Virus record (IMG/VR): IMGVR_UViG_3300037225_000932
Span: 109,352-173,351 of that record
DNA from: a virus
DNA length: 64,000 nt
Direction: 5' to 3' (one strand)
Shown piece after piece: positions 1-64,000 of this stretch. Within the stretch, counting starts at the first letter, position 1, and the number at the start of each line of letters is the position of its first letter. Made by a program: the position numbers and the translations under genes. The notes under the pieces were generated by a model. That model was given only the letters and a program-made list of their open reading frames with translations, did no database searches and had not been told where the DNA came from.

Positions 1-1016
1 TCTGTTATTTCTTTTGCTATATCTGGTGGTAATTGCTTTGTGCAATTAAATATTTTATTAAATATAAAGAAGGTTGGAATATTGGTTACAATATTGAAAA
101 AGGCTTTAATAATAGCGGCTTTTGTAATTTCTTTATTGTAATTTAGTAACTTATTTATTTCTTTTTTTCCTATAAGATCAGCAATGTATGTGATATCAAC
201 TGTTAAGTTCTCTATTGCTAATATTTTGGCTTCTAATAATATGTCTTTTATCTTTTTCTCGTTTTTTCTTTTTTCTAATACTTCTGGATCTTTATAGGCA
301 AGATTTTTTAGTATTGTTATATTATTAGTATCAGCAACTGTTTTAATATCGTTCCAAGTTTCAAAGTGTTGTTCTTCTTCTGGATATTTTCCTTCTGGTA
401 ATGGTAAACTTATAACTTCTCTAATATATTTTGCATTTAATAATAAATATGTTGTGTATTCATCATTTTGTGCAGAATTGTTTATAAAAGATATGATTTT
501 GTCTATTTTTTCCAAATCACTAATATTTTTATTATCAATTAGGTTAGAAATTGTATTTGTTAAGTGAAATTCATTGTATGTGCCTTTTACTCCAAGCAAT
601 ACGTCTTTAACTTCTGTTAACATATATAGAGGAATTTGTAAAACTAAAATGATAGGTAATGATTTTAATTGACTAGCACTTCGATTAGCATAGTAGTTGG
701 CATATGAAGAACTTGTGGTATAAAAAATTTGGTCTAAACCTTGACTTCTTTCTTCTCTTATACCACTATCCATTCTTGGATGCCCTTTTGTTCCAGTAGC
801 ACTAATTATATATCCATTTGATAGAATTTTATCATAAAGAGATTGACAGGTGCCATGAAATAAAGTCATTTTAACATCAAGGCTTTTTATGTAATTGTAA
901 AATCTTATACCTGATTTTTTACGTTCTACATTAGTATATTTTCCCTGACCAGGATTTTTTATGTATCTTTGGGGTTTCGCTATAGGAAAATCAGCTATTT
1001 TAGTATACCAATTCAT
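1..1016 (-). CDS. ADP-ribosyltransferase-like protein (partial, runs off the window)
   Basis: An open frame starts at ATG 1016, directly after the stop of the PAS gene, and stays open to base 1 (about 338 residues, C-terminus missing). Residues 53-56 read FHGT and residues 99-110 read YTTSSSYANYYA after a 'SLYDKILSNGYI' helix. This HGT plus Y-T-x-x-x-x-A-x-x-Y arrangement is typical of the PARP/KptA-like ADP-ribosyltransferase fold, where the His and Tyr bind NAD. The catalytic third motif is not certain. It could instead be an inactive relative. The context, with a NADAR protein at 49983-50420, fits NAD-based modification. Confidence 0.5.
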   Translation of the reverse strand, partial: MNWYTKIADFPIAKPQRYIKNPGQGKYTNVERKKSGIRFYNYIKSLDVKMTLFHGTCQSLYDKILSNGYIISATGTKGHPRMDSGIREERSQGLDQIFYTTSSSYANYYANRSASQLKSLPIILVLQIPLYMLTEVKDVLLGVKGTYNEFHLTNTISNLIDNKNISDLEKIDKIISFINNSAQNDEYTTYLLLNAKYIREVISLPLPEGKYPEEEQHFETWNDIKTVADTNNITILKNLAYKDPEVLEKRKNEKKIKDILLEAKILAIENLTVDITYIADLIGKKEINKLLNYNKEITKAAIIKAFFNIVTNIPTFFIFNKIFNCTKQLPPDIAKEIT

Positions 1017-1457
1017 TTACATGTATATTCCAAAAATACTAGCTAAATTTCCATTAAGATAGAATATCGGACTAGCAACAAATTTTGCACTATACACACT
1101 TCCGTCTTTTTTGTAATTTTCAACTATGCCTATATATAACTTTCCTTTTCCTATTGTTTCTTTTAACTTTTTTGAATTGTTGATATCGTTATTTTTATGT
1201 CCTAATATTCTTACCTCCTGTCCAAGTAATTCTTCAGATGAATATCCTGACATATCACATAATGCTTTATTTGCGAAAATTATTTTGGGATCATCTAAAT
1301 CTGCTGATGTTATTACTATAGCATTTTCTGATTTCTCCATTTCTTGCTTGAGAAATTTTAAATAACTTGAAAATGCTTGAAAATTCAAAAATAAATTATT
1401 ACTATATTCTTTATTATTTTCTTTTGAAAATAATTTCTTTAGTGTGTCCAATATCAT
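1017..1457 (-). CDS. PAS domain protein
   Basis: 146 residues from ATG 1457, which has GGAGAA upstream. An earlier in-frame ATG at 1505 would overlap the preceding gene. The second half is a PAS domain: 'NKALCDMSGYSSEELLGQ' followed by 'ENYKKDGSVYSAKF'. It resembles the LOV/PAS_9 group, but the flavin-binding Cys motif is replaced by GQEVRILG, so photochemistry is unlikely. The N-terminal 40 residues are basic. There is no output domain, so it may sense a ligand and act by protein contact. The next gene (ART-like) starts right at its stop, so the two are probably co-translated. Confidence 0.7.
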   Translation of the reverse strand: MILDTLKKLFSKENNKEYSNNLFLNFQAFSSYLKFLKQEMEKSENAIVITSADLDDPKIIFANKALCDMSGYSSEELLGQEVRILGHKNNDINNSKKLKETIGKGKLYIGIVENYKKDGSVYSAKFVASPIFYLNGNLASIFGIYM

Positions 1458-1476
1458 AATACTTTTTCTCCATTTT

Positions 1477-1713
1477 TTAATAAAGCGATTTGCCAAAATG
1501 TTCATCTAAAATTTTTTCTAAAACTGATAAGATTAGTTGCTTGCTTGCTTTTTGAGATAATAACTTTTTTTTACCATTTACTTCTATATCTGCTGGAACA
1601 CTTAAATCTTCTCCTGGCTTCTGAAATGTCCCTAATAATCTTATTTTTATATCCGTCACACTTGTTGGTCCCGCTTTTTTAATTAATGACTTTAATGAGA
1701 AAATTTCTTTCAT
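1477..1713 (-). CDS. Small hypothetical protein
   Basis: 78 residues, ATG preceded by GGAGTAAAAGGTA. Reads MKEIFSLKSLIKKAG at the start and contains 'PADIEVNGKKKLLSQKASKQLIL'. No family recognised. It is the first gene of the PAS/ART-like trio on the minus strand. Confidence 0.55.
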   Translation of the reverse strand: MKEIFSLKSLIKKAGPTSVTDIKIRLLGTFQKPGEDLSVPADIEVNGKKKLLSQKASKQLILSVLEKILDEHFGKSLY

Positions 1714-1820
1714 TACCTTTTACTCCAGTTATATCCTTTTATTATTTAACTATTTTGATGTTAATCCTTCTGCTTAGAATAAATATATTCCTATATTTTT
1801 TGTAATGGAAAAGCTTATAA

Positions 1821-1875
1821 GGTACCTCTTTTTAAGAAAAAATTTTATTATGATAGAAAAAGTTTATAAGGTATC
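1821..1875 (+). repeat. 48-bp-spaced GGTACC repeats, copies 1-2
   Basis: GGTACC at 1821 and GGTATC at 1870, with TCTTTTTAAGAAAAAATTT and TATTAT between them. The same unit recurs upstream of and behind the next plus-strand gene. GGTACC, a spacer of about 19 and TATTAT look like -35/-10 boxes of a plus-strand promoter. Function is inferred. Confidence 0.55.
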
Positions 1876-1890
1876 CCTTTTCTGTCGATA

Positions 1891-2448
1891 ATGTCTGATA
1901 TGAGCTTAATAACTGATTTTTATATAAATAACGGAGAAGATAATAAAGGACGGACTTTGAAGTCTATACTTGAAAAAAGTGATATTTATTTAGAAACATC
2001 ACACGATATAATTCAATGGTTATTTCCTTTACACGAAAAATCATACCATTCTATAAATAGCCCAGTTTTAACTAAAGAAGATGTGGAAATCCTTCAATCT
2101 TCTTTAATAGCAAAAGAAAATATGATATTATCACTTAGAAGATTTTGTAAATTTCTTGGTTTACTTCCTTATGACCAAAATAAAATAAGAGTATGGTGTA
2201 ATAATGGAAATCATAATCTTCTTCGTATTACTCGTATAATTAGAAGTTTGAGGTTATTTGGAATAAATGATAAAACTATAATCTTTTACGAAGCTATTTC
2301 TAAATTGGCCAAAGAAAAAGGTATCTCAAATAATACTTTAGAATATTGGGAAAAAGCATATTTCGATGATGTTTGGAATTCAATGACAGACAAATTCCTT
2401 GAAGAAAAAGAAATAAAAATATTTTCTGTAGAATATTTTCAAAAATAA
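1891..2448 (+). CDS. OGFr-like conserved-domain protein
   Basis: 185 residues on the plus strand. Residues 29-55 contain 'YLETSHDIIQWLFPLHEKS', and later 'LLRITRIIRSLRLFG'. Both match the signature of the opioid growth factor receptor conserved region (HDYIQWLFP, then hLRITRILrSLrlfG), which also occurs in bacterial and phage proteins of unknown role. It lies just after two GGTACC repeats. The biochemical function is unknown. Confidence 0.6.
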   Translation: MSDMSLITDFYINNGEDNKGRTLKSILEKSDIYLETSHDIIQWLFPLHEKSYHSINSPVLTKEDVEILQSSLIAKENMILSLRRFCKFLGLLPYDQNKIRVWCNNGNHNLLRITRIIRSLRLFGINDKTIIFYEAISKLAKEKGISNNTLEYWEKAYFDDVWNSMTDKFLEEKEIKIFSVEYFQK

Positions 2449-2454
2449 CTAAAA

Positions 2455-2556
2455 GATATCTCTTTTTGCGAAAAATTTTATTATGGAGCAAGAAGCCTTT
2501 AGGGTACCCTCTTTTTAAGAAAAAATATATTATAGGGAGAAATGTCTTAGGGTACC
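2455..2556 (+). repeat. 48-bp-spaced GGTACC repeats, copies 3-5
   Basis: GATATC at 2455, GGTACC at 2503 and GGTACC at 2551, exactly 48 bp apart. Each of the first two is followed by TCTTTTT-NNN-AAAAA and TATTAT. Located just upstream of the Dam-like methylase gene. Confidence 0.6.
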
Positions 2557-2595
2557 TCTTATAAAAGTGATTGTTAAAAATGGTAAAATATAAAA

Positions 2596-3138
2596 ATGAC
2601 TGCTGGAAGAAACATAAAAAGTTTAAGTTCAGATTGGGGAACACCTTTAGAATATATCAATATTGTAAAAAATATATTTAATGGGAAAATATTTTTAGAT
2701 CCCTGTTCAAATAAGTATTCTATCGTAAATGCTAAAGTGAGTTATTCTTTACCATTAAATGATGGATTAAAAGAAAATTGGAATTATCCAACTATCTATG
2801 TAAATCCTCCTTATGGTAGAGATTATGAAAGAAAAACTACTATTAAGGATTGGTTAAATAAATGCACGAAAACACATCTTGAGTATAAATCAGAAATTAT
2901 TGCTTTAATACCGGTTGCCACTAATACTAAACATTGGCAAAATAATATATTTCTGTTTGCTATAAGTATATGCTTTTTAAAAGTGTCTAGATTAAAATTT
3001 CTACAAAATGGTAATCCTAACAATCAAGGTGCCCCAATGTCATGTGCTTTAATATATTGGGGAACTAGTCCTGAAAAATTTGAAGAAAATACTAAAAATG
3101 TTGGTAAGGTTTTTCATATAAATAAAAATATATTATAG
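2596..3138 (+). CDS. Phage Dam-type DNA N6-adenine methyltransferase
   Basis: 180 residues. It starts with the family's 'SDWGTPLEY' segment (residues 12-20), then FLDPCS (33-38) and the catalytic NPPY (70-73) of the DPPY/NPPY class. This is the phage Dam family (PF05869 type) that methylates adenine in DNA, probably to protect phage DNA from restriction or to time events. Full length for the family. It lies on the plus strand with the OGFr-like gene and the GGTACC repeats. Confidence 0.85.
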   Translation: MTAGRNIKSLSSDWGTPLEYINIVKNIFNGKIFLDPCSNKYSIVNAKVSYSLPLNDGLKENWNYPTIYVNPPYGRDYERKTTIKDWLNKCTKTHLEYKSEIIALIPVATNTKHWQNNIFLFAISICFLKVSRLKFLQNGNPNNQGAPMSCALIYWGTSPEKFEENTKNVGKVFHINKNIL

Positions 3139-3160
3139 GGGAAAATCTCTTTAGGGTACC
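3124..3160 (+). repeat. GGTACC repeat, copy 6
   Basis: TATTATAGGG at 3130-3139 and GGTACC at 3155, overlapping the methylase stop. Same unit as at 1821 and 2503. A TATAAT lies 17 bp after GGTACC. Confidence 0.5.
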
Positions 3161-3542
3161 CCCTTAAACTATAAATCTATAATTAAATTGATATAAAAAG
3201 AGAGGTTGGAGATTAAAAAGGTCTAGGCTACCAGTATAAAGAGCGTTTTTGTATAGATAAGCATGGTAGGCGTATGGGGTGGCACATTACCCTGATTTTT
3301 TTAATAAATATGTAGCGCATATACCCTAGTCGAAATAAAGTGCCCCCATCTCTCTCTTGATAGTGGGAGGTGGAGGACTTATGTATCTTGACTATTTCTT
3401 TTTAATTAAAGAGTAAGTGTTAGGAAGTTACATCCCAACCAAGCCTATATCGAGAAGCTCTTACTCACCCCCGGAAGCCCGCGTCCCCCGATCTCAGCGT
3501 ATGTTTCTTCTCATTCTCGGAAGCCCGCGTTTCTCATACTCT
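3160..3542 (-). ncRNA. Gene-free structured segment at the left end of the minus-strand block
   Basis: No credible gene in about 380 bp. A strict promoter at 3543-3569 points into it. The 13-base string ACGCGGGCTTCCG occurs twice (on the minus strand), about 40 bases apart. GAGTAAG/CTTACTC and GGGGCAC/GTGCC pairings are possible, and the segment ends in AACCTCTCTTTTT, which can pair with AAGAGAG upstream. It may be a large untranslated RNA. Convergent with the methylase gene. Confidence 0.35.
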
Positions 3543-3569
3543 TTTAGAACTTTATGCTCATTTTCGGGG
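3543..3569 (-). promoter_or_regulatory. Phage promoter (CCCCGA/TTCTAAA)
   Basis: Strict TTCTAAA with CCCCGA upstream box. Drives the gene-free segment 3160-3542. Confidence 0.6.
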
Positions 3570-3570
3570 A

Positions 3571-3676
3571 AAAACTCGACTATCAAACCTAAGCGTTTGA
3601 TTTTAACCTCTCCGCATCGCTTTGACCGATTATCTCAGTCGCTTCCTTTGAGGAGTTGAGTTTTCTTTTACTCTCA
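3571..3676 (-). ncRNA. Candidate three-way-junction RNA
   Basis: No gene. Outer pairing AAAACTC/GAGTTTT encloses one arm (CTCC/GGAG with an inner GAC/GTC hairpin) and a second hairpin CAAAC-GCTTAG-GTTTG. The transcript ends in T5. It has its own promoter at 3677-3703. Confidence 0.4.
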
Positions 3677-3703
3677 TTTAGAACTTATTTGTTCTTTTCA
3701 GGG
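3677..3703 (-). promoter_or_regulatory. Phage promoter (CCCTGA/TTCTAAA)
   Basis: Strict copy. Drives the candidate RNA 3571-3676. Confidence 0.65.
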
Positions 3704-3709
3704 AAAGTA

Positions 3710-3898
3710 TTACTTGCCTGCCGCCAAGACATTCTTGTCATGAATAGCGCCATAAAGCTCATCCCAAGCTTCATGAAGCGAATTTGCTTCGCCGCAGAAG
3801 ATACCTCCATCGCCATATACATATTTGCTACCTTGTTTGTCGATCCAGAAATTGTTCTCTCTGGCGTAGGATTGAACTTGAGTAAAAGTAAGACGCAT
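3710..3898 (-). CDS. Small hypothetical protein
   Basis: 62 residues, start supported by GGAGAAT ahead of the ATG. Contains 'SKYVYGDGGIFCGEANSLHEAWDEL'. No family recognised. Followed directly by the promoter of the next unit. Confidence 0.6.
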   Translation of the reverse strand: MRLTFTQVQSYARENNFWIDKQGSKYVYGDGGIFCGEANSLHEAWDELYGAIHDKNVLAAGK

Positions 3899-3921
3899 TT
3901 TTTTATTCTCCTTGGTATTAT

Positions 3922-3948
3922 ACCAGAACTTTATGACACTTTTCGGGG
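3922..3948 (-). promoter_or_regulatory. Phage promoter, degenerate -10
   Basis: CCCCGA box kept; the -10 reads GTTCTGG instead of GTTCTAA. Upstream of the 3710-3898 gene. Confidence 0.5.
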
Positions 3949-3985
3949 GAATTACTTTTGCGCAAAAAAATCCCCTTTTGGGGGA

Positions 3986-4336
3986 TTATACTGCGATGGC
4001 CAAACCCGCGGCCTGGAGGCGTTCTAAGCGGGGGGGCAGGTGGCAGGGGGCCGCATGGCGGATTGTATCCAAGGATGCCCCAGGATGCTTAGCAATGGTC
4101 GCTAGAATGGCGTTCTTGGTTTTCTGGCTGATGCCGTTCTTGCGGCCGGTAGGAACCTTGATATTGAAATGGCATTCATGCCTGGTGAAAACGGTTTCCA
4201 GGCATTTTGCCACCATCATCTGTCCCATCCTATCGTATTTTCCCCCATTCAGTTTGAGCCTGGTCCAGACCTTTCGGGCATCGAGAAGTTCATCAAGGCA
4301 GGTGTTGATCATCCTGATATCTTTGCTCGTAAGCAT
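3986..4336 (-). CDS. Hypothetical protein with winged-helix-like C-terminus
   Basis: 116 residues. The C-terminal third, 'ISQKTKNAILATIAKHPGA' and 'DTIRHAA', has the pattern of a winged helix (helix, turn, helix, then a basic end). AAAGGG lies upstream of the ATG. DNA binding is a guess from pattern alone. Codon use is richer in G+C than in most neighbours. Confidence 0.55.
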   Translation of the reverse strand: MLTSKDIRMINTCLDELLDARKVWTRLKLNGGKYDRMGQMMVAKCLETVFTRHECHFNIKVPTGRKNGISQKTKNAILATIAKHPGASLDTIRHAAPCHLPPRLERLQAAGLAIAV

Positions 4337-4363
4337 CGTTATGCCCTTTTATTGGAGTAATCT

Positions 4364-4390
4364 TTTAGAACTTATTCTTTTTTATCAGGG
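4364..4390 (-). promoter_or_regulatory. Phage promoter (CCCTGA/TTCTAAA)
   Basis: Strict copy upstream of the 3986-4336 gene. Confidence 0.65.
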
Positions 4391-4404
4391 CAAAAATAAA
4401 TAGA

Positions 4405-4483
4405 TAAAAAAAAGGAGGCCGACTGAGTTAGTTTAAGGCTAAGGAGTTAGCTAAGCTCGTTGGCGGTTACTACTAGTCGGCCT
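4405..4483 (-). terminator. Rho-independent terminator
   Basis: AGGCCGACT pairs with AGTCGGCCT and is followed by a T8 run on the minus strand. The loop is long (about 50 bases). Confidence 0.6.
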
Positions 4484-4570
4484 GCTCGTCCGCTATATCT
4501 CGGCAGAAGTTTTAGGATACGCTACTCAGCGGAGGGTTTCGCGTAAACTTTTACTTCTGTTGCACATTCA
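4405..4570 (-). ncRNA. Candidate pseudoknotted RNA with terminator
   Basis: No gene. On the minus strand the order CAGAAGT, TCCGCT, ACTTCTG, AGCGGA gives two interleaved helices (7 and 6 bp), an H-type pseudoknot. CGCT can alternatively pair with a nearby AGCG, so a switch is possible. The loop holds CGCGA, as in the element at 7684-7861. Own promoter (4571-4597) and own terminator. Confidence 0.45.
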
Positions 4571-4597
4571 TTTAGAACTTTATTGAGATTTTCGGGG
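4571..4597 (-). promoter_or_regulatory. Phage promoter (CCCCGA/TTCTAAA)
   Basis: Strict copy. Drives the pseudoknotted RNA 4405-4570. Confidence 0.65.
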
Positions 4598-4612
4598 CAT
4601 TTATTTTTGCGC

Positions 4613-4706
4613 AAAAAAAACCCTTGAAGTTGGCATACGTTTTGTGCCATTTCAAGGGGTGAACAATGCTTCCAAGTCTGGAAGCGACAGAAAGCCGCAA
4701 CATTTA
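4613..4706 (-). ncRNA. Short gene-free transcript with strong terminator
   Basis: Between promoter 4707-4733 and a CCCCTTGAA/TTCAAGGG terminator with T8 (4613-4659). Contains the hairpin GCTTCC-AGACT-GGAAGC. No open frame. Either a small RNA or a decayed gene unit. Confidence 0.35.
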
Positions 4707-4733
4707 TTTAGAACTTATTTGTTTTTTTCGGGG
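4707..4733 (-). promoter_or_regulatory. Phage promoter (CCCCGA/TTCTAAA)
   Basis: Strict copy. Drives the 4613-4706 unit. Confidence 0.6.
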
Positions 4734-4764
4734 CATTTATTTTTGCGCAAAAGAAAGAGGGGAT

Positions 4765-4965
4765 TTAACCCTCATCCATATCAGCTTCCCAATTGTCTAG
4801 GGAATGATCGTCATCATCCCCGTCGTCGATAGTATCTTCAATAAAATCCTCTAAAATTTCGTAATCTTCGTAATCCTCATCTTCGAGATTTGGCCCATCG
4901 TAGAGCGGGGCGACATTATCGCAACCTTGGCAGTCGGGATTTTCGCAATGATCGCAGGGGTGCAT
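4765..4965 (-). CDS. Small Cys-rich/acidic protein
   Basis: 66 residues. The first 15 hold four Cys and one His (MHPCDHCENPDCQGC), a possible zinc knot. The rest is strongly acidic (EDEDYEDYEILEDFIEDT, then DDGDDDD). SD AAAGGA. A DNA-mimic or metal-binding role is conceivable but unproven. Confidence 0.6.
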   Translation of the reverse strand: MHPCDHCENPDCQGCDNVAPLYDGPNLEDEDYEDYEILEDFIEDTIDDGDDDDHSLDNWEADMDEG

Positions 4966-4992
4966 TTTGCGGTCCTTTTCTTTGACTGAGGA

Positions 4993-5019
4993 TTTAGAAC
5001 TTTATTGAATTTATCAGGG
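4993..5019 (-). promoter_or_regulatory. Phage promoter (CCCTGA/TTCTAAA)
   Basis: Strict copy upstream of the 4765-4965 gene. A TTTTTGCGCAAAAA palindrome lies just upstream of the -35. Confidence 0.65.
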
Positions 5020-5034
5020 CATTTGTTTTTGCGC

Positions 5035-5090
5035 AAAAAAAAAAGAGAATTGCCAGGAAACGGATTATCAGTCCGGTCCTAGGTTCTCTT
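5035..5090 (-). terminator. Rho-independent terminator
   Basis: AGAGAACC...GGCAATTCTCT with inner CGGA-CTGATAA-TCCG hairpin, then T10. Follows the 5111-5305 gene. Confidence 0.75.
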
Positions 5091-5110
5091 TAATTTATGT
5101 CGTTTTTTTT

Positions 5111-5305
5111 TCAGGCTTCCACTTCAGCGGGCATTCCAACCAGTTCTAAGATCTCATGGTAAAGGCACTGTAAGTCATCGCAGAGACAAAGCTCGGTTCC
5201 CTCTTCTGAGAGCAAAACGTAACTGGACCCTTCCCGTAAAATGCTCATGTCATTGTTGGCGGCCAGGTGTTTCAGGTAGGAAAGGGTAATCAGCATGGCA
5301 TTCAT
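5111..5305 (-). CDS. Small hypothetical protein
   Basis: 64 residues, AAGG just before the first ATG (a second ATG is three codons in). Contains 'SYVLLSEEGTELCLCDDL'. No family recognised. Monocistronic between a promoter and a terminator. Confidence 0.55.
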   Translation of the reverse strand: MNAMLITLSYLKHLAANNDMSILREGSSYVLLSEEGTELCLCDDLQCLYHEILELVGMPAEVEA

Positions 5306-5324
5306 CCTTGTTTGTTGACAAGGG

Positions 5325-5351
5325 TTTAGAACTTTATAGATTTAATCAGGG
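5325..5351 (-). promoter_or_regulatory. Phage promoter (CCCTGA/TTCTAAA)
   Basis: Strict copy upstream of the 5111-5305 gene. Confidence 0.65.
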
Positions 5352-5599
5352 AAAAGATAGCCATGTCGCCGGTCGATATTCCCAGCCTCATGAGCGGCCA
5401 TCAAAAGAGCAGCATCGACATCTTCAGGTTGAGAAATTAACGCTTTTATCCAAACTAACTGAGAAACTTTTGTTCGGGGCCAGGGTTGCTCTAAAGAACT
5501 TCGGGTAACATAACAGCTAGTAAATAACTTGCCTTTGTCATTAACAAACTGAATCTCAATGCGAAAAGCGTTATTTTCATGAACTTGACGGGTAATCAT
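5342..5599 (-). CDS. Hypothetical protein
   Basis: 85 residues with SD GAGAGGAA eight bases before the ATG. Contains 'FRIEIQFVNDKGKLFTSCY' and ends 'RRHGYLFPD'. Its last codons overlap the upstream part of the next promoter. No family recognised. Confidence 0.6.
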   Translation of the reverse strand: MITRQVHENNAFRIEIQFVNDKGKLFTSCYVTRSSLEQPWPRTKVSQLVWIKALISQPEDVDAALLMAAHEAGNIDRRHGYLFPD

Positions 5600-5621
5600 G
5601 ATATTTCCTCTCTTCTGAGGA

Positions 5622-5648
5622 TTTAGAACTTTATAGATTTAATCGGGG
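5622..5648 (-). promoter_or_regulatory. Phage promoter (CCCCGA/TTCTAAA)
   Basis: Strict copy. The predicted transcript has a leader of about 20 bases with an SD before the 5342-5599 gene. Confidence 0.65.
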
Positions 5649-5696
5649 AAAAATATACCTGATATTTCTATTTAATATGTAAATTGTTTTTTGCGC

Positions 5697-5736
5697 AAAA
5701 AAGAGACTTTAGGGAACAAGTCCCTAAAAGTCTCTG
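5697..5736 (-). terminator. Rho-independent terminator
   Basis: AGAGACTTTAGGGA-ish stem (AGAGACTTTTAGGGAC / GTTCCCTAAAGTCTCT) with T6, then GCGCAAAAAA. Confidence 0.8.
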
Positions 5737-5857
5737 TATTCAAGTTTGATTAAACTTTCCTACTTCAACGCGATTACACTCCATAGGATCGTTTACTTGA
5801 ATACTGGCGAGCATAGTCAGACGCAGTTCGTCACCAGTCCGTCCATGTTTACTTTCT
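5697..5857 (-). ncRNA. Candidate structured RNA
   Basis: No gene. A perfect 10-bp helix GTATTCAAGT/ACTTGAATAC encloses TCCTA/TAGGA; upstream is ACTGG...CCAGT around GACG-AACTG-CGTC. Ends in a perfect terminator. Own promoter at 5858-5885. Confidence 0.45.
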
Positions 5858-5885
5858 TTTAGAACTTTATTCTCTTTTTTCAGGG
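5858..5885 (-). promoter_or_regulatory. Phage promoter (CCCTGA/TTCTAAA)
   Basis: Strict copy. Drives the candidate RNA 5697-5857. Confidence 0.65.
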
Positions 5886-5891
5886 CGAAAA

Positions 5892-6053
5892 TTATTCATC
5901 GCCCATATTTCGCAGTTCTTTCTTATTTTGTTTTCGATCCTTACGGGCATCGGGCTTGCCTCCCCAAGTTGTTGACCGAACGAACTGCCCTTCTTTTCGG
6001 GCTTCAATGACCGCGAGCATGACAGGGCTTCGATATTTCTGGTTGCGTTTCAT
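5892..6053 (-). CDS. Small basic protein (53 aa)
   Basis: Begins MKRNQKYRSPVMLAVIEARK and ends DRKQNKKELRNMGDE, with 'STTWGGKPDARK' in between. Rich in Arg/Lys. Start ATG 6053 lies six bases after the promoter's TTCTAAA, so the mRNA should be leaderless. Resembles short basic phage proteins of unknown role. Confidence 0.6.
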   Translation of the reverse strand: MKRNQKYRSPVMLAVIEARKEGQFVRSTTWGGKPDARKDRKQNKKELRNMGDE

Positions 6054-6058
6054 GATGA

Positions 6059-6086
6059 TTTAGAACTTATTAGGAGAAATTCAGGG
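6059..6086 (-). promoter_or_regulatory. Phage promoter, leaderless context
   Basis: Strict copy immediately upstream of ATG 6053. Confidence 0.65.
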
Positions 6087-6099
6087 AATTCCTCTATTT

Positions 6100-6309
6100 T
6101 TAGGATAAAGCCTTTTCGATGGCTTTCCTTCCCTTCTCAGTCACAATGTATCCATGTTGATTGATGAGAAAATTCTCAGAAAGATTAAGAAAGCCATTAG
6201 CGAGCATGTCTTGGAAGAGTTGAGACCCTAATCGGTAAGAAGGATCGGCGATAAAAGCACTCAATTCTTCTGCTTCATATTCCGTTATGTCGTTTCTGGT
6301 GTTCTTCAT
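6100..6309 (-). CDS. Small winged-helix-like protein
   Basis: 69 residues; 'LSAFIADPSYRLGSQLFQDM' then 'NQHGYIVTEKGRKAIEKAL' suggest helix plus wing, ending in a MarR/PadR-like 'T-x-x-G-x-x-x-I'. A diverged paralog lies at 7424-7636. No SD; ATG is five bases after TTCTAAA (leaderless). Confidence 0.6.
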   Translation of the reverse strand: MKNTRNDITEYEAEELSAFIADPSYRLGSQLFQDMLANGFLNLSENFLINQHGYIVTEKGRKAIEKALS

Positions 6310-6314
6310 GATGA

Positions 6315-6341
6315 TTTAGAACTTATTAGATTATTTCAGGG
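6315..6341 (-). promoter_or_regulatory. Phage promoter, leaderless context
   Basis: Strict copy next to ATG 6309. It contains the stop codon of the 6331-6951 gene. Confidence 0.7.
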
Positions 6342-6951
6342 TAATTTCGACCGTTACGAAACCGACATTATCTCCAAGACTACCATCGCTATCATTCCCT
6401 CTTAGTTCTAAAAGACCATCCTTTTCGACTGTCAAAAGATATTCCTTGCCGATTACAAAATGTTCTCCACCGGCAACCCTTCCAATTAAAGGAAAACCAT
6501 CTGGCCCAGTCATTTTATCAGGACCGGCTGAAGACCATCTCCCAGTAGCTGAAAAATGAAGTTTTTGCCCTTTTCGTACCAGTCCGACCTTTTGCCATGC
6601 CTTATTCGCCTCTACTCTAAAAGTTATATGTCTGTTTGGCCCGTCATCCAAAAGAGAGATTTCTATCTCAAGTTGCTGTTTAAGAGTTGAGAGTTTTGTT
6701 ATCTCAGTTGTATCTGCCGTTTTGGCAGCTTCAGTAATACCAGCATCTATAGCAATCAAGAGTTGTCGTTTAGCAGCGAGACAACTTTGCCGGTAGGCTT
6801 TCTCTGCCGCGTCGATGGCTTTCTGGGCCGTTTGGAGAGAAGCCTTGATTCTGGAGGACTTCGGGGCGTCCGATGCGTCTGGGGTAATCGTAGAGGCACT
6901 GGAGACAACTGCGAAAACGAGCAAAATTGCGAGTAAAATGGAAGTGCGCAT
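6331..6951 (-). CDS. Secreted protein with LecA-like C-terminal domain
   Basis: 206 residues. Residues 1-19 are a signal peptide (MRTSILLAILLVFAVVSSAS). Residues 35-105 form a coiled coil. Residues 110-206 contain 'AWQKVGLVRKGQKLHFSATG', 'GPDG' and 'GLLELRGNDSDG', the pattern of the PA-IL/LecA-like sugar-binding beta-sandwich common in planctomycete secreted proteins. SD AAGGAG. Its ITLK-stop lies inside the next promoter. Probably host-surface or envelope related; sugar binding is inferred. Confidence 0.7.
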   Translation of the reverse strand: MRTSILLAILLVFAVVSSASTITPDASDAPKSSRIKASLQTAQKAIDAAEKAYRQSCLAAKRQLLIAIDAGITEAAKTADTTEITKLSTLKQQLEIEISLLDDGPNRHITFRVEANKAWQKVGLVRKGQKLHFSATGRWSSAGPDKMTGPDGFPLIGRVAGGEHFVIGKEYLLTVEKDGLLELRGNDSDGSLGDNVGFVTVEITLK

Positions 6952-6979
6952 AGATAAACTCCTTAGTATAAGACAGGAG

Positions 6980-7007
6980 TTTAGAACTTTATAGTCAAAA
7001 ATCAGGG
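6980..7007 (-). promoter_or_regulatory. Phage promoter (CCCTGA/TTCTAAA)
   Basis: Strict copy, leader about 25 bases with AAGGAG before the 6331-6951 gene. Confidence 0.65.
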
Positions 7008-7009
7008 CA

Positions 7010-7049
7010 AAAAAAAGAAAAAAGGGGATAACCGACTATAAGCCGGTTG
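7010..7049 (-). terminator. Rho-independent terminator
   Basis: AACCGG-CTTATAG-TCGGTT stem, then CCCCTTTTTTC and further T run. Follows the 7054-7344 gene. Confidence 0.6.
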
Positions 7050-7053
7050 GAAA

Positions 7054-7344
7054 TCACTCACAGGGAACAGAGACCTTACCCTCTGTTGAATGATACCAAC
7101 GGGCCGCAAAGATACGCATAGCGAGCATTAAAGATCCTTCCCCATATTTCTCTTCAATTTCCTTCTGAATTGCCTTATAGTCGCCATTACTGGCGGCGAA
7201 ATGACGCCCAATGAGATTATTGATATCCCACGCTTCTCGATAGGTAATCATTGAACGACGAGCAGAGCCAGGAAAACGTTGCCGGGGATTTTCTCCCGTA
7301 TCCGAGCCGGCGGGGTCCGTAATTTTTCTTGTATCTATAAACAT
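7054..7344 (-). CDS. Hypothetical protein
   Basis: 96 residues from ATG 7344, chosen because GAAAGGA lies ahead of it; an upstream TTG (7362) is less likely. Contains 'DINNLIGRHFAASNGDYKAI' and 'MLAMRIFAARWYHS', mostly helical. No family recognised. Confidence 0.6.
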   Translation of the reverse strand: MFIDTRKITDPAGSDTGENPRQRFPGSARRSMITYREAWDINNLIGRHFAASNGDYKAIQKEIEEKYGEGSLMLAMRIFAARWYHSTEGKVSVPCE

Positions 7345-7365
7345 AGCTCGTTTTCCTTTCAAGAA

Positions 7366-7392
7366 ATTAGAACTTTATTTGATTTATCAGGG
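7366..7392 (-). promoter_or_regulatory. Phage promoter (CCCTGA/TTCTAAT)
   Basis: Near-strict copy upstream of the 7054-7344 gene. Confidence 0.65.
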
Positions 7393-7423
7393 TATTTATT
7401 TTTTGCGCAAAAAAAATCGCTTT

Positions 7424-7636
7424 TTAAGCGATTGCGATAGCCATAGCGATTTTTCCAAGTTCTGTGACGAATGGGACTTGGAATGGAACTTGACCATTAA
7501 AGCCAATGTAGTCCCTCGCCGCGAAGAAGTTAGTCATCGAACTACTCAAAATATACTTAGGATTTTTCAGAAGCTCCTTTAGTTCGCTGGCCTCACAACT
7601 CGTTAAATCTTCGCGGCTGTTTTGATTTTCTGTCAT
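7424..7636 (-). CDS. Small protein, paralog of 6100-6309
   Basis: 70 residues. Shares the layout 'L(T)..EA.EL..(L/F)...P.Y.L.S...(N/D)' and a C-terminal 'VTELGKIAMAIA' with the 6100-6309 protein, so probably a second winged-helix-like copy. Leaderless context: TTCTAAA then AAAGT then ATG. Confidence 0.6.
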   Translation of the reverse strand: MTENQNSREDLTSCEASELKELLKNPKYILSSSMTNFFAARDYIGFNGQVPFQVPFVTELGKIAMAIAIA

Positions 7637-7641
7637 ACTTT

Positions 7642-7668
7642 TTTAGAACTTTATTCGATTTATCAGGG
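7642..7668 (-). promoter_or_regulatory. Phage promoter, leaderless context
   Basis: Strict copy directly before ATG 7636. Confidence 0.65.
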
Positions 7669-7683
7669 AGTTTATTTTTGCAC

Positions 7684-7725
7684 AAAAAAAACCCGCCGTC
7701 AGGTTCGCATCCTGAGCCAGGCGGG
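7684..7725 (-). terminator. Rho-independent terminator
   Basis: CCCGCC...GGCGGG with inner TCAGG-ATGCGAA-CCTGA, then T8. Confidence 0.8.
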
Positions 7726-7861
7726 ACACCGGACTCTCAATAGTTTCGGAAGGGCGTGTTGCCGGTAAACAACCGTTCCTACTGCCTTGACATTCTTGGC
7801 GGAAGACCCTTACGATAAAAGGCAGACTCTCGCGGGTTGGCCTCTTCCGTGCTTTCAATCC
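7684..7861 (-). ncRNA. Candidate pseudoknotted RNA with terminator
   Basis: On the minus strand CGGAAGA, CTGCCTT, TCTTCCG, AAGGCAG occur in that order: two interleaved perfect 7-bp helices. Loop lengths and a shared CGCGA in loop 1 resemble the element at 4405-4570. Own promoter at 7862-7888. A weak open frame here reads through the terminator and promoter and is not a gene. Confidence 0.5.
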
Positions 7862-7888
7862 TTTAGAACTTTTTTGTAGATTTCGGGG
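7862..7888 (-). promoter_or_regulatory. Phage promoter (CCCCGA/TTCTAAA)
   Basis: Strict copy. Drives the RNA at 7684-7861. Confidence 0.65.
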
Positions 7889-7904
7889 AGATTATTTTTT
7901 GCGC

Positions 7905-7930
7905 AAAAAAAACCCCGCAAAACAGCGGGG
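7905..7930 (-). terminator. Rho-independent terminator
   Basis: CCCCGC-TGTTTT-GCGGGG followed by T8, then GCGCAAAAAA. Confidence 0.85.
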
Positions 7931-8136
7931 CCTTTTCATAATTTCCCAATGAATCAGAATATTAAACCCGGAATGTATTTTTGTTTGGGGGGGGAACTAC
8001 GGCCAATCCATGCCTTGCTCCTTTTATATTCATTCTACAGTTAGCCTTTTCTTTTCAATTAGCTTTCTTCTGAAATGGGGGGTTTTAGTTCTTAATAGGG
8101 CACCTCACTTTCATTACATTATCTATATTACTCTTG
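7931..8136 (-). other. Gene-free transcribed segment with G8 run
   Basis: Between promoter 8137-8163 and the 7905-7930 terminator I find no frame longer than about 15 codons. An SD-like AAAAGGAGC precedes ATG-GAT-TGG-CCG-TAG and a C8 tract (minus strand). Either an untranslated RNA or a gene broken at the homopolymer. Confidence 0.35.
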
Positions 8137-8163
8137 TTTAGAACTTATTGAGTTTTTTCAGGG
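8137..8163 (-). promoter_or_regulatory. Phage promoter (CCCTGA/TTCTAAA)
   Basis: Strict copy. Also encodes the last codons (LPEKTQ-stop) of the 8145-8345 gene. Confidence 0.65.
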
Positions 8164-8345
8164 AGATTTCGCTTCTTTTCTTCCGACTCCAGAAATGCGA
8201 CAACGAAAGCCTCATTTGCTAGATTATGACGGAAACCATTTGGCATAACAACTACAATTACGCCATTAGCTTCCGGAAAACAAGGCACTGGCTTACCCGT
8301 TTTGCGGGCAATCTTAAAGGCGTGATCTTCATTTGTGAATTCCAT
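8145..8345 (-). CDS. Small hypothetical protein
   Basis: 66 residues; 'FPEANGVIVVVMPNGFRHNL' is the core. Leaderless start (TTCTAAA-ATATC-ATG). The final LPEKTQ is encoded by the next promoter. No family recognised. Confidence 0.6.
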   Translation of the reverse strand: MEFTNEDHAFKIARKTGKPVPCFPEANGVIVVVMPNGFRHNLANEAFVVAFLESEEKKRNLPEKTQ

Positions 8346-8350
8346 GATAT

Positions 8351-8377
8351 TTTAGAACTTTATTAAAATTATCAGGG
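8351..8377 (-). promoter_or_regulatory. Phage promoter, leaderless context
   Basis: Strict copy five bases from ATG 8345. Confidence 0.65.
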
Positions 8378-8387
8378 ACGAATTTAA

Positions 8388-8627
8388 TTACAATCTAGAT
8401 GCCTCTTCTTTAGTAATCCCCATATCCGCCGTGATCCTGCGAAACAAATTACAAACAGTAACAAGGAAAGAAGTATTATCACCAGCCACCAAACGAACCT
8501 CGACCGTGCCCTTATGATGAACGGACAAAACCTCAACTAATACCCACAACACTCCAAGGTTATATCCAACCTCCAAGAAGTAATGTCCACCAGGGATAAC
8601 CCTAGTTTGATGAATGTAATTGACCAT
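8388..8627 (-). CDS. Hypothetical protein
   Basis: 79 residues, SD AAAAAGGA. Contains 'HYFLEVGYNLGVLWVLVEVL' and 'TVEVRLVAGDNTSFLV', a beta-rich pattern. No family recognised. Confidence 0.55.
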   Translation of the reverse strand: MVNYIHQTRVIPGGHYFLEVGYNLGVLWVLVEVLSVHHKGTVEVRLVAGDNTSFLVTVCNLFRRITADMGITKEEASRL

Positions 8628-8650
8628 TTTTGTTCCTTTTTCGTTATTCG

Positions 8651-8677
8651 TTTAGAACTTTATTAAAATTATCAGGG
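8651..8677 (-). promoter_or_regulatory. Phage promoter (CCCTGA/TTCTAAA)
   Basis: Strict copy upstream of the 8388-8627 gene. Its CCCTGA supplies the TGA stop of the 8672-8767 gene. Confidence 0.65.
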
Positions 8678-8767
8678 GAAACGAAATCCCCAATAATATG
8701 CCAATAAAGCCATAAGAGAAAAAACGAGAGCAAGAAGAATGAATTGACGAGAAATGTAAGTCCTCAT
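8672..8767 (-). CDS. Tiny membrane protein (31 aa)
   Basis: MRTYISRQFILLALVFSLMA then LLAYYWGFRFP: one transmembrane helix. Start ATG is seven bases from the promoter -10 box (leaderless). The stop TGA is part of the next promoter's CCCTGA. Confidence 0.6.
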   Translation of the reverse strand: MRTYISRQFILLALVFSLMALLAYYWGFRFP

Positions 8768-8773
8768 AGAGAG

Positions 8774-8800
8774 TGTAGAACTTTATGAAAAAAATCAGGG
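8774..8800 (-). promoter_or_regulatory. Phage promoter (CCCTGA/TTCTACA)
   Basis: One mismatch in the -10. Leaderless context for the 31-aa membrane protein. Confidence 0.6.
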
Positions 8801-8815
8801 AGATTATTTTTGCGC

Positions 8816-8853
8816 AAAAAAAATAAAGAAGAGACATCAACTGTCTCTTCTTT
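8816..8853 (-). terminator. Rho-independent terminator
   Basis: AAAGAAGAGACA-GTTGA-TGTCTCTTCTTT, then ATTTTTTTTG. Confidence 0.85.
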
Positions 8854-8965
8854 ATAAGAAAAAGACTTTTTATCTAAATACCGGGCAAACGATAAATGAT
8901 AAAAGTTTTGCCCAGTCAGGAGGCTGGAATACTTCCAGGTCTGACTGCCTTTTTCTTTACAATCG
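8816..8965 (-). ncRNA. Candidate three-way-junction RNA with terminator
   Basis: P1 AAGAAAAAG/CTTTTTCTT (9 bp) encloses P2 CAGTCAG/CTGACTG with inner CTGGAA/TTCCAG, and P3 GGGCAAAAC/GTTTGCCC. A perfect terminator follows. Own promoter at 8966-8992. An open frame crossing both promoters and the terminator was rejected. Confidence 0.55.
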
Positions 8966-8992
8966 TTTAGAACTTTATTTATTTTATCAGGG
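8966..8992 (-). promoter_or_regulatory. Phage promoter (CCCTGA/TTCTAAA)
   Basis: Strict copy. Drives the RNA at 8816-8965. Confidence 0.65.
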
Positions 8993-9007
8993 AGAATAAT
9001 TTTGGCC

Positions 9008-9043
9008 AATAAAATACTCTCCCTTGCTATCAGGAGAGTATCT
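9008..9043 (-). terminator. Rho-independent terminator
   Basis: ATACTCTCC-TGATAGCAA-GGGAGAGTAT then TTTATT, behind the 9077-9574 gene. Confidence 0.75.
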
Positions 9044-9076
9044 TCTCTTTTCTTTAGTTTTCCTCAGTTTTGCTTC

Positions 9077-9574
9077 TTAGTCAGCGTTGAAAATCTCTTC
9101 GCCCTGGGCCAGCGTGCCGGCCAGGTCGGCTTCCGTAGCATCAGAGACGCCCGCGTCCGCTTCCGTCATCGCCGGGCTCGGAGCCGGAGCGATAGTCGGG
9201 GCCAAAGGCTCGACCGTTCCGACATTCGCAGTCGCCGGAGCAGTCGCCGGAGTCTCCGTCTTGGGCTTGGGGATAGGCTTGGCGTTCAGCATCGAAGCTA
9301 AGGCGGTGAGCTCTTCAGTGCTGAGAGCGAGGGTGGCCAGCTTAGCCTTGACGTTCGCCTGGGTCTCGGCAGCCTTGAACTGGGGCAGATCGGCCGTGCC
9401 GTTCAGAATGCCGACTTCGCGGCAAATCCAGGTAACGCCGGCTTCTGCCATCTTCGCCATATCGGCGATGATGCCGCCGGCCTTATCCTTATCATCGACG
9501 ATACCCTGGAAAGTCTCGATATCCCGATGCCCGCGACCAACCGAAATCTTGCTCTGCGTAAAAATCCCAAACAT
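9077..9574 (-). CDS. Hypothetical protein with Ala/Pro-rich tail
   Basis: 165 residues. The N-terminal 100 residues are globular ('GRGHRDIETFQGIVDDKDKA', 'LPQFKAAETQANVKAKL'); the rest is an Ala/Pro/Thr tail. It belongs with 15727-16125, 33746-34183 and 46876-47202, which share 'G(R)GS...V', 'LP(A/Q)(Y/F)K.E' and a similar tail. Markedly more G+C-rich than most neighbours. SD AAAGGATACGAAA before ATG, a leader shared with 10737-10904 and 13057-13242. Confidence 0.7.
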   Translation of the reverse strand: MFGIFTQSKISVGRGHRDIETFQGIVDDKDKAGGIIADMAKMAEAGVTWICREVGILNGTADLPQFKAAETQANVKAKLATLALSTEELTALASMLNAKPIPKPKTETPATAPATANVGTVEPLAPTIAPAPSPAMTEADAGVSDATEADLAGTLAQGEEIFNAD

Positions 9575-9614
9575 TTTCGTATCCTTTCCTAAAAGTGGTT
9601 TATCGTTACAGTAG

Positions 9615-9641
9615 TTTAGAACTTTATGGCTGATTTTCGGG
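9615..9641 (-). promoter_or_regulatory. Phage promoter (CCCCGA/TTCTAAA)
   Basis: Strict copy upstream of the 9077-9574 gene. Confidence 0.65.
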
Positions 9642-9649
9642 GAGAATTA

Positions 9650-9874
9650 CTATCTGTCTTTTTTCAAGATACTAGCAGCGTATGACCTTGGAATATTATG
9701 TAATTCCATGCCAAAATCACAAAAAGACAAACGAGAATGAGTAAAAACAGAAATCCTATCGCCTATCGAGGTTCGATATTCCTTAAACAAAAGAATACCG
9801 TTTCGATAGATTTTCGTTACATTCTGTCCTTTTACGGAAGAAAAACCCATCGGCATTTCTACAGTTCTGTTCAT
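9650..9874 (-). CDS. Hypothetical protein
   Basis: 74 residues: 'VKGQNVTKIYRNGILLFKEY' and 'RLSFCDFGMELHNIP'. Leaderless (TTCTAAA-TCATT-ATG). No family recognised. Confidence 0.55.
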   Translation of the reverse strand: MNRTVEMPMGFSSVKGQNVTKIYRNGILLFKEYRTSIGDRISVFTHSRLSFCDFGMELHNIPRSYAASILKKDR

Positions 9875-9879
9875 AATGA

Positions 9880-9906
9880 TTTAGAACTTTATTAGATTTA
9901 TCAGGG
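9880..9906 (-). promoter_or_regulatory. Phage promoter, leaderless context
   Basis: Strict copy five bases from ATG 9874. Confidence 0.65.
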
Positions 9907-9959
9907 AAGAAAAATTGCCCTGATATTTCCATTTAATATGTAAAGCAGTATTTACCCAA

Positions 9960-10169
9960 TTAACTTGGATAAAATCCAGTTGCCTTGTTAAAACAAAATC
10001 CATCAGCAACACATTTTGTAAACTTATAAACAATAATCTCTTGGCCTGTTGGAGAAAAATAACCAATTTGATATCCATTTCTCCAATCTGAATAGATTTT
10101 GCCCTTCATTCCCAAAATCTTATCCAGATATGCTTTTGCCTCTTCTAATGTATCAAAGTCCTCTTTCAT
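9960..10169 (-). CDS. Hypothetical protein
   Basis: 69 residues: 'DTLEEAKAYLDKILGMKG' helix then 'GYQIGYFSPTGQEIIVYKF' strands. Leaderless start. No family recognised. Confidence 0.6.
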   Translation of the reverse strand: MKEDFDTLEEAKAYLDKILGMKGKIYSDWRNGYQIGYFSPTGQEIIVYKFTKCVADGFCFNKATGFYPS

Positions 10170-10174
10170 ATAAT

Positions 10175-10201
10175 ATCAGAACTTTATTAGATTTATCAGG
10201 G
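10175..10201 (-). promoter_or_regulatory. Phage promoter, TTCTGAT variant
   Basis: CCCTGA kept, -10 TTCTGAT, directly before ATG 10169. Confidence 0.6.
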
Positions 10202-10212
10202 AAATAATTTTT

Positions 10213-10376
10213 TCGCAAAAAAAAGAGAGCCCCTTACTCGTTTCCTGAAGCAACAGGAAACTTTTAGAGGCTTGCTTCATCCCTAAAAATCGCAGCACAT
10301 TCGCCAGCTTAATCAGGGAAGTCTCTTTATAGTCCTAGAGTATCTAAACTGTTCGGACTATCATTTGTCTGAAATA
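10213..10376 (-). ncRNA. Candidate multibranch RNA with terminator
   Basis: No gene. Helices ATAGTCC/GGACTAT, TTTTAGGG/CCTCTAAAA and GTTTCCTG-TTGCTT-CAGGAAAC, with AGAG...CCCT / AGGGGCTCTCT closing the block before a T8 run. Own promoter at 10377-10403. Confidence 0.45.
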
Positions 10377-10403
10377 TTTAGAACTTATTGGAAAAATTCA
10401 GGG
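10377..10403 (-). promoter_or_regulatory. Phage promoter (CCCTGA/TTCTAAA)
   Basis: Strict copy. Drives the RNA at 10213-10376. Confidence 0.65.
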
Positions 10404-10408
10404 AGAAC

Positions 10409-10609
10409 TTAGTGGCTTTCTCCCCTATACTTGCGGATTTTCTTTGGCCGATTGATCATCTTTGGGCGAGTGTGCGAACCTGTCCGGTCCTTTGACATTC
10501 GCTTACCTAAAAGCCTCAAATCGTAAGCTTCCTGGGCTTTTGGAGAAATAAGACCAGAAAAAGGAGAAAGAATTGACAAATAGCCAGAAGTCTTATCGAG
10601 TGTTTTCAT
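10409..10609 (-). CDS. Small hypothetical protein
   Basis: 66 residues, basic C-terminus ('SHTRPKMINRPKKIRKYRG'). N-terminus 'KTSGYLSILSPFSGLISPKA'. Leaderless start. Possibly nucleic-acid binding by charge only. Confidence 0.5.
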   Translation of the reverse strand: MKTLDKTSGYLSILSPFSGLISPKAQEAYDLRLLGKRMSKDRTGSHTRPKMINRPKKIRKYRGESH

Positions 10610-10614
10610 ATTGG

Positions 10615-10641
10615 TTTAGAACTTATTAGAGATTTTCAGGG
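10615..10641 (-). promoter_or_regulatory. Phage promoter, leaderless context
   Basis: Strict copy five bases from ATG 10609. Confidence 0.65.
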
Positions 10642-10656
10642 AGAAAAATTATGAAC

Positions 10657-10688
10657 AAAAAAAATCTCACAAACCGTCGTTTGTGAGA
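10657..10688 (-). terminator. Rho-independent terminator
   Basis: TCTCACAAACG-AC-GGTTTGTGAGA then T8, behind the 10737-10904 gene. Confidence 0.85.
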
Positions 10689-10736
10689 GAGGACATCTTA
10701 TAGTCCTCAGTAGTATATTTAGTTTTTTTGAGGATT

Positions 10737-10904
10737 TTAATCCTCATTCGTCACAATTTGTTCCTTCTTAACGATACGAAGGCTAGTGCCGTCCGACTTC
10801 TCGACAGCCACTTCCTTGCCCTTCGGGTCTCGCCAACCGCAAACCCGCATCGGAGCCGACAACGTTCCGTTACCCTCATTCACTCGAACCAAAGTCTCAG
10901 CCAT
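10737..10904 (-). CDS. Small hypothetical protein (55 aa)
   Basis: Starts MAETLVRVNEGNGTLSAPMR and continues 'GWRDPKGKEVAVEKSDG'. Leader AAAGGATACGAAAATG. Clean promoter-gene-terminator unit. No family recognised. Confidence 0.6.
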   Translation of the reverse strand: MAETLVRVNEGNGTLSAPMRVCGWRDPKGKEVAVEKSDGTSLRIVKKEQIVTNED

Positions 10905-10935
10905 TTTCGTATCCTTTCCTTGTTGGTGTTGCTGT

Positions 10936-10962
10936 TTTAGAACTTTTTAGTTTTCTTCAGGG
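10936..10962 (-). promoter_or_regulatory. Phage promoter (CCCTGA/TTCTAAA)
   Basis: Strict copy upstream of the 10737-10904 gene. Confidence 0.65.
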
Positions 10963-11190
10963 AAAAGTAAATAGGTGTGCTATTACGCCAAAGGGAGGGG
11001 TTAAACCAGCAATTTCACCCTACGGGTCTTGCCCGCCTTGTCATCTTCCAAGCACCCTTTGCGAATTGTCGGCAACTACTGGTGAGTTTATGCCCATATT
11101 CGCATTGCTACAAAGGCTTGGAGACTACCCACTCATTAAAGATGGCTGCTTCTAAGCCTACTTCCTATTTTTCATTTTCCTTAACATTCT
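10963..11190 (-). ncRNA. Candidate long-hairpin RNA
   Basis: No minus-strand gene; the plus-strand frame here looks spurious. TCCAAGC/GCTTGGA and TGCGAA/TTCGCA nest into one long arm, and CGGG-CAAGA-CCCG follows. Own promoter at 11191-11217. No clear terminator. Confidence 0.4.
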
Positions 11191-11217
11191 TTTAGAACTT
11201 CTTAGTTTTCTTCAGGG
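11191..11217 (-). promoter_or_regulatory. Phage promoter (CCCTGA/TTCTAAA)
   Basis: Strict copy. Overlaps the C-terminus (PPEEN-stop) of the 11202-11444 gene. Confidence 0.65.
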
Positions 11218-11444
11218 GGATAACAAGATGTATTTGCGTTTTCCTTCCATTCTTGCGCATTATTGGCAATAATGATGGGGACTTGCCTAGACGCCCAAAT
11301 ATGTCCATCAACTCCAATTCCAAACCACCGACGACCAATCCCAAAACCTTGATACTTAGTATAAATACCAATTTTGCTTTTTTCGTTCAAACAGACGCAA
11401 CCAACCGGAATCTTATTTTCTTCATCACAATTAAAGGCTGACAT
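11202..11444 (-). CDS. Hypothetical protein
   Basis: 80 residues: 'IGIYTKYQGFGIGRRWFGIG' then 'GHIWASRQVPIIIANNAQEW'. SD GGAAAAC. Its last codons lie in the next promoter. No family recognised. Confidence 0.55.
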   Translation of the reverse strand: MSAFNCDEENKIPVGCVCLNEKSKIGIYTKYQGFGIGRRWFGIGVDGHIWASRQVPIIIANNAQEWKENANTSCYPPEEN

Positions 11445-11467
11445 TTTTAGTTTTCCTTTGTTGCTGT

Positions 11468-11494
11468 TTTAGAACTTTTTAGTTTTCTTCAGGG
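11468..11494 (-). promoter_or_regulatory. Phage promoter (CCCTGA/TTCTAAA)
   Basis: Strict copy upstream of the 11202-11444 gene. Confidence 0.65.
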
Positions 11495-11515
11495 GGAAAG
11501 ATTTACTTATCAAAG

Positions 11516-11731
11516 TCAAAATAACTTGACTATCACTTTATCCCCAACCTTGAGATCTTTCCACCCGTTTTCTGACATGCTAAGATAAAGATAATATTCC
11601 TCAATTTCATCGTCAAGCTGGAGACAAACCGAATCAGGATCACCAAGTCCATCTCCGTGAATACCAACTTTAATTACCCTTGCGGTCATTTCTTTTACTG
11701 CGGGAGCCTGAAATGGATGATAACGTTTCAT
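11516..11731 (-). CDS. Small SH3-like barrel protein
   Basis: 71 residues ending 'GWKDLKVGDKVIVKLF', a typical KOW/TRAM-like strand-turn-strand. N-terminal 'MTARVIKVGIHGDGLGDPDS'. SD AAAGGATAA. Probable small beta-barrel; function unknown. Confidence 0.55.
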   Translation of the reverse strand: MKRYHPFQAPAVKEMTARVIKVGIHGDGLGDPDSVCLQLDDEIEEYYLYLSMSENGWKDLKVGDKVIVKLF

Positions 11732-11749
11732 TGTTTTATCCTTTATTAC

Positions 11750-11777
11750 TTTAGAACTTTATCTCTTTTTTCAGGGA
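11750..11777 (-). promoter_or_regulatory. Phage promoter (CCCTGA/TTCTAAA)
   Basis: Strict copy upstream of the 11516-11731 gene. Confidence 0.65.
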
Positions 11778-11790
11778 AATATTTTTTATA

Positions 11791-11850
11791 ATAAAAACAC
11801 TCTCTTTAACCCTACGACTCTCAAATATGGAGAGGAGGATCAAAGAGAAG
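11791..11850 (-). terminator. Complex terminator
   Basis: CTCTTTGATCC pairs with GGGTTAAAGAG (wobbles), enclosing CTCTC-CATATTT-GAGAG, then GTTTTTATT. Upstream is another hairpin GAGTCTG/CAGACTC (11855-11900). Lies behind the 11930-12151 gene. Confidence 0.6.
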
Positions 11851-11929
11851 TTTATCTAATAAGGGAGTCTGTTATACTTGTCGCTCATTATATCAGACTC
11901 AGCCCTTTATTTTTGTTATGACCTATTTT

Positions 11930-12151
11930 TTACAAATTCGGTGAGATATTATTTTTAATCCAAGCATTCATCCCCTCAAGAACGGTATCCCGATTACCCG
12001 TAAACCCAAATTCTCGCTTAGCAATCGAATAAACTGACTCACCCTTGCGCCGCAAACCCCGTATTTCAAGCTTCAGTGCGGCCCGGAGAATAAGAATACG
12101 TGCATTCTTAACCTGTCGTTCGCCGCTGATTACGATCGCTTTACTTTCCAT
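11930..12151 (-). CDS. Hypothetical helical protein
   Basis: 73 residues: 'LILRAALKLEIRGLRRKGES' then 'AKREFGFTGNRDTVLEGMNAW'. All-helical, Arg-rich; could be a small DNA/RNA-binding protein, but no family recognised. SD GGGAAAG. Confidence 0.6.
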   Translation of the reverse strand: MESKAIVISGERQVKNARILILRAALKLEIRGLRRKGESVYSIAKREFGFTGNRDTVLEGMNAWIKNNISPNL

Positions 12152-12177
12152 TTTCTTTCCCTTTCAAGGATTATTGA

Positions 12178-12204
12178 TTTAGAACTTTATAAAAAATTTC
12201 AGGG
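12178..12204 (-). promoter_or_regulatory. Phage promoter (CCCTGA/TTCTAAA)
   Basis: Strict copy upstream of 11930-12151. Its CCCTGA supplies the stop of the 12199-12384 gene. Confidence 0.65.
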
Positions 12205-12384
12205 ATTTTTATCTTCCCACTCAAATTTGTCCTTACCTTCATAAAGAAAATCACCAATGTCACAAACAGATTGAATTTGTTCTTTCAATTGGTGAAATTC
12301 ATTACGTAGTTTATACGTTCCTTCGCTTCCCCAGCAATAGTTATACAACATTTCAACAATTCGACGTGCAGCTTGTTTTTCCAT
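12199..12384 (-). CDS. Small helical protein
   Basis: 61 residues: 'MEKQAARRIVEMLYNYCWGS', 'FHQLKEQIQSVCDIGDFLYE', ends EWEDKNP. Stop TGA is inside CCCTGA of the next promoter. SD GGGAAAG. No family recognised. Confidence 0.6.
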   Translation of the reverse strand: MEKQAARRIVEMLYNYCWGSEGTYKLRNEFHQLKEQIQSVCDIGDFLYEGKDKFEWEDKNP

Positions 12385-12404
12385 TTTTCTTTCCCTTTCA
12401 GTGA

Positions 12405-12431
12405 TTTAGAACTTTGTTTAATTTTTCAGGG
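12405..12431 (-). promoter_or_regulatory. Phage promoter (CCCTGA/TTCTAAA)
   Basis: Strict copy upstream of the 12199-12384 gene. Confidence 0.65.
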
Positions 12432-12445
12432 TAAACATATCTATA

Positions 12446-12653
12446 AACAGAGACACCCTCATATATTTTCTTCTAATCTCTTTCCCAAGAAAAAAAGAAG
12501 AAAATGAGGGTGATGGGAAATAGAGACTTTTTAATTGACCGTAGGAGACTCGAACTCCTATATCCACCTTAATATTCGGTGGCGTCTTACCAAGTTTAAA
12601 CGAACGATCTGGTCTCTACTCTCTGTGCCTTACGGCATTCATTAGTATACTGC
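12446..12653 (-). ncRNA. Three-way-junction RNA carrying a tRNA-like domain
   Basis: Outer helix ACAGAG/CTCTGT. Arm 1: AGAGAC/GTCTCT enclosing a tRNA-like fold (12535-12610). Arm 2: CACCCTCAT/ATGAGGGTG then TTTTCTTCT/AGAAGAAAA. The 3' motif TCTCTGTTTATAG is shared with 25046-25229, and a near variant occurs at 35498-35612. Own promoter at 12654-12680. Confidence 0.6.
12535..12610 (-). tRNA. Atypical tRNA-like domain with 9-base anticodon-type loop
   Basis: Acceptor GATCGT/ACGGTC (6 bp with one wobble), D-stem GTTT/AGAC with GG in its loop, anticodon-type stem CCACC/GGTGG, variable ATAT, perfect T-arm AGGAG-TTCGAGT-CTCCT. The anticodon-type loop GAATATTAA has 9 bases instead of 7, so no anticodon can be assigned with confidence (AUU or UAU possible). 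It may not decode. Confidence 0.5.
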
Positions 12654-12680
12654 TTTAGAACTTTCTTTTAAATTTCAGGG
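12654..12680 (-). promoter_or_regulatory. Phage promoter (CCCTGA/TTCTAAA)
   Basis: Strict copy. Drives the tRNA-like RNA 12446-12653. Confidence 0.65.
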
Positions 12681-12934
12681 AGAAATTGTTGATCTCTATT
12701 ATATCGAATATTTAACCACTCTATAAGATGAAAAGCCTCAAAAAGAGTAAACCAATGAAGAGGAAAAGAGTGCGTCCAAGCATTATCTGAAGATAAAGTT
12801 TGATCAGTAGCTTTTGCCCTGATGATTATAACCATACCATCAGTATTATCTTCATAAAATCCTGGACCACAAATGTATACTCTTTCTCCGCAAAGAGTAT
12901 ATTTATACACAAGACCGACTGTAGTAGTTTTCAT
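12668..12934 (-). CDS. Hypothetical protein
   Basis: 88 residues: 'GLVYKYTLCGERVYICGPGF', 'GMVIIIRAKATDQTL', 'LHWFTLFEAFHLIEWLNIRY'. The beta-then-helix layout resembles many other short proteins here. SD GGATAAAAG. Unknown function. Confidence 0.55.
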   Translation of the reverse strand: MKTTTVGLVYKYTLCGERVYICGPGFYEDNTDGMVIIIRAKATDQTLSSDNAWTHSFPLHWFTLFEAFHLIEWLNIRYNRDQQFLPEI

Positions 12935-12955
12935 CTTTTATCCTACTTTCAAGAT

Positions 12956-12982
12956 TTTAGAACTTTATCTATTTTATCAGGG
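12956..12982 (-). promoter_or_regulatory. Phage promoter (CCCTGA/TTCTAAA)
   Basis: Strict copy upstream of the 12668-12934 gene. Confidence 0.65.
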
Positions 12983-12994
12983 TATTTTTTGCGC

Positions 12995-13036
12995 AAAAAA
13001 ATATCCTCAAGGTGGTGGCACCATCCTCAAGGATAT
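12995..13036 (-). terminator. Rho-independent terminator
   Basis: ATATCCTTGAGG-TGGT..ACCA-CCTTGAGGATAT then T7. Behind the 13057-13242 gene. Confidence 0.8.
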
Positions 13037-13056
13037 ATTTTGTTTTTCTCGGGGCC

Positions 13057-13242
13057 TTACTTTAGGCTCTCGGGGTTAAGTAGGACACCCTGAGCAGCCA
13101 TGTCAGCCCTGAATGCCTCCCGATTGACCGGCGGATTAAGGTGCTGAGCCAGCTTCTTCGGCTTCTCAGGGATGATATACCCAACTCCGCTCGTAAGAAC
13201 CCGAACACCCTTACCCTGCCGATGGCCAAATTCTGTCATCAT
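13057..13242 (-). CDS. Small hypothetical protein
   Basis: 61 residues (first of two adjacent ATGs, after AAGGGATACGAAA). 'GVRVLTSGVGYIIPEKPKKL' then 'NREAFRADMAAQGVLLNPES'. Single-gene unit between promoter and terminator. No family recognised. Confidence 0.6.
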   Translation of the reverse strand: MMTEFGHRQGKGVRVLTSGVGYIIPEKPKKLAQHLNPPVNREAFRADMAAQGVLLNPESLK

Positions 13243-13273
13243 TTTCGTATCCCTTTTCTGTTAGTGGTGCTAT

Positions 13274-13301
13274 TTTAGAACTTTTAGTTGTTTTTTCAGG
13301 G
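13274..13301 (-). promoter_or_regulatory. Phage promoter (CCCTGA/TTCTAAA)
   Basis: Strict copy upstream of 13057-13242. Its CCCTGA supplies the stop of 13296-13493. Confidence 0.65.
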
Positions 13302-13493
13302 AGAAATCGGTTGAACCATATTAAAAGTTAAATATTGGTTCAAAGCAGGATTGTCTTTATCATTAACGGGATCACCGTTTTCATCTTCATAATCAACTTG
13401 ATCGCCAGCCACAAACTCCTGATTAACCCAATTTCCAACTTCAGAGTTAAATGTCTGAACAACGAAACCAGTTGTGATTTTCCTGATCTTCAT
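13296..13493 (-). CDS. Small protein, paralog of 51233-51415
   Basis: 65 residues: 'MKIRKITTGFVVQTFNSEVG', 'QEFVAGDQVDYEDENGDPV', 'NMVQPISP'. The copy 38 kb away keeps the same order (GFVIQDFDTEIG, QDFIAG, YEDEMGE, DMVQP). Conserved twice, so a real gene; function unknown. Confidence 0.7.
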   Translation of the reverse strand: MKIRKITTGFVVQTFNSEVGNWVNQEFVAGDQVDYEDENGDPVNDKDNPALNQYLTFNMVQPISP

Positions 13494-13517
13494 ATTAGTA
13501 TCCTCTTTCGGTGCTGT

Positions 13518-13544
13518 TTTAGAACTTTATGAAGCTTTTCAGGG
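13518..13544 (-). promoter_or_regulatory. Phage promoter (CCCTGA/TTCTAAA)
   Basis: Strict copy upstream of the 13296-13493 gene. Confidence 0.65.
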
Positions 13545-13550
13545 AGCAAC

Positions 13551-14033
13551 TTACCATTTCGCTCCCATCTCTTTAGCCTCATCAAAAGCATTCCAGAACT
13601 TAAACTCTTTATTAGTAAGAATGCTAATGGCTTTCTCAGCATCCCTCTCAGTAAATCCAACATCCTTATTAGTTTGGACAAAATGCCTTAAAACTAAATC
13701 TTTCTTAATAGTATCATCCTTGGGATTAAAATCATCTAAAGGCCAATCATCAAGAACAACCCAGTTCTCAGGTTTATTTTGCTCAACCCAAAACAAAATC
13801 TCATCTAACCGATTACCGTTATCAGAAGTTATTCCAACAAAAGGAATATCAAAAACCTTAAAAACATCTTTTACCTGTTGAAGTGCGTTTGGCAGTGTTC
13901 GCCAAGTTGAAGAAAGAACTACAGAAGCATTCCCCTTTGAACAAACATTTTTAAGTAATCCTAAACGAATAGGATCAAGAGTTTGCCCATCTAGGCATAA
14001 TACTCCATCAATGTCACAAAATATAACATTCAT
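13551..14033 (-). CDS. HAD-superfamily protein (Swiss-army-knife RNA-repair type)
   Basis: 160 residues. DxD motif 'FCDIDGVL' (D7, D9), 'SSTWR' as motif II and 'VVLDDWPL' as the acidic motif, without a large cap. This matches the HAD domain seen in Swiss-army-knife RNA-repair proteins, which dephosphorylates RNA ends or nucleotides. I chose the second of two close ATGs; both lie within a few bases of the -10 box (leaderless). Fits with the RNA ligase (62373) and the nucleotidyltransferase (30970). Confidence 0.7.
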   Translation of the reverse strand: MNVIFCDIDGVLCLDGQTLDPIRLGLLKNVCSKGNASVVLSSTWRTLPNALQQVKDVFKVFDIPFVGITSDNGNRLDEILFWVEQNKPENWVVLDDWPLDDFNPKDDTIKKDLVLRHFVQTNKDVGFTERDAEKAISILTNKEFKFWNAFDEAKEMGAKW

Positions 14034-14038
14034 ATTCA

Positions 14039-14064
14039 TTTAGAACTGTATTTAATTTTTCAGG
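14039..14064 (-). promoter_or_regulatory. Phage promoter, leaderless context
   Basis: CCCTGA with TTCTAAA reading straight into ATGAATATG of the HAD gene. Confidence 0.6.
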
Positions 14065-14074
14065 GTAAATGAAT

Positions 14075-14326
14075 TTAAGTTTGTGGTAAAACAACATTAG
14101 GCCAAAACAAAATGATAAAATAAGTATCATCTTTAGTATCAGCATAATGCCATTTCCCATCAGAAATAGTTTCTAAATATTTTTCTTTTATCACTTCTTT
14201 TCCATCAATTGTTAAAAACTTAAAATCAGAAAGATAGGAAGAAAGATAAGAACCAGAAAAAATACCAACCGGAATATGATCTTCGTGATTTGTTCCTTCT
14301 TTGGTGATAAGAAACATTTTATTCAC
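14075..14326 (-). CDS. Small protein, paralog of 18288-18518
   Basis: 83 residues: 'MFLITKEGTN', 'PVGIFSGSYLS', 'FLTIDGKE', 'ISDGKWHY'. The copy at 18288 keeps MFLVT, PIGVY, ASIDGRD and ILDGKWH. Start overlaps the stop of the 14319-14585 gene, so translation is probably coupled. Function unknown. Confidence 0.65.
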   Translation of the reverse strand: MNKMFLITKEGTNHEDHIPVGIFSGSYLSSYLSDFKFLTIDGKEVIKEKYLETISDGKWHYADTKDDTYFIILFWPNVVLPQT

Positions 14327-14585
14327 CTTTCAAATCAGGCAAAAGATATCTCTCAATAATCTTAGCATCTTGCTCTTTACGGGAATAAATACCAAGAATA
14401 GCACTTTCACCAAAACAAGTAATAGAAGGAGATTTAGTGGGATTAGTTTTATCCCAACAAACATCAACCTTTCCAGCCCCAAGAACCATCTTTCCGTAAG
14501 ACAGGTTGGCAATATCTTTATGATTTAGATCGCCAGGAAAAATGATAGGGATATCACCTTCAAGAATAATGTATTTTGGAAACAT
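14319..14585 (-). CDS. Hypothetical protein
   Basis: 88 residues, 'YIILEGDIPIIFPGDLNHKD' and 'SPSITCFGESAILGIYSRKE'. GGACAATAATTATG start right after the 14588-14782 gene; three-gene operon. No family recognised. Confidence 0.6.
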   Translation of the reverse strand: MFPKYIILEGDIPIIFPGDLNHKDIANLSYGKMVLGAGKVDVCWDKTNPTKSPSITCFGESAILGIYSRKEQDAKIIERYLLPDLKGE

Positions 14586-14587
14586 AA

Positions 14588-14782
14588 TTATTGTCCACGA
14601 AGAGTTTTTACATAATCAACAATTTCTTGTTTTTCTTTTTCGTATTTTTCTCTTGGTGTTCCCAAAAAGGCCCAGCCTTTTTGTATCCAACTTGCTATTC
14701 TTTCTGGAGACCATTTACCTTTATACAAACCGCCTTTGTTTGTCACAATGTCTTTTATGAATTGTCGAGTGTTATCGTTCAT
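14588..14782 (-). CDS. Small hypothetical protein
   Basis: 64 residues: 'QFIKDIVTNKGGLYKGKWSP' then 'SWIQKGWAFLGTPREKYEKE'. Leaderless start (TTCTAAA-TCAGT-ATG). First gene of the 14.1-14.8 kb operon. Confidence 0.6.
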   Translation of the reverse strand: MNDNTRQFIKDIVTNKGGLYKGKWSPERIASWIQKGWAFLGTPREKYEKEKQEIVDYVKTLRGQ

Positions 14783-14787
14783 ACTGA

Positions 14788-14814
14788 TTTAGAACTTTAT
14801 TTAGATTTTCAGGG
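14788..14814 (-). promoter_or_regulatory. Phage promoter, leaderless context
   Basis: Strict copy next to ATG 14782; serves three genes. Confidence 0.65.
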
Positions 14815-14821
14815 CAAAAAA

Positions 14822-15172
14822 CTATTTTCTAAGCAAATAAAAACAAGGAGATTCAGGTGTTCCTCCTGCTGGAATCCATTCCTGCCATCCTAGCCTGCGA
14901 AAGAAATTCGCAAATCTTGGGGTTTGAACGTTTTCCACAAACAGGTTTCCCGGATAAACATCTTGAACAAATGACAAAAAACGAGTAAATCGTCCTTTAC
15001 CTTGTTTCTTCACAGATATAGTGGCGATATCTAAAATGTCAATCATCTTAGGAGGATATCCTAAATATCGCCTACTCTTACGAATGTAGACATCAACATC
15101 TTTATCGTGTAACCAAGAATTACGCTTTTGAATATTTAGAAAATCAACCAATTGTTCTTCTACTAATTTCAT
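14822..15172 (-). CDS. GNAT-like acetyltransferase
   Basis: 116 residues. 'DILDIATISVKKQGKGRFTR' fits the GNAT beta4/motif A segment (Q/R-x-x-G-x-G/A), and 'VENVQTPRFANFFRRLGW' fits motif B (N-x-x-F/L-x-x-F-x-x-x-G-F). Short for a GNAT, as in other phage examples. Leaderless start. The substrate is unknown. Confidence 0.55.
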   Translation of the reverse strand: MKLVEEQLVDFLNIQKRNSWLHDKDVDVYIRKSRRYLGYPPKMIDILDIATISVKKQGKGRFTRFLSFVQDVYPGNLFVENVQTPRFANFFRRLGWQEWIPAGGTPESPCFYLLRK

Positions 15173-15176
15173 GATC

Positions 15177-15203
15177 TTTTAGAACTTTCTATTAAAAATC
15201 AGT
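15177..15203 (-). promoter_or_regulatory. Phage promoter, CACTGA variant
   Basis: -10 TTCTAAA strict; -35 reads CACTGA. Leaderless context for the GNAT-like gene. Confidence 0.6.
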
Positions 15204-15213
15204 GATTTTCTTA

Positions 15214-15411
15214 TTATTTCTTGCTTATTTCAATAATGGTATCAGTTATCTCTTTATCAAGAGATTGAAACGTAACAAGATCACTTTCAACATCAGAGAT
15301 CCTATCCCTAATTCGATTAAGAAATAAAATAACCGAACTTACAGGAACCGCATCAATAGGACCACCAGTTGACCAATAAGTGTGTTTTTCTAAAATATCT
15401 TTAGTAAGCAT
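15214..15411 (-). CDS. Small helical protein
   Basis: 65 residues: 'DAVPVSSVILFLNRIRDRIS' and 'FQSLDKEITDTIIEISKK', probably two helices. SD AAAAGGAAAA. No family recognised. Confidence 0.6.
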   Translation of the reverse strand: MLTKDILEKHTYWSTGGPIDAVPVSSVILFLNRIRDRISDVESDLVTFQSLDKEITDTIIEISKK

Positions 15412-15434
15412 CTTGTTTTCCTTTTCAGTGATAG

Positions 15435-15461
15435 ATTAGAACTTTATTTCTTTTTTCAGGG
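15435..15461 (-). promoter_or_regulatory. Phage promoter (CCCTGA/TTCTAAT)
   Basis: Near-strict copy upstream of the 15214-15411 gene. Confidence 0.65.
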
Positions 15462-15476
15462 CTTTTATTTTTGCGC

Positions 15477-15624
15477 AAAAAATAGTATCCGCCAGATATC
15501 GTGACGGATACTCTCAAGATTAGCAGTGTTTACTGGCGGAAGCTTAGTCTCACGGTTAGTCCCATTTCAGGATTCCCAGTAACTTAACTGCTTTATTTAG
15601 GAGCCAATAATTTGCTCCAATTCC
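15477..15624 (-). ncRNA. Candidate structured RNA with terminator
   Basis: Hairpin GGAGC-AAATTATTG-GCTCC, then arm GCAG..TTACTGG / CCAGTAA..CTGC, then terminator GTATCCG-TCACGATATCTG-CGGATAC with T6. No gene. Own degenerate promoter at 15625-15650. Confidence 0.45.
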
Positions 15625-15650
15625 TTAGAATTTTCTATTAAAAATCAGGG
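15625..15650 (-). promoter_or_regulatory. Phage promoter, degenerate -10 (ATTCTAAG)
   Basis: CCCTGA intact; drives the RNA at 15477-15624. Confidence 0.5.
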
Positions 15651-15665
15651 CATTTATTTTTGCGC

Positions 15666-15700
15666 AAAAAAGAAATCACCCCCAATTGAGGGTGATTTCT
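15666..15700 (-). terminator. Rho-independent terminator
   Basis: GAAATCACCCTC-AATT-GGGGGTGATTTC then T6, behind the 15727-16125 gene. Confidence 0.85.
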
Positions 15701-15726
15701 TTTACTTTTGAACGATTTAATCGCTT

Positions 15727-16125
15727 TTAGGCGACAACCGTTTCATTCGTCGCCTCGACGGCGGGGGGAACTGCGGGAGTCTCAGCCGTCTTATTCTTCT
15801 CCTTCAACATCTTCGCAAGAACTGCCAACTGGTCAGGAGTCAAATTGAGATCATCCAACTTCTTCTGAAGAGCCAACTTGTCCTGCTCAGCCTTATAAGC
15901 CGGCAAATCGGTGACTTCAGCAAAAACCGGCAACGGCTCAACAACATAAACCCGACCATCAACCGGCTTTGAATTGAGATGATTCACCATTTCAATTCCA
16001 ACCTCCTTACTCTCGACCATCCCAAGAACCGTGCGAACCACCTTCATATTGCTACCCCGACCAGGTGCCTTAGTCGTGTGCTTCTCGAAAACCGCCAAAA
16101 CCGTCTTGCTCGACGCCGTGTCCAT
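15727..16125 (-). CDS. Family protein with Ala/Pro tail (paralog of 33746-34183)
   Basis: 132 residues from ATG 16125 (the longer frame crosses the promoter and terminator). 'VVRTVLGMVESKEVG', 'VNHLNSKPVDGR', 'VVEPLPVFAEVTDLPAYKAE', then helix and an Ala/Pro/Thr tail. The 33746 copy matches block by block. G+C-rich. Leader AAAGGATACGACG before ATG. Function unknown; the flexible acidic tail suggests a binding or structural protein. Confidence 0.7.
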   Translation of the reverse strand: MDTASSKTVLAVFEKHTTKAPGRGSNMKVVRTVLGMVESKEVGIEMVNHLNSKPVDGRVYVVEPLPVFAEVTDLPAYKAEQDKLALQKKLDDLNLTPDQLAVLAKMLKEKNKTAETPAVPPAVEATNETVVA

Positions 16126-16165
16126 CGTCGTATCCTTTCCTAAAAGGGGTTTATCGTTACACCCT

Positions 16166-16193
16166 TTTAGAACTTTAGCCCCACTTTTCAGGG
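16166..16193 (-). promoter_or_regulatory. Phage promoter (CCCTGA/TTCTAAA)
   Basis: Strict copy upstream of the 15727-16125 gene. Confidence 0.65.
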
Positions 16194-16209
16194 AGATTTT
16201 TTTTCGCGC

Positions 16210-16260
16210 AAAAAAAAATACCCTCAAAGACAACAGTGGTGGTGTCGTCCTCAAGAGTAT
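16210..16260 (-). terminator. Rho-independent terminator
   Basis: ATACTCTTGAGGACGACACC...GGGTAT-type stem (TACTCTTGAGG / CTTTGAGGGTA) then T9. Isolated between the 16166 promoter and an AT-rich spacer. Confidence 0.7.
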
Positions 16261-16364
16261 TATTGTTTTTTTAATATAATAAATTGCTAACGCAATTTAT
16301 TATATTAAACTTTTTATGTTTTGTCAATATACTTTGTTCTATTTTGTTAAAAATAGTTTAAGTT

Positions 16365-16772
16365 TTACCAATTGCTACTATTTTCAACAAACTCTTTCGC
16401 TTCAATTAAACTAAGATTTGTCCAATAACGAAGAACCTTAATGGCCTCAACTTGAACTTGTCGATTTTGGTTTCGTAAACTACAAATTGACTGAAAAGCC
16501 TTCAAGGGAATATTATACCAAGTATTTTGAGAAATAACCGTAACAACCGGAACCCCATCCTTTATACTCACATTATGACCATGAAAAACAGTAGGAACTT
16601 CATTCCGTTTCTTCTCTTCAGCAAGCTTCTCCTGTAAATCATTACTTAAAGCCTTAATCTCTTCCTGATAAGCCTCTTCAAGAATTCTTAAAGCAGTTTT
16701 CTTATACTTATTCTCAAGAACACTTGAAACAATAACAACACGACACATTTCTTTCTTGTTCTCAATATCCAT
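16365..16772 (-). CDS. Protein with ribosomal L7/L12-like C-terminal motif
   Basis: 135 residues. The end 'EAIKVLRYWTNLSLIEAKEF' copies the L7/L12 C-terminal helix pattern (IKVVREITGLGLKEAKDLV). The middle 'HNVSIKDGVPVVTVISQNTW' is beta-rich. Paralog at 20003-20413 ends the same way (AIDLLKIWTKL..., NW). Might contact translation factors the way L7/L12 does; this is inference. Confidence 0.65.
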   Translation of the reverse strand: MDIENKKEMCRVVIVSSVLENKYKKTALRILEEAYQEEIKALSNDLQEKLAEEKKRNEVPTVFHGHNVSIKDGVPVVTVISQNTWYNIPLKAFQSICSLRNQNRQVQVEAIKVLRYWTNLSLIEAKEFVENSSNW

Positions 16773-16798
16773 CTTGCCTTTTCCTTTATGTTATACTC

Positions 16799-16825
16799 TT
16801 AGAACTTTAGTTCCCACTTTTCAGG
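16799..16825 (-). promoter_or_regulatory. Phage promoter (CCCTGA/TTCTAAG)
   Basis: Near-strict copy upstream of the 16365-16772 gene. Confidence 0.65.
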
Positions 16826-16855
16826 GAGATTTTTTTTCGCGCAAAAAAAAATAGT

Positions 16856-17026
16856 TCACAAATAACTTTTATTCAACTCTATATCATAAGGTTCATCATA
16901 ATATAGATAAGGATTATCCTTAATATGCGAATTTACTTCTTCTAAAGAAGTAAAAATGCCAATAATACAATGATCAGTAGAACGTGTTGCCCCTAAAACC
17001 CAAACTTTAGTGATAACTTTATCCAT
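16856..17026 (-). CDS. Small protein, paralog of 19071-19532 C-terminal half
   Basis: 56 residues from ATG 17026 (an upstream TTG is possible). 'KVWVLGATRSTDHCIIGIFT', 'SLEEVNSHIKDNPYLYY'. The 19071 protein has KVYVLTVGQYDDYDILGVFT, SLEKLQQYVKNHP, YY. No strong SD. Function unknown. Confidence 0.6.
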   Translation of the reverse strand: MDKVITKVWVLGATRSTDHCIIGIFTSLEEVNSHIKDNPYLYYDEPYDIELNKSYL

Positions 17027-17170
17027 CTTTTTTACTCTAAAAAAGTTTTTGCTCACTTTCAAAACTCATTTTTTCTACATTTTTATCTAAGTCCCTTGTT
17101 TCTCAACCACTTATGTTATTTTTTCGCAAGAAATAAAAAACTTTTCCACACGGGTAAAAAAAAGTTTTAT

Positions 17171-17401
17171 CTACTTCTCTTTAGGACCAATCTTATACTC
17201 AGAAGGAACAAATTTATGCCATAGATTACCAGCCTGCTTAAAGATAGTAACCCTCTTTGGAGACTTAATAATAAATAAAGTCTCATCTTCATTCGCTTTT
17301 ACATCAAAATCAGCAATTTGCGCAACAGAATATCCAGCATTCTGATACATCGTGATAATTACACACGGAATACCTGCCGGATCAACTCGATGATTTTTCA
17401 T
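17171..17401 (-). CDS. Hypothetical protein
   Basis: 76 residues: 'CVIITMYQNAGYSVAQIADF' and 'LFIIKSPKRVTIFKQAG'. Weak SD. No family recognised. Confidence 0.55.
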   Translation of the reverse strand: MKNHRVDPAGIPCVIITMYQNAGYSVAQIADFDVKANEDETLFIIKSPKRVTIFKQAGNLWHKFVPSEYKIGPKEK

Positions 17402-17490
17402 GTTTTTTACCTAACCTCTTGGAAAATAAACCACTTAGGTAATTTTTTTCGCAAGATTAAAAAACTTTCTCCCGACGTAAAAAGATATCT

Positions 17491-17700
17491 TTAGAAACCA
17501 ACAATGTCAGCCAAACTAACAGCAAAAAGCTCCTTAGCGGTCCACCCCTCTATAGCAAAATCACTATTATTGACTGTAATATCGCTTAAAACAACGATAT
17601 CATGGTCCGGACCACCCATAAACTCGAAAATACCTTCCCTGCCAGACCAAAACGGATGACCACTCTTAACCTTATACTTCTCACCTTTAACCAGCTTCAT
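17491..17700 (-). CDS. Small SH3-like protein
   Basis: 69 residues: 'MKLVKGEKYKVKSGHPFWSG' then 'GIFEFMGGPDHDIVVLSDI', the start of a KOW-like barrel. SD AAGGAGA. Function unknown. Confidence 0.6.
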   Translation of the reverse strand: MKLVKGEKYKVKSGHPFWSGREGIFEFMGGPDHDIVVLSDITVNNSDFAIEGWTAKELFAVSLADIVGF

Positions 17701-17790
17701 GATAATCTCCTTAAATTCTTTATTTTATAGGAACTTAGATTAAAAAATCAGGGAAAGAATAAAAACTTTTCCACACGGGTAAAAAAAGTT

Positions 17791-17997
17791 TTATGCTGCT
17801 ACAGAAATACCAGTTTCAACCGTTTGGTGGATAACAATGGTGCCACCCTTATACCGATAAGGCACATTCGCCTTCAAAGTCTCAGCTAAACCAACCAAAC
17901 CATACTTCCCAAGCCACCAATTAACATATTCGGCAGCTTCAGTAAGGTCCAAACAAACCGGACTCACCACTTCACCATTCTCGTAAACCTTAAACAT
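17791..17997 (-). CDS. Hypothetical protein
   Basis: 68 residues: 'LTEAAEYVNWWLGKYGLVGL' helix, 'ANVPYRYKGGTIVIHQTVE' strands. SD GGAAGGAAA. No family recognised. Confidence 0.6.
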   Translation of the reverse strand: MFKVYENGEVVSPVCLDLTEAAEYVNWWLGKYGLVGLAETLKANVPYRYKGGTIVIHQTVETGISVAA

Positions 17998-18033
17998 CTT
18001 AATTTCCTTCCTTTTCTTTGTTAGTGTTACTTC

Positions 18034-18060
18034 TTTAGAACTTTATTTCCCCTTTCAGGG
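18034..18060 (-). promoter_or_regulatory. Phage promoter (CCCTGA/TTCTAAA)
   Basis: Strict copy upstream of the 17791-17997 gene. Confidence 0.65.
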
Positions 18061-18099
18061 AAAACTTCAAAGAAGTTTTACCTTCAGTTAGGGAAAACT

Positions 18100-18186
18100 T
18101 TAATCTTCTTGACTAATAATGTAATAAATAAATAATGAAACTAAGAACATAACAACTAAAAAAACTTGAGGCTCTTGAGTTTCCAT
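18100..18186 (-). CDS. Tiny membrane protein (28 aa)
   Basis: METQEPQVFLVVMFLVSLFI then YYIISQED: one transmembrane helix. SD AAAAAGG. Too short for a family call. Confidence 0.45.
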   Translation of the reverse strand: METQEPQVFLVVMFLVSLFIYYIISQED

Positions 18187-18287
18187 AACCTTTTTCTCTA
18201 TTTTTATCTAACTCCAGTAATTTCAGTGGCTTACGTTAATTTTTTCGCAAGAATAAAAAAACTTTCTCTCGACGAGAAAAGACATCT

Positions 18288-18518
18288 TTAACCCTTACGA
18301 ATTTCTAAATTTAAGTTGATCCTAATAACCCAATACTCCACTCCCTCTTTCATTACATAAATACCATGCCACTTACCATCTAAAATCAATTCTTTTGACT
18401 GTTGAGACCGAGATCCCCAATCACGCCCATCTATACTAGCAAATGGATACTTTTCACATAAAACTTCATAATCGTAAACCCCAATAGGCATATTATTCTC
18501 AAACGTTACTAAAAACAT
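18288..18518 (-). CDS. Small protein, paralog of 14075-14326
   Basis: 76 residues from ATG 18518 (SD AAAAGGA). 'MFLVTFENNMPIGVYDYEVL', 'FASIDGRDWG', 'LILDGKWHGIYVM'. Shared block order with 14075-14326 supports both genes. Function unknown. Confidence 0.65.
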   Translation of the reverse strand: MFLVTFENNMPIGVYDYEVLCEKYPFASIDGRDWGSRSQQSKELILDGKWHGIYVMKEGVEYWVIRINLNLEIRKG

Positions 18519-18639
18519 GATAGTCTTGTCCTTTTCTTCGTTAAGTGCTTTATTTCTCAAGAACTTAGATAAGATTTTCAGGGAGAGAATAAAAACTTTT
18601 CCACACGGGCAAAAAAAGTTTTATCTCTTCAGTAAGTTA

Positions 18640-19070
18640 GATAATTAAAATAGATATCAGGGAGAAATTAAACCAATAATGAAAAAACTAAGTTTGAAAC
18701 GAAACGGCGAGAAAAAAAATGGTGGGAGGGGGAAAAATGAGGAAGAGGACAGAGATTAGAGAAAAATGGAGAGGAGAATAAAGATGAGAGGACACCTGAG
18801 CTTTTTTAGGGACACAGTGGGTAAAATACCTACACCTAAGCTTTTTTACTAACACAATGGGTAAAATGAGGACGTAATAGGCTTTTATTTAAGCTTTTTT
18901 ATGGACATTCAGTGTCATTTATACCCAGGTTAGGACATCTTAGGACATTTATTCTCATCTTTAGACATCTTAAATAACATTTTATTTCAATTATTATTAA
19001 AATATAGAAAAGTGGGGCAGAGTGGGGAAAAATGTATTTACAGGGATTTAGAGCATTTACAAAGACGGAT
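18640..19070. other. Gene-free, purine-rich, repeat-rich segment (possible origin)
   Basis: 430 bp without a credible gene. 18664-18790 is almost all purine on the plus strand. Then an imperfect direct repeat: CACCTGAGCTTTTTTAG...GACACAGTGGGTAAAAT (18793-18826) and CACCTAAGCTTTTTTAC...AACACAATGGGTAAAAT (18832-18866), with a partial third (18891). Next come TTAGGACAT(C)TTA repeats (18933-18972). Such layout is common at origins or regulator-binding arrays. No promoter of the usual class inside. Confidence 0.4.
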
Positions 19071-19532
19071 TTAGTGGATATTCTTGAGGGGAATTATAGG
19101 AACAATTATTTCTTTATCTTGTAATTCATCCCAATCTTTCCAATGAAGAATGACATCTAATGGATATACTTTAGGTTTATTATAGTATCCATTTTGAGGT
19201 CCAGGTGGATGATTTTTAACATATTGTTGTAGTTTTTCTAAAGAAGTAAATACTCCAAGGATATCATAGTCATCATATTGACCAACGGTTAAGACATAAA
19301 CTTTTTGAATTTCTTTTTCTTCTTTAATTACGACATAACAACCAAAAGTAGGATAATAGACAAAAGGAACATTTAACATCCAAACATAATCAAGTGGAAC
19401 GACATGACCCAACCATTTCTTAGCATATTTAATTGCTTTCTTAAAAGTATTAAACTTATGGGTTTTCCAACGACTATCAATACTAGCTGGTTTGATAGCA
19501 ACAACATCGCTTCCGGTATAAACACAGAACAT
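19071..19532 (-). CDS. Hypothetical two-part protein
   Basis: 153 residues. N-terminal part 'KTHKFNTFKKAIKYAKKWLG' with strands; C-terminal part 'KVYVLTVGQYDDYDILGVFT' 'SLEKLQQYVKNHPPGPQ' is shared with 16856-17026. SD AAGGAATAA. Function unknown. Confidence 0.65.
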   Translation of the reverse strand: MFCVYTGSDVVAIKPASIDSRWKTHKFNTFKKAIKYAKKWLGHVVPLDYVWMLNVPFVYYPTFGCYVVIKEEKEIQKVYVLTVGQYDDYDILGVFTSLEKLQQYVKNHPPGPQNGYYNKPKVYPLDVILHWKDWDELQDKEIIVPIIPLKNIH

Positions 19533-19546
19533 TGTTTTATTCCTTA

Positions 19547-19666
19547 TTATTTATATTTATCAGTCATATTTCTAGTGAAAGCACCACAAAAAACAAATAC
19601 GACAATTCCTACAGAAAGGACTAAACAAAATACATTTATGATATTCCAGATTATTTCATCTGACAT
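19547..19666 (-). CDS. Tiny membrane protein (39 aa)
   Basis: MSDEIIWNIINVFCLVLSVG then IVVFVFCGAF: one transmembrane helix and a charged tail. SD AAGGAATAAC. No family recognised. Confidence 0.55.
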   Translation of the reverse strand: MSDEIIWNIINVFCLVLSVGIVVFVFCGAFTRNMTDKYK

Positions 19667-19681
19667 TGTTGTTATTCCTTA

Positions 19682-19960
19682 TTAAGTGGAAGATTTTTTA
19701 TTTGCGAAAAAAAAAATTAGTTTAACGGCCATAAACATTTGTTGTGTATTACAATCAATATACAATCTTCGGTGGGCTGGATAATTATAATTTCCAACTG
19801 GTCCTGTATAGTGTAAAATATGTTCTTGATTTTCTCCAACTGCTTTATACATTGCTTTATCATAACTAGAAGCAGAGACATCTTTAGAGAAAATAGACCA
19901 TTGTATTTCTTTATTTAGATCAAATCTCCAAGCACTAAAAATATTATATGTATTATTCAT
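19682..19960 (-). CDS. Hypothetical protein
   Basis: 92 residues: 'SAWRFDLNKEIQWSIFSKDV', 'SSYDKAMYKAVGENQEHIL', 'YPAHRRLYIDC'. Leaderless start (TTCTATA-TTATT-ATG). The last residues read FFFANKKSST over the TTTGCGAAA element. Function unknown. Confidence 0.55.
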   Translation of the reverse strand: MNNTYNIFSAWRFDLNKEIQWSIFSKDVSASSYDKAMYKAVGENQEHILHYTGPVGNYNYPAHRRLYIDCNTQQMFMAVKLIFFFANKKSST

Positions 19961-19963
19961 AAT

Positions 19964-19990
19964 AATATAGAACTTTATTTAAGAGATCAG
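19964..19990 (-). promoter_or_regulatory. Phage promoter (CCCTGA/TTCTATA)
   Basis: Next to ATG 19960 (leaderless context). Confidence 0.6.
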
Positions 19991-20002
19991 GGGAGAGAAA
20001 GA

Positions 20003-20413
20003 TTATACTTGCCAATTACCTCTATCTTCAAGGCATTTTTCAATATCAACATTAGGAAGTTTAGTCCAAATCTTCAAAAGATCAATAGCAGAATAAATCT
20101 GTTTAGAAGCCAGCTTATCATGAACAAGATTATAGACTACAACTGGAATTTCGGGATAGAAAGTATTCCACTCATCATGTTTAGCTTTTAACTGAACGCA
20201 CCAAACTCCATCCTTCTTAAATGGAGCCTTATAAGAATTACGAGATTGAGGAACTTCTTCTATAATACTCTTCTTTGCTTTTTCAATTTCTTCTTTCAGG
20301 TGTTGTGAATAAATTAGTTCAAGGTTTTCAAGTGCTGCCAAACGATCATTAGCAGTTGCAGCACTATTCAAAACAATAAGGCGAGCAATACGTTGAGCTT
20401 GTTCGAGTGTCAT
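20003..20413 (-). CDS. Paralog of 16365-16772 (L7/L12-like end)
   Basis: 136 residues: helical N-terminus ('AATANDRLAALENLELIYSQ'), middle 'FKKDGVWCVQLKAKHDEWNT', end 'AIDLLKIWTKLPNVDIEK'...NW. The final helix is a diverged L7/L12-type motif. SD AAAGAGAT. Confidence 0.65.
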   Translation of the reverse strand: MTLEQAQRIARLIVLNSAATANDRLAALENLELIYSQHLKEEIEKAKKSIIEEVPQSRNSYKAPFKKDGVWCVQLKAKHDEWNTFYPEIPVVVYNLVHDKLASKQIYSAIDLLKIWTKLPNVDIEKCLEDRGNWQV

Positions 20414-20461
20414 TTTTATATCTCTTTATTTGTAATAGAGTTATATTTTTCGGGCAAAAAA

Positions 20462-20959
20462 TTATTTAGCAATTAGTGGGACAGTTGTGATTTTGTATTT
20501 AGAAAACTCAAAGGAATTATAGAATGGACTAATGTTAAAATCTTTATAGATAAAACCATATTTATTAATTTGTGCAGCATAATGAGAATTAAAGTGGCAA
20601 ATGAGGAAACTTTCAAAAGCATTATACCATTTTCTGCCTGTTTCTTCATTTTCTTCATTTATTTGTTTACAAGACAATTTCCAAGGATCAATATTTTCTT
20701 TAATATGATCTGGATGAGATTGTCCGGGCTTCATTTTTGGTTTTAGTGGTAATTCTTTACAGGGATCAGGATTATTTTGCTTCCATCTTTTTGCTTCTTC
20801 TTTTAGACCATTAAAAATTAGACTTACTACTTTATCTTTTTCTAAAAGAAAAGCAAGATGATCATTTGCTTCTTGTTCGGTGAGACAAGCAGCAATAGGG
20901 TCTGAAGTAATATAATAATCTTCATCACTGAGCCGACAAACTAAATAAACATTAGACAT
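20462..20959 (-). CDS. Hypothetical protein
   Basis: 165 residues: 'YLVCRLSDEDYYITSDPIAA', 'LTEQEANDHLAFLLEKDKVV', then a Pro/Lys linker and 'GRKWYNAFESFLICHFNSHY'. SD AAAAGGA. No family recognised. Confidence 0.65.
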   Translation of the reverse strand: MSNVYLVCRLSDEDYYITSDPIAACLTEQEANDHLAFLLEKDKVVSLIFNGLKEEAKRWKQNNPDPCKELPLKPKMKPGQSHPDHIKENIDPWKLSCKQINEENEETGRKWYNAFESFLICHFNSHYAAQINKYGFIYKDFNISPFYNSFEFSKYKITTVPLIAK

Positions 20960-20974
20960 AGTTAATAAATCCTT

Positions 20975-21202
20975 TTAAGCCGCTTCAATATCAATTGAAT
21001 TAGCGGCATTAGGGCGAACAACAATTCTATTATTAGCAGAGATAGAGATTGTATTATCTTTCTTAAAAGTCAAAGAAATATCAAGGTATTTTCCGTTGGG
21101 GAAAAGGATCTCAATATGGCCGGAGAAAACATTAAGTTCTTTGCCTTGACCGGGATAGTGAGAATTATCAAAAACCTTAATTTGTCCTGATTTATCTTCC
21201 AT
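20975..21202 (-). CDS. Hypothetical beta-rich protein
   Basis: 75 residues: 'NVFSGHIEILFPNGKYLDIS' and 'NTISISANNRIVVRPNAAN'. Strand pattern throughout. SD AAAGGATAA. No family recognised. Confidence 0.6.
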   Translation of the reverse strand: MEDKSGQIKVFDNSHYPGQGKELNVFSGHIEILFPNGKYLDISLTFKKDNTISISANNRIVVRPNAANSIDIEAA

Positions 21203-21224
21203 TTCAATTATCCTTTCTATTACA

Positions 21225-21250
21225 TTAGAACTTTAATTTAAATCTCAGGG
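21225..21250 (-). promoter_or_regulatory. Phage promoter (CCCTGA/TTCTAAT)
   Basis: Near-strict copy upstream of 20975-21202. Confidence 0.6.
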
Positions 21251-21511
21251 AAGTGAGCATTCAGAGATATTTTCGATACAAAACTTATTAGGGCAAACAT
21301 TAGAAGAAAGTAAAGAACCGCAAGACGGGCATTCATTGTCGAAAGAAACTCCGCAAGGAAAATCCAAGAAAGTAGTAAAGAAATCTTTCAATGAATTTCT
21401 TATATCTTTTCTATCTTGTTCATCTGAAGGTTCAGGAAGTCCGTCAATAGTAATAGTTTGAGAGCGGATTCCAGCAGCAAGTTCGGCAGGAGTTGTAATA
21501 AAGGCTTTCAT
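21245..21511 (-). CDS. Hypothetical protein with zinc-ribbon end
   Basis: 88 residues. The C-terminus 'CPSCGSLLSSNVCPNKFCIE' offers four Cys for zinc. N-terminus 'TPAELAAGIRSQTITIDGLP'. Nearly leaderless start (10 bases after TTCTAAG). Function unknown. Confidence 0.6.
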   Translation of the reverse strand: MKAFITTPAELAAGIRSQTITIDGLPEPSDEQDRKDIRNSLKDFFTTFLDFPCGVSFDNECPSCGSLLSSNVCPNKFCIENISECSLP

Positions 21512-21519
21512 AATATAGA

Positions 21520-21546
21520 CTTAGAACTTTATTTAATTTTTCTGGG
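21520..21546 (-). promoter_or_regulatory. Phage promoter (CCCAGA/TTCTAAG)
   Basis: Variant -35 CCCAGA. Upstream of 21245-21511. Confidence 0.6.
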
Positions 21547-21550
21547 CAAA

Positions 21551-21756
21551 TAAAAATACCTTCAAAGGCGATCACTTAGTTCGTCCTCAAGGGTATGATC
21601 GGAGCCGCTCTATTTGCTCTATCTTTTTATTAAAATTAGAAGTCAGCGAAACCTTTATGGTTCATCTGTTGCCCACCTAGGTTTGGCAGAGCAGGGTGCC
21701 CATAACTATTTCAGGTTTTAGGTTATGCTCGGTTGCCCAGCACTTGACTCCGATGC
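21551..21756 (-). ncRNA. Candidate multibranch RNA with terminator
   Basis: P1 ATCGGAG/CTCCGAT encloses GAGC-CATAAC/GTTATG-GCTC and AACC-ATAAA-GGTT arms. Then the terminator ATACCCTTGAGG/CCTTTGAAGGTAT with TTTTTATT. No gene. Own promoter at 21757-21783. Confidence 0.5.
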
Positions 21757-21783
21757 TTTAGAACTTTATTTTAGATTTCAGGG
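21757..21783 (-). promoter_or_regulatory. Phage promoter (CCCTGA/TTCTAAA)
   Basis: Strict copy. Contains the stop codon of the 21771-22112 gene. Confidence 0.65.
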
Positions 21784-22112
21784 GGCTTATTGGGATGTTC
21801 TAATAATTCAATTCGGTGACCGAGATAAGGAAAAAGTGTAAAGGTTAAAATAATACCAAGTAATAGTTGTAATAAATATGGTAGCATATTAACAACAAAA
21901 AATACCAATACAATAATTAAATAGCCACCTAATATCCATATTGGCACTACTATTGTCAAACCTAAGAGATTTTGTAGCCATTTTCTTTTTACTTTATCAA
22001 TACAATTAACCATACATTTTGGCAAGAAAAAAGGCCAAAGATAAAAACAAATACAAGGAAAAAGCCAAGTTATTTGTATGAGTGGGTCGCTGATATCTAT
22101 GTTTTTATACAT
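21771..22112 (-). CDS. Integral membrane protein
   Basis: 113 residues, three or four transmembrane segments ('ITWLFPCICFYLWPFFLP', 'LLGLTIVVPIWILGGYLIIV', 'LLQLLLGIILTFTLFPYLG'). SD AAAAGGAGAAA. Ends PNKPPEI inside the next promoter. Function unknown. Confidence 0.65.
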   Translation of the reverse strand: MYKNIDISDPLIQITWLFPCICFYLWPFFLPKCMVNCIDKVKRKWLQNLLGLTIVVPIWILGGYLIIVLVFFVVNMLPYLLQLLLGIILTFTLFPYLGHRIELLEHPNKPPEI

Positions 22113-22137
22113 AATTTCTCCTTTTTATTTTTGCGCA

Positions 22138-22172
22138 AAAAAAGTCCCACCCGTTCTGGTCTCAGGTGGGAC
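22138..22172 (-). terminator. Rho-independent terminator
   Basis: GTCCCACCTGAGACC-AGAA-CGGGTGGGAC-type stem then T7. Preceded by GGCGA-CTTGTTGA-TCGCC. Behind the 22209-22370 gene. Confidence 0.8.
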
Positions 22173-22208
22173 ACTTCAGGAGGCGATCAACAAGTCGCCG
22201 TTGCGTAA

Positions 22209-22370
22209 TTAACCCTGTATCTCGTAATTCTTTACTCCAAGTTCTCTAAGGTGTTGTCGCAAAATGGCTTCTGTAAGAAAGTCTAATTTACCAAAATAAA
22301 ACAATTGATCTAAAGTGTCTTCTATTTGTCTTATTTCAGTTTTTAATTGGTTTTCTTGTTTCACGTTCAT
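22209..22370 (-). CDS. Small helical protein (53 aa)
   Basis: MNVKQENQLKTEIRQIEDTL then 'FLTEAILRQHLRELGV'. Two helices, possibly a coiled coil. ATG lies about 11 bases after the -10 box; no SD. Confidence 0.55.
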   Translation of the reverse strand: MNVKQENQLKTEIRQIEDTLDQLFYFGKLDFLTEAILRQHLRELGVKNYEIQG

Positions 22371-22379
22371 AATATTCTA

Positions 22380-22406
22380 TTAGAACTTTATTATTTTTAT
22401 CAGGGC
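22380..22406 (-). promoter_or_regulatory. Phage promoter (CCCTGA/TTCTAAT)
   Basis: Near-strict copy upstream of 22209-22370. Confidence 0.6.
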
Positions 22407-22420
22407 TTTTATTTTTACGC

Positions 22421-22459
22421 AAAAAAAATCCCCCTACTCGTCTGGCGAATAGGGGGACG
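22421..22459 (-). terminator. Rho-independent terminator
   Basis: GTCCCCCTATTCG-CCAGA-CGAGTAGGGGGA then T8, behind 22491-23090. Confidence 0.85.
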
Positions 22460-22490
22460 AAAGGAGGTTCGCTAAGGAGCCTCATGAACA

Positions 22491-23090
22491 TCAATCAATA
22501 ATCTGGAAAGTTTCGCCATTCATCGTAATTTGCTGAATACTTTCCAAACCATAAGTCAAGAAGATAATTGGATCATCAGTGCCCTGATTAGCATAATCCG
22601 ACTTCTCAGGAATAAACTTCTCAATATCCTTAAAGTCAATCGGAGTGCCATCATTCTGCCGATATTCGCTTTCAATTGCGCCCTTCAACATAAAGCGAAG
22701 ATAAAACTTACCATTCGTCTTATGCTTACAGAAAGGCGTCAACTTATTATCAACCATTACCGGCTCATGCCAAGAACTTCCTTGCTTAAACTCATCAGCC
22801 GATTTCCCTTCTTTCTCCAAACGCTTCAAAACCGCCTTGTCATAATGAAAGTTCAAAATGCCGTTCACCTTTGCCCACTTCCAAACATTTCCAACAAAAG
22901 GATTGCCAGTCTTTCGCATCTTTGGCTCGGTCTTAGCAACAAAAGTAATAATCGTTGCACCCTTCAAAACCGACAACATATCAAACAAACGCTCCCGGGT
23001 AATTGACTGAACAACCCGAGTATCCAACGGAACCGTAACGAAAGTCGGAAGCCTGGTGACGGGAGTAGTAGAAATAATCGCAGTAGCCAT
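22491..23090 (-). CDS. Conserved-looking phage protein, function unknown
   Basis: 199 residues; one of the longer and more G+C-rich genes here. 'KGATIITFVAKTEPKMRKTG', 'NVWKWAKVNGILNFHYDKAV', 'FIPEKSDYANQG', 'LTYGLESIQQITMNGE'. Looks like a well-folded alpha/beta protein. I do not recognise the family. SD AAAGGAAA. Single-gene unit with promoter and terminator. Confidence 0.7.
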   Translation of the reverse strand: MATAIISTTPVTRLPTFVTVPLDTRVVQSITRERLFDMLSVLKGATIITFVAKTEPKMRKTGNPFVGNVWKWAKVNGILNFHYDKAVLKRLEKEGKSADEFKQGSSWHEPVMVDNKLTPFCKHKTNGKFYLRFMLKGAIESEYRQNDGTPIDFKDIEKFIPEKSDYANQGTDDPIIFLTYGLESIQQITMNGETFQIID

Positions 23091-23119
23091 CTTCGTTTTT
23101 CCTTTATTAGTGTTAAACG

Positions 23120-23146
23120 ATTAGAACTTTTTATTATTTTTCAGGG
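23120..23146 (-). promoter_or_regulatory. Phage promoter (CCCTGA/TTCTAAT)
   Basis: Near-strict copy upstream of 22491-23090; duplicated at 23773-23799. Confidence 0.6.
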
Positions 23147-23523
23147 CAAAGTAATTGATCTTCATAAACTACAGGGCCATAAAGACCATGCCCCTTCGCC
23201 TCAGTATCAACTAATACAGAAGTTCCATCAGTAAAATGAAAAATCCAACAATTCGCAGAAGAAGTATCAATTGACTTAACAGTCTTACCAACAAAAGCCA
23301 GATTAACGATCTTCTTTTTTTGAGCAGTCATTTTCGTTTTCCTTTTAGTTAGTTTTTCTTTTCTTAACTCAAACATACAAGCTTTATTTACACCATAAAC
23401 AATGCCGCAATTAAAACATTTTCGATCATTACGAATTTCTTCAGGATCGCCATCCCTAGACTTTATTTGTCTAGTCGGTTTATTACAATGACGACAGAGA
23501 AGATGATTAGGTTGTCTTGCCAT
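23134..23523 (-). CDS. In-frame fusion: zinc-ribbon part plus small beta-protein
   Basis: 129 residues. Residues 1-60: 'HLLCRHCNKPTRQIKSRDGD' and 'CFNCGIVYG', a four-Cys zinc ribbon. Residues 65-129: 'MTAQKKKIVNLAFVGKTVKS', 'FTDGTSVLVDTEAKGHGLYG'. In the second copy (23843-24210) these are two separate genes. The internal AAAAGGAAAACGAAAATG is kept, so the second half is probably also made alone. Confidence 0.7.
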   Translation of the reverse strand: MARQPNHLLCRHCNKPTRQIKSRDGDPEEIRNDRKCFNCGIVYGVNKACMFELRKEKLTKRKTKMTAQKKKIVNLAFVGKTVKSIDTSSANCWIFHFTDGTSVLVDTEAKGHGLYGPVVYEDQLLCPEK

Positions 23524-23620
23524 TTAAGCGTTTATCTCTCTAATTCGCCGTAATTCTCGAACCTTTAGTGAAAGTTTGCCGGCTCGTTCCATCATAGGAT
23601 TAACCTGATGAGTAGACCAT
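23134..23620 (-). repeat. Tandem duplication, copy A (offset about 686 bp)
   Basis: Matches copy B at 23820-24307 over genes and spacer; for example, the 23524-23620 stretch is nearly identical to 24211-24307. The promoter before each copy is also duplicated. Confidence 0.8.
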
Positions 23621-23628
23621 TCCAACAT
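23524..23628 (-). pseudogene. Truncated copy of the 24211-24405 gene
   Basis: The last 34 codons (MLEWSTHQVNPMMERAGKLS...) of the 24211-24405 gene are kept; the first 30 codons are missing at the duplication junction near 23622. Confidence 0.65.
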
Positions 23629-23743
23629 ATTTCAGATTATCACCAAACTCTTTATTGTATAGAAATTCTATTTCCTTATTATCCATCTTCATAATAATCC
23701 TAAACATACGTTCATTCATTTCTTCACGCGTCTGAGTAGCCAT
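23600..23743 (-). CDS. Chimeric small ORF at the duplication junction (47 aa)
   Basis: MATQTREEMNERMFRIIMKM, then 'DNKEIEFLYNKEFGDNLKYV'. The last residues (GMVYSSG) come from the duplicated sequence read in another frame. SD AAAGGAAAAA. A gene whose true end was replaced by the duplication. Confidence 0.55.
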   Translation of the reverse strand: MATQTREEMNERMFRIIMKMDNKEIEFLYNKEFGDNLKYVGMVYSSG

Positions 23744-23772
23744 CTTAATTTTTCCTTTATAAATGTTAAACG

Positions 23773-23799
23773 ATTAGAACTTTAATCTAAGTCTCAGGG
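23773..23799 (-). promoter_or_regulatory. Phage promoter (CCCTGA/TTCTAAT)
   Basis: Upstream of the chimeric ORF 23600-23743. Confidence 0.6.
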
Positions 23800-23842
23800 A
23801 AGAGATTATTTTTGCGCGAAAAATAAAATATTTACTTTTAAA

Positions 23843-24019
23843 CTATAGATAAACTACAGGGCCATAAAAACCATAACCTTTTGCTTCAACATCAAGAATT
23901 ACAGAAGTTTCATCCGTAAAATGAAATGTCCAACAATTCACATAAGAAGTGTCAATTGACTTAATAGTCTTACCAACAAAAGCCAGATTAACAACCTTCT
24001 TTTTTTCTTGAGCAGTCAT
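23843..24019 (-). CDS. Small beta-protein (copy B)
   Basis: 58 residues from MTAQEKKKVVNLAFVGKTIK, with 'CWTFHFTDETSVILDVEAKG'. Paralog of the C-terminal half of 23134-23523. Start chosen at the second ATG, eight bases after AAAGGA. Function unknown. Confidence 0.65.
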   Translation of the reverse strand: MTAQEKKKVVNLAFVGKTIKSIDTSYVNCWTFHFTDETSVILDVEAKGYGFYGPVVYL

Positions 24020-24021
24020 TT

Positions 24022-24210
24022 TCATTTTCCTTTCGATTTAGTGTATTTTCTTAGTTTAAACATATCAGATTTAGACATTCCATAAACAATATGACATTTT
24101 GGACAATGACGATCATTACGGATATCTTCAGGATCGCCATCGTGACTACTTAAAGAATAAGTGGGTCCATTACAATGTTGACAGCGAAGATGATCAGGTT
24201 GTCTTGCCAT
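24022..24210 (-). CDS. Zinc-ribbon protein (copy B)
   Basis: 62 residues: 'HLRCQHCNGPTYSLSSHDGD', 'HCPKCHIVYGMSKSDM'. Two CxxC pairs bind zinc by pattern. Start overlaps the end of 24211-24405; stop overlaps the SD of the next gene, so translation is coupled. Confidence 0.7.
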   Translation of the reverse strand: MARQPDHLRCQHCNGPTYSLSSHDGDPEDIRNDRHCPKCHIVYGMSKSDMFKLRKYTKSKGK

Positions 24211-24405
24211 TTAAGCGTTTATCTCCCTAATTCGCCGTAATTCTCGAACCTTTAGTGAAAGTTTGCCGGCTCGTTCCATCATAGGATTAACCTGATGAGT
24301 AGACCATCCCCCAGTTTTACTCTCTTCAACCCAAGAATAAAGTTGCTGGATCTCATCCTCAAGAGCACGAATAGCCTCACCAAGAGCATCATAAATACTT
24401 TTCAT
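24211..24405 (-). CDS. Small helical protein
   Basis: 64 residues: 'IYDALGEAIRALEDEIQQLY', 'GKLSLKVRELRRIREI'. Coiled-coil-like. SD AAGGAGTAAT. A truncated copy lies at 23524-23628. Confidence 0.65.
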   Translation of the reverse strand: MKSIYDALGEAIRALEDEIQQLYSWVEESKTGGWSTHQVNPMMERAGKLSLKVRELRRIREINA

Positions 24406-24468
24406 TTTTATTACTCCTTCTTTGTTAAAATCTTTTATCTTTATTTAATTTTTCTGGGCGAAAAAATA

Positions 24469-24984
24469 TTACTTCTTTTCCGTCTGATACAAGACTTCTT
24501 GAGCGAAAGCAAGTGCAGCGGAAGCAGAAGTGGAATAACCACAAAGAAAATGTTGAGGAGCAGAAGATTTTGCCCCAGTAGTAGGCATCCCTGTCTTTTC
24601 ATCAACATAACAAACATAATAGTTGGTCAAACCACTTTCGAGAATACGGAGAATACAACCAGACATAAATCGCTGTTCTAAACAAACTCGATAATTACAA
24701 ACTGGTGTATTATTCTTTTTTTCTTTTGCCTCATTTAAACTATCAATCGTTGAATAACCATATAAAGCAGTCAATGCTTCATCTAAAGTTTTAAACCAAT
24801 GAGCCCAAGATCTCCATTTGTTTTCGGGATGAAAATAAGAAAACACATCGAAATTACTTTTCTTCATAATATAATACTGAAAATTCACGCAATCATTAAG
24901 ATTGTATGCCTTCTTCGGCCCGGAAATAGTGACGTTTTCTCCACCAAATTTAAATTCCATCTTAAATCCAACAGAGCTGTTCAT
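24469..24984 (-). CDS. Hypothetical protein, paralog of 30200-30904
   Basis: 171 residues: 'SSVGFKMEFKFGGENVTISG', 'HWFKTLDEALTALYGY', 'CNYRVCLEQRFMSGCILRIL', 'NYYVCYVDEKTG'. The longer 30200 copy shares all blocks. 'F.TLDEAL.ALYGY' also resembles the repeated module of the 42.9-49.2 kb cluster. Function unknown. Confidence 0.65.
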   Translation of the reverse strand: MNSSVGFKMEFKFGGENVTISGPKKAYNLNDCVNFQYYIMKKSNFDVFSYFHPENKWRSWAHWFKTLDEALTALYGYSTIDSLNEAKEKKNNTPVCNYRVCLEQRFMSGCILRILESGLTNYYVCYVDEKTGMPTTGAKSSAPQHFLCGYSTSASAALAFAQEVLYQTEKK

Positions 24985-25045
24985 TGTAAATTTCCTTTGT
25001 GAATTATAGATTTACATTTTTATTTAAGTTTTCAGGGTAAATATA

Positions 25046-25229
25046 TCTATAAACAGAGACACCCTTAAATATTTCATCTTCCTACCAGAAGATTACTTAT
25101 TAAGGGTGTGGTAGTAGAAAATCCTTTTTCGAGCATCATGGGGGACTCGAACCTACCCATTACCCGGTTTAAACCCGGGTCTCCGACCATTAGAGGAACG
25201 ATACCAAAAAGATTTTCTATCTCTGTGCC
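25046..25229 (-). ncRNA. Three-way-junction RNA carrying a tRNA-like domain
   Basis: Outer ACAGAG/CTCTGT. Arm 1: perfect 8-bp AGAAAATC/GATTTTCT enclosing the tRNA-like fold (25132-25204). Arm 2: ACACCCTTAA/TTAAGGGTGT then ATCTTC/GAAGAT. Both flanks (GGCACAGAGA and TCTCTGTTTATAG) match 12446-12653. Transcribed from the promoter at 25313-25339. Confidence 0.6.
25132..25204 (-). tRNA. Atypical tRNA-like domain, UUA-type loop
   Basis: Acceptor GTATCGT/ATGATGC (7 bp, two wobbles), D-stem CTCT/GGAG, anticodon stem CCCGG/CCGGG with loop GTTTAAA, T-loop TTCGAGT. Read canonically the anticodon is UUA, which would pair with the UAA stop codon. The T-stem GTAGG/CCCCC has two mismatches, so activity is doubtful. 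Confidence 0.5.
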
Positions 25230-25312
25230 TAAGATTACTTTGTTGTCCCATCATATTTTCGGGATCATAAACATTTCATCATCGGCTATTCTAATACTAG
25301 TTTAACAATCTC

Positions 25313-25339
25313 TTAGAACTTTTAACTATTTTTCGGGGC
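25313..25339 (-). promoter_or_regulatory. Phage promoter (CCCCGA/TTCTAAG)
   Basis: Drives the tRNA-like RNA; contains the end of the 25322-25636 gene. Confidence 0.6.
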
Positions 25340-25636
25340 AGATTTTTCCATTTCCCTAATTTTATCGTAAAGACACTGAAAAAAATTCATAACACTAACG
25401 TGGGTTTCACCTTCCTTTATATGTCTTTCAATCCTAATCATACCAAAGCTAGAAGCATAATCGACAAACTCTAAAAAGAAAAGATCATCTTCCTTTCTTA
25501 GATAAAGAGTATATCCATAAAGATCATGGTTATCATCTGTGTCTCTAAAGTTCTTAAAATATACTCCATCAAATCTCTGATCAAAGCCATCCCCCTTAGC
25601 AGTTTCAAGAGAAAATGAAACAAAATCAGCGATCAT
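25322..25636 (-). CDS. Hypothetical protein
   Basis: 104 residues: 'FVSFSLETAKGDGFDQRFDG', 'LYLRKEDDLFFLEFVDYASS', 'MNFFQCLYDKIREMEKSAP'. Ends inside the next promoter. SD AAAAAGGACA. No family recognised. Confidence 0.6.
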   Translation of the reverse strand: MIADFVSFSLETAKGDGFDQRFDGVYFKNFRDTDDNHDLYGYTLYLRKEDDLFFLEFVDYASSFGMIRIERHIKEGETHVSVMNFFQCLYDKIREMEKSAPKNS

Positions 25637-25651
25637 TTTAATTGTCCTTTT

Positions 25652-26029
25652 TTAGTGCTCGCTTGGCAGAAGCAAAACATACCGATCGCCCGACCCCTCA
25701 ACATACAACTTGATACTATTCAAAGGAAAATCAGAATATTCAATTTCCTGCGAAACAACAGGAGTTTCACCAGTATCAGCCCGACAAGTCAATAACCAAG
25801 TATTATTAGGCTGCTTGGTCAACTCCCAAAGTTGAAACCAATCTAACTTCTTTTGAGCGGTCTTTTGGTGACTGGCAATCGCGTCAATTAGCCAATATGC
25901 CCCAGCATTTTCGGCTAAAACCTTAATGCCATCAGTGTAAACAAAATTACGACAAAAAGAATGACGATAATAATGTTCAGTGCAATTACAGTAGGCTAAA
26001 AGATTTTGAAGTTCAGTAGCAGAAATCAT
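25652..26029 (-). CDS. Hypothetical protein
   Basis: 125 residues: 'LQNLLAYCNCTEHYYRHSFC', 'TDGIKVLAENAGAYWLIDAI', 'LDWFQLWELTKQPNNTWLL'. Resembles small DUF-type proteins on plasmids/phages that read 'Y.DGV..LA...GAYWLID.I'. Function unknown. SD AAAAGGACA. Confidence 0.65.
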   Translation of the reverse strand: MISATELQNLLAYCNCTEHYYRHSFCRNFVYTDGIKVLAENAGAYWLIDAIASHQKTAQKKLDWFQLWELTKQPNNTWLLTCRADTGETPVVSQEIEYSDFPLNSIKLYVEGSGDRYVLLLPSEH

Positions 26030-26054
26030 TTGAGTGTCCTTTTAGTAATGCTCT

Positions 26055-26081
26055 TTTAGAAATTTAATTTATCTATCAGGG
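26055..26081 (-). promoter_or_regulatory. Phage promoter (CCCTGA/TTCTAAA)
   Basis: -10 box ATTTCTAAA with altered AATAAAG context. Supplies the TGA stop of 26076-26324. Confidence 0.55.
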
Positions 26082-26324
26082 AGAAATGTGGAATAAACGA
26101 TTTTCAATTTTCTTATCTAAAAACAACCAAAGTATTCCACCAGGCTCGCCATCAGAATTAGGCTCAAATTGAGCCTTGACAATTCTACTATCATAGGTAT
26201 TAACATCTTGAATACAAACAGCCGTTATAATGTCAGTATTAGGAACAACAGAGTTAATATCATTAATAGTTAATCCGCGTTTCTTACTAATAGTGAACTT
26301 GTTTTTCTTAATAATAGATCTCAT
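26076..26324 (-). CDS. Hypothetical protein
   Basis: 82 residues from MRSIIKKNKFTISKKRGL (the longer frame runs into the tRNA). 'DIITAVCIQDVNTYDSRIVK', 'GGILWLFLDKKIENR'. Stop TGA belongs to the promoter CCCTGA. Weak SD. Confidence 0.55.
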   Translation of the reverse strand: MRSIIKKNKFTISKKRGLTINDINSVVPNTDIITAVCIQDVNTYDSRIVKAQFEPNSDGEPGGILWLFLDKKIENRLFHISP

Positions 26325-26350
26325 TTTTTTACTTTCAAGAAAAAAATAAA

Positions 26351-26424
26351 TTGGCCCGGCTGGATTCAAACCAGCGACCCGACCGCTATAAACGATCCGC
26401 TCTGATCAACTGAGCTACGGGCCA
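26351..26424 (-). tRNA. tRNA-Ile(UAU)
   Basis: Acceptor TGGCCCG/CGGGCCA, D-stem GCTC/GAGC, anticodon stem GATCG/CGGTC with loop TTTATAG, T-arm GCTGG-TTTGAAT-CCAGC, discriminator A. Anticodon UAU reads AUA, a codon frequent in AT-rich phage genes. CCA is not encoded. Confidence 0.85.
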
Positions 26425-26489
26425 GTAAACATTATTATATTACAACTTTCTATTACTTTTCAGGGCAAAAATATCCGATATACTACAAC

Positions 26490-27017
26490 ATGAAAATTAT
26501 TAAATGTTTACAATGTTCAAAAGAGTTTAATGTGGAAAATTATTGTAATCGTAAGTTCTGCTCAATGTCGTGTGCTGGACAATATAATAATTTAGGACGT
26601 AATAAAAAAACAATTAAATGTAAAAATTGTGACACTTTAATTATTTCAGGAAGAACTTATTGTCCAAATTGTATTAAACAATATAAACATATTACAAATC
26701 GTATAGATAGTGATAGAACTCTTGCTGAGATGTGTAGCTATAAAAAAATGGACGCTAATAGATTTAATTCTATCAGAGAACACGCATCAAGAATTCTTAA
26801 AAGTAAAGGAAAACCATGTGAAAGATGCGGATATTCCATACACGTTCAAGTTTGTCATATAAAACCTATAAGTCAATTTCCAAAAACCGCATTATTATCA
26901 GAAATAAACGCCTTATCTAATTTAATTTTATTATGCCCTAATTGCCATTGGGAATTTGATCATGGTATTATTACTTTAGAACAAATTAGAAAATCATTAA
27001 CAGACGATCTTCTTTAA
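26490..27017 (+). CDS. HNH endonuclease
   Basis: 175 residues on the plus strand, against its neighbours. N-terminus has CxxC pairs ('CLQCSKEF', 'CSMSCAG', 'CKNC'); the C-terminal HNH core is C110-x2-C113, 'CHIKP' with H123, N144, 'LCPNCHWEFDHG' with H153 and H158. Probably a free-standing homing endonuclease inserted beside the tRNA-Ile gene. No clear SD. Confidence 0.85.
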   Translation: MKIIKCLQCSKEFNVENYCNRKFCSMSCAGQYNNLGRNKKTIKCKNCDTLIISGRTYCPNCIKQYKHITNRIDSDRTLAEMCSYKKMDANRFNSIREHASRILKSKGKPCERCGYSIHVQVCHIKPISQFPKTALLSEINALSNLILLCPNCHWEFDHGIITLEQIRKSLTDDLL

Positions 27018-27021
27018 CCCT

Positions 27022-27282
27022 TTAATGAGAGGGAATAAACGGGGCTTCAACGCCACAAAGCCTCAAAATCCAACAAACTAGAGCGCAGGGAATTGCGAAT
27101 TGACCCAGAAATAGACCGCAAATAGCATCAGCATACCAAGGGATTTCTTTACCTAAAATTGAGAATAAACTATAAGCGAAACAAAGACCGCCAATAGTCA
27201 CATTCAAAATCAAAATCATAACGAAACAACCGCAATAACCAAAACAAGCACTGGCCGCTTCTGAACCATTTAATTTACTCAT
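27022..27282 (-). CDS. Small membrane protein
   Basis: 86 residues, two transmembrane helices ('CFVMILILNVTIGGLCFAYS', 'ICGLFLGQFAIPCALVCWIL'). Six Cys. SD AAAGGACGA. Convergent with the HNH gene. Function unknown. Confidence 0.65.
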   Translation of the reverse strand: MSKLNGSEAASACFGYCGCFVMILILNVTIGGLCFAYSLFSILGKEIPWYADAICGLFLGQFAIPCALVCWILRLCGVEAPFIPSH

Positions 27283-27345
27283 TTTTATTTCGTCCTTTAT
27301 ATTATTAAGTGTTTAGATTAGTAAATTATTTTTTTAGGAGAGAAG

Positions 27346-27553
27346 TTAGTAATTGGTATTATATTTCTTATTTACTTTATCTACTATATTTTTGTCTTTT
27401 TTTCTTGCTATTTCATTTTCTACTTCGCCATAACAATTCATACATAAAAGATCACATTTTGCCCACTCTTTTTCTATTTCTTCTAAACTTCTTGACCATA
27501 ATTGGTCTAAAGATAAACCGAATAATTTTTTATCTTTTTCTCTAAGATAAAAA
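27346..27553 (-). pseudogene. 5'-truncated HNH endonuclease remnant
   Basis: An open frame without a start reads 'REKDKKLFGLSLDQLWSRSL', 'EEIEKEWAKCDLLCMNCYGE', VENEIARKK. 'L..EL.KC.LLC.NC..E.E' is the end of many HNH enzymes. The frame is closed by a stop at the edge of the tRNA-Lys gene, so the first part is lost. The plus-strand frame over it is a shadow. Confidence 0.55.
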
Positions 27554-27559
27554 CTTTAA

Positions 27560-27632
27560 TGGGACCGGAGGGAGTCGAACCCTCGACCAATAGCTTAAAA
27601 GGCTACTGCTCTACCTACTGAGCTACAGTCCC
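27560..27632 (-). tRNA. tRNA-Lys(UUU)
   Basis: Acceptor GGGACTG/CGGTCCC (one wobble), D-stem GCTC/GAGC, anticodon stem GTAGC/GCTAT with loop CTTTTAA, T-arm GAGGG-TTCGACT-CCCTC, discriminator A. All standard; 73 bases. Confidence 0.93.
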
Positions 27633-27752
27633 AAAGCGCTTACCTGTAAGATGATTTTACGCTCAACTATTGCAAATCATTGAGGATATTGTAGATTGCT
27701 ATTTCTACACTTTTCGTCAAATCATTTAGGCTCTCCTTGGGTAAGCTATTCT
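27633..27752 (-). ncRNA. Structured leader of the tRNA-Lys transcript
   Basis: GCTTACC/GGTAAGC closes a block holding TGTAGA-AATAGCAA-TCTACA, with AATGATTTG twice. No gene. Lies between promoter 27753-27779 and the tRNA. Confidence 0.35.
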
Positions 27753-27779
27753 CTTAGAACTTTATTTACTTTTTCAGGG
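27753..27779 (-). promoter_or_regulatory. Phage promoter (CCCTGA/TTCTAAG)
   Basis: Drives the tRNA-Lys unit; encodes PLKK-stop of the 27766-27909 gene. Confidence 0.6.
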
Positions 27780-27909
27780 GTTTAACTACATCAATCTTAG
27801 ACCAATTCATTTTCTCTTTCATTTTTACCACTTTATAGAAGTCAAGAGGTGAAAGTTTCTCAGTGATAAATAACTTTTCATTTTCCGTTTTCATTTTAAC
27901 GTTTTCCAT
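27766..27909 (-). CDS. Small basic protein (47 aa)
   Basis: MENVKMKTENEKLFITEKLS, then 'DFYKVVKMKEKMNWSKIDVV'. The last four residues (PLKK) and stop are the promoter sequence of the tRNA-Lys unit. SD AAGGAAAA. Confidence 0.55.
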   Translation of the reverse strand: MENVKMKTENEKLFITEKLSPLDFYKVVKMKEKMNWSKIDVVKPLKK

Positions 27910-27932
27910 TTTTGTTATTTTCCTTACATTCT

Positions 27933-27959
27933 CTTAGAACTTTATTTACTTTTTCAGGG
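27933..27959 (-). promoter_or_regulatory. Phage promoter (CCCTGA/TTCTAAG)
   Basis: Upstream of 27766-27909. Confidence 0.6.
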
Positions 27960-27972
27960 AAAAGTTGTTTTC

Positions 27973-28148
27973 TTATTGATCTGGAGCTTTCTTAAAATCA
28001 TCAGGCAAACCGGCATCTCTTAATTCTTGACGAATTAATTGGTCAATATCTATAGTTATCGCTTTTTCTTCCCAATGGCTTATATCACACAAGCCTAAAA
28101 CATTCTTTACTATTTTTTAGTCAATTTCTCAACAAAATCTTCTTCCAT
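27973..28148 (-). pseudogene. Frameshifted paralog of 28233-28427
   Basis: ATG 28148 (SD AAAAAGGTGA) reads MEEDFVEKLTKK-stop. One base back at the A6 run the frame continues as 'NVLGLCDISHWEEKAITIDI', 'DQLIRQELRDAGLPDDFKK'. The intact neighbour ends 'IREELKNAGLPEHFKK'. Either a -1 slip at A6, a decayed copy or a sequencing indel. Confidence 0.6.
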
Positions 28149-28232
28149 AAATCACCTTTTTGCGAAAAAAAAGAAAAAGTCTAGCAGATTGGGTTCCTAT
28201 CGAGCCGATAAACGGCACCAGACTATTTCTTA

Positions 28233-28427
28233 TTAACTTAGAACTTTCTTAAAATGTTCAGGGAGGCCAGCATTTTTTAATTCTTCTCGTATTGTTCGAG
28301 CCATATCTTCTCGCATTTGACAATATCCTCTCCAACTAAAATCAAGACCATGATCCTGAAGTTTATGTCTAACTACATTATCGCAAAGACATTCAGATAA
28401 AGCCTCAGCGAAATCTTTATCTTCCAT
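28233..28427 (-). CDS. Small helical protein
   Basis: 64 residues from MEDKDFAEALSECLCDNVVR (SD GAGGATAA), with 'MREDMARTIREELKNAGLPE'. A frameshifted paralog follows at 27973-28148. The C-terminus HFKKVLS is also promoter sequence. Function unknown. Confidence 0.6.
   Translation of the reverse strand: MEDKDFAEALSECLCDNVVRHKLQDHGLDFSWRGYCQMREDMARTIREELKNAGLPEHFKKVLS
28237..28263 (-). promoter_or_regulatory. Phage promoter (CCCTGA/TTCTAAG) inside a coding end
   Basis: Lies within the last codons of 28233-28427; upstream of a spacer hairpin (28160-28225) and the 27973-28148 gene. Confidence 0.5.
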
Positions 28428-28428
28428 T

Positions 28429-28692
28429 TTATTTATCCTCTTTCTCAAGGTTTTCTTTCAGTTTCATATTATCAGCTTTATTTTTTAGATTATACAAGCA
28501 ATTTTTAGTGCCATTAACAAATCGGCCCTTTTTGCCTCCATGTAATTTAGAAGGTCTATTTCTATCTCTTTCTTGGTGTTTAAGGCTTTTTACTTTTTGT
28601 TTTTCAGGTCTACTCTCATTCCACTTATCAAAGGTTGGATTACCGAGTGTCCAACCCTTTTCTTTATCAACGTGTCTACGGGTATCACTCAT
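28429..28692 (-). CDS. Basic hypothetical protein
   Basis: 87 residues from MSDTRRHVDKEKGWTLGNPT. Very Lys/Arg/Asn-rich ('LKHQERDRNRPSKLHGGKKG', 'KNKADNMKLKENLEKEDK'). Possibly RNA- or DNA-binding by charge. A shorter basic protein at 5892-6053 has a similar flavour. Confidence 0.6.
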   Translation of the reverse strand: MSDTRRHVDKEKGWTLGNPTFDKWNESRPEKQKVKSLKHQERDRNRPSKLHGGKKGRFVNGTKNCLYNLKNKADNMKLKENLEKEDK

Positions 28693-28709
28693 GTTTTTTA
28701 TTATCCAAT

Positions 28710-28925
28710 TTAATAGCAAAAAATACCTTTTTCTATTTCTCTTAGAGCTTTATCCATTCCGTCTCTAAGATAAGTAAGAGTGTCACACAGGGCGTCACGA
28801 TCATCGCCTGGAATATTATCATGATAATTATTAAAAAATGATAAGTTTACTTTAGCTAATTCTATTTGTTTTTCAACAGCAGAAATAGCATTACGACAAT
28901 GTTTTTCAACCTCCGACGATAACAT
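28710..28925 (-). CDS. Small helical protein
   Basis: 71 residues: 'VEKHCRNAISAVEKQIELAK', 'YLRDGMDKALREIEKG'. Layout resembles 32859-33077 (RHTLFEARKLINLARFNLANY). SD AAAGGATAGG. Function unknown. Confidence 0.6.
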   Translation of the reverse strand: MLSSEVEKHCRNAISAVEKQIELAKVNLSFFNNYHDNIPGDDRDALCDTLTYLRDGMDKALREIEKGIFCY

Positions 28926-28930
28926 TTTAC

Positions 28931-29110
28931 CTATCCTTTATTTGTTGCTTCAATTTCTTTTTGTTGTTTTTCAGTAGGAATACGATAATCAGTGACAACA
29001 GAATTAACTAATCCGCACTTATTACATCGCCTATGTTGAACCTTATCGCAAAAGGCGAAAGGTTCAGGAGTTGACCATTTTGACCAATTATGGAAAAACC
29101 AACATTTCAT
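28931..29110 (-). CDS. Small zinc-type protein (59 aa)
   Basis: MKCWFFHNWSKWSTPEPFAF, then 'QHRRCNKCGLVNSVVTDY'. This 'C.FH.W..W....Q.R.C..CG' layout is common among small phage proteins; Cys/His probably bind zinc. SD AAGGAATAAT. Confidence 0.65.
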   Translation of the reverse strand: MKCWFFHNWSKWSTPEPFAFCDKVQHRRCNKCGLVNSVVTDYRIPTEKQQKEIEATNKG

Positions 29111-29121
29111 TTTATTATTCC

Positions 29122-29484
29122 TTAAAGGGAAACAGGAACCTTTCCCAGCAAATCGACCAGCATATTGATAAAATCAATTTCGTAAGTTTCCTTGCTATAC
29201 ATATCCCAGAGGCCAGATTGATATCTACGATAAGACAAGATGCCTCCCTTGACGCACCAATAGCCAATACCTGTCTTGCCTCCTGGGGGTCCACCTTCAT
29301 CGGCGGGAGCGGGGATAAACTTATGGGGAGGATGAGCATCTAATTTAGCACTAAATTCTTCTTGCTTCTTATGACGATCATCGGCCATCTTATTAATTAC
29401 ATCGCACCAACCCATATAATCGCTCATAGTCTTATCAGGATCAGGATACTTGTCTGGAACGTCCTTTTCAATCTTCTTAGCCAT
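29122..29484 (-). CDS. Hypothetical protein
   Basis: 120 residues: 'YPDPDKTMSDYMGWCDVINK', 'KFIPAPADEGGPPGGKTGIG', 'YEIDFINMLVDLLGKVPVSL'. Pro/Gly-rich centre. SD AAAAGGAACA. No family recognised. Confidence 0.6.
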   Translation of the reverse strand: MAKKIEKDVPDKYPDPDKTMSDYMGWCDVINKMADDRHKKQEEFSAKLDAHPPHKFIPAPADEGGPPGGKTGIGYWCVKGGILSYRRYQSGLWDMYSKETYEIDFINMLVDLLGKVPVSL

Positions 29485-29508
29485 TTTTTTTGTTCCTTTT
29501 GTTGCTAT

Positions 29509-29535
29509 TTTAGAACTTTATTATATTTATCAGGG
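29509..29535 (-). promoter_or_regulatory. Phage promoter (CCCTGA/TTCTAAA)
   Basis: Strict copy upstream of 29122-29484; its TGA is the stop of 29530-29757. Confidence 0.65.
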
Positions 29536-29757
29536 CAAAATAATTTCAATTTCATCTACAGCAACGAAAATATGACCAGCTAAATGGGCGGCATCAAGAT
29601 TAATTCTAATAGGAGTATGATATCCTTCTGAACAAACATCATCAATCTTGCCAGTTTCGCCGATAAATTCTTGTCCTAAATCGGTTAGATGACCTCTCTT
29701 TATCCTAATCCTATCTCCGATTTCAAGTAAAACTCCTTTTCCATCAATAATCTTCAT
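29530..29757 (-). CDS. Small SH3/KOW-like barrel protein
   Basis: 75 residues: 'GVLLEIGDRIRIKRGHLTDL', 'GETGKIDDVCS', 'HIFVAVDEIEIILP'. The GD-R-I..G-x-x-G layout is KOW/SH3-like. Stop TGA is part of the next promoter. Function unknown. Confidence 0.65.
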   Translation of the reverse strand: MKIIDGKGVLLEIGDRIRIKRGHLTDLGQEFIGETGKIDDVCSEGYHTPIRINLDAAHLAGHIFVAVDEIEIILP

Positions 29758-29806
29758 ATATTTATTCCTTTTGTTTTATTGTTTTGAGATATCCAATTGG
29801 TTCTAA

Positions 29807-29941
29807 TTATTCACCATTAGCAGCATCAATCCAACCATCGTTCCATTGCCTCCACTCTTCAGTTTCCTTTTGATAAGGATTTTGAGTTCGTCGCTTATCC
29901 TCACCAAAAGCATTATAGCCTTGTTCATACGCATTGTCCAT
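29807..29941 (-). CDS. RMF/CrpP-like small protein (44 aa)
   Basis: MDNAYEQGYNAFGEDKRRTQ, then 'NPYQKETEEWRQWNDGW'. The order A-x-x-x-G-x-x-A, NPY and W-x-x-G-W is the signature of the ribosome modulation factor/CrpP-like family. RMF itself dimerises ribosomes; phage copies have unknown roles. SD GGAGTAAG. Confidence 0.65.
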   Translation of the reverse strand: MDNAYEQGYNAFGEDKRRTQNPYQKETEEWRQWNDGWIDAANGE

Positions 29942-29987
29942 TACTACTTACTCCAAAAAAATGTTAAAAATCTCTTTTCTTACTATC

Positions 29988-30015
29988 TTTAGAACTTTAT
30001 ATTTTCTTCGCAGGG
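29988..30015 (-). promoter_or_regulatory. Phage promoter (CCCTGC/TTCTAAA)
   Basis: -35 variant CCCTGC. Upstream of 29807-29941. Confidence 0.55.
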
Positions 30016-30060
30016 AGGAAATTACTTATATTTCTCGTTTAGGTTTTTCTCCAACCTTAA

Positions 30061-30144
30061 TCATAATAACACTCCAAAGAAGCCAAATATACCAGGGAGA
30101 CCCAAACCAATAATAATCGCCAACACAACAAGAGAAATAATCAT
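30061..30144 (-). CDS. Tiny membrane protein (27 aa)
   Basis: MIISLVVLAIIIGLGLPGIF then GFFGVLL: one hydrophobic helix. SD AAAGGAAAAA. A 12-codon frame (MIKVGEKPKREI) overlaps its stop by ATGA. Confidence 0.5.
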   Translation of the reverse strand: MIISLVVLAIIIGLGLPGIFGFFGVLL

Positions 30145-30199
30145 TTTATTTTTCCTTTATGTTAGATTTTTTTTCGCAAAAAAAATTAAAGTCCTTTTC

Positions 30200-30904
30200 T
30201 TACCGTTCTAATGCTATTTTAATGAAAGCAGCACAGGCAATTAAGAAACTATCGTGAAAATTGCTTTCATTAGAAGTAAGAGGATATCCATCTGCTCCAT
30301 CTACATATCCAGCATAATACTTTGTTGGACTTACTTCTAATATTCGAAGAATAGTGGAAGCCGTTTGATGCTCCCCACAAATCCGATAATTACAAGCATA
30401 CTTAATTGGCTTCTTTGCCTTTTGGATTTTTTCATTTTCCTTATTAATAACTTCTCTTGCCTGCTCAAAACTATCAAAGTAATAAATGTCTTTCGTCCAC
30501 TTTCCATCCTTATTCATAAACTCCATCTTATAAGGATCTCGATAAACGTGAACCTGATAGTTAAGGAAAGTATTTTCTCTTCCATGAAACCTTCCCACCG
30601 AACCAGAGAGAAAAACAAGCTTTCCGTCTAATGCAACATTATATTCTTTTTGAACGGTCTCATTATGACCAAAAAGAGCCCTACAAACTTCATTTACAGA
30701 ATTAAACCAGTGAGCCCCGGCTGGCTGCCATTTTCCGTTAAAAGTAAGATAGTAAATATAGCCATCTATTTTCTTCCAACCATAATACTTGTAATTATTC
30801 TCTTCAGAAGCATATTCAAAGGGAGTGTCAATACCGGCAATATGAACCGTTTGACCATCAAATTCAAAAGACACATCAAATCCGACAGAGCTTTCACGTG
30901 TCAT
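30200..30904 (-). CDS. Hypothetical protein, paralog of 24469-24984
   Basis: 234 residues: 'SSVGFDVSFEFDGQTVHIAG', 'AGAHWFNSVNEVCRALFGHN', an extra middle block 'NYQVHVYRDPYKMEFMNKDG' with 'IYYFDSFEQAREVIN', then 'CNYRICGEHQTASTILRILE'. It looks like an internally duplicated form of the 24469 protein. Function unknown. Confidence 0.65.
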   Translation of the reverse strand: MTRESSVGFDVSFEFDGQTVHIAGIDTPFEYASEENNYKYYGWKKIDGYIYYLTFNGKWQPAGAHWFNSVNEVCRALFGHNETVQKEYNVALDGKLVFLSGSVGRFHGRENTFLNYQVHVYRDPYKMEFMNKDGKWTKDIYYFDSFEQAREVINKENEKIQKAKKPIKYACNYRICGEHQTASTILRILEVSPTKYYAGYVDGADGYPLTSNESNFHDSFLIACAAFIKIALER

Positions 30905-30928
30905 TTTAGTATTCCTTATGTTTAATAT

Positions 30929-30955
30929 CTTAGAACTTTTATGCTTTTCTCAGGG
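30929..30955 (-). promoter_or_regulatory. Phage promoter (CCCTGA/TTCTAAG)
   Basis: Upstream of 30200-30904. Confidence 0.6.
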
Positions 30956-30969
30956 GAAAATTATTAGTT

Positions 30970-31740
30970 TTATTTCCATATCATATCAAATACTTTTACT
31001 AATAAATCAGTTGCTTCTTTATCATCAACTCTATCCGGCAAAACAGAAGTGTCTAAAACTTCTTTAAGTCTTTCTAATCCTTTACCAATATCATCTACGC
31101 ACTTTTGTGTATCATTCTTATCATAAGTAATACCATTTCTAATATTCAAAAGATTTTGAATATCTGGCCGTGGAAAAGTAATTTTGCCAGTTTTTAACAA
31201 TTCTAAACCTTGAGCCGCAATTCTAAAGGCGTGCATTGCGAACTTCGTATCAAAACCCTTTTCTTCAGTAATGTATCGTCGTCCAGTTTTATTACTCTGT
31301 TTAATTAAAAGTTTATTCATTTGAGAATGTGAAAATCCGTCAAAAGAAAAATAAACTTTACGACTTAAAAGTTTTAATCCTCTTTCTCTTAACAAATTCC
31401 ACAAAACATTTTGAAAAACAATACAATTATCTGGAACAAAAAGAGTTTCAATGACATTAGGATTACAGCCATAAATGAGTTTAACCCATTTTCTAACATC
31501 ATAGAAATTGACTTCTGAATTAAATTGTTCAAATCGTTTTTGCCAACAATCAGGAATCTCACCAGTTATCCATTTGGAGCGTGGTGAATAATAAATTAAA
31601 ACATAATCATGATCACTTGTCGGAAGTGAAGTTCCATACATTTGAGAACCAGAAGTATGAAAAAGAAGAATATTATTTAATATCCATTCTTGTCCATCAG
31701 AAATTAGTCTATCAGTTAGACTTTTAATAGTTAGAGGCAT
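30970..31740 (-). CDS. RlaP-like nucleotidyltransferase
   Basis: 256 residues. Residues 28-46 'HTSGSQMYGTSLPTSDHDY' give the polymerase-beta-type G-S motif and the D-x-D pair (D43, D45). This matches the DNA polymerase beta superfamily nucleotidyltransferases (PF10127, RlaP/YcgL type) that often sit with RNA-repair genes. Probably adds nucleotides to an RNA or small-molecule end. Full length for the family. Confidence 0.8.
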   Translation of the reverse strand: MPLTIKSLTDRLISDGQEWILNNILLFHTSGSQMYGTSLPTSDHDYVLIYYSPRSKWITGEIPDCWQKRFEQFNSEVNFYDVRKWVKLIYGCNPNVIETLFVPDNCIVFQNVLWNLLRERGLKLLSRKVYFSFDGFSHSQMNKLLIKQSNKTGRRYITEEKGFDTKFAMHAFRIAAQGLELLKTGKITFPRPDIQNLLNIRNGITYDKNDTQKCVDDIGKGLERLKEVLDTSVLPDRVDDKEATDLLVKVFDMIWK

Positions 31741-31794
31741 TTTTACATTTCACTTTTAATGCGAAATATTTTTTTCGCAAAATAAAAATCTAAT

Positions 31795-32052
31795 TTACGC
31801 TGCATAAAATGGAAGCTTTTTATCGCTTTTTGAAAATCGACAAGGTTTCCAGCTTTGATCGGCTCCCTCAATGAAAAAGCGATTACTACTATCTCTTCCG
31901 GTAATAAGTAGTGCCTTATTCTTTCTGCCGTTAGGATCTCTAATGACAACAATATAACAATTGGCATAAGACTGTAATGGAAGCGGGCTATAAACACCAG
32001 GAAGTTCCATTATTTTTTTCCAAGTAAGAGTTGTTTGTTCAGAAGGTGTCAT
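31795..32052 (-). CDS. Hypothetical protein (PG-x-Y family)
   Basis: 85 residues: 'TWKKIMELPGVYSPLPLQSY', 'CYIVVIRDPNGRKNKALLIT', 'DQSWKPCRFSKSDKK'. Related in layout to 58677-58967 and 59555-59827 (helix, PG(I/V)Y, R(I/V)VVF..., W..FKF). Function unknown. Confidence 0.6.
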   Translation of the reverse strand: MTPSEQTTLTWKKIMELPGVYSPLPLQSYANCYIVVIRDPNGRKNKALLITGRDSSNRFFIEGADQSWKPCRFSKSDKKLPFYAA

Positions 32053-32067
32053 AATTTACTCTAAAAG

Positions 32068-32139
32068 TATCCCGTAGGAGGCTCGAACTCCTGTTTTCGG
32101 CGTGAAGGGCCAATATCCTAGCCACTAGATGAACGGGAC
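32068..32139 (-). tRNA. tRNA-Glu(UUC)
   Basis: Acceptor GTCCCGT/ACGGGAT (G1-U72 wobble), anticodon stem TTGGC/GCCGA with loop CCTTCAC, T-arm with TTCGAGC, discriminator A. Anticodon UUC. Position 33 is C instead of U, unusual. Otherwise close to bacterial tRNA-Glu. Confidence 0.8.
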
Positions 32140-32196
32140 TTTTCTATTGTCTTTATATCTTTAAGTAAAAATTCGGGGCAAAAATAAAAACTCTTT

Positions 32197-32535
32197 TTAC
32201 ACATTCGATCCAACGCAAAACATTGGACTATCAGCAAATTCGTTATTTTCATAACTCTTTAGTGCTTCTAATCGAACAGAATGAGGAATACAAGCCCAAC
32301 GAATAAGCTTGCCATCTGGATTGATTTTAACTGAACCTACTTTACGGGCAGAATTAGTGCCGACCATAAGCATAATAGTTCCGGTAATTGAACAGTCTCT
32401 TTGTTCTTGGCCTACTTCAAAGAAATATTCATTACCCTTATATTTCCAAGCATTAGATGATCCATTAGGATCGGTGATAGCTTTTAAGATTTTATCTTGA
32501 CAACGAGAAGCAGCACAAGTGCATGAGTAACCCAT
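32197..32535 (-). CDS. Hypothetical protein
   Basis: 112 residues: 'GYSCTCAASRCQDKILKAIT', 'YFFEVGQEQRDCSITGTIML', 'GSVKINPDGKLIRWACIPHS'. Beta-rich. SD AAAGGATAATAAA. No family recognised. Confidence 0.65.
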   Translation of the reverse strand: MGYSCTCAASRCQDKILKAITDPNGSSNAWKYKGNEYFFEVGQEQRDCSITGTIMLMVGTNSARKVGSVKINPDGKLIRWACIPHSVRLEALKSYENNEFADSPMFCVGSNV

Positions 32536-32601
32536 TTTATTATCCTTTATATTTTTTAGATTTAATTAAAGACCAACTATCTATTCCAATCTCTCTTTTA
32601 T

Positions 32602-32844
32602 TCAACCATAAAAAAGAACATAACAAATATCATTCAAGGTTTTAGTTAGTCCGTTTTTCCAAATGCCTAGAAATGCTTTGCCCATCATAATACAAATCAA
32701 AAAACATAGAACTAAACTCAGAAACAAAAGTAAAAAAATAGCAAAATAATAAAAGAGCCATCCAACAGAAACGAGTAGTGCAAGAGAAAATATTCCCACA
32801 AGAAACTCTTTTGACGTATTAGTGAAATTTTTCGCAATATTCAT
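32602..32844 (-). CDS. Membrane protein
   Basis: 80 residues from MNIAKNFTNTSKEFLVGIFS (SD AAAGGATAATAAA). Two strongly hydrophobic helices ('LALLVSVGWLFYYFAIFLLL', 'FLSLVLCFLICIMMGKAFLG'). Start overlaps the upstream gene's stop. Function unknown. Confidence 0.6.
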   Translation of the reverse strand: MNIAKNFTNTSKEFLVGIFSLALLVSVGWLFYYFAIFLLLFLSLVLCFLICIMMGKAFLGIWKNGLTKTLNDICYVLFYG

Positions 32845-32858
32845 TTTATTATCCTTTA

Positions 32859-33077
32859 TCATTCAGAAGGTAATTCAAAAGGTAATTCTTTTTCAATAAG
32901 AAAACATTGTGTTTTAAGATCTTCAATTCGCCGAAGGAAATCTTTCATTTCAGGATTATCGGATAGTCCCTCATAATTAGCAAGATTAAATCTGGCAAGG
33001 TTAATAAGTTTTCTTGCCTCAAAAAGAGTATGTCTGGTTGAAATTTTAAGGTCTTTAAGGTATTCAAGGTCTTTCAT
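32859..33077 (-). CDS. Small helical protein
   Basis: 72 residues: 'HTLFEARKLINLARFNLANY', 'DFLRRIEDLKTQCFLIEKEL'. Two long helices, similar to 28710-28925. Coupled to the membrane gene downstream. Function unknown. Confidence 0.6.
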   Translation of the reverse strand: MKDLEYLKDLKISTRHTLFEARKLINLARFNLANYEGLSDNPEMKDFLRRIEDLKTQCFLIEKELPFELPSE

Positions 33078-33140
33078 TTTACTTACTCTTTTTAGTAATA
33101 TAGATTTATATCTTTATTATTACTTTTCAGGGCGAAAAAA

Positions 33141-33638
33141 TTATAGAAGTTCAAGTTCATCAGGGCTAAAATGAATATGCCAACGAGTAGAAGTAAGTTC
33201 TATCTCAATCGTTTTAGTTTTATTAAAACCATTATTGAGACTAACTACTTTGCCAGTCTTATTGTTCCAATAATCATTAGTGTGAGCTTTAACTTTATCT
33301 CCAACTTTAAAATCTCCAACTTTAAAAGTCTTACTAACAATCTCAGAATTATCATTATTTAAGATGCCTGCTTCTAAAAGAGCATAATAGCAGGACTTAG
33401 GGATTTCTAGTGTCTTATATTGAAAGTCAAGAGAAGTAATTTCTATTTCGCTAAAATAAAAATAATGTCCATTAATATCAACTTTAAAACTATAAGACTT
33501 ATTAGGATCAATTTTGATAACCGTCCCAAAAGTCCCCCATTTCTTATCATTATCAGGAAAAGTCCATTTTGCTTGAACTTTAGTTCCCACAATAATCTTT
33601 GAGGTTTTAACGCTTTTGACTTTAATGACGAGTTTCAT
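33141..33638 (-). CDS. Two-barrel SH3-like protein, paralog of 35677-36174
   Basis: 165 residues from the second ATG (eight bases after AAGGG). Two repeats of 'VG(T/D)KV.A', e.g. 'IIVGTKVQAKWTFPDNDKKW' and 'FKVGDKVKAHTNDYWNNKTG'; centre 'YYALLEAGILNNDNSEIVSK'. The 35677 copy has the same order. Function unknown. Confidence 0.65.
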   Translation of the reverse strand: MKLVIKVKSVKTSKIIVGTKVQAKWTFPDNDKKWGTFGTVIKIDPNKSYSFKVDINGHYFYFSEIEITSLDFQYKTLEIPKSCYYALLEAGILNNDNSEIVSKTFKVGDFKVGDKVKAHTNDYWNNKTGKVVSLNNGFNKTKTIEIELTSTRWHIHFSPDELELL

Positions 33639-33688
33639 AGTCATGTCCCTTATGTTTTATTTTACATCTTTATGATTATTTTCTGGCA

Positions 33689-33720
33689 ATAAGAAATCGT
33701 CCCGTTAAGGGCGATTTCTT
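33689..33720 (-). terminator. Rho-independent terminator
   Basis: AAGAAATCGCCC-TTAA-CGGGACGATTTCTT, behind 33746-34183. Confidence 0.7.
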
Positions 33721-33745
33721 TAACTTTTGAAGGTTTTAACCGCAA

Positions 33746-34183
33746 TTAGGCGGTAAAAGCTTCCTCAGTAGCGGGGGCAGTAGTTGCCTCTGGAGCCGGA
33801 TTAGTTGCCGGAGTTTCAGTCGCGGGAGTGGAAGTTTCGGCCTTGGCTTCCTTCTTTTCCGCAGCCTTCTTTTCCTTCAGAAGATTGGCCAAAGCAGCCA
33901 ATTCCTCAGCAGTAAAGTTAGCAATCTTCTCCGCCACGGCCGCTTTAGTCTGCTCATCCTTATAAGCAGGCAGGTCGGTAATTTCCTCGAAAATAGACAG
34001 AGGTTCAACCGCATAAGTCTGTCCCTCTGTCGCCTTAGAATTAAGATGTGCAACCAGCTTAGTTCCGGTTTCATCATCCTTGACCATCCCGATTACAGTT
34101 CGAATGGTCTCACTTCCTCGCCCGACCTTACGAGTTCGCCGTGCCGCAATCACCTTAACCGTCTTCTCAGTCTGCGTGTCCAT
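33746..34183 (-). CDS. Family protein with Ala/Pro tail (paralog of 15727-16125)
   Basis: 145 residues: 'GRGSETIRTVIGMVKDDETG', 'VAHLNSKATEGQTYAVEPLS', 'FEEITDLPAYKDEQTK', then helices and an Ala/Thr/Pro tail of about 45 residues. G+C-rich in an AT-rich neighbourhood, like 9077 and 15727. SD AAAGGAAAA. Function unknown. Confidence 0.7.
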   Translation of the reverse strand: MDTQTEKTVKVIAARRTRKVGRGSETIRTVIGMVKDDETGTKLVAHLNSKATEGQTYAVEPLSIFEEITDLPAYKDEQTKAAVAEKIANFTAEELAALANLLKEKKAAEKKEAKAETSTPATETPATNPAPEATTAPATEEAFTA

Positions 34184-34224
34184 TTCTCATTTTCCTTTAT
34201 GTTAGAGGTTTTGGACGACGCTTT

Positions 34225-34251
34225 CTTAGAACTTTATGGTCAAATTTCGGG
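34225..34251 (-). promoter_or_regulatory. Phage promoter (CCCCGA/TTCTAAG)
   Basis: Upstream of 33746-34183. Confidence 0.6.
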
Positions 34252-34281
34252 GAAGAGAGGTCTCTTCTCTACCGTCTAACA

Positions 34282-34788
34282 CTATGCGGCTGTTAAGACA
34301 GGTAGGTTATAGGCATATTCCCGACTAACTGCTTGAATTTTATTGTTATCAAATTTCAAAAACTCATTTCTATCTTTTGCCCACCAAGGCTCAACTGCTT
34401 CTTTTATAACTTCAATTTCAGAACCAGGGTATCTATTAGACAATCCTATAACTGTAGCAGCAACACATTGATCAAGAAACATTCCACAAACAATAAAGTT
34501 TTGAGGTAAATCTAAGGATATAATAATTTTTTGAATTTCAGGACTTCCGTCTCTAATTGATTTTGTAGCGGAATATAGATAGGGATAGTTTCTGAAAGTT
34601 TTTCTTAAAAGAAGATGAGTAGGACCATAATTTTCATATTCCAAAACAATAATAGGAATACTATTTATGATCGCATAAGAAGCTAATTTTGCACATTCTA
34701 TAATACATCTGGTAAAACGTTTTTTAATTTTAGAAGGAAAAAACTTAGACTGAACATCTATTATAATAAGAGTTTTATCAGGGCTCAT
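34282..34788 (-). CDS. Isochorismatase-like hydrolase
   Basis: 168 residues. 'LIIIDVQSKFF' has catalytic D11, 'ATKSIRDGS' the Lys (K76), and 'IVCGMFLDQCVAATVIG' the nucleophile C108. This is the cysteine-hydrolase family that includes nicotinamidases and isochorismatases. Could act in NAD metabolism or degrade a signalling molecule; substrate not readable. Slightly short but complete. Confidence 0.75.
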   Translation of the reverse strand: MSPDKTLIIIDVQSKFFPSKIKKRFTRCIIECAKLASYAIINSIPIIVLEYENYGPTHLLLRKTFRNYPYLYSATKSIRDGSPEIQKIIISLDLPQNFIVCGMFLDQCVAATVIGLSNRYPGSEIEVIKEAVEPWWAKDRNEFLKFDNNKIQAVSREYAYNLPVLTAA

Positions 34789-34815
34789 ATCTCGTCTCTT
34801 TATTAAATAAAAAAT

Positions 34816-34905
34816 CCAGGGAGAATAAAGAAAGATATAGAAACTCTGGCGAGTTTACACGGTGATCCGGTGACCGATTTTTGTCTTTCTGCTTATTCTA
34901 CCTGG
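34816..34905 (-). ncRNA. Three-way-junction element
   Basis: Long stem CCAGG, AGAATAA, AGAAAGA / TCTTTC, TTATTCT, CCTGG encloses a CGGT/ACCG arm and AAACTC-GCCA-GAGTTT. Lies between 34912-35154 and the hydrolase; no strict promoter of its own. Could be a 5' leader of the hydrolase mRNA. Confidence 0.45.
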
Positions 34906-34911
34906 AAATTA

Positions 34912-35154
34912 TTAGAGTTCAACGATTAACTTACCGAAATCTTCTTTAACAACAACATTCCTAAATCCACCAGAGCCAAACAATTCACGATTATAGCAAG
35001 TTGTGATACTCCTTATAGGGCTAGACGCTTTAATACAAACAAGATATCCATACGCTCGATACCAAATATCTCCCATAGTATCAGAAAAAACATTACCAAT
35101 CTCAATCTGTTCTGCTGTCTCAGGTTTCTTACTGTTCTTCAGAAAAAGCTTCAT
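34912..35154 (-). CDS. Small protein, paralog of 35187-35426
   Basis: 80 residues: 'EQIEIGNVFSDTMGDIWYRA', end 'NVVVKEDFGKLIVEL'. The neighbour has 'SLDVGDVFETPDGNVFIRGD' and 'GKLVVEE'. Tandem duplicates. SD AAAGGAACA. Confidence 0.65.
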   Translation of the reverse strand: MKLFLKNSKKPETAEQIEIGNVFSDTMGDIWYRAYGYLVCIKASSPIRSITTCYNRELFGSGGFRNVVVKEDFGKLIVEL

Positions 35155-35186
35155 TTTATTGTTCCTTTATTTAGTGCGAAAAAAAA

Positions 35187-35426
35187 TTATTCTTCAACAA
35201 CAAGCTTACCTAAAACCCTAGAAGCAATAATAGAATAAAAAAGACTACTATTGTCCCCTAAAATGGGTTGTAATAGGTTAATGCCATTATCACCATCTTT
35301 AAGAGGAATAAGACAATAATCTCCTCTAATAAAAACATTTCCATCTGGAGTTTCAAAAACATCTCCAACATCTAAACTAGAAGCGTAAATGATACTTTCT
35401 GGGTCTTGTTGAATTTTAATATTCAT
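35187..35426 (-). CDS. Small protein, paralog of 34912-35154
   Basis: 79 residues. Shared blocks: (I/V)G(N/D)VF, G(D/N)(I/V)(W/F), GKL(I/V)VE. Starts MNIKIQQDPESIIYASSLDV. SD AAAGGAAA. Function unknown. Confidence 0.65.
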   Translation of the reverse strand: MNIKIQQDPESIIYASSLDVGDVFETPDGNVFIRGDYCLIPLKDGDNGINLLQPILGDNSSLFYSIIASRVLGKLVVEE

Positions 35427-35497
35427 TTTATCGTTTCCTTTCTTATCTAGTGTTAGATTTTGTTTATATTTTTCAGGGAAAAATATTCTGTTTCTAT

Positions 35498-35612
35498 AAA
35501 CAGAAGAACCACCGATTTATCTTTTCCAGGATCAGTGGAAAAGCCGGTGGTCGATCCTTGTTAGAGAGTTACTATCTTCATTATTTAGCAAATCTCTAAA
35601 CTCTTCTGTCCC
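35498..35612 (-). ncRNA. Three-way-junction RNA, same class but without tRNA-like insert
   Basis: P1 ACAGAAGA/TCTTCTGT (8 bp), arm 1 GTTTAGAGA/TCTCTAAC with a short loop, arm 2 ACCACCG/CGGTGGT plus CTTTTCC/GGAAAAG. The 3' flank TTCTGTTTATAG matches the elements at 12446 and 25046. An upstream hairpin CCCAG...CTGGG (35612-35643) may belong to it. Confidence 0.55.
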
Positions 35613-35676
35613 AGCTTTGCGACCATTTCTGGTATCTGGGATACGTTCTATGGATTTCTTTTATAGTAATAAAATC

Positions 35677-36174
35677 TTATTTAATAAATTCAAGTTCTTG
35701 TTCGAGGAAAGGAAAATCTCTAAATCTATCACTAGATACATAAATAAAACTACCACACTTACTAAATCTGGTTATCTTTCCAGAACTTCCGTAAAAATTA
35801 CCAAAACTGGTTGTTTTAACACGAACTAGATCACTAATTTCAGGCTTAGAAGTCACAATCTTACAATCTTCTTTATTTAGAATGCCAAGGCTCATTAAAT
35901 TATCATAAAAATCAAGAGACATAACCTTGATTTCATAACGATACCCAACAACTTGAGGAACAGCAGAGATCTGCTTCCGATTAAAATAAGAACAAAATTT
36001 GCCTCTTTTGCCTCTAATGTTTACATAAAAAAGACCTTCGCTATTGTATATTGAAATAATAATTCCTTTTTGAAGATCATTTTTAGACATTTTATCATCT
36101 ACAAAAACTTTAGTTCCAATAGTAATTTCTGGAGTTTCAATAATTGGAATACGAAATTCAACGGTAAGTTTCAT
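35677..36174 (-). CDS. Two-barrel SH3-like protein, paralog of 33141-33638
   Basis: 165 residues: 'EITIGTKVFVDDKMSKNDLQ', 'FYDNLMSLGILNKEDCKIVT', 'ISDLVRVKTTSFGNFYGSSG'. Same order as the 33141 protein. SD AAGGATTAAA. Confidence 0.65.
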   Translation of the reverse strand: MKLTVEFRIPIIETPEITIGTKVFVDDKMSKNDLQKGIIISIYNSEGLFYVNIRGKRGKFCSYFNRKQISAVPQVVGYRYEIKVMSLDFYDNLMSLGILNKEDCKIVTSKPEISDLVRVKTTSFGNFYGSSGKITRFSKCGSFIYVSSDRFRDFPFLEQELEFIK

Positions 36175-36199
36175 AGTGTTTAATCCTTATTCTAATCCC

Positions 36200-36226
36200 T
36201 TAGAACTTTATATTATTTTTCAGGGC
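36200..36226 (-). promoter_or_regulatory. Phage promoter (CCCTGA/TTCTAAG)
   Basis: Upstream of 35677-36174; supplies the stop of 36220-36633. Confidence 0.6.
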
Positions 36227-36633
36227 ACATTATTTATTGGTTTAGGTGGGGCAGTAACTGCTAATACGATTGAAAAACTAAATCTCTTCATTACTGAAGG
36301 AAAATATTCTTTAGCTAATTTTAACATTTCTTCAAAACTAAAATATCCAGGAGCTAAAAAACAACTATTACTTTTATGACGATGATCCACAGAACGATCC
36401 CAAAAAGCCAAAGCGGTCCAGCCATCTTTGTAATGTAGCATTGCCAAGCCTTCAATCTCGTATTGACCAGACATATCCGGTGGACACAAATTGCCATCTA
36501 CTTTATATCTCCAAGGAATAATTGTATCTAATAAACTATAATCCTTCCAACCATTAGAAGAATATAAATAATGTCCTGCTTCTCTAATACACCCAAAATA
36601 GTAAATCGGGTCTAAAGGCTTATCATTTTTCAT
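36220..36633 (-). CDS. Hypothetical protein
   Basis: 137 residues from MKNDKPLDPIYYFGCIREAG (SD AAAGGATAATAAA). 'GWTALAFWDRSVDHRHKSNS' and 'FSFEEMLKLAKEYFPSVMKR' form its core, a layout I have seen in other phage proteins but cannot name. Stop TGA lies in the next promoter. Confidence 0.65.
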   Translation of the reverse strand: MKNDKPLDPIYYFGCIREAGHYLYSSNGWKDYSLLDTIIPWRYKVDGNLCPPDMSGQYEIEGLAMLHYKDGWTALAFWDRSVDHRHKSNSCFLAPGYFSFEEMLKLAKEYFPSVMKRFSFSIVLAVTAPPKPINNVP

Positions 36634-36637
36634 TTTA

Positions 36638-37114
36638 TTATCCTTTACTCTGTAAAATGCTATTAAATCTTGTATCTTTCCATTCCAATTTACCATTTAG
36701 CTTGCCACACTTTTTACAATACCAATTATTAAGTCTTTTAGGCTTTCGGTGTAAACTATATTCTTTATGGCAAGACGGACAAATAGATTTCCAATGTCCA
36801 TCTACGATAGTGGCAGTATGATTTAACCTATCAGGAATTGCACCAATTTCTAAGCATTTCATTTTCCAAACATAATCGTGTTTATGACTTGTTCCAACTA
36901 AAGCATGAGCAATTTCGTGAAAAATAGTATTTCTTATCTCATCTTCATTGTTCAATTTAACAAACATCCAAGATAAAAAAATAATCTTAATTGATCCTTT
37001 ACAGGTGCCAAGAAAAGTTTTACTCCGGCTAAATCGAAAAGTCCAACCATTAATAATTAGACCGTGTTTAGTCATTAACTCATTGACTAATTTTTGACAA
37101 ACAACAAGGTCCAT
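36638..37114 (-). CDS. SprT-like zinc metalloprotease
   Basis: 158 residues. 'IFHEIAHALVG' is the HExxH site (H66, E67, H70) with H77/H79 as likely third ligand; then a zinc ribbon C112-x2-C115...C133-x2-C136. SprT/Spartan-like family; eukaryotic relatives cleave DNA-protein crosslinks. Here perhaps removes proteins from phage DNA. Confidence 0.8.
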   Translation of the reverse strand: MDLVVCQKLVNELMTKHGLIINGWTFRFSRSKTFLGTCKGSIKIIFLSWMFVKLNNEDEIRNTIFHEIAHALVGTSHKHDYVWKMKCLEIGAIPDRLNHTATIVDGHWKSICPSCHKEYSLHRKPKRLNNWYCKKCGKLNGKLEWKDTRFNSILQSKG

Positions 37115-37174
37115 CGGTGATATCCTATTTTAGATATGTTTTTAGAAAATTATATTATTTTTTCAGGGCAAATA

Positions 37175-37321
37175 TCAATCATCATCTTCACTTTCATCGT
37201 GGTATTTTTCATCTTCCCAAAAATTATCTTCAGTATAATCATCTTCATCGTGATATCCAAAAACATCATCATCTTCTTCATCAAACGGGTAATCGTCTTC
37301 AAAATAAATATCTATTTCCAT
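37175..37321 (-). CDS. Very acidic small protein (48 aa)
   Basis: Starts MEIDIYFEDDYPFDEEDDDV and stays about half Asp/Glu to the end (DESEDDD). SD GGAGAGAT. Such proteins can mimic DNA; that is a guess. Overlaps the end of 37312-37533 by ten bases. Confidence 0.55.
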   Translation of the reverse strand: MEIDIYFEDDYPFDEEDDDVFGYHDEDDYTEDNFWEDEKYHDESEDDD

Positions 37322-37533
37322 TTCATATCTCTCCAATTTTCAAAAACAACTTCAACAATAAAAGGCCAACCAAAAAGAAAGAGAATAAAGATAATAAACT
37401 GAAGAGCTAACATTCCAAAAAAAGCTAATAAACTATCTGCGTGAAAACTCTCATCCTTAAACTCAACAATAAAAAGCATTAAACCCATACCACAATACAA
37501 ACCAACTAAACCAATAACGAGTAAAAGCAACAT
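37312..37533 (-). CDS. Small membrane protein
   Basis: 73 residues, two helices ('LLLLVIGLVGLYCGMGLMLF', 'LLAFFGMLALQFIIFILFLF'). SD AAAGGAATAAT. Function unknown. Confidence 0.6.
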   Translation of the reverse strand: MLLLLVIGLVGLYCGMGLMLFIVEFKDESFHADSLLAFFGMLALQFIIFILFLFGWPFIVEVVFENWRDMKWK

Positions 37534-37547
37534 ATTATTCCTTTCTT

Positions 37548-37847
37548 TTAAGCGATTTCTGTTTTCCCTGTAGTTTCTTTTGAAACTTTCTTTGGAGTTT
37601 CAGGAAAAATGACTGGTTCTGCTATTTCTACAATTTTATCTTCTTTAGAAACCTCTCCGCTTCCTAATATTTCAAATTCAAAACAATCACAAGGAACTCC
37701 TAATTTGTCATTTTCAGATAAATAAGTGCAAGAAATACACCAAGTTCGCACGTGATTACAGATATAAATAGTTTCACCAACTGTAACTTTTTTCAAAATC
37801 TTATGTAATTCAGGAATCCAAAATTTTGGGATACGTAAAGTTGTCAT
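37548..37847 (-). CDS. Hypothetical protein with Cys cluster
   Basis: 99 residues: 'GETIYICNHVRTWCISCTYL', 'GVPCDCFEFEIL'. Five Cys and one His may hold metal. Acidic/Lys tail. Start overlaps the end of 37844-38188 (coupled). Confidence 0.6.
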   Translation of the reverse strand: MTTLRIPKFWIPELHKILKKVTVGETIYICNHVRTWCISCTYLSENDKLGVPCDCFEFEILGSGEVSKEDKIVEIAEPVIFPETPKKVSKETTGKTEIA

Positions 37848-38188
37848 AGGTTTTTCCAGTCTTCAGTAGGATCATTATCGTCAGGGTCAGGATAATATTC
37901 GTCTTTAACTTTTTCTTTAATCTCTTCTTCGACTTCAACGTTAATGATATCCAAATACCAAGCACAAACTTTCTTTATGAAAATCTCAGTATCAGCCAAA
38001 CTTAAAAATTTTATCTTACGATTACCGATAATAGGAGCAAGAAGGGCTGTTCTCGTAAGAATAATTCTTTGCCTTTGTTCTTGAGTGAAAGACATATCGT
38101 TAAATCCAAGTTTGTGACAAATAAGTGCAAAAGTTGTTTCATCAACATTAGCGCAAGAAAGATTTTGTTTCTGAGTATTATCCATCAC
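37844..38188 (-). CDS. Hypothetical protein
   Basis: 114 residues: 'CHKLGFNDMSFTQEQRQRII', 'LSLADTEIFIKKVCAWYLDI', acidic end DPDDNDPTEDW. Mostly helical. SD AAGGAGAATGA. Function unknown. Confidence 0.6.
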   Translation of the reverse strand: MMDNTQKQNLSCANVDETTFALICHKLGFNDMSFTQEQRQRIILTRTALLAPIIGNRKIKFLSLADTEIFIKKVCAWYLDIINVEVEEEIKEKVKDEYYPDPDDNDPTEDWKNL

Positions 38189-38314
38189 TCATTCTCCTTA
38201 GTGTTAAACTTTTACATTTTTATTATTTTTTTTCAGGGAGAATTATTTTTCTCTCAAAAAAGAAAACTCTCCAACCATCTGGAGAATTTCTGCTTATTCC
38301 CTAAGATAATTTTA

Positions 38315-38752
38315 TCAAAGATTTACGATCTTGTCATAATTTGGATCGTTGAAATTCGTACTGACAATTACATTAGTTCGGAAATATCGCATACACCTAT
38401 CTTTGAAATTGGTATGTTTTAGAGCTCGAATAATAGTTTCCGGGATATTAAGATTACCATATCCATCAGCCAAAGTATTAATCTGAAGGTTAGCATAATA
38501 AAATGCACTATTTTTGGTAAACTTATCTCCCTTCTTACAGAGAGACCAACCAACATAAACAGTGCCATTAAGTTTCTTTGCCATCAAAAGACCCCGCAAC
38601 TGTCCAAGATGAAAACGATATCCACCCTTATGAAGATACTGAAGAAGAGTATCATTCAAAACCTTCTTCTTAGTTTGCTTCTGAACTGACTTTCGAGCAA
38701 CCTTCTTTACAAATCGACCATTCTTCGGATTGCGAGCAACATTAGTCATCAT
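38315..38752 (-). CDS. Hypothetical basic protein
   Basis: 145 residues. Basic N-terminal 35 residues ('NGRFVKKVARKSVQKQTKKK'), then 'YLHKGGYRFHLGQLRGLLMA', 'VYVGWSLCKKGDKFTKNSAF'. Looks nucleic-acid or ribosome related by charge, but no family recognised. SD AAAGGAAAAAG. Confidence 0.65.
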   Translation of the reverse strand: MMTNVARNPKNGRFVKKVARKSVQKQTKKKVLNDTLLQYLHKGGYRFHLGQLRGLLMAKKLNGTVYVGWSLCKKGDKFTKNSAFYYANLQINTLADGYGNLNIPETIIRALKHTNFKDRCMRYFRTNVIVSTNFNDPNYDKIVNL

Positions 38753-38783
38753 TTTCTTTTTCCTTTAACAAAAGTGTTATATG

Positions 38784-38810
38784 TTTAGAACTTTATACTT
38801 TATTTCGGGG
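38784..38810 (-). promoter_or_regulatory. Phage promoter (CCCCGA/TTCTAAA)
   Basis: Strict copy upstream of 38315-38752; contains the end of 38800-38943. Confidence 0.65.
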
Positions 38811-38943
38811 CAAACGGTGGCAAATTACAGAACCAAAGAATAAATAAAACTGCACAAAACAGACAAAATAAGGACCACATAACATCAGAAAACTGTTCAG
38901 CCCAATCTTTCTTGTCTTCTGAATCCTGCTTGTTATCATCCAT
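38800..38943 (-). CDS. Small membrane protein (47 aa)
   Basis: MDDNKQDSEDKKDWAEQFSD then 'SLFCLFCAVLFILWFCNLPP': acidic N-terminus and one transmembrane helix. SD AAAGGGAAAT. Ends (FAPK) in the next promoter. Confidence 0.55.
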   Translation of the reverse strand: MDDNKQDSEDKKDWAEQFSDVMWSLFCLFCAVLFILWFCNLPPFAPK

Positions 38944-39217
38944 TTTTATTTCCCTTTCCTCCAATTTCTTTAGGAGCACAATTTTTTCTTTCTTCCATAG
39001 TCCAATAATAATGATTGTTGGCACTATTGTCTTTGAGATCTCTATATTTTTCTTGTAGCTTTTTCCACCCCTTTTTGTCTTGTTTAGGTGGAACTTTATC
39101 ACTAATAATTTTCATTTTTTCATGACAATCTGAACAAATAGGCTTAGGAATAAGCCAGCTATTTCTTGTGACAGATTTTTTACAATCAAAACAAACATAA
39201 CAATAAGTGCGTGGCAT
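38936..39217 (-). CDS. Zinc-ribbon protein
   Basis: 93 residues: 'YCYVCFDCKKSVTRNSWLIP', 'KPICSDCHEK' give two CxxC pairs, then a basic helical tail. Overlaps the start of 38800-38943 by eight bases. Probably binds zinc; partner unknown. Confidence 0.65.
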   Translation of the reverse strand: MPRTYCYVCFDCKKSVTRNSWLIPKPICSDCHEKMKIISDKVPPKQDKKGWKKLQEKYRDLKDNSANNHYYWTMEERKNCAPKEIGGKGNKNG

Positions 39218-39219
39218 GA

Positions 39220-39423
39220 TTAAGTTTTCTTTGCTTTTCTGTCTCTATAAAGTAATCCGTCAATTTCTTTAATCGCGTCAAAAGAAGAGTGTAAACTTAC
39301 CGGCTTCCTTTTTTTTGCTCTTGTTACAAGTCCTTTAAGATGAGCAATCCTTAATAGATTAAGGGCATCAATATCTCTTTGACTAAAGTTGCCAACTTTT
39401 TTTTGACATTCTGGAAATAGCAT
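39220..39423 (-). CDS. Small protein, paralog of 54841-55098
   Basis: 67 residues: 'VGNFSQRDIDALNLLRIAHL', 'VSLHSSFDAIKEIDGLLYRD'. The distant copy reads 'VGKFSQKDIDDLNILKAVHL', 'VTLHSSWKTIETIDNLLL'. Strong conservation shows a real gene; function unknown. Confidence 0.7.
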   Translation of the reverse strand: MLFPECQKKVGNFSQRDIDALNLLRIAHLKGLVTRAKKRKPVSLHSSFDAIKEIDGLLYRDRKAKKT

Positions 39424-39463
39424 TTATAGTTGTCCTTTTCGAGTGTTATGCCTTTAGATTTTT

Positions 39464-39652
39464 TTATTTCTTTTCGGGGGAAAAGTTTTTCTGCCATTCT
39501 TGAATAACATTCATATATTTCAAATAAATGAATCCAGTGGCACAATAAAAGATAGGATTATTATCTTCATGAAATTGAAGTGATCCTAAAAAGACTTTAT
39601 CATCAAAAACATTAAAACATTTATCGTCTGTTGTTTTTCTAAATTCAATCAT
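39464..39652 (-). CDS. Small hypothetical protein
   Basis: 62 residues: 'FRKTTDDKCFNVFDDKVFLG', 'NNPIFYCATGFIYLKYM'. Ends 'NFSPEKK' inside the next promoter-like CCCCGA box. No family recognised. Confidence 0.55.
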   Translation of the reverse strand: MIEFRKTTDDKCFNVFDDKVFLGSLQFHEDNNPIFYCATGFIYLKYMNVIQEWQKNFSPEKK

Positions 39653-39691
39653 TAAATGTCCTCAGAAATACCGGTGAAAGACAAAGCTTTT

Positions 39692-39895
39692 CTAATTGCT
39701 TACTAAAAAGCCTAATCGTTCAGTTAAATTGGGACAATCTTCAAGAAAATAAAGCATTTTATCTACTTCCGTTCCTTTTGGAAACATTATTTCAGCAGTA
39801 GCTTTATCATATAATTTTTCATCATTATCACCGGTCATAAATACTTCCATTGCTACTTGTCTAATCTTTTCAATTTGTGCTGGTGTAAATCTCAT
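39692..39895 (-). CDS. Small helical protein
   Basis: 67 residues: 'TPAQIEKIRQVAMEVFMTGD', 'DKMLYFLEDCPNLTERLGF'. SD not strong; starts two codons after the PEP-CTERM gene's stop. Function unknown. Confidence 0.55.
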   Translation of the reverse strand: MRFTPAQIEKIRQVAMEVFMTGDNDEKLYDKATAEIMFPKGTEVDKMLYFLEDCPNLTERLGFLVSN

Positions 39896-39899
39896 AATT

Positions 39900-40973
39900 T
39901 TACTTCTTTCTTCGTAGTAATAGTATTATTATGCCAATTCCCATTAAGCAACTATTAGGTTCAGGTGTTTCTGTGTCAGAGACATAAGAAGTAGTGCCAT
40001 CTCCATAAATATTTCCACACCACACATTGGCACCAGAACTAATTTCTAAATTACCATCACAATAAATATCAACTAAATTAGTATGCGTAATATTACTAAA
40101 TGGATTATATGGGCCTGTAACTAATACGGTCGCACACGCCTCAATCCAAAGTTGAACATTTTTTCCAATATAATATGGATTGCCAGTTAAATTAAAAGTC
40201 ACCTGTCCTTGAACTACATCAAAAATTGAGTTATCATTGAGATCTAAATCTGAAATTATTAAAGTTCCAGAACCAGTTTTAGAACCTTCGTCTATAATTG
40301 TTTGTCTGGCCTCTTGAAAAGTAGGAGCGGTAATCTCAATTTGTCCCCAATGACTTAATTGAGTATCCTTAACATTATATCCAGTATTAGATTTTATATT
40401 AATAATACCATCATTAGCTACAACGGTATGAACATTTAATATACCATTATGTATGTATTGACCGGATACTTGAAAACTACTAGTTGTAATTGTTCCATTC
40501 GTATTGTTTAATAAAGAATTAGAACCTATAGTAGTTTGGCTGTCAGTTAAAGTCCCACCTGTCAATGTATAAGACCCATTTCCGGCAAAAGGAGGATAAG
40601 AAGGATACGACGGAAAACCAATTTCTAATATATTAAAATTAGCTTTTGATCCTGTTTGTTGAGTTATATATCCTCCATATCCATTCAAATCAGGAATACC
40701 GCTAATACGCAAATCATAAGCAGTAGCATCTGAAACTGAAGAAATAATAGGCCAAATAGTCGTTTTTAATCCGGTAAAAGGACTAGTAGTTGAAATATAA
40801 GCAATATCAGTAGATTGAGGAACAGAATGATAACCAGAGCCATTTACCCAATTTGTAGGAGACCCCCATAATGTATTATATGATCCCGTCCATCCTTGTC
40901 CGGTACCATTCATAATAGAAGCTTTTGAAGAAGACGCAATAATAAAACACAATATAAAAAATAATTTTCTCAT
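39900..40973 (-). CDS. PEP-CTERM secreted protein
   Basis: 357 residues from MRKLFFILCFIIASSSKA, a signal peptide (an upstream ATG would add 24 residues). Middle: Asn/Gly/Thr-rich repeats ('NGSYTLTGGTLTDSQTTIGS') typical of beta-helix passengers. C-terminus 'TPEPNSCLMGIGIIILLLRR' KK is a PEP-CTERM sorting signal: PEP, hydrophobic helix, basic end. In hosts this is cut and sorted by exosortase. Rare in phages; suggests a host with exosortase. Confidence 0.8.
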   Translation of the reverse strand: MRKLFFILCFIIASSSKASIMNGTGQGWTGSYNTLWGSPTNWVNGSGYHSVPQSTDIAYISTTSPFTGLKTTIWPIISSVSDATAYDLRISGIPDLNGYGGYITQQTGSKANFNILEIGFPSYPSYPPFAGNGSYTLTGGTLTDSQTTIGSNSLLNNTNGTITTSSFQVSGQYIHNGILNVHTVVANDGIINIKSNTGYNVKDTQLSHWGQIEITAPTFQEARQTIIDEGSKTGSGTLIISDLDLNDNSIFDVVQGQVTFNLTGNPYYIGKNVQLWIEACATVLVTGPYNPFSNITHTNLVDIYCDGNLEISSGANVWCGNIYGDGTTSYVSDTETPEPNSCLMGIGIIILLLRRKK

Positions 40974-40974
40974 A

Positions 40975-41109
40975 TTATTCTTTTTCGGCAAAATTGATAA
41001 TATTTCTAGCAGTATCAATACGAAAACGAGCAAGTTGAGTAGCATTCATATCTGAAGCACTTGGACTTTTTGTTACTTCAGTAGCAATAGCAATTAAATC
41101 ACCACTTAC
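40975..41109 (-). CDS. Hypothetical reading frame, start unclear
   Basis: The clear part is 'GDLIAIATEVTKSPSASDMN' then 'ATQLARFRIDTARNIINFAE'. No good ATG/SD; the frame extends upstream under the 41099-41251 gene. May be the second half of that gene after a frameshift. Confidence 0.4.
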   Translation of the reverse strand, partial: VSGDLIAIATEVTKSPSASDMNATQLARFRIDTARNIINFAEKE

Positions 41110-41251
41110 TATATCTAAATCCCAAAAATATAAAACTACCTTTAGAAGATTTAATTTTCCACAACCAAGACCAAGGCAACCAGAAAAAAGAAACTTGCCA
41201 ATTATTTGCTGTAATATAAGTTCCGCCTTTATGCCAAAGTTCAATTTTCAT
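41099..41251 (-). CDS. Small Trp-rich protein (50 aa)
   Basis: MKIELWHKGGTYITANNWQV, then 'SFFWLPWSWLWKIKSSKGSF'. Six Trp. Possibly truncated: the other frame continues directly into the 40975 segment. Function unknown. Confidence 0.5.
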   Translation of the reverse strand: MKIELWHKGGTYITANNWQVSFFWLPWSWLWKIKSSKGSFIFLGFRYSKW

Positions 41252-41275
41252 ATTAAAATATTTCTACCTGTTTTC

Positions 41276-41491
41276 TTACGCTTCAAATCCAACTTTTCGT
41301 TCCCTCAATAAACAATTATTATGAGAACTTCCAACCTTGGTGGCACGATATGAATGTTTGCTTCCTGAAATTCGCTTTCCCATTACACTTGGTAACGCAT
41401 CCCGAATTACTCTCCTTGCTACTCCTTCATTCTCAGCTTCTTGATCAAATTTGTCCCAACAATAATTCGGAGCCTTTTCTTTCGTTGCCAT
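41276..41491 (-). CDS. Small basic hypothetical protein
   Basis: 71 residues: 'EGVARRVIRDALPSVMGKRI', 'HNNCLLRERKVGFEA'. SD AAGGAGATAAA. No family recognised. Confidence 0.6.
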   Translation of the reverse strand: MATKEKAPNYCWDKFDQEAENEGVARRVIRDALPSVMGKRISGSKHSYRATKVGSSHNNCLLRERKVGFEA

Positions 41492-41519
41492 TTGTCTTTA
41501 TCTCCTTGTTTATGCTGTA

Positions 41520-41546
41520 ATTAGAACTTTATTTACTTTTTCAGGG
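41520..41546 (-). promoter_or_regulatory. Phage promoter (CCCTGA/TTCTAAT)
   Basis: Near-strict copy upstream of 41276-41491. Confidence 0.6.
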
Positions 41547-41718
41547 AAGAATTATTATTGTAAAAACAAAGAAACATATAAGCAAATAAACATAAAGTAA
41601 TGTTCATTACAACATTAAAAGCAGTAAATGGCTTTTCTTTATAAGATATATCTATTAAAGTATAAACACAAAAAAAGAAAACACAATAAACAACTTGAAA
41701 CGATTTGTTTTGAAACAT
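41533..41718 (-). CDS. Small membrane protein
   Basis: 61 residues, two helices ('FQVVYCVFFFCVYTLIDISY', 'VMNITLCLFAYMFLCFY'), ends NNNSSLKK. Same topology as the next gene; likely distant duplicates. SD AAAGGAAAAT. Confidence 0.55.
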   Translation of the reverse strand: MFQNKSFQVVYCVFFFCVYTLIDISYKEKPFTAFNVVMNITLCLFAYMFLCFYNNNSSLKK

Positions 41719-41729
41719 AATATTTTCCT

Positions 41730-41921
41730 TTACTTTTTAGAGATCGGATAAGCAGAATACCAATCTATAGAAACAATAATTAAAAATGATAAACATCCAC
41801 AAGCTAAAGCAACAATCCAATGAAATAGTTCTATGTTTCCACTATTATACCATAATAAAGATGCCAAACTAACAAGAAAAATAAAAATACTATAAGCAAT
41901 TTGAAATAAGATTTTAGGCAT
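41730..41921 (-). CDS. Small membrane protein
   Basis: 63 residues, two helices ('FQIAYSIFIFLVSLASLLWY', 'WIVALACGCLSFLIIVSIDW'). Shares FQ(V/I)(V/A)Y start with 41533-41718. Function unknown. Confidence 0.55.
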   Translation of the reverse strand: MPKILFQIAYSIFIFLVSLASLLWYNSGNIELFHWIVALACGCLSFLIIVSIDWYSAYPISKK

Positions 41922-41926
41922 AATAT

Positions 41927-42199
41927 TTATCTCAACATTAAACGGGTTATTTCGTCATTGGATTGAATTACTTCGTCAAAAGATTTTTCTAAAGCAGTAA
42001 ATGATAAATTCACTTTAGAAAAAACATCACTATCTTTAATTTTAAGAATAGCATGGCCTACTTTAGCCCTTTTATTCTCTAAATCATTCATTTTGTGAAA
42101 ACGTAAATGAAGTGCCATAACTACATCAGGATAACCTAATATTTTAATCATAGGACTTAAATCCATACCACATTCTGAACATATATTATTATTTGCCAT
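41927..42199 (-). CDS. Zinc-finger-like helical protein
   Basis: 90 residues: 'NNNICSECGMDLSPMIKILG', 'VVMALHLRFHKM' offer C-x2-C and H-x3-H ligands; the rest is coiled-coil-like. SD AAAGGCAAAG. Function unknown. Confidence 0.6.
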   Translation of the reverse strand: MANNNICSECGMDLSPMIKILGYPDVVMALHLRFHKMNDLENKRAKVGHAILKIKDSDVFSKVNLSFTALEKSFDEVIQSNDEITRLMLR

Positions 42200-42283
42200 T
42201 TCTTTGCCTTTCCATAAATTATAGGACCATTTTAGGCTAAATAGGTGGCTTAGGACGCTTTTTTCTACAAGTCAAAAATTAAA

Positions 42284-42622
42284 CTAAAACTCTTCTTTAT
42301 CACCACGACCGTATTTAGTGTCATCTGGATATTCTTCTTACGGATAATCAACATCATCTTGTTCTAAACCTACTTCATCAGCATTATCGAAACAAAGATC
42401 ATAAATCTTATCATATTCTTCATCTGTCAATTTAAAAAGTTTTCCATCACAAGTGACAAGAGTAATTTCTATTTCAGGAGGATCGCCGGGATAGCCGGGG
42501 TCTCCATTAGGAAGATACCAGACATCTGGAGTCCCTGGAGAATAAGAATACTCGATATAAAGTTCTATTTCTTCGTTGTTTCGTTCAATAGTAGTATAGA
42601 AATTAGATGAAAGATTTTTCAT
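42284..42622 (-). CDS. Acidic protein with in-frame UAA (stop at 42338)
   Basis: 94 residues to the UAA at 42338: 'EIELYIEYSYSPGTPDVWYL', 'GDPPEIEITLVTCDGKLFKL', 'DQDDVDYP'-like end. After the UAA the same frame continues 17 residues (EEYPDDTKYGRGDKEEF) to a UAG at 42284. The extension has the same acidic character. Readthrough, point mutation or true stop cannot be told apart here. Confidence 0.6.
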
Positions 42623-42625
42623 ATT

Positions 42626-42853
42626 TTATTTCTCGATTTTAACTTCTGCGGGAATAAACTTTTTAGTTTTTTGGTTTTTAATGTGCATACTACCAAACAA
42701 GACTTGAGTTGTTGGATTTCTTAGAGAAATTGGAGGTTCACATTTAATCTGTTGAGCATAAACAGAGAATAGTTCTCTTAAACTTTCAGTAGTAAGATTA
42801 GCTAAATCTAAATCTTTGATTGTAAGAGTAAGTTTCATAATAGCTTTAGACAT
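42626..42853 (-). CDS. Hypothetical protein
   Basis: 75 residues: 'MKLTLTIKDLDLANLTTESL', 'STQVLF'-like middle, 'KFIPAEVKIEK' end. SD not clear; a CCCTGA box with TATA-type -10 lies upstream. Function unknown. Confidence 0.55.
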   Translation of the reverse strand: MSKAIMKLTLTIKDLDLANLTTESLRELFSVYAQQIKCEPPISLRNPTTQVLFGSMHIKNQKTKKFIPAEVKIEK

Positions 42854-42893
42854 TTATATTATTTATCAGGGAAGAATTATTTTTGCGCGAAAA

Positions 42894-43523
42894 TTAAATA
42901 GCATCCATTAGATTAGCCGCATCTTTAGCGGTCGGAATAATACCTTCGCACTCAACAAAAGATAGATAATCTTCATACAATTTAACTTTAATTTCGTTAA
43001 TAAGATTATCAGGAACTTTACCTCCAAAAAGATGCTTAGCTTTTTCAAGTTCAGCAATCTTCTGCTTTGCCTTAAAAATAAGTCCTGTCAACTTGTCTTC
43101 TTTATAGGTGGTTCGAGTGTTAATCTTAATTTTATAATAGGCAGACATAGCCTCTAAAACTTTATTAATATCAAGGAACCAATAAGGCCCGGTCGCCCAA
43201 GGCTTACCGTGAGGCATAAGATACTGATGCGTTCCACAGTTATCATCACAAACACAAAAACAATTAAGAGATTTGTCTTTAGCAACAATTTCAACATCTG
43301 CCTCTCCGGCAATAGCATTCGCTAGTGCTAATTTTGCGTCTTCAATAATGTCAAGATAATGAATAAAAAACTTGTCTTTATTTTCTCTTATAAAGTTAAA
43401 TTTTCCAGCTTTACTGAGAACATAAATGGTTTTGGAAAAACCTGGATCGTTTTTTTCTACGTGAAAAGTTTTCTTTCCAGTATCTTTAGCGTTTTCACAA
43501 ACAATAGTATAAGTCGTTGTCAT
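42894..43523 (-). CDS. Cluster paralog (LxALxxxYxF family), member 1
   Basis: 209 residues from MTTTYTIVCENAKDTGKKTF (SD AAAGAGGAT). 'INKVLEAMSAYYKIKINTRT' is the family hallmark, then 'LIFKAKQKIAELEKAKHL' and a helical end 'YEDYLSFVECEGIIPTAKDA'. Homologous in layout to 43558, 44294, 45430, 47414 and 48116. Function unknown. Confidence 0.65.
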   Translation of the reverse strand: MTTTYTIVCENAKDTGKKTFHVEKNDPGFSKTIYVLSKAGKFNFIRENKDKFFIHYLDIIEDAKLALANAIAGEADVEIVAKDKSLNCFCVCDDNCGTHQYLMPHGKPWATGPYWFLDINKVLEAMSAYYKIKINTRTTYKEDKLTGLIFKAKQKIAELEKAKHLFGGKVPDNLINEIKVKLYEDYLSFVECEGIIPTAKDAANLMDAI

Positions 43524-43557
43524 ATTATATCCTCTTTTTGATTTAAAAGATAATTTC

Positions 43558-44223
43558 TTATTCAAAATCAACTAACGATAAAACTTTTTTGGCATCATCT
43601 TGTGTTGCCTGTCCAGTAGAAATAAGAACAAGAACTTCCATTTGCGCATCTTTAAGTATCTGATTACGAGCAGCCAACTTCGCTGTTTTGCTAATTTTCG
43701 TAAGACTAACTTCGTAAAGGTCTTCTTTGGCCTTAAATATAAGTCCGTCAACCTGAGAAACTTCTGTCTTACCAAGATTAATCTTATTACAGCCTCGCTT
43801 AAGGAACCAAGATCCCTTCTGATTAAAAGCCTCTAAAAGCGAAACATAAGTATCAAAGCAGAAACGATCAAAATATAAGTTAGATTGGCCGTCGTCCTGC
43901 TTAGTAAAATTTCCCGTTAATTTGTTAAAATAAACAATATCATTATTTGGCTCTTGAAAAAGAAAATTTGGCTCTTGAAAAAGAAAAAACCTTTTATCAG
44001 AAAAATTATATCCAATATTAAATCCGAAATAAAATCCAAAATACTCTATGAGTGCTTTTGCGGCATCTTCTTGTGAATAAAACTTAAAAATAGGCTTATT
44101 GCTACTGAAAATCCAACCCTTACCGTCATGAGCGAGATGAGAAAGATAACCATCACTAAGGGTTGCCGTTAAAACAAAAGAACCATCGCATTCAGAAAGC
44201 TTAATAGAAAAAGTCGTTATCAT
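43558..44223 (-). CDS. Cluster paralog, member 2 (with an internal repeat)
   Basis: 221 residues. 'AKALIEYFGFYFGFNIGYNF', 'TYVSLLEAFNQKGSW', 'DGLIFKAKEDLYEVSL', 'DAKKVLSLVDFE'. Contains FLFQEPN twice in a row (a 24-base imperfect duplication at about 43952-43996). Function unknown. Confidence 0.65.
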   Translation of the reverse strand: MITTFSIKLSECDGSFVLTATLSDGYLSHLAHDGKGWIFSSNKPIFKFYSQEDAAKALIEYFGFYFGFNIGYNFSDKRFFLFQEPNFLFQEPNNDIVYFNKLTGNFTKQDDGQSNLYFDRFCFDTYVSLLEAFNQKGSWFLKRGCNKINLGKTEVSQVDGLIFKAKEDLYEVSLTKISKTAKLAARNQILKDAQMEVLVLISTGQATQDDAKKVLSLVDFE

Positions 44224-44293
44224 AGCATTTTGTCCTTTATTTTTCAGGTCTCAATATTTTCTTAGTTTTTTATTATTTTTTTTCGGGGGAGAA

Positions 44294-44893
44294 TTAAAGA
44301 ACATTTAACTTTAGCATTTTCTTGGTATCTTCTTTTTTAACAATACCATTATCTAAAAGATGAAGATAATCTTGAAATGCTTGAAGTTTAATTCCCATAA
44401 TGATATTGTCTTTATCTTTATAGAAATCGTGTTTCCTATGCCTAATTTTTACGCTTCTAATATTTTCAATATCAGACTTTGCCTGGTTAAAAAGTTTTTC
44501 AACAGGATTTTCTTTTTCGGTAAACTTAACTTCAAGCTTAAAGCCATAAAGTAAAGATAGTGCCTCAAGGATTTGAAGGTAGGTATAAAAATAACCACGG
44601 AGGTCATCATTTACACTGGCTATTTTTTCCCATTTTCCATATTTAAAAAGATGATTTCTATCACAAGTATCTTTAGCAACAACATACATCACTTTCTTGT
44701 CGCCCGGAATAAACCATACCCCATTAGGACCGTAAACACAAAAATTATATTCACGTTTTAGAATATCAAGTAAGGCTTTCGCAGCCTCTTCTTGAGTGCT
44801 ATAACTTTCTTTCGCACCCATAATAGGAGTGCAATTATTACAACTTAAAATAAAAGTTTTACCAGTATGACAGCTAATAGCGAAAGTATTCAT
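44294..44893 (-). CDS. Cluster paralog, member 3
   Basis: 199 residues: 'EEAAKALLDILKREYNFCVY', 'TYLQILEALSLLYGFKLEVK', 'LFNQAKSDIENIRSVKI', 'YLHLLDNGIVKKEDTKKMLK'. Same block order as members 1 and 2. SD AAAGGATAAAAA. Confidence 0.65.
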   Translation of the reverse strand: MNTFAISCHTGKTFILSCNNCTPIMGAKESYSTQEEAAKALLDILKREYNFCVYGPNGVWFIPGDKKVMYVVAKDTCDRNHLFKYGKWEKIASVNDDLRGYFYTYLQILEALSLLYGFKLEVKFTEKENPVEKLFNQAKSDIENIRSVKIRHRKHDFYKDKDNIIMGIKLQAFQDYLHLLDNGIVKKEDTKKMLKLNVL

Positions 44894-44918
44894 TTTTTAT
44901 CCTTTATTTTAAGGGGTT

Positions 44919-45025
44919 TTAAAAAATAGCTCGTAAAATCAAAAATAATTGACTAAGAACAATCAAAGCAATAAGAGAAGTAAACAAAAAGCAAAAATAC
45001 CTGAAATGTAATATTTAACTTTCAT
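44919..45025 (-). pseudogene. Small membrane protein broken at a T5 run
   Basis: MKVKYYISGIF in frame 1 reaches a stop soon after; with one extra T in the T5 run it continues 'CFLFTSLIALIVLSQLFLIL' RAIF, a clean transmembrane helix. Decay or sequencing indel. Confidence 0.45.
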
Positions 45026-45068
45026 GGTATTTAATTTATATTTTTATATTTTTTCTCAGGGCGAAATT

Positions 45069-45347
45069 TCACCAATGGTAAACAATATAAATCATATAAA
45101 TATTGTTTGACAAAACAAAACTTAAAGCGTCAATATGAGCATATTCGTGTTCCTGTTTCCATGCTTCAAGATTTTGATTAGGTATCCATTCAATGAACTG
45201 TCCACTTTTCATTGAATAGTGATTGTCATACTTAGCAATTTCTTGAGCCTGAAGGTCTCTCTTTTTGTCTTCAAGAGAAATAAGCATTAAAAAAACAAAA
45301 ATAATACACACACAATAAAGCAAAAACATTCCAAAAGACTTGTTCAT
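45069..45347 (-). CDS. Membrane-anchored protein
   Basis: 92 residues from MNKSFGMFLLYCVCIIFVFL (SD AAGGAAAATAAA): N-terminal helix, then 'DNHYSMKSGQFIEWIPNQNL' and a hydrophobic end 'LSNNIYMIYIVYHW'. Function unknown. Confidence 0.55.
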   Translation of the reverse strand: MNKSFGMFLLYCVCIIFVFLMLISLEDKKRDLQAQEIAKYDNHYSMKSGQFIEWIPNQNLEAWKQEHEYAHIDALSFVLSNNIYMIYIVYHW

Positions 45348-45348
45348 T

Positions 45349-45426
45349 TTATTTTCCTTGAATGTAAAAAGAAACAACATAAAAACCATCTTTACTCACG
45401 GACTTCTCAATAGTATAAGTTTTCAT
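45349..45426 (-). pseudogene. N-terminal stub of a cluster paralog (25 aa)
   Basis: MKTYTIEKSVSKDGFYVVSF YIQGK matches the first residues of 48116-49165 (METYTIKQDTK..) and 47414-48073 (MKTYKI..). The rest of the gene is absent. Confidence 0.5.
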
Positions 45427-45429
45427 TTT

Positions 45430-46302
45430 TTAGTTATATTTTTCCATTTTCTTCAAAACGTTAGCAGCAATCTTATTACCATCTTCAGCTAGAACGGAAA
45501 GAGTTTTTTCATATACATTAAGCATTAAAGCATCTTTTTCAACCTGTCGCCCTGTTGAAGTAAGAAGAACATTATCTAATGCTTCAAACTCTCTAACTTC
45601 TTTATCTACAATTTCATCTACCTTATCCTGTAAAAAAACCTTCTTCTCAACAAGAACCAATTCATCTTCATATACAACATATTGGCTTTTGCTTTTGCTA
45701 TCCTCAACAGAACTAACATAATAATTATATTCACCATCTCTTATTTGTGTGACAATAAAAATACCAGATAAACTATTTGCACTACTCAAATAATAAGAGT
45801 TTCTAATGTTAACTATCCTCACGATATCTCCAACCTTAAACTTCTTGTTCTTTGTCTTTTTTACTTCCGCTTTTTCTTCTTCTTTAATTTCAGGGTAAGT
45901 AATAGTAAAATTATAGTATTTTGCTAAAGCAGCAAGGATCTCTTTATTGTCCTTAAAGAAACTACTAACAGAATTATCATGGTGTCCAAAATGATCATTC
46001 GTTTTGCCATCTTGCCACAAAAGAGTTAATTGGCATGAATTTGTAAACCGAACAGTCTTTCGCCCACTCCAACTATTCACTCCAATAGAAAGATTATAAT
46101 CTTTAGTGAGTTGTTTAACGAGGGCCTCTTCTAATTCTGTAATGCTGCTGAAATTATATTGAGACCAATCGGGTCCGTCATTGCTCCAAAGACCCTTTTT
46201 TGAAAGACTAGTTACACTAAATTCAGTTATTATGTTTAGATAATAACTAACAACTCCGGTTGCGAAATTTTTCCGTGTGCCAATGTAATACTCGGTAGAC
46301 AT
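45430..46302 (-). CDS. Cluster paralog, member 4 (with SH3-like insert)
   Basis: 290 residues: 'TLLWQDGKTNDHFGHHDNSV', 'KDNKEILAALAKYYNFTITY', then 'KKFKVGDIVRIVNIRNSYYL' (an SH3/KOW-like insert absent from its paralogs), then the helical tail 'YEKTLSVLAEDGNKIAANVL'. SD GGAGAATAAAA. Function unknown. Confidence 0.65.
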   Translation of the reverse strand: MSTEYYIGTRKNFATGVVSYYLNIITEFSVTSLSKKGLWSNDGPDWSQYNFSSITELEEALVKQLTKDYNLSIGVNSWSGRKTVRFTNSCQLTLLWQDGKTNDHFGHHDNSVSSFFKDNKEILAALAKYYNFTITYPEIKEEEKAEVKKTKNKKFKVGDIVRIVNIRNSYYLSSANSLSGIFIVTQIRDGEYNYYVSSVEDSKSKSQYVVYEDELVLVEKKVFLQDKVDEIVDKEVREFEALDNVLLTSTGRQVEKDALMLNVYEKTLSVLAEDGNKIAANVLKKMEKYN

Positions 46303-46320
46303 TTTTTATTCTCCTTTTTA

Positions 46321-46816
46321 TTAAATCGCATTAATTTCGTCAAGAGCTTCTTTAGCCAAATTGTTTCCATTATCAGCTAAAATACGAATAATTTCCCTAT
46401 ATGCTTTTGCTGATAAATAGTCTTTTTCAACATAACGAGCAACAGAATTGATCTTTACTTCTTCCAGAACTTTCATTTTACTAGCGAGATTTTTCACAAT
46501 TTCTTCGATTTTAACTTTAATTGGGTCTTTGGGAACAATAACTTCTCTATCACAATCAAAGCCAAAATTAAAATATTTTGCTAAAGCCAAAAAAATTAAC
46601 TATTACTTTTTCTTTTTCTTTTTGTTTTATTACAGGAACATAACCGGTAAAAATTCTCCACGCTTCTTCTAAGGAAGTTGTATAAAAAAGACCATTATGC
46701 TCAATCATCTTGTCTCTGTTTTTATTTTCAGAAATAATTTCTTGTGCTTCTTCTTCACTATTTACTTCTTTAACTAATTGAGGAATACTATTTCTTTCAG
46801 CACGATATACTTTCAT
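46321..46816 (-). pseudogene. Cluster paralog, member 5, split by a +1 shift at T7
   Basis: Upstream part (46568-46816) reads 'MKVYRAERNSIPQLVKEVNS'...'KEKEKVIVNFF'. Downstream part (46321-46590, only a TTG start) reads 'ALAKYFNFGFDCDREVIVPK' and 'YREIIRILADNGNNLAKEAL'. Dropping one T from the T7 run near 46583 joins them as NFLALAKYFNF, matching the paralogs. Frameshift signal, decay or sequencing error. Confidence 0.6.
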
Positions 46817-46833
46817 TTATATTATCCTTCTAA

Positions 46834-46864
46834 ATAAACAATCTCCCGTCAAGGGAGACTGTTT
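46834..46864 (-). terminator. Rho-independent terminator
   Basis: AACAGTCTCCC-TTGAC-GGGAGATTGTT then TATTT, behind 46876-47202. Confidence 0.65.
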
Positions 46865-46875
46865 AATCTTAAAAG

Positions 46876-47202
46876 TTAAGCAACTTCTTCTATTTCACTA
46901 GCATCTTCTTCAATCTTAGCCTTAACATCATCCAAGCTGAGCCCTGCCGCTTTAATCTTTTCTAAAACAGAAGCCAGAGCATTTTGCTTTACCTGATTAG
47001 CTTGCTGCTGAGCCTTCCATTCACCATAGGTTAAAATGGTAGGAGCAATATGCTCTCTAACAATAACCTCAACTCCACCTTTAACTTCCTTACTTAAATC
47101 TTCCTTGACCTTTTCAGCATCTTCTTTAGTAGCAATTACTACCTGGATGATACCTGGCCCCGCGTGACCCTTGCGAGCGCAGACTTCAAACGAGTTTGCC
47201 AT
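46876..47202 (-). CDS. Family protein related to 15727/33746 (second half of a fused frame)
   Basis: 108 residues from MANSFEVCARKGHAGPGIIQ, with AAAGGGAATTAAA before its ATG. 'GVEVIVREHIAPTILTYGEW', then helices and an acidic tail EIEEVA. The frame is open upstream to 47337, so it may also be made as a 153-aa fusion. Confidence 0.6.
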   Translation of the reverse strand: MANSFEVCARKGHAGPGIIQVVIATKEDAEKVKEDLSKEVKGGVEVIVREHIAPTILTYGEWKAQQQANQVKQNALASVLEKIKAAGLSLDDVKAKIEEDASEIEEVA

Positions 47203-47337
47203 TTTAATTCCCTTTCCTACTTCTTTCTCAAGAGTAATTTCCTGAGAGGATTTTGCTTCAACAGGCACAAAAAAGACAAGACTTCCGTTCTCAGGTCCAT
47301 CACCAAACATATTAGCAGTAAACACTTCAGCGTTCAT
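47203..47337 (-). CDS. Upstream 45 codons fused in frame to 46876-47202
   Basis: MNAEVFTANMFGDGPENGSL, 'VFFVPVEAKSSQEITLEKEV'. No stop before the next SD-ATG. Looks like a separate small gene whose stop was lost. Confidence 0.5.
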
Positions 47338-47379
47338 AACCCTTTCCTTATAGTGAACTTCTTATTGTTAGTCCACTAC

Positions 47380-47406
47380 TTTAGAACTTTATACTATTTT
47401 TCAGGG
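47380..47406 (-). promoter_or_regulatory. Phage promoter (CCCTGA/TTCTAAA)
   Basis: Strict copy upstream of the 46876-47337 frame. Confidence 0.65.
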
Positions 47407-47413
47407 CAGAAAA

Positions 47414-48073
47414 TTATAAGTCTTTTATCAACTTCTTAACTTCGTCAATAACCCTAGTAGCTTTTTTATTACCCTTGTTTGACAAATTCTGTAAGACCCG
47501 TTCAAAAGCTGAAGAGATTAAGAGTGCGCGATCTATGTGTCTTTCATAATTGGTAATTAGTTTCGACTTTTTGATCTCTTCCCATTTCATTTTTAGGTCT
47601 TTAATAATAACGTCAATCTCTTCTTTCTTGTCTTGAATTGTGATTGTCTTTTCGGCAATCTTTTCAATTTTAATGATTAGCTTAAAATCAAAAAAATCAG
47701 CAAGAGCAACTAACATTTCTCTGTTATTATTAAAATGACCCTCATTTTGAGCCTTTTTGTTTACATCAAATACGGTCTTGTTTAGTGTCCCATTCTTCCA
47801 TAAATATCGTTCATTAGGAACCTGAGAGCAAGAAATATATTTTTTACTAAAAATACTACCAATTCTAAAATGGCCTAATTCTATAAAACAGTTTAATAAA
47901 GCATTTTCGGCTTCTTTATATGTGTCAAAATAATAATGATCAATAATACTAGTAGTATGTGAAAAATATCCTGAACTTTTATTTAAGAATAGAGTATAAA
48001 AGTCGTTTTTAATATTAAGTGAAACAGAGTATTGTTTTCTCCAATTATCAAAAGCAATTTTATATGTTTTCAT
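47414..48073 (-). CDS. Cluster paralog, member 6
   Basis: 219 residues: 'YLWKNGTLNKTVFDVNKKAQ', 'NNREMLVALADFFDFKLIIK', 'IDVIIKDLKMKWEEIKKSKL', 'FERVLQNLSNKGNKKATRVI'. Matches 48116-49165 in all blocks. SD AAAGGAGAATAT. Confidence 0.65.
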   Translation of the reverse strand: MKTYKIAFDNWRKQYSVSLNIKNDFYTLFLNKSSGYFSHTTSIIDHYYFDTYKEAENALLNCFIELGHFRIGSIFSKKYISCSQVPNERYLWKNGTLNKTVFDVNKKAQNEGHFNNNREMLVALADFFDFKLIIKIEKIAEKTITIQDKKEEIDVIIKDLKMKWEEIKKSKLITNYERHIDRALLISSAFERVLQNLSNKGNKKATRVIDEVKKLIKDL

Positions 48074-48115
48074 CTTATATTCTCCTTTTTTAGTGTTATA
48101 TTTTCAGGGTAAAAA

Positions 48116-49165
48116 TTACCTTATTAGTTTCACCATTTCTTCAATAACTTTAGCAGCCTTTTTATTTCCTTCATCTGCTAAAAGTTGTAAAACTTGTGCA
48201 TAAGTGTTTGCTAGAATATAATTTTTGTTGCCCCAAGAAAAACATGAGCCATTATTATTTGCTGTAAAAGCATTTTTCCATTCCACTTTGGCCTGTTCAA
48301 TAATCCTATCTATTTTATCAGTTTCTTTGGTTGAATTATCACAACCTTCAAACTTAATCTCAAACTTACCATATTTCGCAAGAGCAAAAAGGATCTCAGT
48401 CTTACTCTTAAACCATCCATCTTTTTTATCATAAAAAGTCTGACCGTGAAGTTCTCCATTTTTCCACAGAAAAATATTTCTCGTATTAGGCCGAATATCA
48501 TAAACATAATATCCTTTTACGGAAGAAACATTAACGAAGCTAACTTTTAAATCCTTACAGAGAGTTTCTAACAAACACTTTTCTGCTTCTTCGTAAGTTC
48601 CAAAATACCCACCAAGTCCCCAATCTCCATTGAAATATAAATAATCCCAGTCTTGACCTTGTTTCCTCTTTTCAACCTCCCACTTTTTGTAGTTGACAGA
48701 AACCGAACGCTGGTTTTGACGAAAAACATAACAAATTGTGTTTTCAGTTTCTTTCTTTGGTTCTGAAACGGGAACTACATTAAGAGTAAACGAATGTCTT
48801 TTAGATAAAGCTTCAAGAACTTCCAAATCATCATTAAAAAGTCCATTACGACTGACACCAAAAACCAATTCAACACTATTTTGACGAGACCCGTCTTTCC
48901 ATAAATATTGCTTAAGACTTTCATAATGAATATAACGTTCATTTCCCCAGCCCGAATAACCTACCTTAAAACGATCGGTAATAGAGAAGTTTTTCACTAA
49001 AGAATTAGCTGCACTTTCGGCAGTCTCAAAATAAGAATTAGGGTAATCATACCAGGTGCTTCCACTAACTGTCAAATAAAAAACAGAATGTCCATTAGTC
49101 CCTTCTATATACCATTTTCCATAATTCGGCAGTTTAGTGTCTTGTTTAATAGTATAAGTTTCCAT
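48116..49165 (-). CDS. Cluster paralog, member 7 (duplicated N-terminal module)
   Basis: 349 residues. Two copies of the N-terminal module: 'YLWKDGSRQNSVELVFGVSR' with 'DDLEVLEALSKRHSFTLNVV', then 'FLWKNGELHGQTFYDKKDGW' with 'TEILFALAKYGKFEIKFEG', then one helical tail 'YAQVLQLLADEGNKKAAKVI'. Shows the module boundaries of the family. Function unknown. Confidence 0.7.
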   Translation of the reverse strand: METYTIKQDTKLPNYGKWYIEGTNGHSVFYLTVSGSTWYDYPNSYFETAESAANSLVKNFSITDRFKVGYSGWGNERYIHYESLKQYLWKDGSRQNSVELVFGVSRNGLFNDDLEVLEALSKRHSFTLNVVPVSEPKKETENTICYVFRQNQRSVSVNYKKWEVEKRKQGQDWDYLYFNGDWGLGGYFGTYEEAEKCLLETLCKDLKVSFVNVSSVKGYYVYDIRPNTRNIFLWKNGELHGQTFYDKKDGWFKSKTEILFALAKYGKFEIKFEGCDNSTKETDKIDRIIEQAKVEWKNAFTANNNGSCFSWGNKNYILANTYAQVLQLLADEGNKKAAKVIEEMVKLIR

Positions 49166-49212
49166 ATCTTCATATCCTTTCTTTATTTTTATTAGAAAAT
49201 TAAATTATTTTT

Positions 49213-49566
49213 TCAGGGCAAAAAATTAGCACATGGGCCGTAAACCGAGATTAGTATATCACAAAACTCTTTATCTTGATAGTCAAGCTGATTATACCAC
49301 TTTATAGCAGTCGTTATTTTATCTTGTCTTTTTTGTTCTTCTTTTTCTTGTTCTGAATATATAATTTTAGCATCAGAAAAAAGAGACATAACAAGAACAA
49401 AATGATACGCTTCTTGATCTTCATAAACTAATATAGTGGGATATTTATTGCTAATAATACTATCTATGAATGCTGCCGCTTTTAATAGTGACATATTTAA
49501 CTTATTTTTCGCAGCAGAAATAGCTTGTTTGCGATTATTTATTGACGAAATAAGAATACTTCTCAT
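49213..49566 (-). CDS. Hypothetical protein
   Basis: 117 residues: 'NRKQAISAAKNKLNMSLLKA', 'QEAYHFVLVMSLFSDAKIIY', 'TTAIKWYNQLDYQDKEFCDI'. Stop TGA lies inside a CCCTGA box. Start overlaps the end of 49563-49766. Confidence 0.6.
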   Translation of the reverse strand: MRSILISSINNRKQAISAAKNKLNMSLLKAAAFIDSIISNKYPTILVYEDQEAYHFVLVMSLFSDAKIIYSEQEKEEQKRQDKITTAIKWYNQLDYQDKEFCDILISVYGPCANFLP

Positions 49567-49766
49567 TCTATATCCCTTTTAGTAGGTTTTTCACCAAAGA
49601 AATAAGAACATAAAACAAAAATACCACTACAAATAAAACACAAAACAAACTCATTAAACTTATTTCCACCAGCAAAATCTTCACCAGCCTTAAAAACTCC
49701 CCAAACACCAAAAAGACAAGCAACAAAAGCGTATAAGACACTTAAAATTGAATGTGCTGATTTCAT
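49563..49766 (-). CDS. Small membrane protein
   Basis: 67 residues, two helices ('SILSVLYAFVACLFGVWGVF', 'FVLCFICSGIFVLCSYFFGE'). SD GAGGAATAAG. Coupled to 49213-49566. Confidence 0.6.
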   Translation of the reverse strand: MKSAHSILSVLYAFVACLFGVWGVFKAGEDFAGGNKFNEFVLCFICSGIFVLCSYFFGEKPTKRDIE

Positions 49767-49769
49767 TTC

Positions 49770-49889
49770 TTATTCCTCATTTTTTTCTTTTTCTTTTTCT
49801 TTAGTGTCACAATAATCGACAAGCATGAGGGCTAAACCATAAATACCAATTCCAAGACAGATAGCGACTGCTTCCATAGCATTATACAT
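49770..49889 (-). CDS. Tiny membrane protein (39 aa)
   Basis: MYNAMEAVAICLGIGIYGLA, then 'LMLVDYCDTKEKEKEKNEE': one helix and a charged tail. No strong SD. Confidence 0.5.
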   Translation of the reverse strand: MYNAMEAVAICLGIGIYGLALMLVDYCDTKEKEKEKNEE

Positions 49890-49911
49890 GCTTTTTTCTG
49901 GACTTTCAAAA

Positions 49912-49986
49912 TTAGGCAGCAAGAGCTACGAAAGCAATAAAAACCAGATAAACAATAGATAAAACAACAATAGTCCAAAGTTTCAT
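49912..49986 (-). CDS. Tiny membrane protein (24 aa)
   Basis: MKLWTIVVLSIVYLVFIAFV ALAA: one helix. Start overlaps the stop of the NADAR gene. Confidence 0.45.
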   Translation of the reverse strand: MKLWTIVVLSIVYLVFIAFVALAA

Positions 49987-50420
49987 TTTAATTCTTCTCT
50001 AATTTTCATAAGTAATTTGCCAAGCAAATTTTTGCCTTTAGGATTACCTGTCGGACAACATCCCCAAGTATTATCATCCCAATCATTTCCTTCTTCCAAA
50101 TACGCATCTCTGGTATCTAAGAGTTTTTTCTTTAATACTGGATCTTTAAACTTTTCTCTTAAAAGAACTTCCATTACAATTTCTTTAATTAGTTCCCAGT
50201 CAGGTCGGCATTGTCCTAAAATCTTTCCATAAAACTTTGCTTTTCCGCAAGTTTTAGCAGTTCTAATCTTTTCTTTTAGTGTTGGATCATCGAATTTCGC
50301 TGACTGATAAGCATGTTCAGTGGAAGGATATTCAAGTCCATCATAAATAACAGAGTGCATATAGAAATTAGAAAGAAATCTATATGGTCCGTTAAAAGAG
50401 TTAATTGGGCTACCTTTCAT
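49983..50420 (-). CDS. NADAR-domain protein (ADP-ribose glycosidase type)
   Basis: 145 residues with the NADAR/YbiA signature: 'GPYRFLSNFYMHSVIYDGLE', 'YPSTEHAYQSAKFDD', 'WGCCPTGNPKGKNLLGKLLM'. Family members remove ADP-ribose from guanine in nucleic acids or act on riboflavin intermediates. In a phage this could undo DNA ADP-ribosylation by DarT-type defence. Full length. Overlaps 50410-50649. Confidence 0.85.
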   Translation of the reverse strand: MKGSPINSFNGPYRFLSNFYMHSVIYDGLEYPSTEHAYQSAKFDDPTLKEKIRTAKTCGKAKFYGKILGQCRPDWELIKEIVMEVLLREKFKDPVLKKKLLDTRDAYLEEGNDWDDNTWGCCPTGNPKGKNLLGKLLMKIREELK

Positions 50421-50649
50421 TGCTTTTTTCTTTCATATCTAAAAGAATAGCAAGACAATTAATGTCTTGATATTCTTCTGTGTCTTTAATTTCTGCTAAT
50501 TTTTTACAAAAAAGTACTACAGCAGGAAGACCCCACATTCTTAATTGAGCAGCAACCTTAATACGATTACCATTTAACCAACTTTCAATAAGAACATCAA
50601 GCTTTTTATCGAAAACTTCTTTAGTCGCTTTGGTAAAATTGTAATCCAT
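50410..50649 (-). CDS. Hypothetical helical protein
   Basis: 79 residues: 'DKKLDVLIESWLNGNRIKVA', 'WGLPAVVLFCKKLAEIKD'. Coupled to the NADAR gene (overlap of 11 bases), so possibly a partner. No family recognised. SD AAAGGATAATAAA. Confidence 0.6.
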   Translation of the reverse strand: MDYNFTKATKEVFDKKLDVLIESWLNGNRIKVAAQLRMWGLPAVVLFCKKLAEIKDTEEYQDINCLAILLDMKEKSNER

Positions 50650-50669
50650 TTTATTATCCTTTGAGGAAA

Positions 50670-50696
50670 TTAGAACTTAAAATAAAAAATCAGGGT
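50670..50696 (-). promoter_or_regulatory. Phage promoter (CCCTGA/TTCTAAT), altered spacer
   Basis: Spacer reads TTTTTTATTTTAAG instead of the usual AATAAAG. Upstream of 50410-50649 and NADAR. Confidence 0.55.
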
Positions 50697-50700
50697 AATA

Positions 50701-50922
50701 TTACTCGTCTATTTCAAAAATATTCTTTCCTTTAGGAGTTTCGCTTGCCTTATCTACCCTTTTTAATCGCCAAATAATTTCTTCACTATTAGCATAGTTC
50801 AATAATTCCCAGCTAATAATTAAAACTAAAAATCCTGTAGTCACGTTTCCCTGAAAAATAGAAATAATTCCTATAACAAGCGTAATTAGTCCCAGAAGTC
50901 TATCAAAAACAACATAACACAT
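50701..50922 (-). CDS. Small membrane protein
   Basis: 73 residues from MCYVVFDRLLGLITLVIGII (SD AAGGAGATTAAA). Two helices then 'SEEIIWRLKRVDKASETPKG'. Resembles 51472-51630 (GF(I/L).(L/A).(Q)G.V..G(F/L)L.L). Function unknown. Confidence 0.6.
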   Translation of the reverse strand: MCYVVFDRLLGLITLVIGIISIFQGNVTTGFLVLIISWELLNYANSEEIIWRLKRVDKASETPKGKNIFEIDE

Positions 50923-50932
50923 TTTAATCTCC

Positions 50933-51178
50933 TTAGTAATAAAAAACCCAATATTCTCCATCTTGCTCAGGACCCCAACCATATCTTAATAGAAGGTCTT
51001 TATCAGAACTTCTTACTTCAAACCCTGATCTCTCAGATATATGAACTTCTAAATAACATCGTGAAGGATGATCTGGTGTTCCATTGGGAAAAGAATTAGG
51101 AACATAGTCAATAGAAAGTTCATCTTCGTATTTAGAGAGAATAGTTAGACCAAAATAAACTTTAGTAAAAGTATCCAT
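50933..51178 (-). CDS. Hypothetical protein
   Basis: 81 residues: 'DTFTKVYFGLTILSKYEDEL', 'HPSRCYLEVHISERSGFEVR', 'YGWGPEQDGEYWVFYY'. SD AAGGACGAAT. No family recognised. Confidence 0.6.
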   Translation of the reverse strand: MDTFTKVYFGLTILSKYEDELSIDYVPNSFPNGTPDHPSRCYLEVHISERSGFEVRSSDKDLLLRYGWGPEQDGEYWVFYY

Positions 51179-51232
51179 AATTATTCGTCCTTATCAAAAA
51201 GATCTATTAACTGGATCGTGTTCAATAGATTT

Positions 51233-51415
51233 TTATGGTTGAACCATATCTAAACTAAGAAACTTATGATCGGCACCTTGAGGTTTTACTTCTTCTCCCA
51301 TTTCATCTTCATAGCTGATAGTATTTCCGGCAATAAAATCCTGTCGAACAAATTTGCCAATTTCAGTATCAAAATCTTGAATAACAAAGCCAAGAATAAT
51401 CTTCTTAACGATCAT
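51233..51415 (-). CDS. Small protein, paralog of 13296-13493
   Basis: 60 residues: 'MIVKKIILGFVIQDFDTEIG', 'RQDFIAGNTISYEDEMGEEV', 'LSLDMVQP'. See 13296-13493. Confidence 0.7.
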   Translation of the reverse strand: MIVKKIILGFVIQDFDTEIGKFVRQDFIAGNTISYEDEMGEEVKPQGADHKFLSLDMVQP

Positions 51416-51471
51416 TAGATATCTCCAGTTATTTCTATTATAACTTAAAAGAAAAAATCAGGGAAAAAGAA

Positions 51472-51630
51472 TTACTTTTTATTCATTTTTTTTGCAATAT
51501 CTTCAATTTCAGCGAGACACATTAAAACGCTGCCAAGAATAAGAAAAAGCAATCCATTAGAAACTTGTCCTTTAAGGGCGAGAATAAATCCAAAAACATT
51601 AGAACATAAACCTAAAATCATTGTTGGCAT
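51472..51630 (-). CDS. Small membrane protein (52 aa)
   Basis: MPTMILGLCSNVFGFILALK, 'GQVSNGLLFLILGSVLMCLA', ends KKMNKK. Two helices. SD AAAGGAAAAAT. Confidence 0.55.
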   Translation of the reverse strand: MPTMILGLCSNVFGFILALKGQVSNGLLFLILGSVLMCLAEIEDIAKKMNKK

Positions 51631-51727
51631 TTTATTTTTCCTTTTATTTTTGCGCTAAAAATTAAAGTAATGACATTTCTTCAAATTCGCCTACCGTATT
51701 CATGAGCTACCAATAAAATAAATCTTA

Positions 51728-52975
51728 TTAGATTACTGACTCAACGAGATTACTTGCTCTCACACCATTGATCCTTTTTAAGAGATCAATAATGTGAGTA
51801 GTAGAGGTATTTCTCTCCTCAGTCTTTAATTCCCTGCGTTCCACAGGTATTTTCTTACTATTTAATCCTTCTAATTCTATATTTTTAGCAGCGTGAATAT
51901 CACGATCTTCTTTATATCCACACTTACACTCATAAACTCTATCTTTTAGTTCTAATTTGTTTTTAATACCACACTTAGGACACAATTGAGTAGAAGGAAA
52001 AAATTTGTTTACTTCGATTGGTGTATGAGATTTATTTTTAAGATTTCTGATAATTCCACCAAGACTTGTGTTTTGAATTTTCTTTCCGTGATTTACTTTC
52101 CAAGCATTCAAGCTTTCATCTTGAAAACAAATATACTTAAAGTTATTAGTTAAAACATTTACTATTTTGTTTCTTATGTCTTTCTTTTTATTATTTAGTT
52201 TTAAGTATTCTTTTTCTCTTTTTAGTTTATCTTTGAATTTATTATTAGATTTCTTTCGATTTTTCTTCATTATTTTTCTATCTAATCGTTTTAATTTTTT
52301 AGAAACAGGTATTTGGTATTCTATTTTTATACCATTAGAAAGAGTAAGTTGAGTAGAACAACCAAAATCTATACCAATAGATTTATCAGGAATTGTCTTT
52401 TCTATTTTATCTCTAAATGTAGTGATATAAAGATAAAAGTCACCACACTTTTTAACTAAAGTAGCATTTGCTAATTCTATATTTTTAGGTATTTGAGATA
52501 ATCCTGATACTTTTAATTTTTGTAAGATACCTTGTATTTTTACTCTTGAGGTATTAAAATCAATCTTATAAGTTATATTTGCCTGTTTTAGAGGAATAGA
52601 ATGTAGAAAACTCTTAAACTTTAGTTTACCTGTTTTTTTCCCTTTTTTCTTTAGTGAACTTAAGACTTTTATGCTTAAAAATACTTTAGCTTTAAGAGAT
52701 TGTTTCATTTGAGAAGAAAGAGCGTTTAACGTTCTATTTTCAAACTTATCAAGAACTTTGACTGGAACTGTTTTTACTTTTGTATCAAGCGTGCTAAGGT
52801 CGTCTGAAGATAAACAAAAATTATAGAAATATCTTGCTTCTTTGAATAATGTATTTAATTTATTTAATGATGTTTTAGAAAGTTTAGATTTAATAATTTT
52901 AAGTTCATAAGACTTACATTTTTGAGTAGAATGTCGTAGTTGCGTTTCGCGTTTTGTGAGTAGTCTATCATTCAT
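51728..52975 (-). CDS. tnpB: TnpB (IS605 OrfB-type RNA-guided nuclease)
   Basis: 415 residues, full length. RuvC parts: 'SIGIDFGCSTQL' (D203), 'CFQDESLNAW' (E287) and 'EDRDIHAAKNI' (D359). Zinc finger C332-x2-C335...C350-x-C352. All three catalytic acids are present, so it may be active. No TnpA is nearby. The guide (omega) RNA of TnpB normally overlaps the 3' end of the gene, here about 51640-51740. A solo TnpB can be a homing-type element or domesticated. Confidence 0.9.
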   Translation of the reverse strand: MNDRLLTKRETQLRHSTQKCKSYELKIIKSKLSKTSLNKLNTLFKEARYFYNFCLSSDDLSTLDTKVKTVPVKVLDKFENRTLNALSSQMKQSLKAKVFLSIKVLSSLKKKGKKTGKLKFKSFLHSIPLKQANITYKIDFNTSRVKIQGILQKLKVSGLSQIPKNIELANATLVKKCGDFYLYITTFRDKIEKTIPDKSIGIDFGCSTQLTLSNGIKIEYQIPVSKKLKRLDRKIMKKNRKKSNNKFKDKLKREKEYLKLNNKKKDIRNKIVNVLTNNFKYICFQDESLNAWKVNHGKKIQNTSLGGIIRNLKNKSHTPIEVNKFFPSTQLCPKCGIKNKLELKDRVYECKCGYKEDRDIHAAKNIELEGLNSKKIPVERRELKTEERNTSTTHIIDLLKRINGVRASNLVESVI

Positions 52976-53041
52976 TCTAATATATTTACTAAGTAAAAAG
53001 AAGATATCCTTTATTATTTTAAGAAAAATATAATAAAATAA

Positions 53042-53437
53042 TTAAAACAATAACATTTCCTGGAAACATGAGACCGTATTCGTAAACCATACCTCTCTAA
53101 TACCTATGCTTCGCAACCATTTTTGACACAGAATACACGGCATAGATATTCTAATCTCTCCAAAACGATTTAACCGGACATTCACTAAAAAACAATCCTT
53201 AAAACTAATATTTCTATCTTTACAGCGATAAATAGCAGACAACTCAGAATGAATACTATCAAAACGATATCCATTTCTCTTAGCTTGAGGATGAGTTTTG
53301 TGATATTCGTTCCAGCCAACACTAATAATTCTATTTTTCATCATCAAAAAAGAAAAATGAATATTACGAGCATCAGGAACACCAATCAGTTCTTGGCTAA
53401 TATTCAAAACCTTATTTTGAAGTTTAAGAGATATCAT
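53042..53437 (-). CDS. Cytidine/deoxycytidylate deaminase-like protein
   Basis: 131 residues from MISLKLQNKVLNISQELIGV. Zinc site H63-S-E65 ('SIHSELSAIY') and P100-C101-x2-C104 ('MPCILCQKWL'): the CDA/dCMP-deaminase fold. Substrate could be dCMP, a nucleoside or a base in tRNA. Shorter than typical dCMP deaminase. Confidence 0.75.
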   Translation of the reverse strand: MISLKLQNKVLNISQELIGVPDARNIHFSFLMMKNRIISVGWNEYHKTHPQAKRNGYRFDSIHSELSAIYRCKDRNISFKDCFLVNVRLNRFGEIRISMPCILCQKWLRSIGIREVWFTNTVSCFQEMLLF

Positions 53438-53442
53438 TTTAA

Positions 53443-53757
53443 TTACCAACAAATATCAATTAAAATCTCATCAACACCGGTAATGTCAAATTTCTGTTCT
53501 ATAAACCAAACATCGAACTCAAGACCATAATCTTTAATAAACTTTTCCAGGGTGCCTTTATAGTTATTTGTTTTTACTTGGTCTTTCCAATAATCTTTTA
53601 TTGCTTTCATTCCTTCTTTGTAGGCAGAAACAGTAAACTCAGTTGAAACTTTAAGCAAACAATCATTATGAAAACCGCACCATTCACTTATTACATTCAT
53701 AATACTTTTAGGAAGTTTTATGTATTCAAGAATAAGACAATTTGCTTTTCTAAACAT
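53443..53757 (-). CDS. Hypothetical protein
   Basis: 104 residues: 'LIKLP'-type N-terminus ('EYIKLPKSIMNVISEWCGFH'), 'SAYKEGMKAIKDYWKDQV', 'TGVDEILIDICW'. Overlaps 53750-54055 by eight bases. No family recognised. Confidence 0.6.
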   Translation of the reverse strand: MFRKANCLILEYIKLPKSIMNVISEWCGFHNDCLLKVSTEFTVSAYKEGMKAIKDYWKDQVKTNNYKGTLEKFIKDYGLEFDVWFIEQKFDITGVDEILIDICW

Positions 53758-54055
53758 TTTGTTCCTCTTTTGTTTCTTCGTCTTCTCTTTTATCTAATTC
53801 TTTAATGTTTTTATCTAACTTCTTTAATAAACTAATAACTCCCTTATAATCACCAGGTTTCCAGTCGATAAGATCAATTTTAATATCACTATTCATTCCG
53901 TTTGCACTATTTTGAGTAATTCTTAAACCATAATGAAAATTAGCAACAGGAGTTTTTTCATCCCAATCATATTCTGTCGCCTTATGTGTCCAAGCAACAA
54001 TACTAAAACTTAATTGCCCACCTTCAACGGTCTCTAATATAATTTCTTTTGACAT
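53750..54055 (-). CDS. Hypothetical protein
   Basis: 101 residues from MSKEIILETVEGGQLSFSIV (SD GGAGAACAATA). 'TPVANFHYGLRITQNSANGM', end 'LDKREDEETKEEQNV'. Beta-rich then a charged helix. Function unknown. Confidence 0.6.
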   Translation of the reverse strand: MSKEIILETVEGGQLSFSIVAWTHKATEYDWDEKTPVANFHYGLRITQNSANGMNSDIKIDLIDWKPGDYKGVISLLKKLDKNIKELDKREDEETKEEQNV

Positions 54056-54109
54056 TATTGTTCTCCAATAATACTTTATATCTTTAATATATTTTTTCAG
54101 GGCGAAAAT

Positions 54110-54142
54110 AAAAAACCGCCTATTTATTTCTAAATAAGCGGT
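54110..54142 (-). terminator. Rho-independent terminator
   Basis: ACCGCTTATTTA-GAAA-TAAATAGGCGGT then T5-ATTTT, behind the lysozyme-like gene. Confidence 0.8.
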
Positions 54143-54169
54143 CCTCACGACCAACCTAACTCTCTCTTA

Positions 54170-54628
54170 TTATAGATATTTTTTGACCTTTTCCCAGTAT
54201 TTTTGTGCATTTTTTGTTGCTTGCTCAGATTGCGTTCCCATTTTTGGACCAGCATTGTGGATACGACTAACAGCTTCCCAATTCTTTTCTTTAATGTATT
54301 TACTCGCATATCTGTTCATATATGCTTTAACTACTTTTAACGAATACTCATAATTATTACAATCAGAATACTTTCCTCCAATACTCCGATCATATTCTAA
54401 AGCATCTTTCCAATATTCTTTGTGAATTTGAAACGGCCCAATAGCAAGTGAACTATCTCCGGGTTTTACGCCAGAAGTTTTTCCACCGGACTCAACCAGG
54501 TGAATAGCGTGAAGACAATCATCATAGGTTTTTGTTTCACTACTAAATGCCGGTTTGACAACATAAAACAAAATTACAAAAAAGACAAAGAGAATAACAA
54601 CCTGCTTTAATGCCGTCTTCATCTTCAT
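54170..54628 (-). CDS. Secreted lysozyme-like protein (probable endolysin/transglycosylase)
   Basis: 152 residues. Residues 8-29 are a signal peptide or anchor ('VVILFVFFVILFYVVKPAFS'). Then 'CLHAIHLVESGGKTSG', 'LAIGPFQIHKEYWKDA' and 'RIHNAGPKMG', a lysozyme-like fold with E in HLVESGG as likely catalytic acid. Probably cleaves peptidoglycan for lysis or entry. SD AAAGGAAAATGA. Confidence 0.75.
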   Translation of the reverse strand: MKMKTALKQVVILFVFFVILFYVVKPAFSSETKTYDDCLHAIHLVESGGKTSGVKPGDSSLAIGPFQIHKEYWKDALEYDRSIGGKYSDCNNYEYSLKVVKAYMNRYASKYIKEKNWEAVSRIHNAGPKMGTQSEQATKNAQKYWEKVKKYL

Positions 54629-54701
54629 TTTCCTTTATTAAAGAGAGATAAAACTATAACGGCTGTGTGGTATCAGGTCCAACTTTAATTTATTTTGGGA
54701 A

Positions 54702-54833
54702 TTATTTGGCGTATCGGGACATACTAAGCCGACCACCATGCGGCACCAGATAATTTATTAGACCCATTTCAATTAGGCGTTGCCAACCAAAAATTAGCGG
54801 AAGATATTCTCGGATTTTCTTCCACAAAGCCAT
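54702..54833 (-). CDS. Small protein (43 aa)
   Basis: MALWKKIREYLPLIFGWQRL, 'IEMGLINYLVPHGGRLSMSR'. Amphipathic/hydrophobic; may touch the membrane. SD GGAGAGATAAAA. Next to the lysozyme-like gene. Confidence 0.5.
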   Translation of the reverse strand: MALWKKIREYLPLIFGWQRLIEMGLINYLVPHGGRLSMSRYAK

Positions 54834-54840
54834 TATAGTT

Positions 54841-55098
54841 TTATCTCTCCTTTTTAGTGTTAAACTCTAGTTTAGGGAGCTTAAAACCAGCATTTAAAAG
54901 ATACTTTCTACCAGTATTCATTAAAAGTAAATTGTCAATAGTTTCAATTGTTTTCCACGAACTATGTAGTGTCACGTTTTTATTCAATTTCGCTCTTTCT
55001 AAAAGTTTTGAAAGATGAACTGCTTTTAGAATATTTAGATCGTCAATATCTTTTTGGGAAAATTTGCCAACTCTACTCTGATAAAATCTCTTATCCAT
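54841..55098 (-). CDS. Small protein, paralog of 39220-39423
   Basis: 85 residues: 'VGKFSQKDIDDLNILKAVHL', 'LERAKLNKNVTLHSSWKTIE', with an extra C-terminal 'LNAGFKLPKLEFNTKKER'. Function unknown. Confidence 0.7.
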   Translation of the reverse strand: MDKRFYQSRVGKFSQKDIDDLNILKAVHLSKLLERAKLNKNVTLHSSWKTIETIDNLLLMNTGRKYLLNAGFKLPKLEFNTKKER

Positions 55099-55124
55099 AA
55101 ATCATTATCCTTTTTAGATATACA

Positions 55125-55151
55125 TTTAGAACTTTTATCTATTTCTCAGGG
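55125..55151 (-). promoter_or_regulatory. Phage promoter (CCCTGA/TTCTAAA)
   Basis: Strict copy upstream of 54841-55098. Confidence 0.65.
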
Positions 55152-55156
55152 GAGTT

Positions 55157-55783
55157 TTATGCTTTAAACTTTTCCAAAAGATAAGCAATTGGTGGAGCAG
55201 AAAACCATTGAACCCATAAATCTTGATTTCCTTGACGATTTTCCCAACCAAACATTTTCGTCCAACGAGCCAAAGTAAAATAGCCATTATTTTCGCAAAG
55301 ATAAAGACCTTCAATCATTTCATCTTTCTTTGGATCAAACTTTTGAAAATCTCCTACAGGTTTAACATCTTCTTGTTTATCAGTATTTTCAAAATAAATA
55401 TCTGGAATTAATTTCTTTTCTTCTTCTAGTTTTTTATCAAAAACTTCATTTATCAACTTCTCTGCTTCATATATGTTGTCAAAATAAATATCATCACCAT
55501 TAAACTCTTTACTTTTACAAAAATCTCCAAGACCTCTAATAAAAATATAATATTTATCAATCATACAACTTTTTTCAATGTTACGATATAACATATTTTT
55601 TAACGCTAAAAGTGCATAGTATTTTTGTGTAACATAGATACTATTTTTAAATTGCTTATCCGTAGGATAAAGAACAAAAGAGTAATTGTCAACCTCTAAA
55701 TATCCTAATCCCGCAATATAAACATAATATAATTTTATTACATCTTTAACAACATACCCAATTTGTCCTTCAAAGTTAAACAT
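55157..55783 (-). CDS. GLGY-repeat family protein (second half of a fused frame)
   Basis: 208 residues from MFNFEGQIGYVVKDVIKLYY, with AAAAAGGAGACTAAA before its ATG. Modules 'VYIAGLGYLEVDNYSFVLYP' and 'IFIRGLGDFCKSKEFNGDDI', end 'MIEGLYLCENNGYFTLARWT'. Also open in frame with 55784-56287, so a 376-aa fusion is possible. Confidence 0.65.
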   Translation of the reverse strand: MFNFEGQIGYVVKDVIKLYYVYIAGLGYLEVDNYSFVLYPTDKQFKNSIYVTQKYYALLALKNMLYRNIEKSCMIDKYYIFIRGLGDFCKSKEFNGDDIYFDNIYEAEKLINEVFDKKLEEEKKLIPDIYFENTDKQEDVKPVGDFQKFDPKKDEMIEGLYLCENNGYFTLARWTKMFGWENRQGNQDLWVQWFSAPPIAYLLEKFKA

Positions 55784-56287
55784 TTTAGTCTCCTTTTTAG
55801 TGTCTTCTACAAGTCCGCCAACACTCCATCTTAATCTTGAGTTTCCTCTTGCCTTTACATAAAAAGTATTTCCATTTTTATCAGTGTAAACTTGAACCTC
55901 TTTTCTATTATATTTAGGAAAAAAAGGCTCATCTTTTAACCCTAAAACATATTTGTCAATGTAATAAAATGCTTCCTCTTGATCTACATAATAACCTTTT
56001 CCTGTTGGATTTAAAATGTTGCTGTAAAAGTTTCCGTCTTTATGAAAATATCCAAGAGAAGGAACGTAAATATAAAACTCGCTATCACGATAAATAAGGA
56101 GAGGACGAGTATGATTTTTTAAACAATTTCTAATAGCCAATAGAGCATCAGGTTTATACTGATAATATCTGACATCATGATAATCAACACAACCATCTTC
56201 CCAAACATATCCCATTTGCTGATGATCAATATAAGCGTAATAACTATCAGGTGAATTATATTTAATTAAAGAAAGAAAATCAAACAT
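55784..56287 (-). CDS. GLGY-repeat family protein (first half of a fused frame)
   Basis: 168 codons from MFDFLSLIKYNSPDSYYAYI (SD AAGGAAACTAAA). Module 'FYIYVPSLGYFHKDGNFYSN' 'YYVDQEEAFYYIDKYVL'. No stop before the internal SD-ATG at 55783, so it reads into the next gene. Confidence 0.6.
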
Positions 56288-56301
56288 TTTAGTTTCCTTA
56301 T

Positions 56302-57114
56302 TTATAGAGTTTTCAAAAAATACACATACTTCACAGTTATTTCTACTTTTTTCCAAGTATTTTTATCAACCTTTCCTTCCCAACCAAAGACCTTGCTAAA
56401 CCGATAAATGTCAAGATCTCCTTCTTCGCAAAAATAAATACCTTCAATAAGATTATTTTTACCAATTTCAAATCTCTTTAATTTCATAACTTTATCATTT
56501 GCTAAATATCTATCAATTGCTCTTTTAGCATCATTTTTGTTTTTGTAGAACCCTGAATTGTCTGATCTAATACAAACATTACAGGTTCCATCGCTATGAA
56601 GATATCCTTCACCTTTAATATGAACGTAATATTGACCAAAAAATGTTGAATGTAAAGGACTTTTAACTTCCTGGATATCTGAATAAAAAACATGTGTTGT
56701 CATTTCTCTCTCTTTTTCTTTATTTTGTGAAAAAATACTATCAATCATTTTCAGTGCTTCTTCATTGTTGTAATAACTATTATAAAAACCATCGGCAAGA
56801 TATTTTGAAGGATAAAACTTTCTATCTTCGCCAAGATATCCAAGAAAAGGAACATAAATAAAACAATTATCATAATTTTCACTAAGTGGACTATGCTTTA
56901 TTGATTTAATAAAAAGCTTTTTAAGAACATCCAATGCTGATGCGGACGTCCAGAAATAACAAAAAATAAGCCGACCATTACTATCTGATGTTGTATTTAA
57001 TTTATTATCTTTTCTAATTTCTCCATCACTATACAAATAGCCATTATCTCCTAAAGGAATATAGCGGGATATCCTATAATTATCATATTTTATTAAAGAC
57101 ATAGGATCAAACAT
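56302..57114 (-). CDS. GLGY-repeat family protein
   Basis: 270 residues: 'MFDPMSLIKYDNYRISRYIP', 'FIYVPFLGYLGEDRKFYPSK', 'YVHIKGEGYLHSDGTCNVCI', 'LIEGIYFCEEGDLDIYRFSK'. The repeated unit is strand-GLGY-strand, FY, then a helix with A..A(I/L). Tandem with the two above. Function unknown. Confidence 0.65.
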   Translation of the reverse strand: MFDPMSLIKYDNYRISRYIPLGDNGYLYSDGEIRKDNKLNTTSDSNGRLIFCYFWTSASALDVLKKLFIKSIKHSPLSENYDNCFIYVPFLGYLGEDRKFYPSKYLADGFYNSYYNNEEALKMIDSIFSQNKEKEREMTTHVFYSDIQEVKSPLHSTFFGQYYVHIKGEGYLHSDGTCNVCIRSDNSGFYKNKNDAKRAIDRYLANDKVMKLKRFEIGKNNLIEGIYFCEEGDLDIYRFSKVFGWEGKVDKNTWKKVEITVKYVYFLKTL

Positions 57115-57141
57115 TGTTGTTTTTCCTTATTCTAAAATAGA

Positions 57142-57166
57142 GAAAAGTGGCGTTTAAGCCACTTTC
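57142..57166 (-). terminator. Terminator overlapping a stop codon
   Basis: AAAGTGGC-TTAAAC-GCCACTTTT, overlapping the stop of 57154-57384. Confidence 0.6.
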
Positions 57167-57384
57167 CCGTTCTCCGTTCCGCCCCGTATTTCATTCTTAA
57201 AACTATTCCAATACCACTTGATACCCACATAAGTTTTTCTGACAATCTTAATCAAAACCGGCAAAGCAATTACGAAACAGAGCAAAAATAACATATTAAA
57301 ATTGTCAAAACTGATCTTCATACCACCCAACTTGCCATCACCTAACCACTCAATCCGACAAAAGTTATTGAAAAACCAATCCAT
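57154..57384 (-). CDS. Small membrane protein
   Basis: 76 residues: one strong helix 'LFLLCFVIALPVLIKIVRKT' and a basic end. Near a lipoprotein and a lysozyme-like gene, so a lysis role (holin-like) is possible but unproven. Confidence 0.55.
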   Translation of the reverse strand: MDWFFNNFCRIEWLGDGKLGGMKISFDNFNMLFLLCFVIALPVLIKIVRKTYVGIKWYWNSFKNEIRGGTENGKVA

Positions 57385-57408
57385 TTGTATGTTCCTTTTT
57401 GTTTGAGG

Positions 57409-57666
57409 TTAAAAGTTTCCGCCTAAAGCATTCTTAGCAGAACCATTCGTGGTATCTTGTTCTTTTAATGTTGAGTTAATCCGCTGAACTGAAGTCGTAG
57501 GAGTTTTTTCCGAATAACCCTCTGAACTTCGCGGATCGTCGTTTGCTGAACGATACAAACGATTGTCAAACCCAACATAAAAAGAAGAAGAACAACCTGC
57601 CAAGATACCACCCAAACAAAAAACGCAAATATACATCACCGAACCCAACCAAATCATTCGCTTCAT
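57409..57666 (-). CDS. Lipoprotein (possible outer-membrane spanin)
   Basis: 85 residues: signal 'MYICVFCLGGILAGCSSSF' with lipobox LAGC, then a Ser/Asn/Thr-rich mature part. Size and lipobox fit a phage o-spanin; no i-spanin recognised next to it. Confidence 0.65.
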   Translation of the reverse strand: MKRMIWLGSVMYICVFCLGGILAGCSSSFYVGFDNRLYRSANDDPRSSEGYSEKTPTTSVQRINSTLKEQDTTNGSAKNALGGNF

Positions 57667-57769
57667 GATAGAAGCCCTTTGTTTTTCAACACATCCTTTT
57701 GTTGCCCTTTAAGGGAGGTTTTAATCGGCATCATCCGATTTTATCTCTCTCTTTCCTCTCTTAACAAGG

Positions 57770-57797
57770 CATTAGAACTTTATTGTTCTTTTTCAGG
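57770..57797 (-). promoter_or_regulatory. Phage promoter (CCCTGA/TTCTAAT)
   Basis: Upstream of the lipoprotein gene; leader about 100 bases with hairpin AATCGG-ATGATG-CCGATT. Confidence 0.6.
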
Positions 57798-58038
57798 GAA
57801 AAATAGCACTAATCAATCTGATAACATAAGTTATTTTATTCGTCTCTAAGTTTTCTTTTACGTTTTTATTTCCTAAATAACAAAGCATTTCTTCAAAAGT
57901 CCTAAAAATTAAAGGGCATCGTCCTTTAATTACATTAGTATCCTCCCAATCAGCATACAGAAAAACACACCATTTTTTTACCTGCTTAACTTCACTAAGA
58001 ACACCAAATTCGTTTGCTATTAAATTGGTAGTTTTCAT
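57793..58038 (-). CDS. Hypothetical protein
   Basis: 81 residues: 'ANEFGVLSEVKQVKKWCVFL', 'GRCPLIFRTFEEMLCYLGNK', 'ITYVIRLISAIFP'. Alpha/beta. No clear SD beyond AAGGTAGAAAT. Confidence 0.55.
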   Translation of the reverse strand: MKTTNLIANEFGVLSEVKQVKKWCVFLYADWEDTNVIKGRCPLIFRTFEEMLCYLGNKNVKENLETNKITYVIRLISAIFP

Positions 58039-58046
58039 TTATATTT

Positions 58047-58610
58047 CTACCTTGTAGGAATAAGAAACTTTTCTTTTACTTCAGCTAATTCATTGAGATA
58101 TTGTTGAGGAAGTTTTCGCCAACTTCTTAAAACAATAGAAGTTTTTCCCATAACCGATTTTGAATGAATTGACAAAAACCATCTCTTTCTTTCATCTGTG
58201 TGAGTTTTAATGTGAGAATAGTTTCTATCCATATAACTTCTAAGACTTTCGTTTAAAGAATTAAAATCTCTTTCCGAATAGCATTCAAGAGAAAGATAAA
58301 CACCAGTATCTTTATAGCAAGCATCTGTATTCTTGCCAAACAATCTATAATCATGATCTCGCATACTATTTAAGATACGTTGAATACCAATAGTCTTTGT
58401 TCTATTTCCCAAAAACTCTTGAGCCTTTTTCTTTTTTCGCGGAAAATAAAGAACAAACCCATGACAAGTATCAAGATGCTTTGTCTGTTCTTCAATTCGG
58501 TCTAAAGAACCCGTATAAACTACCGTTCCCTTATTAGTGTAAAGAAATGCCATTACAAAGGAATCGTGTGCTGATTTTTCGCAGTCAATTTTAGGAAACA
58601 TCTTACTCAT
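58047..58610 (-). CDS. Hypothetical protein
   Basis: 187 residues: 'AHDSFVMAFLYTNKGTVVYT', 'CHGFVLYFPRKKKKAQEFLG', 'RWFLSIHSKSVMGKTSIVLR', 'SWRKLPQQYLNELAEVKEKF'. Beta-rich with basic patches. I do not recognise it. Confidence 0.6.
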   Translation of the reverse strand: MSKMFPKIDCEKSAHDSFVMAFLYTNKGTVVYTGSLDRIEEQTKHLDTCHGFVLYFPRKKKKAQEFLGNRTKTIGIQRILNSMRDHDYRLFGKNTDACYKDTGVYLSLECYSERDFNSLNESLRSYMDRNYSHIKTHTDERKRWFLSIHSKSVMGKTSIVLRSWRKLPQQYLNELAEVKEKFLIPTR

Positions 58611-58635
58611 AATTCAAAGTCCTTTTGTTATTGTG

Positions 58636-58662
58636 TTGGAACTTTGTATTTATTTTTCAGGG
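58636..58662 (-). promoter_or_regulatory. Phage promoter (CCCTGA/TTCCAAC variant)
   Basis: -35 intact, -10 GTTCCAAC. Upstream of 58047-58610. Confidence 0.5.
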
Positions 58663-58676
58663 AAGAAATAATTTCT

Positions 58677-58967
58677 TTATTCTAGAACGTTTTCCACATG
58701 AATATCTAAAATATCTGTAACTTCGGTAAATTTCTCATGTTTCCATGAACTGGGGTTAACACTCTCTATTTTATTTTTTAATGATGTCTTTTCAAAAAAT
58801 AATATAGCATTTTCGTTTACATTACAGGAAGCAAGAGGAAAAACAATTATTCTACATTTTGGAAAATTTGATGGAACATAAATGCCAGGTTTATCTCTAA
58901 TCTGTTCAAAAGTAAAAATTGGCGAGAGCCCTTCATTAGACATATTGGTCGCTGTGCATGTCAACAT
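58677..58967 (-). CDS. Hypothetical protein (PG-x-Y family)
   Basis: 96 residues: 'IFTFEQIRDKPGIYVPSNFP', 'CRIIVFPLASCNVNENAILF', 'SSWKHEKFTEVTDILDI'. Layout shared with 31795-32052 and 59555-59827. SD AAGGAGAATAAAAA. Confidence 0.6.
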   Translation of the reverse strand: MLTCTATNMSNEGLSPIFTFEQIRDKPGIYVPSNFPKCRIIVFPLASCNVNENAILFFEKTSLKNKIESVNPSSWKHEKFTEVTDILDIHVENVLE

Positions 58968-58995
58968 TTTTTATTCTCCTTAAAAAGTTTTACTT

Positions 58996-59259
58996 TTAAT
59001 GCCACCCTTTTTCTTTAGTCCATAATCTATAAATACCACCCTTATCTACGTGTTCACAATAATAATCTTCTAATTCATCAAGACATGAAACTTTAACTTC
59101 TTTTCCATTTCTACGATATTCATTGCCATATAAATTAAACATAACCTCATCAAGTTTTCGTTTTTTAGCCTCACAAGCGATTTCTTCTAAAATAGCATCT
59201 TCTAATTCCCATAATGCTTTTTCGGCCTTTTCTCTAGCTTTTTCAATTTTCTTTGTCAT
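58996..59259 (-). CDS. Coiled-coil protein
   Basis: 87 residues: 'MTKKIEKAREKAEKALWELE', then 'MFNLYGNEYRRNGKEVKVSC', 'CEHVDKGGIYRLWTKEKGW'. Function unknown. Confidence 0.6.
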   Translation of the reverse strand: MTKKIEKAREKAEKALWELEDAILEEIACEAKKRKLDEVMFNLYGNEYRRNGKEVKVSCLDELEDYYCEHVDKGGIYRLWTKEKGWH

Positions 59260-59282
59260 ATATTTTCGCCACTTGTCAAAAA

Positions 59283-59543
59283 TTACTTAGTCATTTCTTT
59301 TGCTCTATTTTCAAGAGCCTCAAGTTCATCAGCAAGCTTTCTTAACATTTGAGAACTAATAGTGGCTCCAACCAAACAAAAAGAAGCACTATTACAATAC
59401 GATTGTAGTATTAGCTCTTGATTAAAATAGAAACCACCTGGATCTCCATTAGCATAAACTTTAGTTTTAAGAGAAAGTTCTTCTCCACCATTATATTTTG
59501 GATTAAAAATAAAACAATGAGTTTCTAATAATTTATCAGTCAT
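59283..59543 (-). CDS. Hypothetical protein
   Basis: 86 residues: 'TKVYANGDPGGFYFNQELIL', 'QSYCNSASFCLVGATISSQM', 'LRKLADELEALENRAKEM'. SD AAAGGAAAAA. No family recognised. Confidence 0.6.
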   Translation of the reverse strand: MTDKLLETHCFIFNPKYNGGEELSLKTKVYANGDPGGFYFNQELILQSYCNSASFCLVGATISSQMLRKLADELEALENRAKEMTK

Positions 59544-59554
59544 TTTTTCCTTTC

Positions 59555-59827
59555 TTACTCAATAGAAACACTTAGTTTTTCATTTGTCCGAACAAACTTA
59601 AAACTGTTCCAATCCTTTTTAATAAAAGGTCTAATAAGTCCAGAGCCATAAACAGCAATAGCGGAATAATTGCCAGTTAGTTGGTTTTCTTTTCCTTCTT
59701 CTTTGAAAACGACAATTCTCGTAGTAGGATATCCGTTAGTCACATAAATACCTTCACTAAGCAAGATATCTTCGAAACTTAAAGGATAACCTTGAAAAAC
59801 GTCACCGACATTTACTTTGGCATCCAT
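59555..59827 (-). CDS. Hypothetical protein (PG-x-Y family)
   Basis: 90 residues from MDAKVNVGDVFQGYPLSFED (SD AAGGACACTTCTA). 'LLSEGIYVTNGYPTTRIVVF', 'DWNSFKFVRTNEKLSV'. 'VNVGDVF' also recalls 35187-35426. Confidence 0.6.
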   Translation of the reverse strand: MDAKVNVGDVFQGYPLSFEDILLSEGIYVTNGYPTTRIVVFKEEGKENQLTGNYSAIAVYGSGLIRPFIKKDWNSFKFVRTNEKLSVSIE

Positions 59828-59853
59828 TAGAAGTGTCCTTATTTTGAGAAAAG

Positions 59854-59927
59854 CCTCAGCGGTGGGGGTCGAACCCACATAATCCAGTTACGGTACCTTG
59901 TTTAGAAGACAAGGCCGATACGCTGAG
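59854..59927 (-). tRNA. tRNA-Arg(UCU)-like gene lacking a normal D-arm
   Basis: Perfect acceptor CTCAGCG/CGCTGAG and T-arm GTGGG-TTCGACC-CCCAC. Anticodon arm CTTGT/ACAAG with loop CTTCTAA gives UCU (AGA codons). Only seven bases (TATCGGC) lie between acceptor and anticodon stem, so no D-arm; CGG may instead extend the anticodon stem (pairing with CCG). About 18 bases precede the T-arm. Confidence 0.6.
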
Positions 59928-59929
59928 TA

Positions 59930-60058
59930 TTAAAATTAGGGAATTATGGCTAATACGCATTATTAGGTGCCATTTAATTGAATTGTTTAGTCTTTCCGCT
60001 GTGGCTAATAGTTTTTATTTATGCCACTTTAGTATAAACAACTCAATCTTTCCCTAAT
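59930..60058 (-). ncRNA. Three-way-junction leader of the tRNA-Arg transcript
   Basis: P1 ATTAGGGAA/TTCCCTAAT (9 bp), arm 1 ATTGAGTTGTTTA/TAAACAATTCAAT (13 bp, one wobble) tipped by GTGGC/GCCAC, arm 2 ATGGC..GCCAT with CTAATA/TATTAG. No gene. Directly upstream of the tRNA. Confidence 0.55.
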
Positions 60059-60096
60059 ATATTTACATCTTTATTATTCTTTTTCAGGGCAAAAAA

Positions 60097-60336
60097 TTAA
60101 ACGCTTGTTTCGATAACTCGTCCAGTTGCTAATTCGATAATTCGCCATTTTTCTTTATGTCCTTCCGCAACTTTCTTCTGATTGTCAACCAGCGGATTAT
60201 TTAAGTCATTAAAACTATTTATGTAAAACCACTGTCCATTTTTAGTAAAATCAAAATCATATTGAAAATTGACAATTTCGGCAGGACGGGTGATTGTTTG
60301 TCCGTTAAAGAAATCTGTAGCAATAACTTGTTTCAT
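60097..60336 (-). CDS. Hypothetical protein
   Basis: 79 residues: 'QVIATDFFNGQTITRPAEIV', 'FDFTKNGQWFYINSFNDLNN', 'RIIELATGRVIETSV'. Coupled to 60338-60571. No family recognised. Confidence 0.6.
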   Translation of the reverse strand: MKQVIATDFFNGQTITRPAEIVNFQYDFDFTKNGQWFYINSFNDLNNPLVDNQKKVAEGHKEKWRIIELATGRVIETSV

Positions 60337-60337
60337 A

Positions 60338-60571
60338 TTATTCCTCTCTTGAAAACTTATGTTTATTTTCAGGTTTATTTATCACGGTCGGAGTAATATC
60401 AAAGTTTTTCTTTACATATTCTTCGCCAGTTCCAATTTCGGCATTGAACTGAATTGTTAGTTTATGCGGATCGAATTTAGGAAATGGCGAAGGAAAATCA
60501 AGATTAAGAGAGATTATGTCTGGTCCGTTTCTTCCTACAACTATATCAGCACTTAATATCTTAAAATCCAT
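60338..60571 (-). CDS. Hypothetical beta-rich protein
   Basis: 77 residues: 'DFKILSADIVVGRNGPDIIS', 'HKLTIQFNAEIGTGEEYVKK', 'VINKPENKHKF'. SD AAAGGAGAATACG. Function unknown. Confidence 0.6.
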   Translation of the reverse strand: MDFKILSADIVVGRNGPDIISLNLDFPSPFPKFDPHKLTIQFNAEIGTGEEYVKKNFDITPTVINKPENKHKFSREE

Positions 60572-60592
60572 TCGTATTCTCCTTTACATTCT

Positions 60593-60619
60593 ATTAGAAC
60601 TTTATAGTAAAAATCAGGG
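60593..60619 (-). promoter_or_regulatory. Phage promoter (CCCTGA/TTCTAAT)
   Basis: Upstream of 60338-60571. Confidence 0.6.
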
Positions 60620-60639
60620 AATAATTATTTTTTCGCAAA

Positions 60640-60679
60640 ATTAAAATTCACTATAAGATTTTACTCTTATAGTGAATTG
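60640..60679 (-). terminator. Rho-independent terminator
   Basis: AATTCACTATAAGA-GTAAAA-TCTTATAGTGAATT then TTAATTTT. Confidence 0.7.
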
Positions 60680-60797
60680 GTAAGGACGGCCATCGCCGTT
60701 GCGGTTTGTCCTCTATTTATTAGTATTCTTGGTTTGTTGTGAAATGTCTCATTCATCATTGTCAACCAATCATACTATTTGTTGAGGACACTTTTCT
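60640..60797 (-). ncRNA. Candidate structured RNA with terminator
   Basis: P1 TGTCCTC/GAGGACA encloses AGTAT/ATACT and TTGGTT/AACCAA; then GCAACGGCGATGGCCGT hairpin (also hinted at 22185), then terminator ATTCACTATAAGA/TCTTATAGTGAAT. No gene. Own promoter at 60798-60824. Confidence 0.5.
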
Positions 60798-60824
60798 ATA
60801 ACTTTATTTTCCTTTTCAGGGAGA
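60798..60824 (-). promoter_or_regulatory. Phage promoter, degenerate -10 (TTATAGAA)
   Basis: CCCTGA and AATAAAG intact. Drives the RNA at 60640-60797. Confidence 0.5.
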
Positions 60825-60872
60825 AATATTATTCCTTAAAAATAAGTTCACCTAAGTCTTTTTTAGGAACAA

Positions 60873-61283
60873 TTAGGCAGCCGTTGGAGTTGGATCAGTC
60901 TTAACTTCCGGGGTTGCTACAATAGTAGTGGCCGGTGTTTCTGCCTTAACTTCTACCTTTTTCTCCAATCGTTTCACCCAATTTCCAGCAAATTCGCCTT
61001 CAGTAGCCTTAACGAAACCACCAGCCACTCTACCCTTACCTTTTCTCTTTTCTTCTCTGTTTACTTCTTTGCCATTTTCATCAAGAGTAATTAAAAAAGC
61101 AGCAGTTGTAGAAGTAGTTGTTTTTACTGGCACCTGCCAATTTCCATCGGCAAGCTTAACGGCTCCCTCTGGTCTCTTGCCTCTGCCAATCTTCTTTCTG
61201 CTAACTTCCTTACCACTCGCATCTACCATAACGTAAAATCGGTCTACCTTTGTCTCTTCAGCTTTTGGTGCTACATCTGTCAT
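60873..61283 (-). CDS. Two-repeat protein with Ala/Pro/Thr tail
   Basis: 136 residues. Repeat 1 'FYVMVDASGKEVSRKKIGRG' 'KRPEGAVKLADGNWQVPV'; repeat 2 'FLITLDENGKEVNREEKRKG' 'RVAGGFVKATEGEFAGNWV'; then a tail like those of 15727 and 33746. Beta-strand repeats with basic loops; function unknown. SD AAGGAGAAAAAGG. Confidence 0.65.
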   Translation of the reverse strand: MTDVAPKAEETKVDRFYVMVDASGKEVSRKKIGRGKRPEGAVKLADGNWQVPVKTTTSTTAAFLITLDENGKEVNREEKRKGKGRVAGGFVKATEGEFAGNWVKRLEKKVEVKAETPATTIVATPEVKTDPTPTAA

Positions 61284-61359
61284 AACCTTTTTCTCCTTAT
61301 TAAAATAGGTTTTCTTTTCTGCTATATTTTATCCTATTTCTAGCGAAAAGCAAATAAAA

Positions 61360-62175
61360 TTACAAACTTTTTGTCAAAAATGTCTTAAGTTTTGTCAGAG
61401 CCTTGACTTCCAAAAGACGAATATTTTCGCGTGAATAATTCATTATTTTAGCGATATCCTGATAAGTCAGTTTTTCTCCATTCTCTTTTTGCTCTAAATA
61501 CCTGAATTTCAAAGCCTTTAACTCTTCTGTCTTTAGTGCTGCTAAGTTTTTGCTTATTGCTTCTTTCATTTTATCTAACATTTCTATCTTTTTATCTTCA
61601 TCATTTTCGTCTTTAGCAATATTTAATTCTTTATTATTATCACAATAGACGATTTGTAATTTATTTTCTTTTGACTTATCTTTAAGCATTTTAATAAAAG
61701 TCATTCTTAGAGAGTTTACAATATAAGTGGAAAACTTATTGCCAATAGAAATGTCAAATTTACGCATTGCTCTCATGACAGTCTCATTGCCATTTGAGAG
61801 CATTTCTGAAAAATCTAAGCCACTCTTTAAGAACCTCTTGGCAAAAGATATGACTAAAGCTAAATTACATCCTACAATACACTCTTCTATTTCTTTTATA
61901 TTTTTTCTTATTGTTCGTCTTTTATCTGGATTTATTTCTAAAGATAACTGATAATAATTGTAATTTAATCTTAAAAATAAACCTCTTTCTTCTTCTTGGC
62001 TTAATTCTGATCTGACCAATAAACTTTCATTTATTTTTTTACCACTTACGACCTTAAAATACCAACTATTATCTATTGGCTTTGGTTTTGGTAGTTTATT
62101 AATCTCATCTTCAGCATTCGAGCGATGAAACAACTCATTGTCGATATAAGTTATTATGCTTTCTGTTAGTTCCAT
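61360..62175 (-). CDS. Sigma-70-family RNA polymerase sigma factor
   Basis: 271 residues. Region 2 at about 100-165 ('NLALVISFAKRFLKSGLDFS', 'GNKFSTYIVNSLRMTFIKML'), region 4 at about 205-270 ('LTYQDIAKIMNYSRENIRLL' helix-turn-helix, then 'EVKALTKLKTFL'). It has the layout of a primary-like but short alternative sigma. Very strong SD (AAAGGAGG). Likely recognises the CCCTGA/TTCTAAA promoters found about 70 times in this window; this link is inferred. Confidence 0.85.
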   Translation of the reverse strand: MELTESIITYIDNELFHRSNAEDEINKLPKPKPIDNSWYFKVVSGKKINESLLVRSELSQEEERGLFLRLNYNYYQLSLEINPDKRRTIRKNIKEIEECIVGCNLALVISFAKRFLKSGLDFSEMLSNGNETVMRAMRKFDISIGNKFSTYIVNSLRMTFIKMLKDKSKENKLQIVYCDNNKELNIAKDENDEDKKIEMLDKMKEAISKNLAALKTEELKALKFRYLEQKENGEKLTYQDIAKIMNYSRENIRLLEVKALTKLKTFLTKSL

Positions 62176-62212
62176 TTAGTCCTCCTTTGAAAAAAAAATT
62201 AAAGATCATCAA

Positions 62213-62362
62213 TCAAGGCCAGGTTTCATACTTCTTTTTTCTGTTTATTATGTATTCATTATCTCTTTTGTCTGCTTCTTCTTGCTCTCTTGCCCATTTA
62301 TTTATGGCTTCTTTTTGTTTTAGTTCTTTTTCTTTTTTAACTTTTTTGATTGATCTCTTCAT
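62213..62362 (-). CDS. Small basic coiled-coil protein (49 aa)
   Basis: MKRSIKKVKKEKELKQKEAI, 'NKWAREQEEADKRDNEYIIN'. Highly charged single helix. Lies between the RNA ligase and the sigma gene, probably in one operon. Confidence 0.55.
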   Translation of the reverse strand: MKRSIKKVKKEKELKQKEAINKWAREQEEADKRDNEYIINRKKKYETWP

Positions 62363-62372
62363 TATTTGTCTC

Positions 62373-63587
62373 TTAAAGATCATCATTTTGTGAAAATCGC
62401 GTTAAAGAACTGGTGGGCTTATATCCCTCTAAAACATTATTAGTTGGACGAAAATAATTAAAGAATGATTTTCTCGTCTTGCCTGGTTTCTCTATCTCAT
62501 CTAAAAACTTATTCTTTCTACAATGAAATACGAATTTCTTACAAATAACTGGTAAAAAATTATCGGTAAACATTAAACCAACTTCTTTATCACTTAAATG
62601 TTTAGTTGCTTCAAAAAACTCTTTAACTTGTTTTAGATAAAGTTCAACTTTAGAAGTAAGAATAGAGACAATACCATCAAAATCTTTCCAAAACTCTTCT
62701 GGAAGCAATTTCTTAACAGCAACTAAATCCTGACATTCTGACATCATTTCCCAAATAGTTAAGGGCTTACAGCCAGAAATTATTCTGTGAACTGCACAAT
62801 ATTCACGGCCTTTTACTTTAACTCTATATCCATTTTCAAATCTAACAACGAAACCTTCTTGATCATATTTTAACGTTTCTGAGATTTTTAATAAATCATC
62901 AACAGATTTATATCCATAAACTTTAGGTCTACGAAGACCTGTTTTTTGAGCAATACCATCTAAATAAATTCGATCACATTCTTTTCCGTAATTCTCTCCT
63001 TCTTCACCACAATATGCTGATAAGAGAACAAGACCAGCATAATCATATTTAACTACAATACGATTTTCTGGATAAATAACTTCACAAATATAAGTGAATT
63101 TAGGATTTAAGTATTCAGTTTTTATATTTTTGCGCAAAAAATCTTCTGCCCAAATTGCTTGTTCAGAAAAGAATGAACCTCGGGTAGAAGTATGCCATTC
63201 TCCATCGACCATCCACACGAAACAGCATGACCCATCAATTTTTTCTCCAATAGTAAATCCTTCTTTTGGAAGTTCAGGAGAGATACCTTCATTTTCACTT
63301 GTTTTAATCCAAGCCTCTCCATAATTGAAGAACTTTGGCAGGCACATGGCTACAATTTTCTTATTTTTAACATCTAAAATTAAACCTCTGGCAATTAAAG
63401 TAAATTCGTTCCAATGTTTTTCAAAAGAACAATTAACACTATAGTTATATAACTCCAAGTCGCCATTGACTTGCTTATTGATATAAAGTGTTTCAACTTC
63501 TTTGTTTAAGCCGGTATAAAGTTCATCAAACGACATTTTACTGGCGGGATGAAATGAAGTATCAAAAATAAAATCCTTTAAGTCCAT
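62373..63587 (-). CDS. T4 Rnl1-like RNA ligase
   Basis: 404 residues. Nucleotidyltransferase motifs: I 'GEKIDGSCC' (adenylated K116), III-type 'TYICEVIYPENRIVVKY', IV 'EGFVVRF', V 'YRVKVKGREY'. N-terminal 'FTLIARGLILD' and 'FFNYGEAW' also fit RnlA-type ligases, which join 5'-phosphate and 3'-OH RNA ends and repair cut tRNAs. Full length. Confidence 0.85.
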   Translation of the reverse strand: MDLKDFIFDTSFHPASKMSFDELYTGLNKEVETLYINKQVNGDLELYNYSVNCSFEKHWNEFTLIARGLILDVKNKKIVAMCLPKFFNYGEAWIKTSENEGISPELPKEGFTIGEKIDGSCCFVWMVDGEWHTSTRGSFFSEQAIWAEDFLRKNIKTEYLNPKFTYICEVIYPENRIVVKYDYAGLVLLSAYCGEEGENYGKECDRIYLDGIAQKTGLRRPKVYGYKSVDDLLKISETLKYDQEGFVVRFENGYRVKVKGREYCAVHRIISGCKPLTIWEMMSECQDLVAVKKLLPEEFWKDFDGIVSILTSKVELYLKQVKEFFEATKHLSDKEVGLMFTDNFLPVICKKFVFHCRKNKFLDEIEKPGKTRKSFFNYFRPTNNVLEGYKPTSSLTRFSQNDDL

Positions 63588-63649
63588 AATATATCACATC
63601 TTTATAGTAATTCTCAGGGAGAGATCAATAGCTTTTCTCTCCTAATTCT

Positions 63650-63964
63650 TCAATTTTGCGAGTAGTCATTATCTCTTTCTAATTGTCTTACGTCGTCTTC
63701 TAAAGCCCAATAATCATTTTGTAATGTTTTATTCTTACCACGTAATTCATTTATGTCTTGTTCTAAGTTTTTAATTTTAACGTCTCTTTCACCAATTCTG
63801 TCATTTAATTGGGCGATTATTTTCGTTGAAACATCACAAGATAAAGCCAAACTTTCAAGAATGGCTATATTCTTTTCATTAACTTTTATTTGTTTAATTT
63901 GAAAAGCTTCAAGATTTAATGCGAGAATGCTTACCTTTAATGCTAAATCTTCTTTGTTGTCCAC
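63650..63964 (-). CDS. Coiled-coil protein
   Basis: 104 residues from a GTG start (SD AAGGAATAAAG). 'ILALNLEAFQIKQIKVNEKN', 'LNDRIGERDVKIKNLEQDIN', 'LQNDYWALEDDVRQLERD': heptads along the whole length. Function unknown. Confidence 0.6.
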   Translation of the reverse strand: MDNKEDLALKVSILALNLEAFQIKQIKVNEKNIAILESLALSCDVSTKIIAQLNDRIGERDVKIKNLEQDINELRGKNKTLQNDYWALEDDVRQLERDNDYSQN

Positions 63965-64000
63965 ACCTTTATTCCTTGTTAAATTAGATTTTTATATTTT

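What the first reader, a model, noticed from the sequence alone, without database searches (positions are those of the whole stretch)
25046..25229. Second copy of the tRNA-in-junction RNA, with a UUA-type anticodon
Same outer helix and flanks (GGCACAGAGA, TCTCTGTTTATAG) as the 12.4 kb element, 12.6 kb away, but different arm sequences, so base pairs are kept while bases change. The inner tRNA-like domain would have anticodon UUA, pairing with UAA stop codons. Its T-stem has mismatches.
Basis: partly seen in the sequence, partly recalled or inferred. Interest (0 to 1): 0.85.

Follow-up and report, generated by a model that had tools for sequence, protein, structure and literature searches.

The report
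Phage RNA enclosing a tRNA look-alike
An uncultured phage carries two copies of a ~185-base folded RNA that locks a complete tRNA shape, with no free end, inside a larger structure; it is probably a tRNA mimic rather than a working stop-codon-reading tRNA, and nothing like it was found elsewhere.

Summary
On the minus strand at 25229-25046 there is a strongly folded RNA (MFE z -4.7): a three-way junction whose outer helix and flanks match a second copy at 12629-12440 (z -4.5). A full tRNA cloverleaf sits at the tip of one arm in both copies (Rfam tRNA 36.1 and 31.0 bits). The copies differ, yet 11 aligned base pairs changed on both sides and still pair, and the two tRNA domains are each other's closest match, then the phage's own tRNA-Glu. 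So this is a duplicated RNA family descended from a captured tRNA.

The anticodon of this copy is UUA, but working ochre suppression is unlikely. UAA ends 65% of this phage's ORFs, read-through-like arrangements are not enriched, and the other copy has a 9-nt anticodon loop. Both copies are sealed by a leader-trailer helix (14 and 10 bp) absent from the phage's other tRNAs. The 'T-stem mismatches' are a 2-nt UA bulge in a five G-C-pair stem.

Best reading: an early-expressed, non-decoding tRNA mimic (decoy or adaptor for tRNA-acting proteins), in a phage that also encodes a T4-type RNA ligase and an RlaP repair enzyme. Function is inferred. No homologue was found elsewhere.

The parts
25046..25229 (-). 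copy E25: whole structured RNA element (three-way junction)
   Evidence: MFE -66.1, z -4.67; pair probabilities
25220..25226 (-). outer helix P1, 5' strand ACAGAGA
   Evidence: pairs with 25053-25059; identical in E12
25053..25059 (-). outer helix P1, 3' strand TCTCTGT, followed by conserved TTATAGATAT
25206..25219 (-). clamp helix P2, 5' strand TAGAAAATCTTTTT (leader)
   Evidence: 14 uninterrupted pairs with the trailer; chance about 2.5e-4 at random places
25115..25128 (-). clamp helix P2, 3' strand AAAAGGATTTTCTA (trailer)
25131..25204 (-). tRNA cloverleaf domain, anticodon UUA (25172-25170), T-stem with 2-nt UA bulge, no encoded CCA (UCGA at the 3' end)
   Evidence: ARAGORN, RF00005 36.1 bits
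25060..25108 (-). third-arm hairpin P3 (CACCCTTAA...TTAAGGGTG)
25308..25341 (-). promoter-like repeat upstream of E25
   Evidence: member of a repeat with at least 47 copies in the window; promoter role inferred from position before genes
12440..12629 (-). copy E12: whole structured RNA element, same architecture
   Evidence: MFE -60.9, z -4.47
12535..12610 (-). tRNA-like domain of E12, 9-nt anticodon loop, 1:72 mismatch
   Evidence: RF00005 31.0 bits
12649..12680 (-). promoter-like repeat just upstream of E12
32067..32139 (-). phage tRNA-Glu(UUC), closest ordinary tRNA to both embedded domains
30970..31740 (-). RlaP RNA-repair nucleotidyltransferase gene (context)
   Evidence: PF10127 E 2.4e-15
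62373..63587 (-). T4 RnlA-type RNA ligase gene (context)
   Evidence: PF09511 E 7.5e-18, phrog_562

Best explanation
E25 and E12 are two paralogous copies of a phage-specific structured RNA, probably transcribed early from their own promoters. Each holds a complete tRNA cloverleaf, descended from a tRNA-Glu-like gene, at the tip of one arm of a three-way junction. Because the acceptor stem continues into a paired clamp, the cloverleaf has no free 3' end and would not be charged. It acts as a non-decoding tRNA mimic: it presents the tRNA elbow (D-loop/T-loop) to tRNA-binding proteins, most likely as a decoy or adaptor in the conflict over tRNA cleavage and repair. Shown: anatomy, common descent, conservation of elbow residues while decoding and end features drift, promoter-like repeats upstream, RNA-repair genes in the window. 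Inferred: expression, no processing, and decoy or adaptor function.
For: Strong folding of both copies. Both tRNA domains are significant. 11 two-sided compensated pairs against 2 unpaired. The two tRNA domains are each other's best match (z 5.4-5.7), then tRNA-Glu (z 3.9-4.5), so the embedded tRNA was in the ancestor. Elbow residues U8, G18G19 and the UUCGAGU T-loop are kept in both, while the anticodon loop (9 nt in E12), pair 1:72 (E12), A21 and T-stem geometry (E25) have drifted (sequence). Clamp of 14 and 10 bp, against at most 7 in the phage's 7 other tRNAs and at most 9 in 31 tRNAs of another phage. RNA ligase and RlaP are encoded in the same window. Precedents for the idea: phage tRNAs countering host tRNases (PMC10264068, PMC11555353) and a suggestion that a YrlA tRNA-like domain could competitively inhibit an anticodon nuclease (PMC7790460).
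Against: No expression data. Only two copies in one genome, so covariation rests on one comparison, partly chosen by the folds. RNase P, RNase III or an RNase Z could still release a tRNA. No host, target protein or defence system is known. E25 alone is close to a usable tRNA.
Confidence: 0.45

Rival explanations
1. Pre-tRNA reading: the three-way junction is a precursor from which a working tRNA is cut. E25 would yield an ochre suppressor of Glu/Gln type, E12 a tRNA with an expanded anticodon loop.
For: ARAGORN and Rfam accept E25 as a tRNA. Other phage tRNAs also lack an encoded CCA, so 3' trimming plus CCA addition is the norm here. UUA is one change from UUC or UUG. The phage has a clean amber-type (CUA) tRNA elsewhere.
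Against: UAA is the main stop; no excess of UAA-linked ORF pairs; leader and trailer are paired up to the acceptor stem; T-stem bulge in E25; 9-nt anticodon loop and 1:72 mismatch in E12.
Confidence: 0.25
2. Y-RNA-like tether: the closing stem is bound by a ring or other RNA-binding protein and the tRNA-like domain docks a partner such as PNPase, as in bacterial YrlA RNPs.
For: Same general plan, paired ends plus tRNA-like domain (description in PMC8394870). Jumbo phages sometimes encode TROVE proteins beside RNA repair (PMC7824862); this phage has RNA-repair genes.
Against: No TROVE or RtcB match in the 173 kb record. No Rfam match other than tRNA above chance level. A full cloverleaf and an extra long hairpin are not in the cited description of YrlA. 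The record may be incomplete.
Confidence: 0.13
3. The tRNA part is a passenger: a tRNA gene landed in an unrelated structured RNA whose junction and third arm do the work, and the duplicated tRNA is decaying.
For: Primary sequence is best conserved in the outer helix and 3' flank, not in the tRNA. Both tRNA domains have defects.
Against: The cloverleaf is kept in both copies by compensatory changes, including the elbow residues, which simple decay would not keep.
Confidence: 0.12
4. Cis-acting leader controlling the next gene.
For: Each element precedes a gene on the same strand.
Against: A promoter-like repeat lies between element and next gene in E12 and a weaker version in E25; the downstream genes are unrelated.
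Confidence: 0.05

Closest known systems
Bacterial Y RNAs (YrlA)
   Same: 5' and 3' ends pair into a stem and a tRNA-like domain continues from it; tRNA mimic without a free acceptor end.
   Different: Here a full cloverleaf with anticodon arm, a three-way junction with a long extra hairpin, no Rsr/TROVE gene, no Rfam match beyond tRNA.
GOLLD RNA
   Same: Phage-borne ornate RNA that sometimes contains a (pseudo) tRNA (PMC6582537, PMC12286853).
   Different: GOLLD exceeds 400-800 nt and has its own conserved core; no GOLLD match here.
Theta ribozyme-linked phage suppressor tRNAs
   Same: Phage suppressor-type tRNA beside a structured RNA, no encoded CCA (PMC10879173).
   Different: Theta ribozymes lie at the tRNA 3' end in recoded (mainly UAG) phages; here the trailer pairs with the leader, no HDV-like match, standard code.
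Ordinary phage tRNA / ochre suppressor tRNA
   Same: Cloverleaf, T-loop, U33, UUA anticodon in E25.
   Different: Clamped in a larger RNA, T-stem bulge, sister copy with 9-nt anticodon loop.

Membership tests
Functional ochre-suppressor tRNA | cloverleaf with UUA anticodon in a 7-nt loop with U33 | tested here: met
   E25 only: GUUUAAA loop; E12 has a 9-nt loop
Functional ochre-suppressor tRNA | regular acceptor and T arms | tested here: not met
   E25 T-stem carries a 2-nt UA bulge; acceptor continues into a 14-bp clamp after a 3-nt bulge
Functional ochre-suppressor tRNA | UAA codons to be read through in the phage genes | tested here: not met
   UAA is the main stop, 106 of 163 ORFs; no enrichment of UAA-linked ORF pairs
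Functional ochre-suppressor tRNA | charged, CCA-tailed mature RNA | not testable with these tools
   needs RNA from infected cells
Bacterial Y RNA (YrlA) | stem formed by 5' and 3' ends with a tRNA-like domain | tested here: met
   folds, tRNA matches
Bacterial Y RNA (YrlA) | linked Rsr/Ro60 (TROVE) gene | tested here: not met
   no PF05731 match in 173 kb; record may be incomplete
Bacterial Y RNA (YrlA) | match to a described Y RNA family | tested here: not met
   cmscan of Rfam 15 at E up to 1: tRNA and chance-level families only
Theta (HDV-like) ribozyme | HDV-like double pseudoknot starting at the tRNA 3' end | tested here: not met
   trailer pairs with leader; no HDV-type match at E up to 1; the published descriptor itself was not run
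Retron ncRNA | linked reverse transcriptase | tested here: not met
   no PF00078 match
GOLLD | large RNA with conserved 3' core | tested here: not met
   no Rfam match in the record

The most novel reading that the evidence does not exclude
A new class of phage non-coding RNA in which a captured tRNA was locked into a three-way junction to become a charge-proof tRNA decoy or adaptor against host tRNA-targeting defence, duplicated and diversified in the anticodon loop.
Probability: 0.3. Interest if true: 0.85.

Novelty: new variant of a known kind. Interest (0 to 1): 0.55.

Why it matters
Why phages carry tRNAs and tRNA-like RNAs is an old open question. An RNA that keeps the tRNA shape while giving up the end needed for charging would be a direct natural test of the idea that some phage tRNAs are decoys rather than decoding molecules. 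Two diverged copies show which parts selection keeps.

Tried and rejected
Homologues: exact end motif in viral contigs (one hit inside what reads as a protein gene), paired-end motif and genome contigs; the candidates lacked the tRNA-in-junction fold and looked like chance. blastn in phages: none. Terminase, RNA ligase and RlaP queries gave no relatives in IMG/VR; a DUF6876 relative (L050) has no tRNA. The closest terminase relative, LR745208, has 37 tRNA matches but no such element. Genome-wide recoding of UAA: rejected. Retron and Ro/RtcB links: rejected. A first shuffle test of leader-trailer pairing was too blunt for E12 and was replaced by the helix-length control. A first sliding fold scan timed out. 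A covariance model was not built, as two sequences would give little power.

Full report
What was checked. The window is bases 109352-173351 of a 173,351-base linear virus record. It is a tailed phage (terminase, tail fibre and ribonucleotide reductase genes) with no close DNA relative in 50,697 phage records and a terminase only about 25% identical to its best match.

Observation. The element lies on the minus strand, 25229 to 25046. Its ends are shared exactly with a second element at 12629-12440, and only these two copies exist in the record. Both fold far better than shuffles. The fold has three parts: an outer helix ACAGAGA/UCUCUGU; an arm made of a clamp helix topped by a tRNA cloverleaf; and a third arm with a long hairpin stacked directly on the outer helix. 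Pair probabilities in native flanks are mostly high, with a weak D-stem and a weak inner acceptor in E25.

tRNA domain. Rfam's tRNA model matches E25 with 36.1 bits and E12 with 31.0 bits, above the gathering score of 29, with E-values 4e-7 and 1e-5 for the whole record. A scan for T-arms found 9 in the record against 0.4 expected; all belong to tRNAs, the tmRNA, a split tRNA, the D-armless tRNA-like gene or E12. E25 has loop GUUUAAA, anticodon UUA. Its T-stem is GGG-UA-GG against CCCCC: five pairs with a 2-nt bulge, not mismatches. E12 has a 9-nt anticodon loop and an A-A at 1:72.

Descent and constraint. In a hand-made helix alignment, 28 pairs are unchanged, 4 changed on one side, 11 on both sides, and 2 do not pair. 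The two tRNA domains resemble each other more than any other tRNA of the phage, and next the tRNA-Glu at 32067. The elements are therefore most simply read as duplicates that already held the tRNA, and both kept the cloverleaf while diverging. The outer helix never varies and so neither supports nor weakens the structure by covariation.

The clamp. In E25, 14 uninterrupted pairs join leader and trailer next to the acceptor stem, with the 3-nt CGA bulged where CCA would be; in E12 there are 10. Random places in this genome give 14 or more in about 0.025% of cases; 7 other tRNAs of this phage reach at most 7; 31 tRNAs of another phage reach at most 9. The clamp is thus a specific feature of these two elements.

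Ochre suppression. UAA ends 106 of 163 ORFs. ORF pairs joined by one in-frame stop are 17 UAA, 6 UGA, 2 UAG, in line with stop usage, and most downstream parts start with their own ATG soon after. Nothing calls for a UAA-reading tRNA, and the sister element could not serve as one in the usual way. A separate, clean CUA tRNA exists at 45284 of the record, so suppressor-type tRNAs are not foreign to this phage.

Context. The window carries dozens of copies of a promoter-like repeat, CCCTGA-N-AAAGTTCTAAA; one lies upstream of each element, which suggests separate early transcripts (inferred). The neighbourhood holds tRNA-Ile, tRNA-Lys and tRNA-Glu, an RlaP nucleotidyltransferase, and farther on a T4-type RNA ligase. 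RlaP and RNA ligases are described as phage tools for repairing cleaved tRNAs (PMC7824862).

Interpretation. The features kept in both copies are those of the tRNA elbow; those lost or drifting are the anticodon loop and the acceptor end. The acceptor end is sealed. This fits a tRNA mimic better than a decoding tRNA. The nearest design is the bacterial Y RNA, a closing stem plus a tRNA-like domain (PMC8394870), but the linked Ro protein is absent from the record and no described family matches. A decoy role against tRNA-cleaving defences is the most likely specific function, by analogy with PMC10264068, PMC11555353 and the suggestion in PMC7790460; it is not shown.

Limits. Two copies from one metagenomic phage; no expression data; host unknown; searches of larger metagenome sets were not available; the record may be a fragment.

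Noticed in passing
window 59854-59927 (-), with structured RNA 59930-60058: A tRNA-like gene that seems to lack a D-arm (RF00005 30.6 bits, 7-bp anticodon stem, loop CUUCUAA), directly preceded by a strongly folded three-way-junction RNA (z -4.25).
   Followed up: partly
window 27560-27750 (-): tRNA-Lys preceded by a compact branched RNA closed by GCUUACC/GGUAAGC (z -3.5 for the whole stretch).
   Followed up: partly
whole window, e.g. 3538-63000: At least 47 copies of a promoter-like repeat CCCTGA-N12-14-AAAGTTCTAAA on the minus strand, densest in the first part of the window; the phage encodes its own sigma factor (61360-62175).
   Followed up: partly
L005:4297-5414 (record 24097-25214): A tRNA that looks split: 5' half and 3' half about 1 kb apart, with a tRNA-Gln and an HNH-like reading frame between them; no group I intron match in Rfam.
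   Followed up: partly
L005:5767-6143: Phage-encoded tmRNA with tag ANTELALAA.
   Followed up: no
L006:5633-5780 (record 45233-45380): Amber-type (CUA) tRNA flanked by GCUUCUGU/ACAGAAGC, an 8-bp enclosing helix whose outer parts resemble tRNA acceptor ends.
   Followed up: partly
window 60601-60850, 8761-9010, 15561-15810, 11721-11970 (-): Further strongly folded non-coding stretches between promoter-like repeats, several ending in terminator-like hairpins.
   Followed up: no
window 24469-24984 and 30200-30904 (-): Paralogous small proteins without Pfam or phage matches; the first lies just downstream of E25.
   Followed up: no
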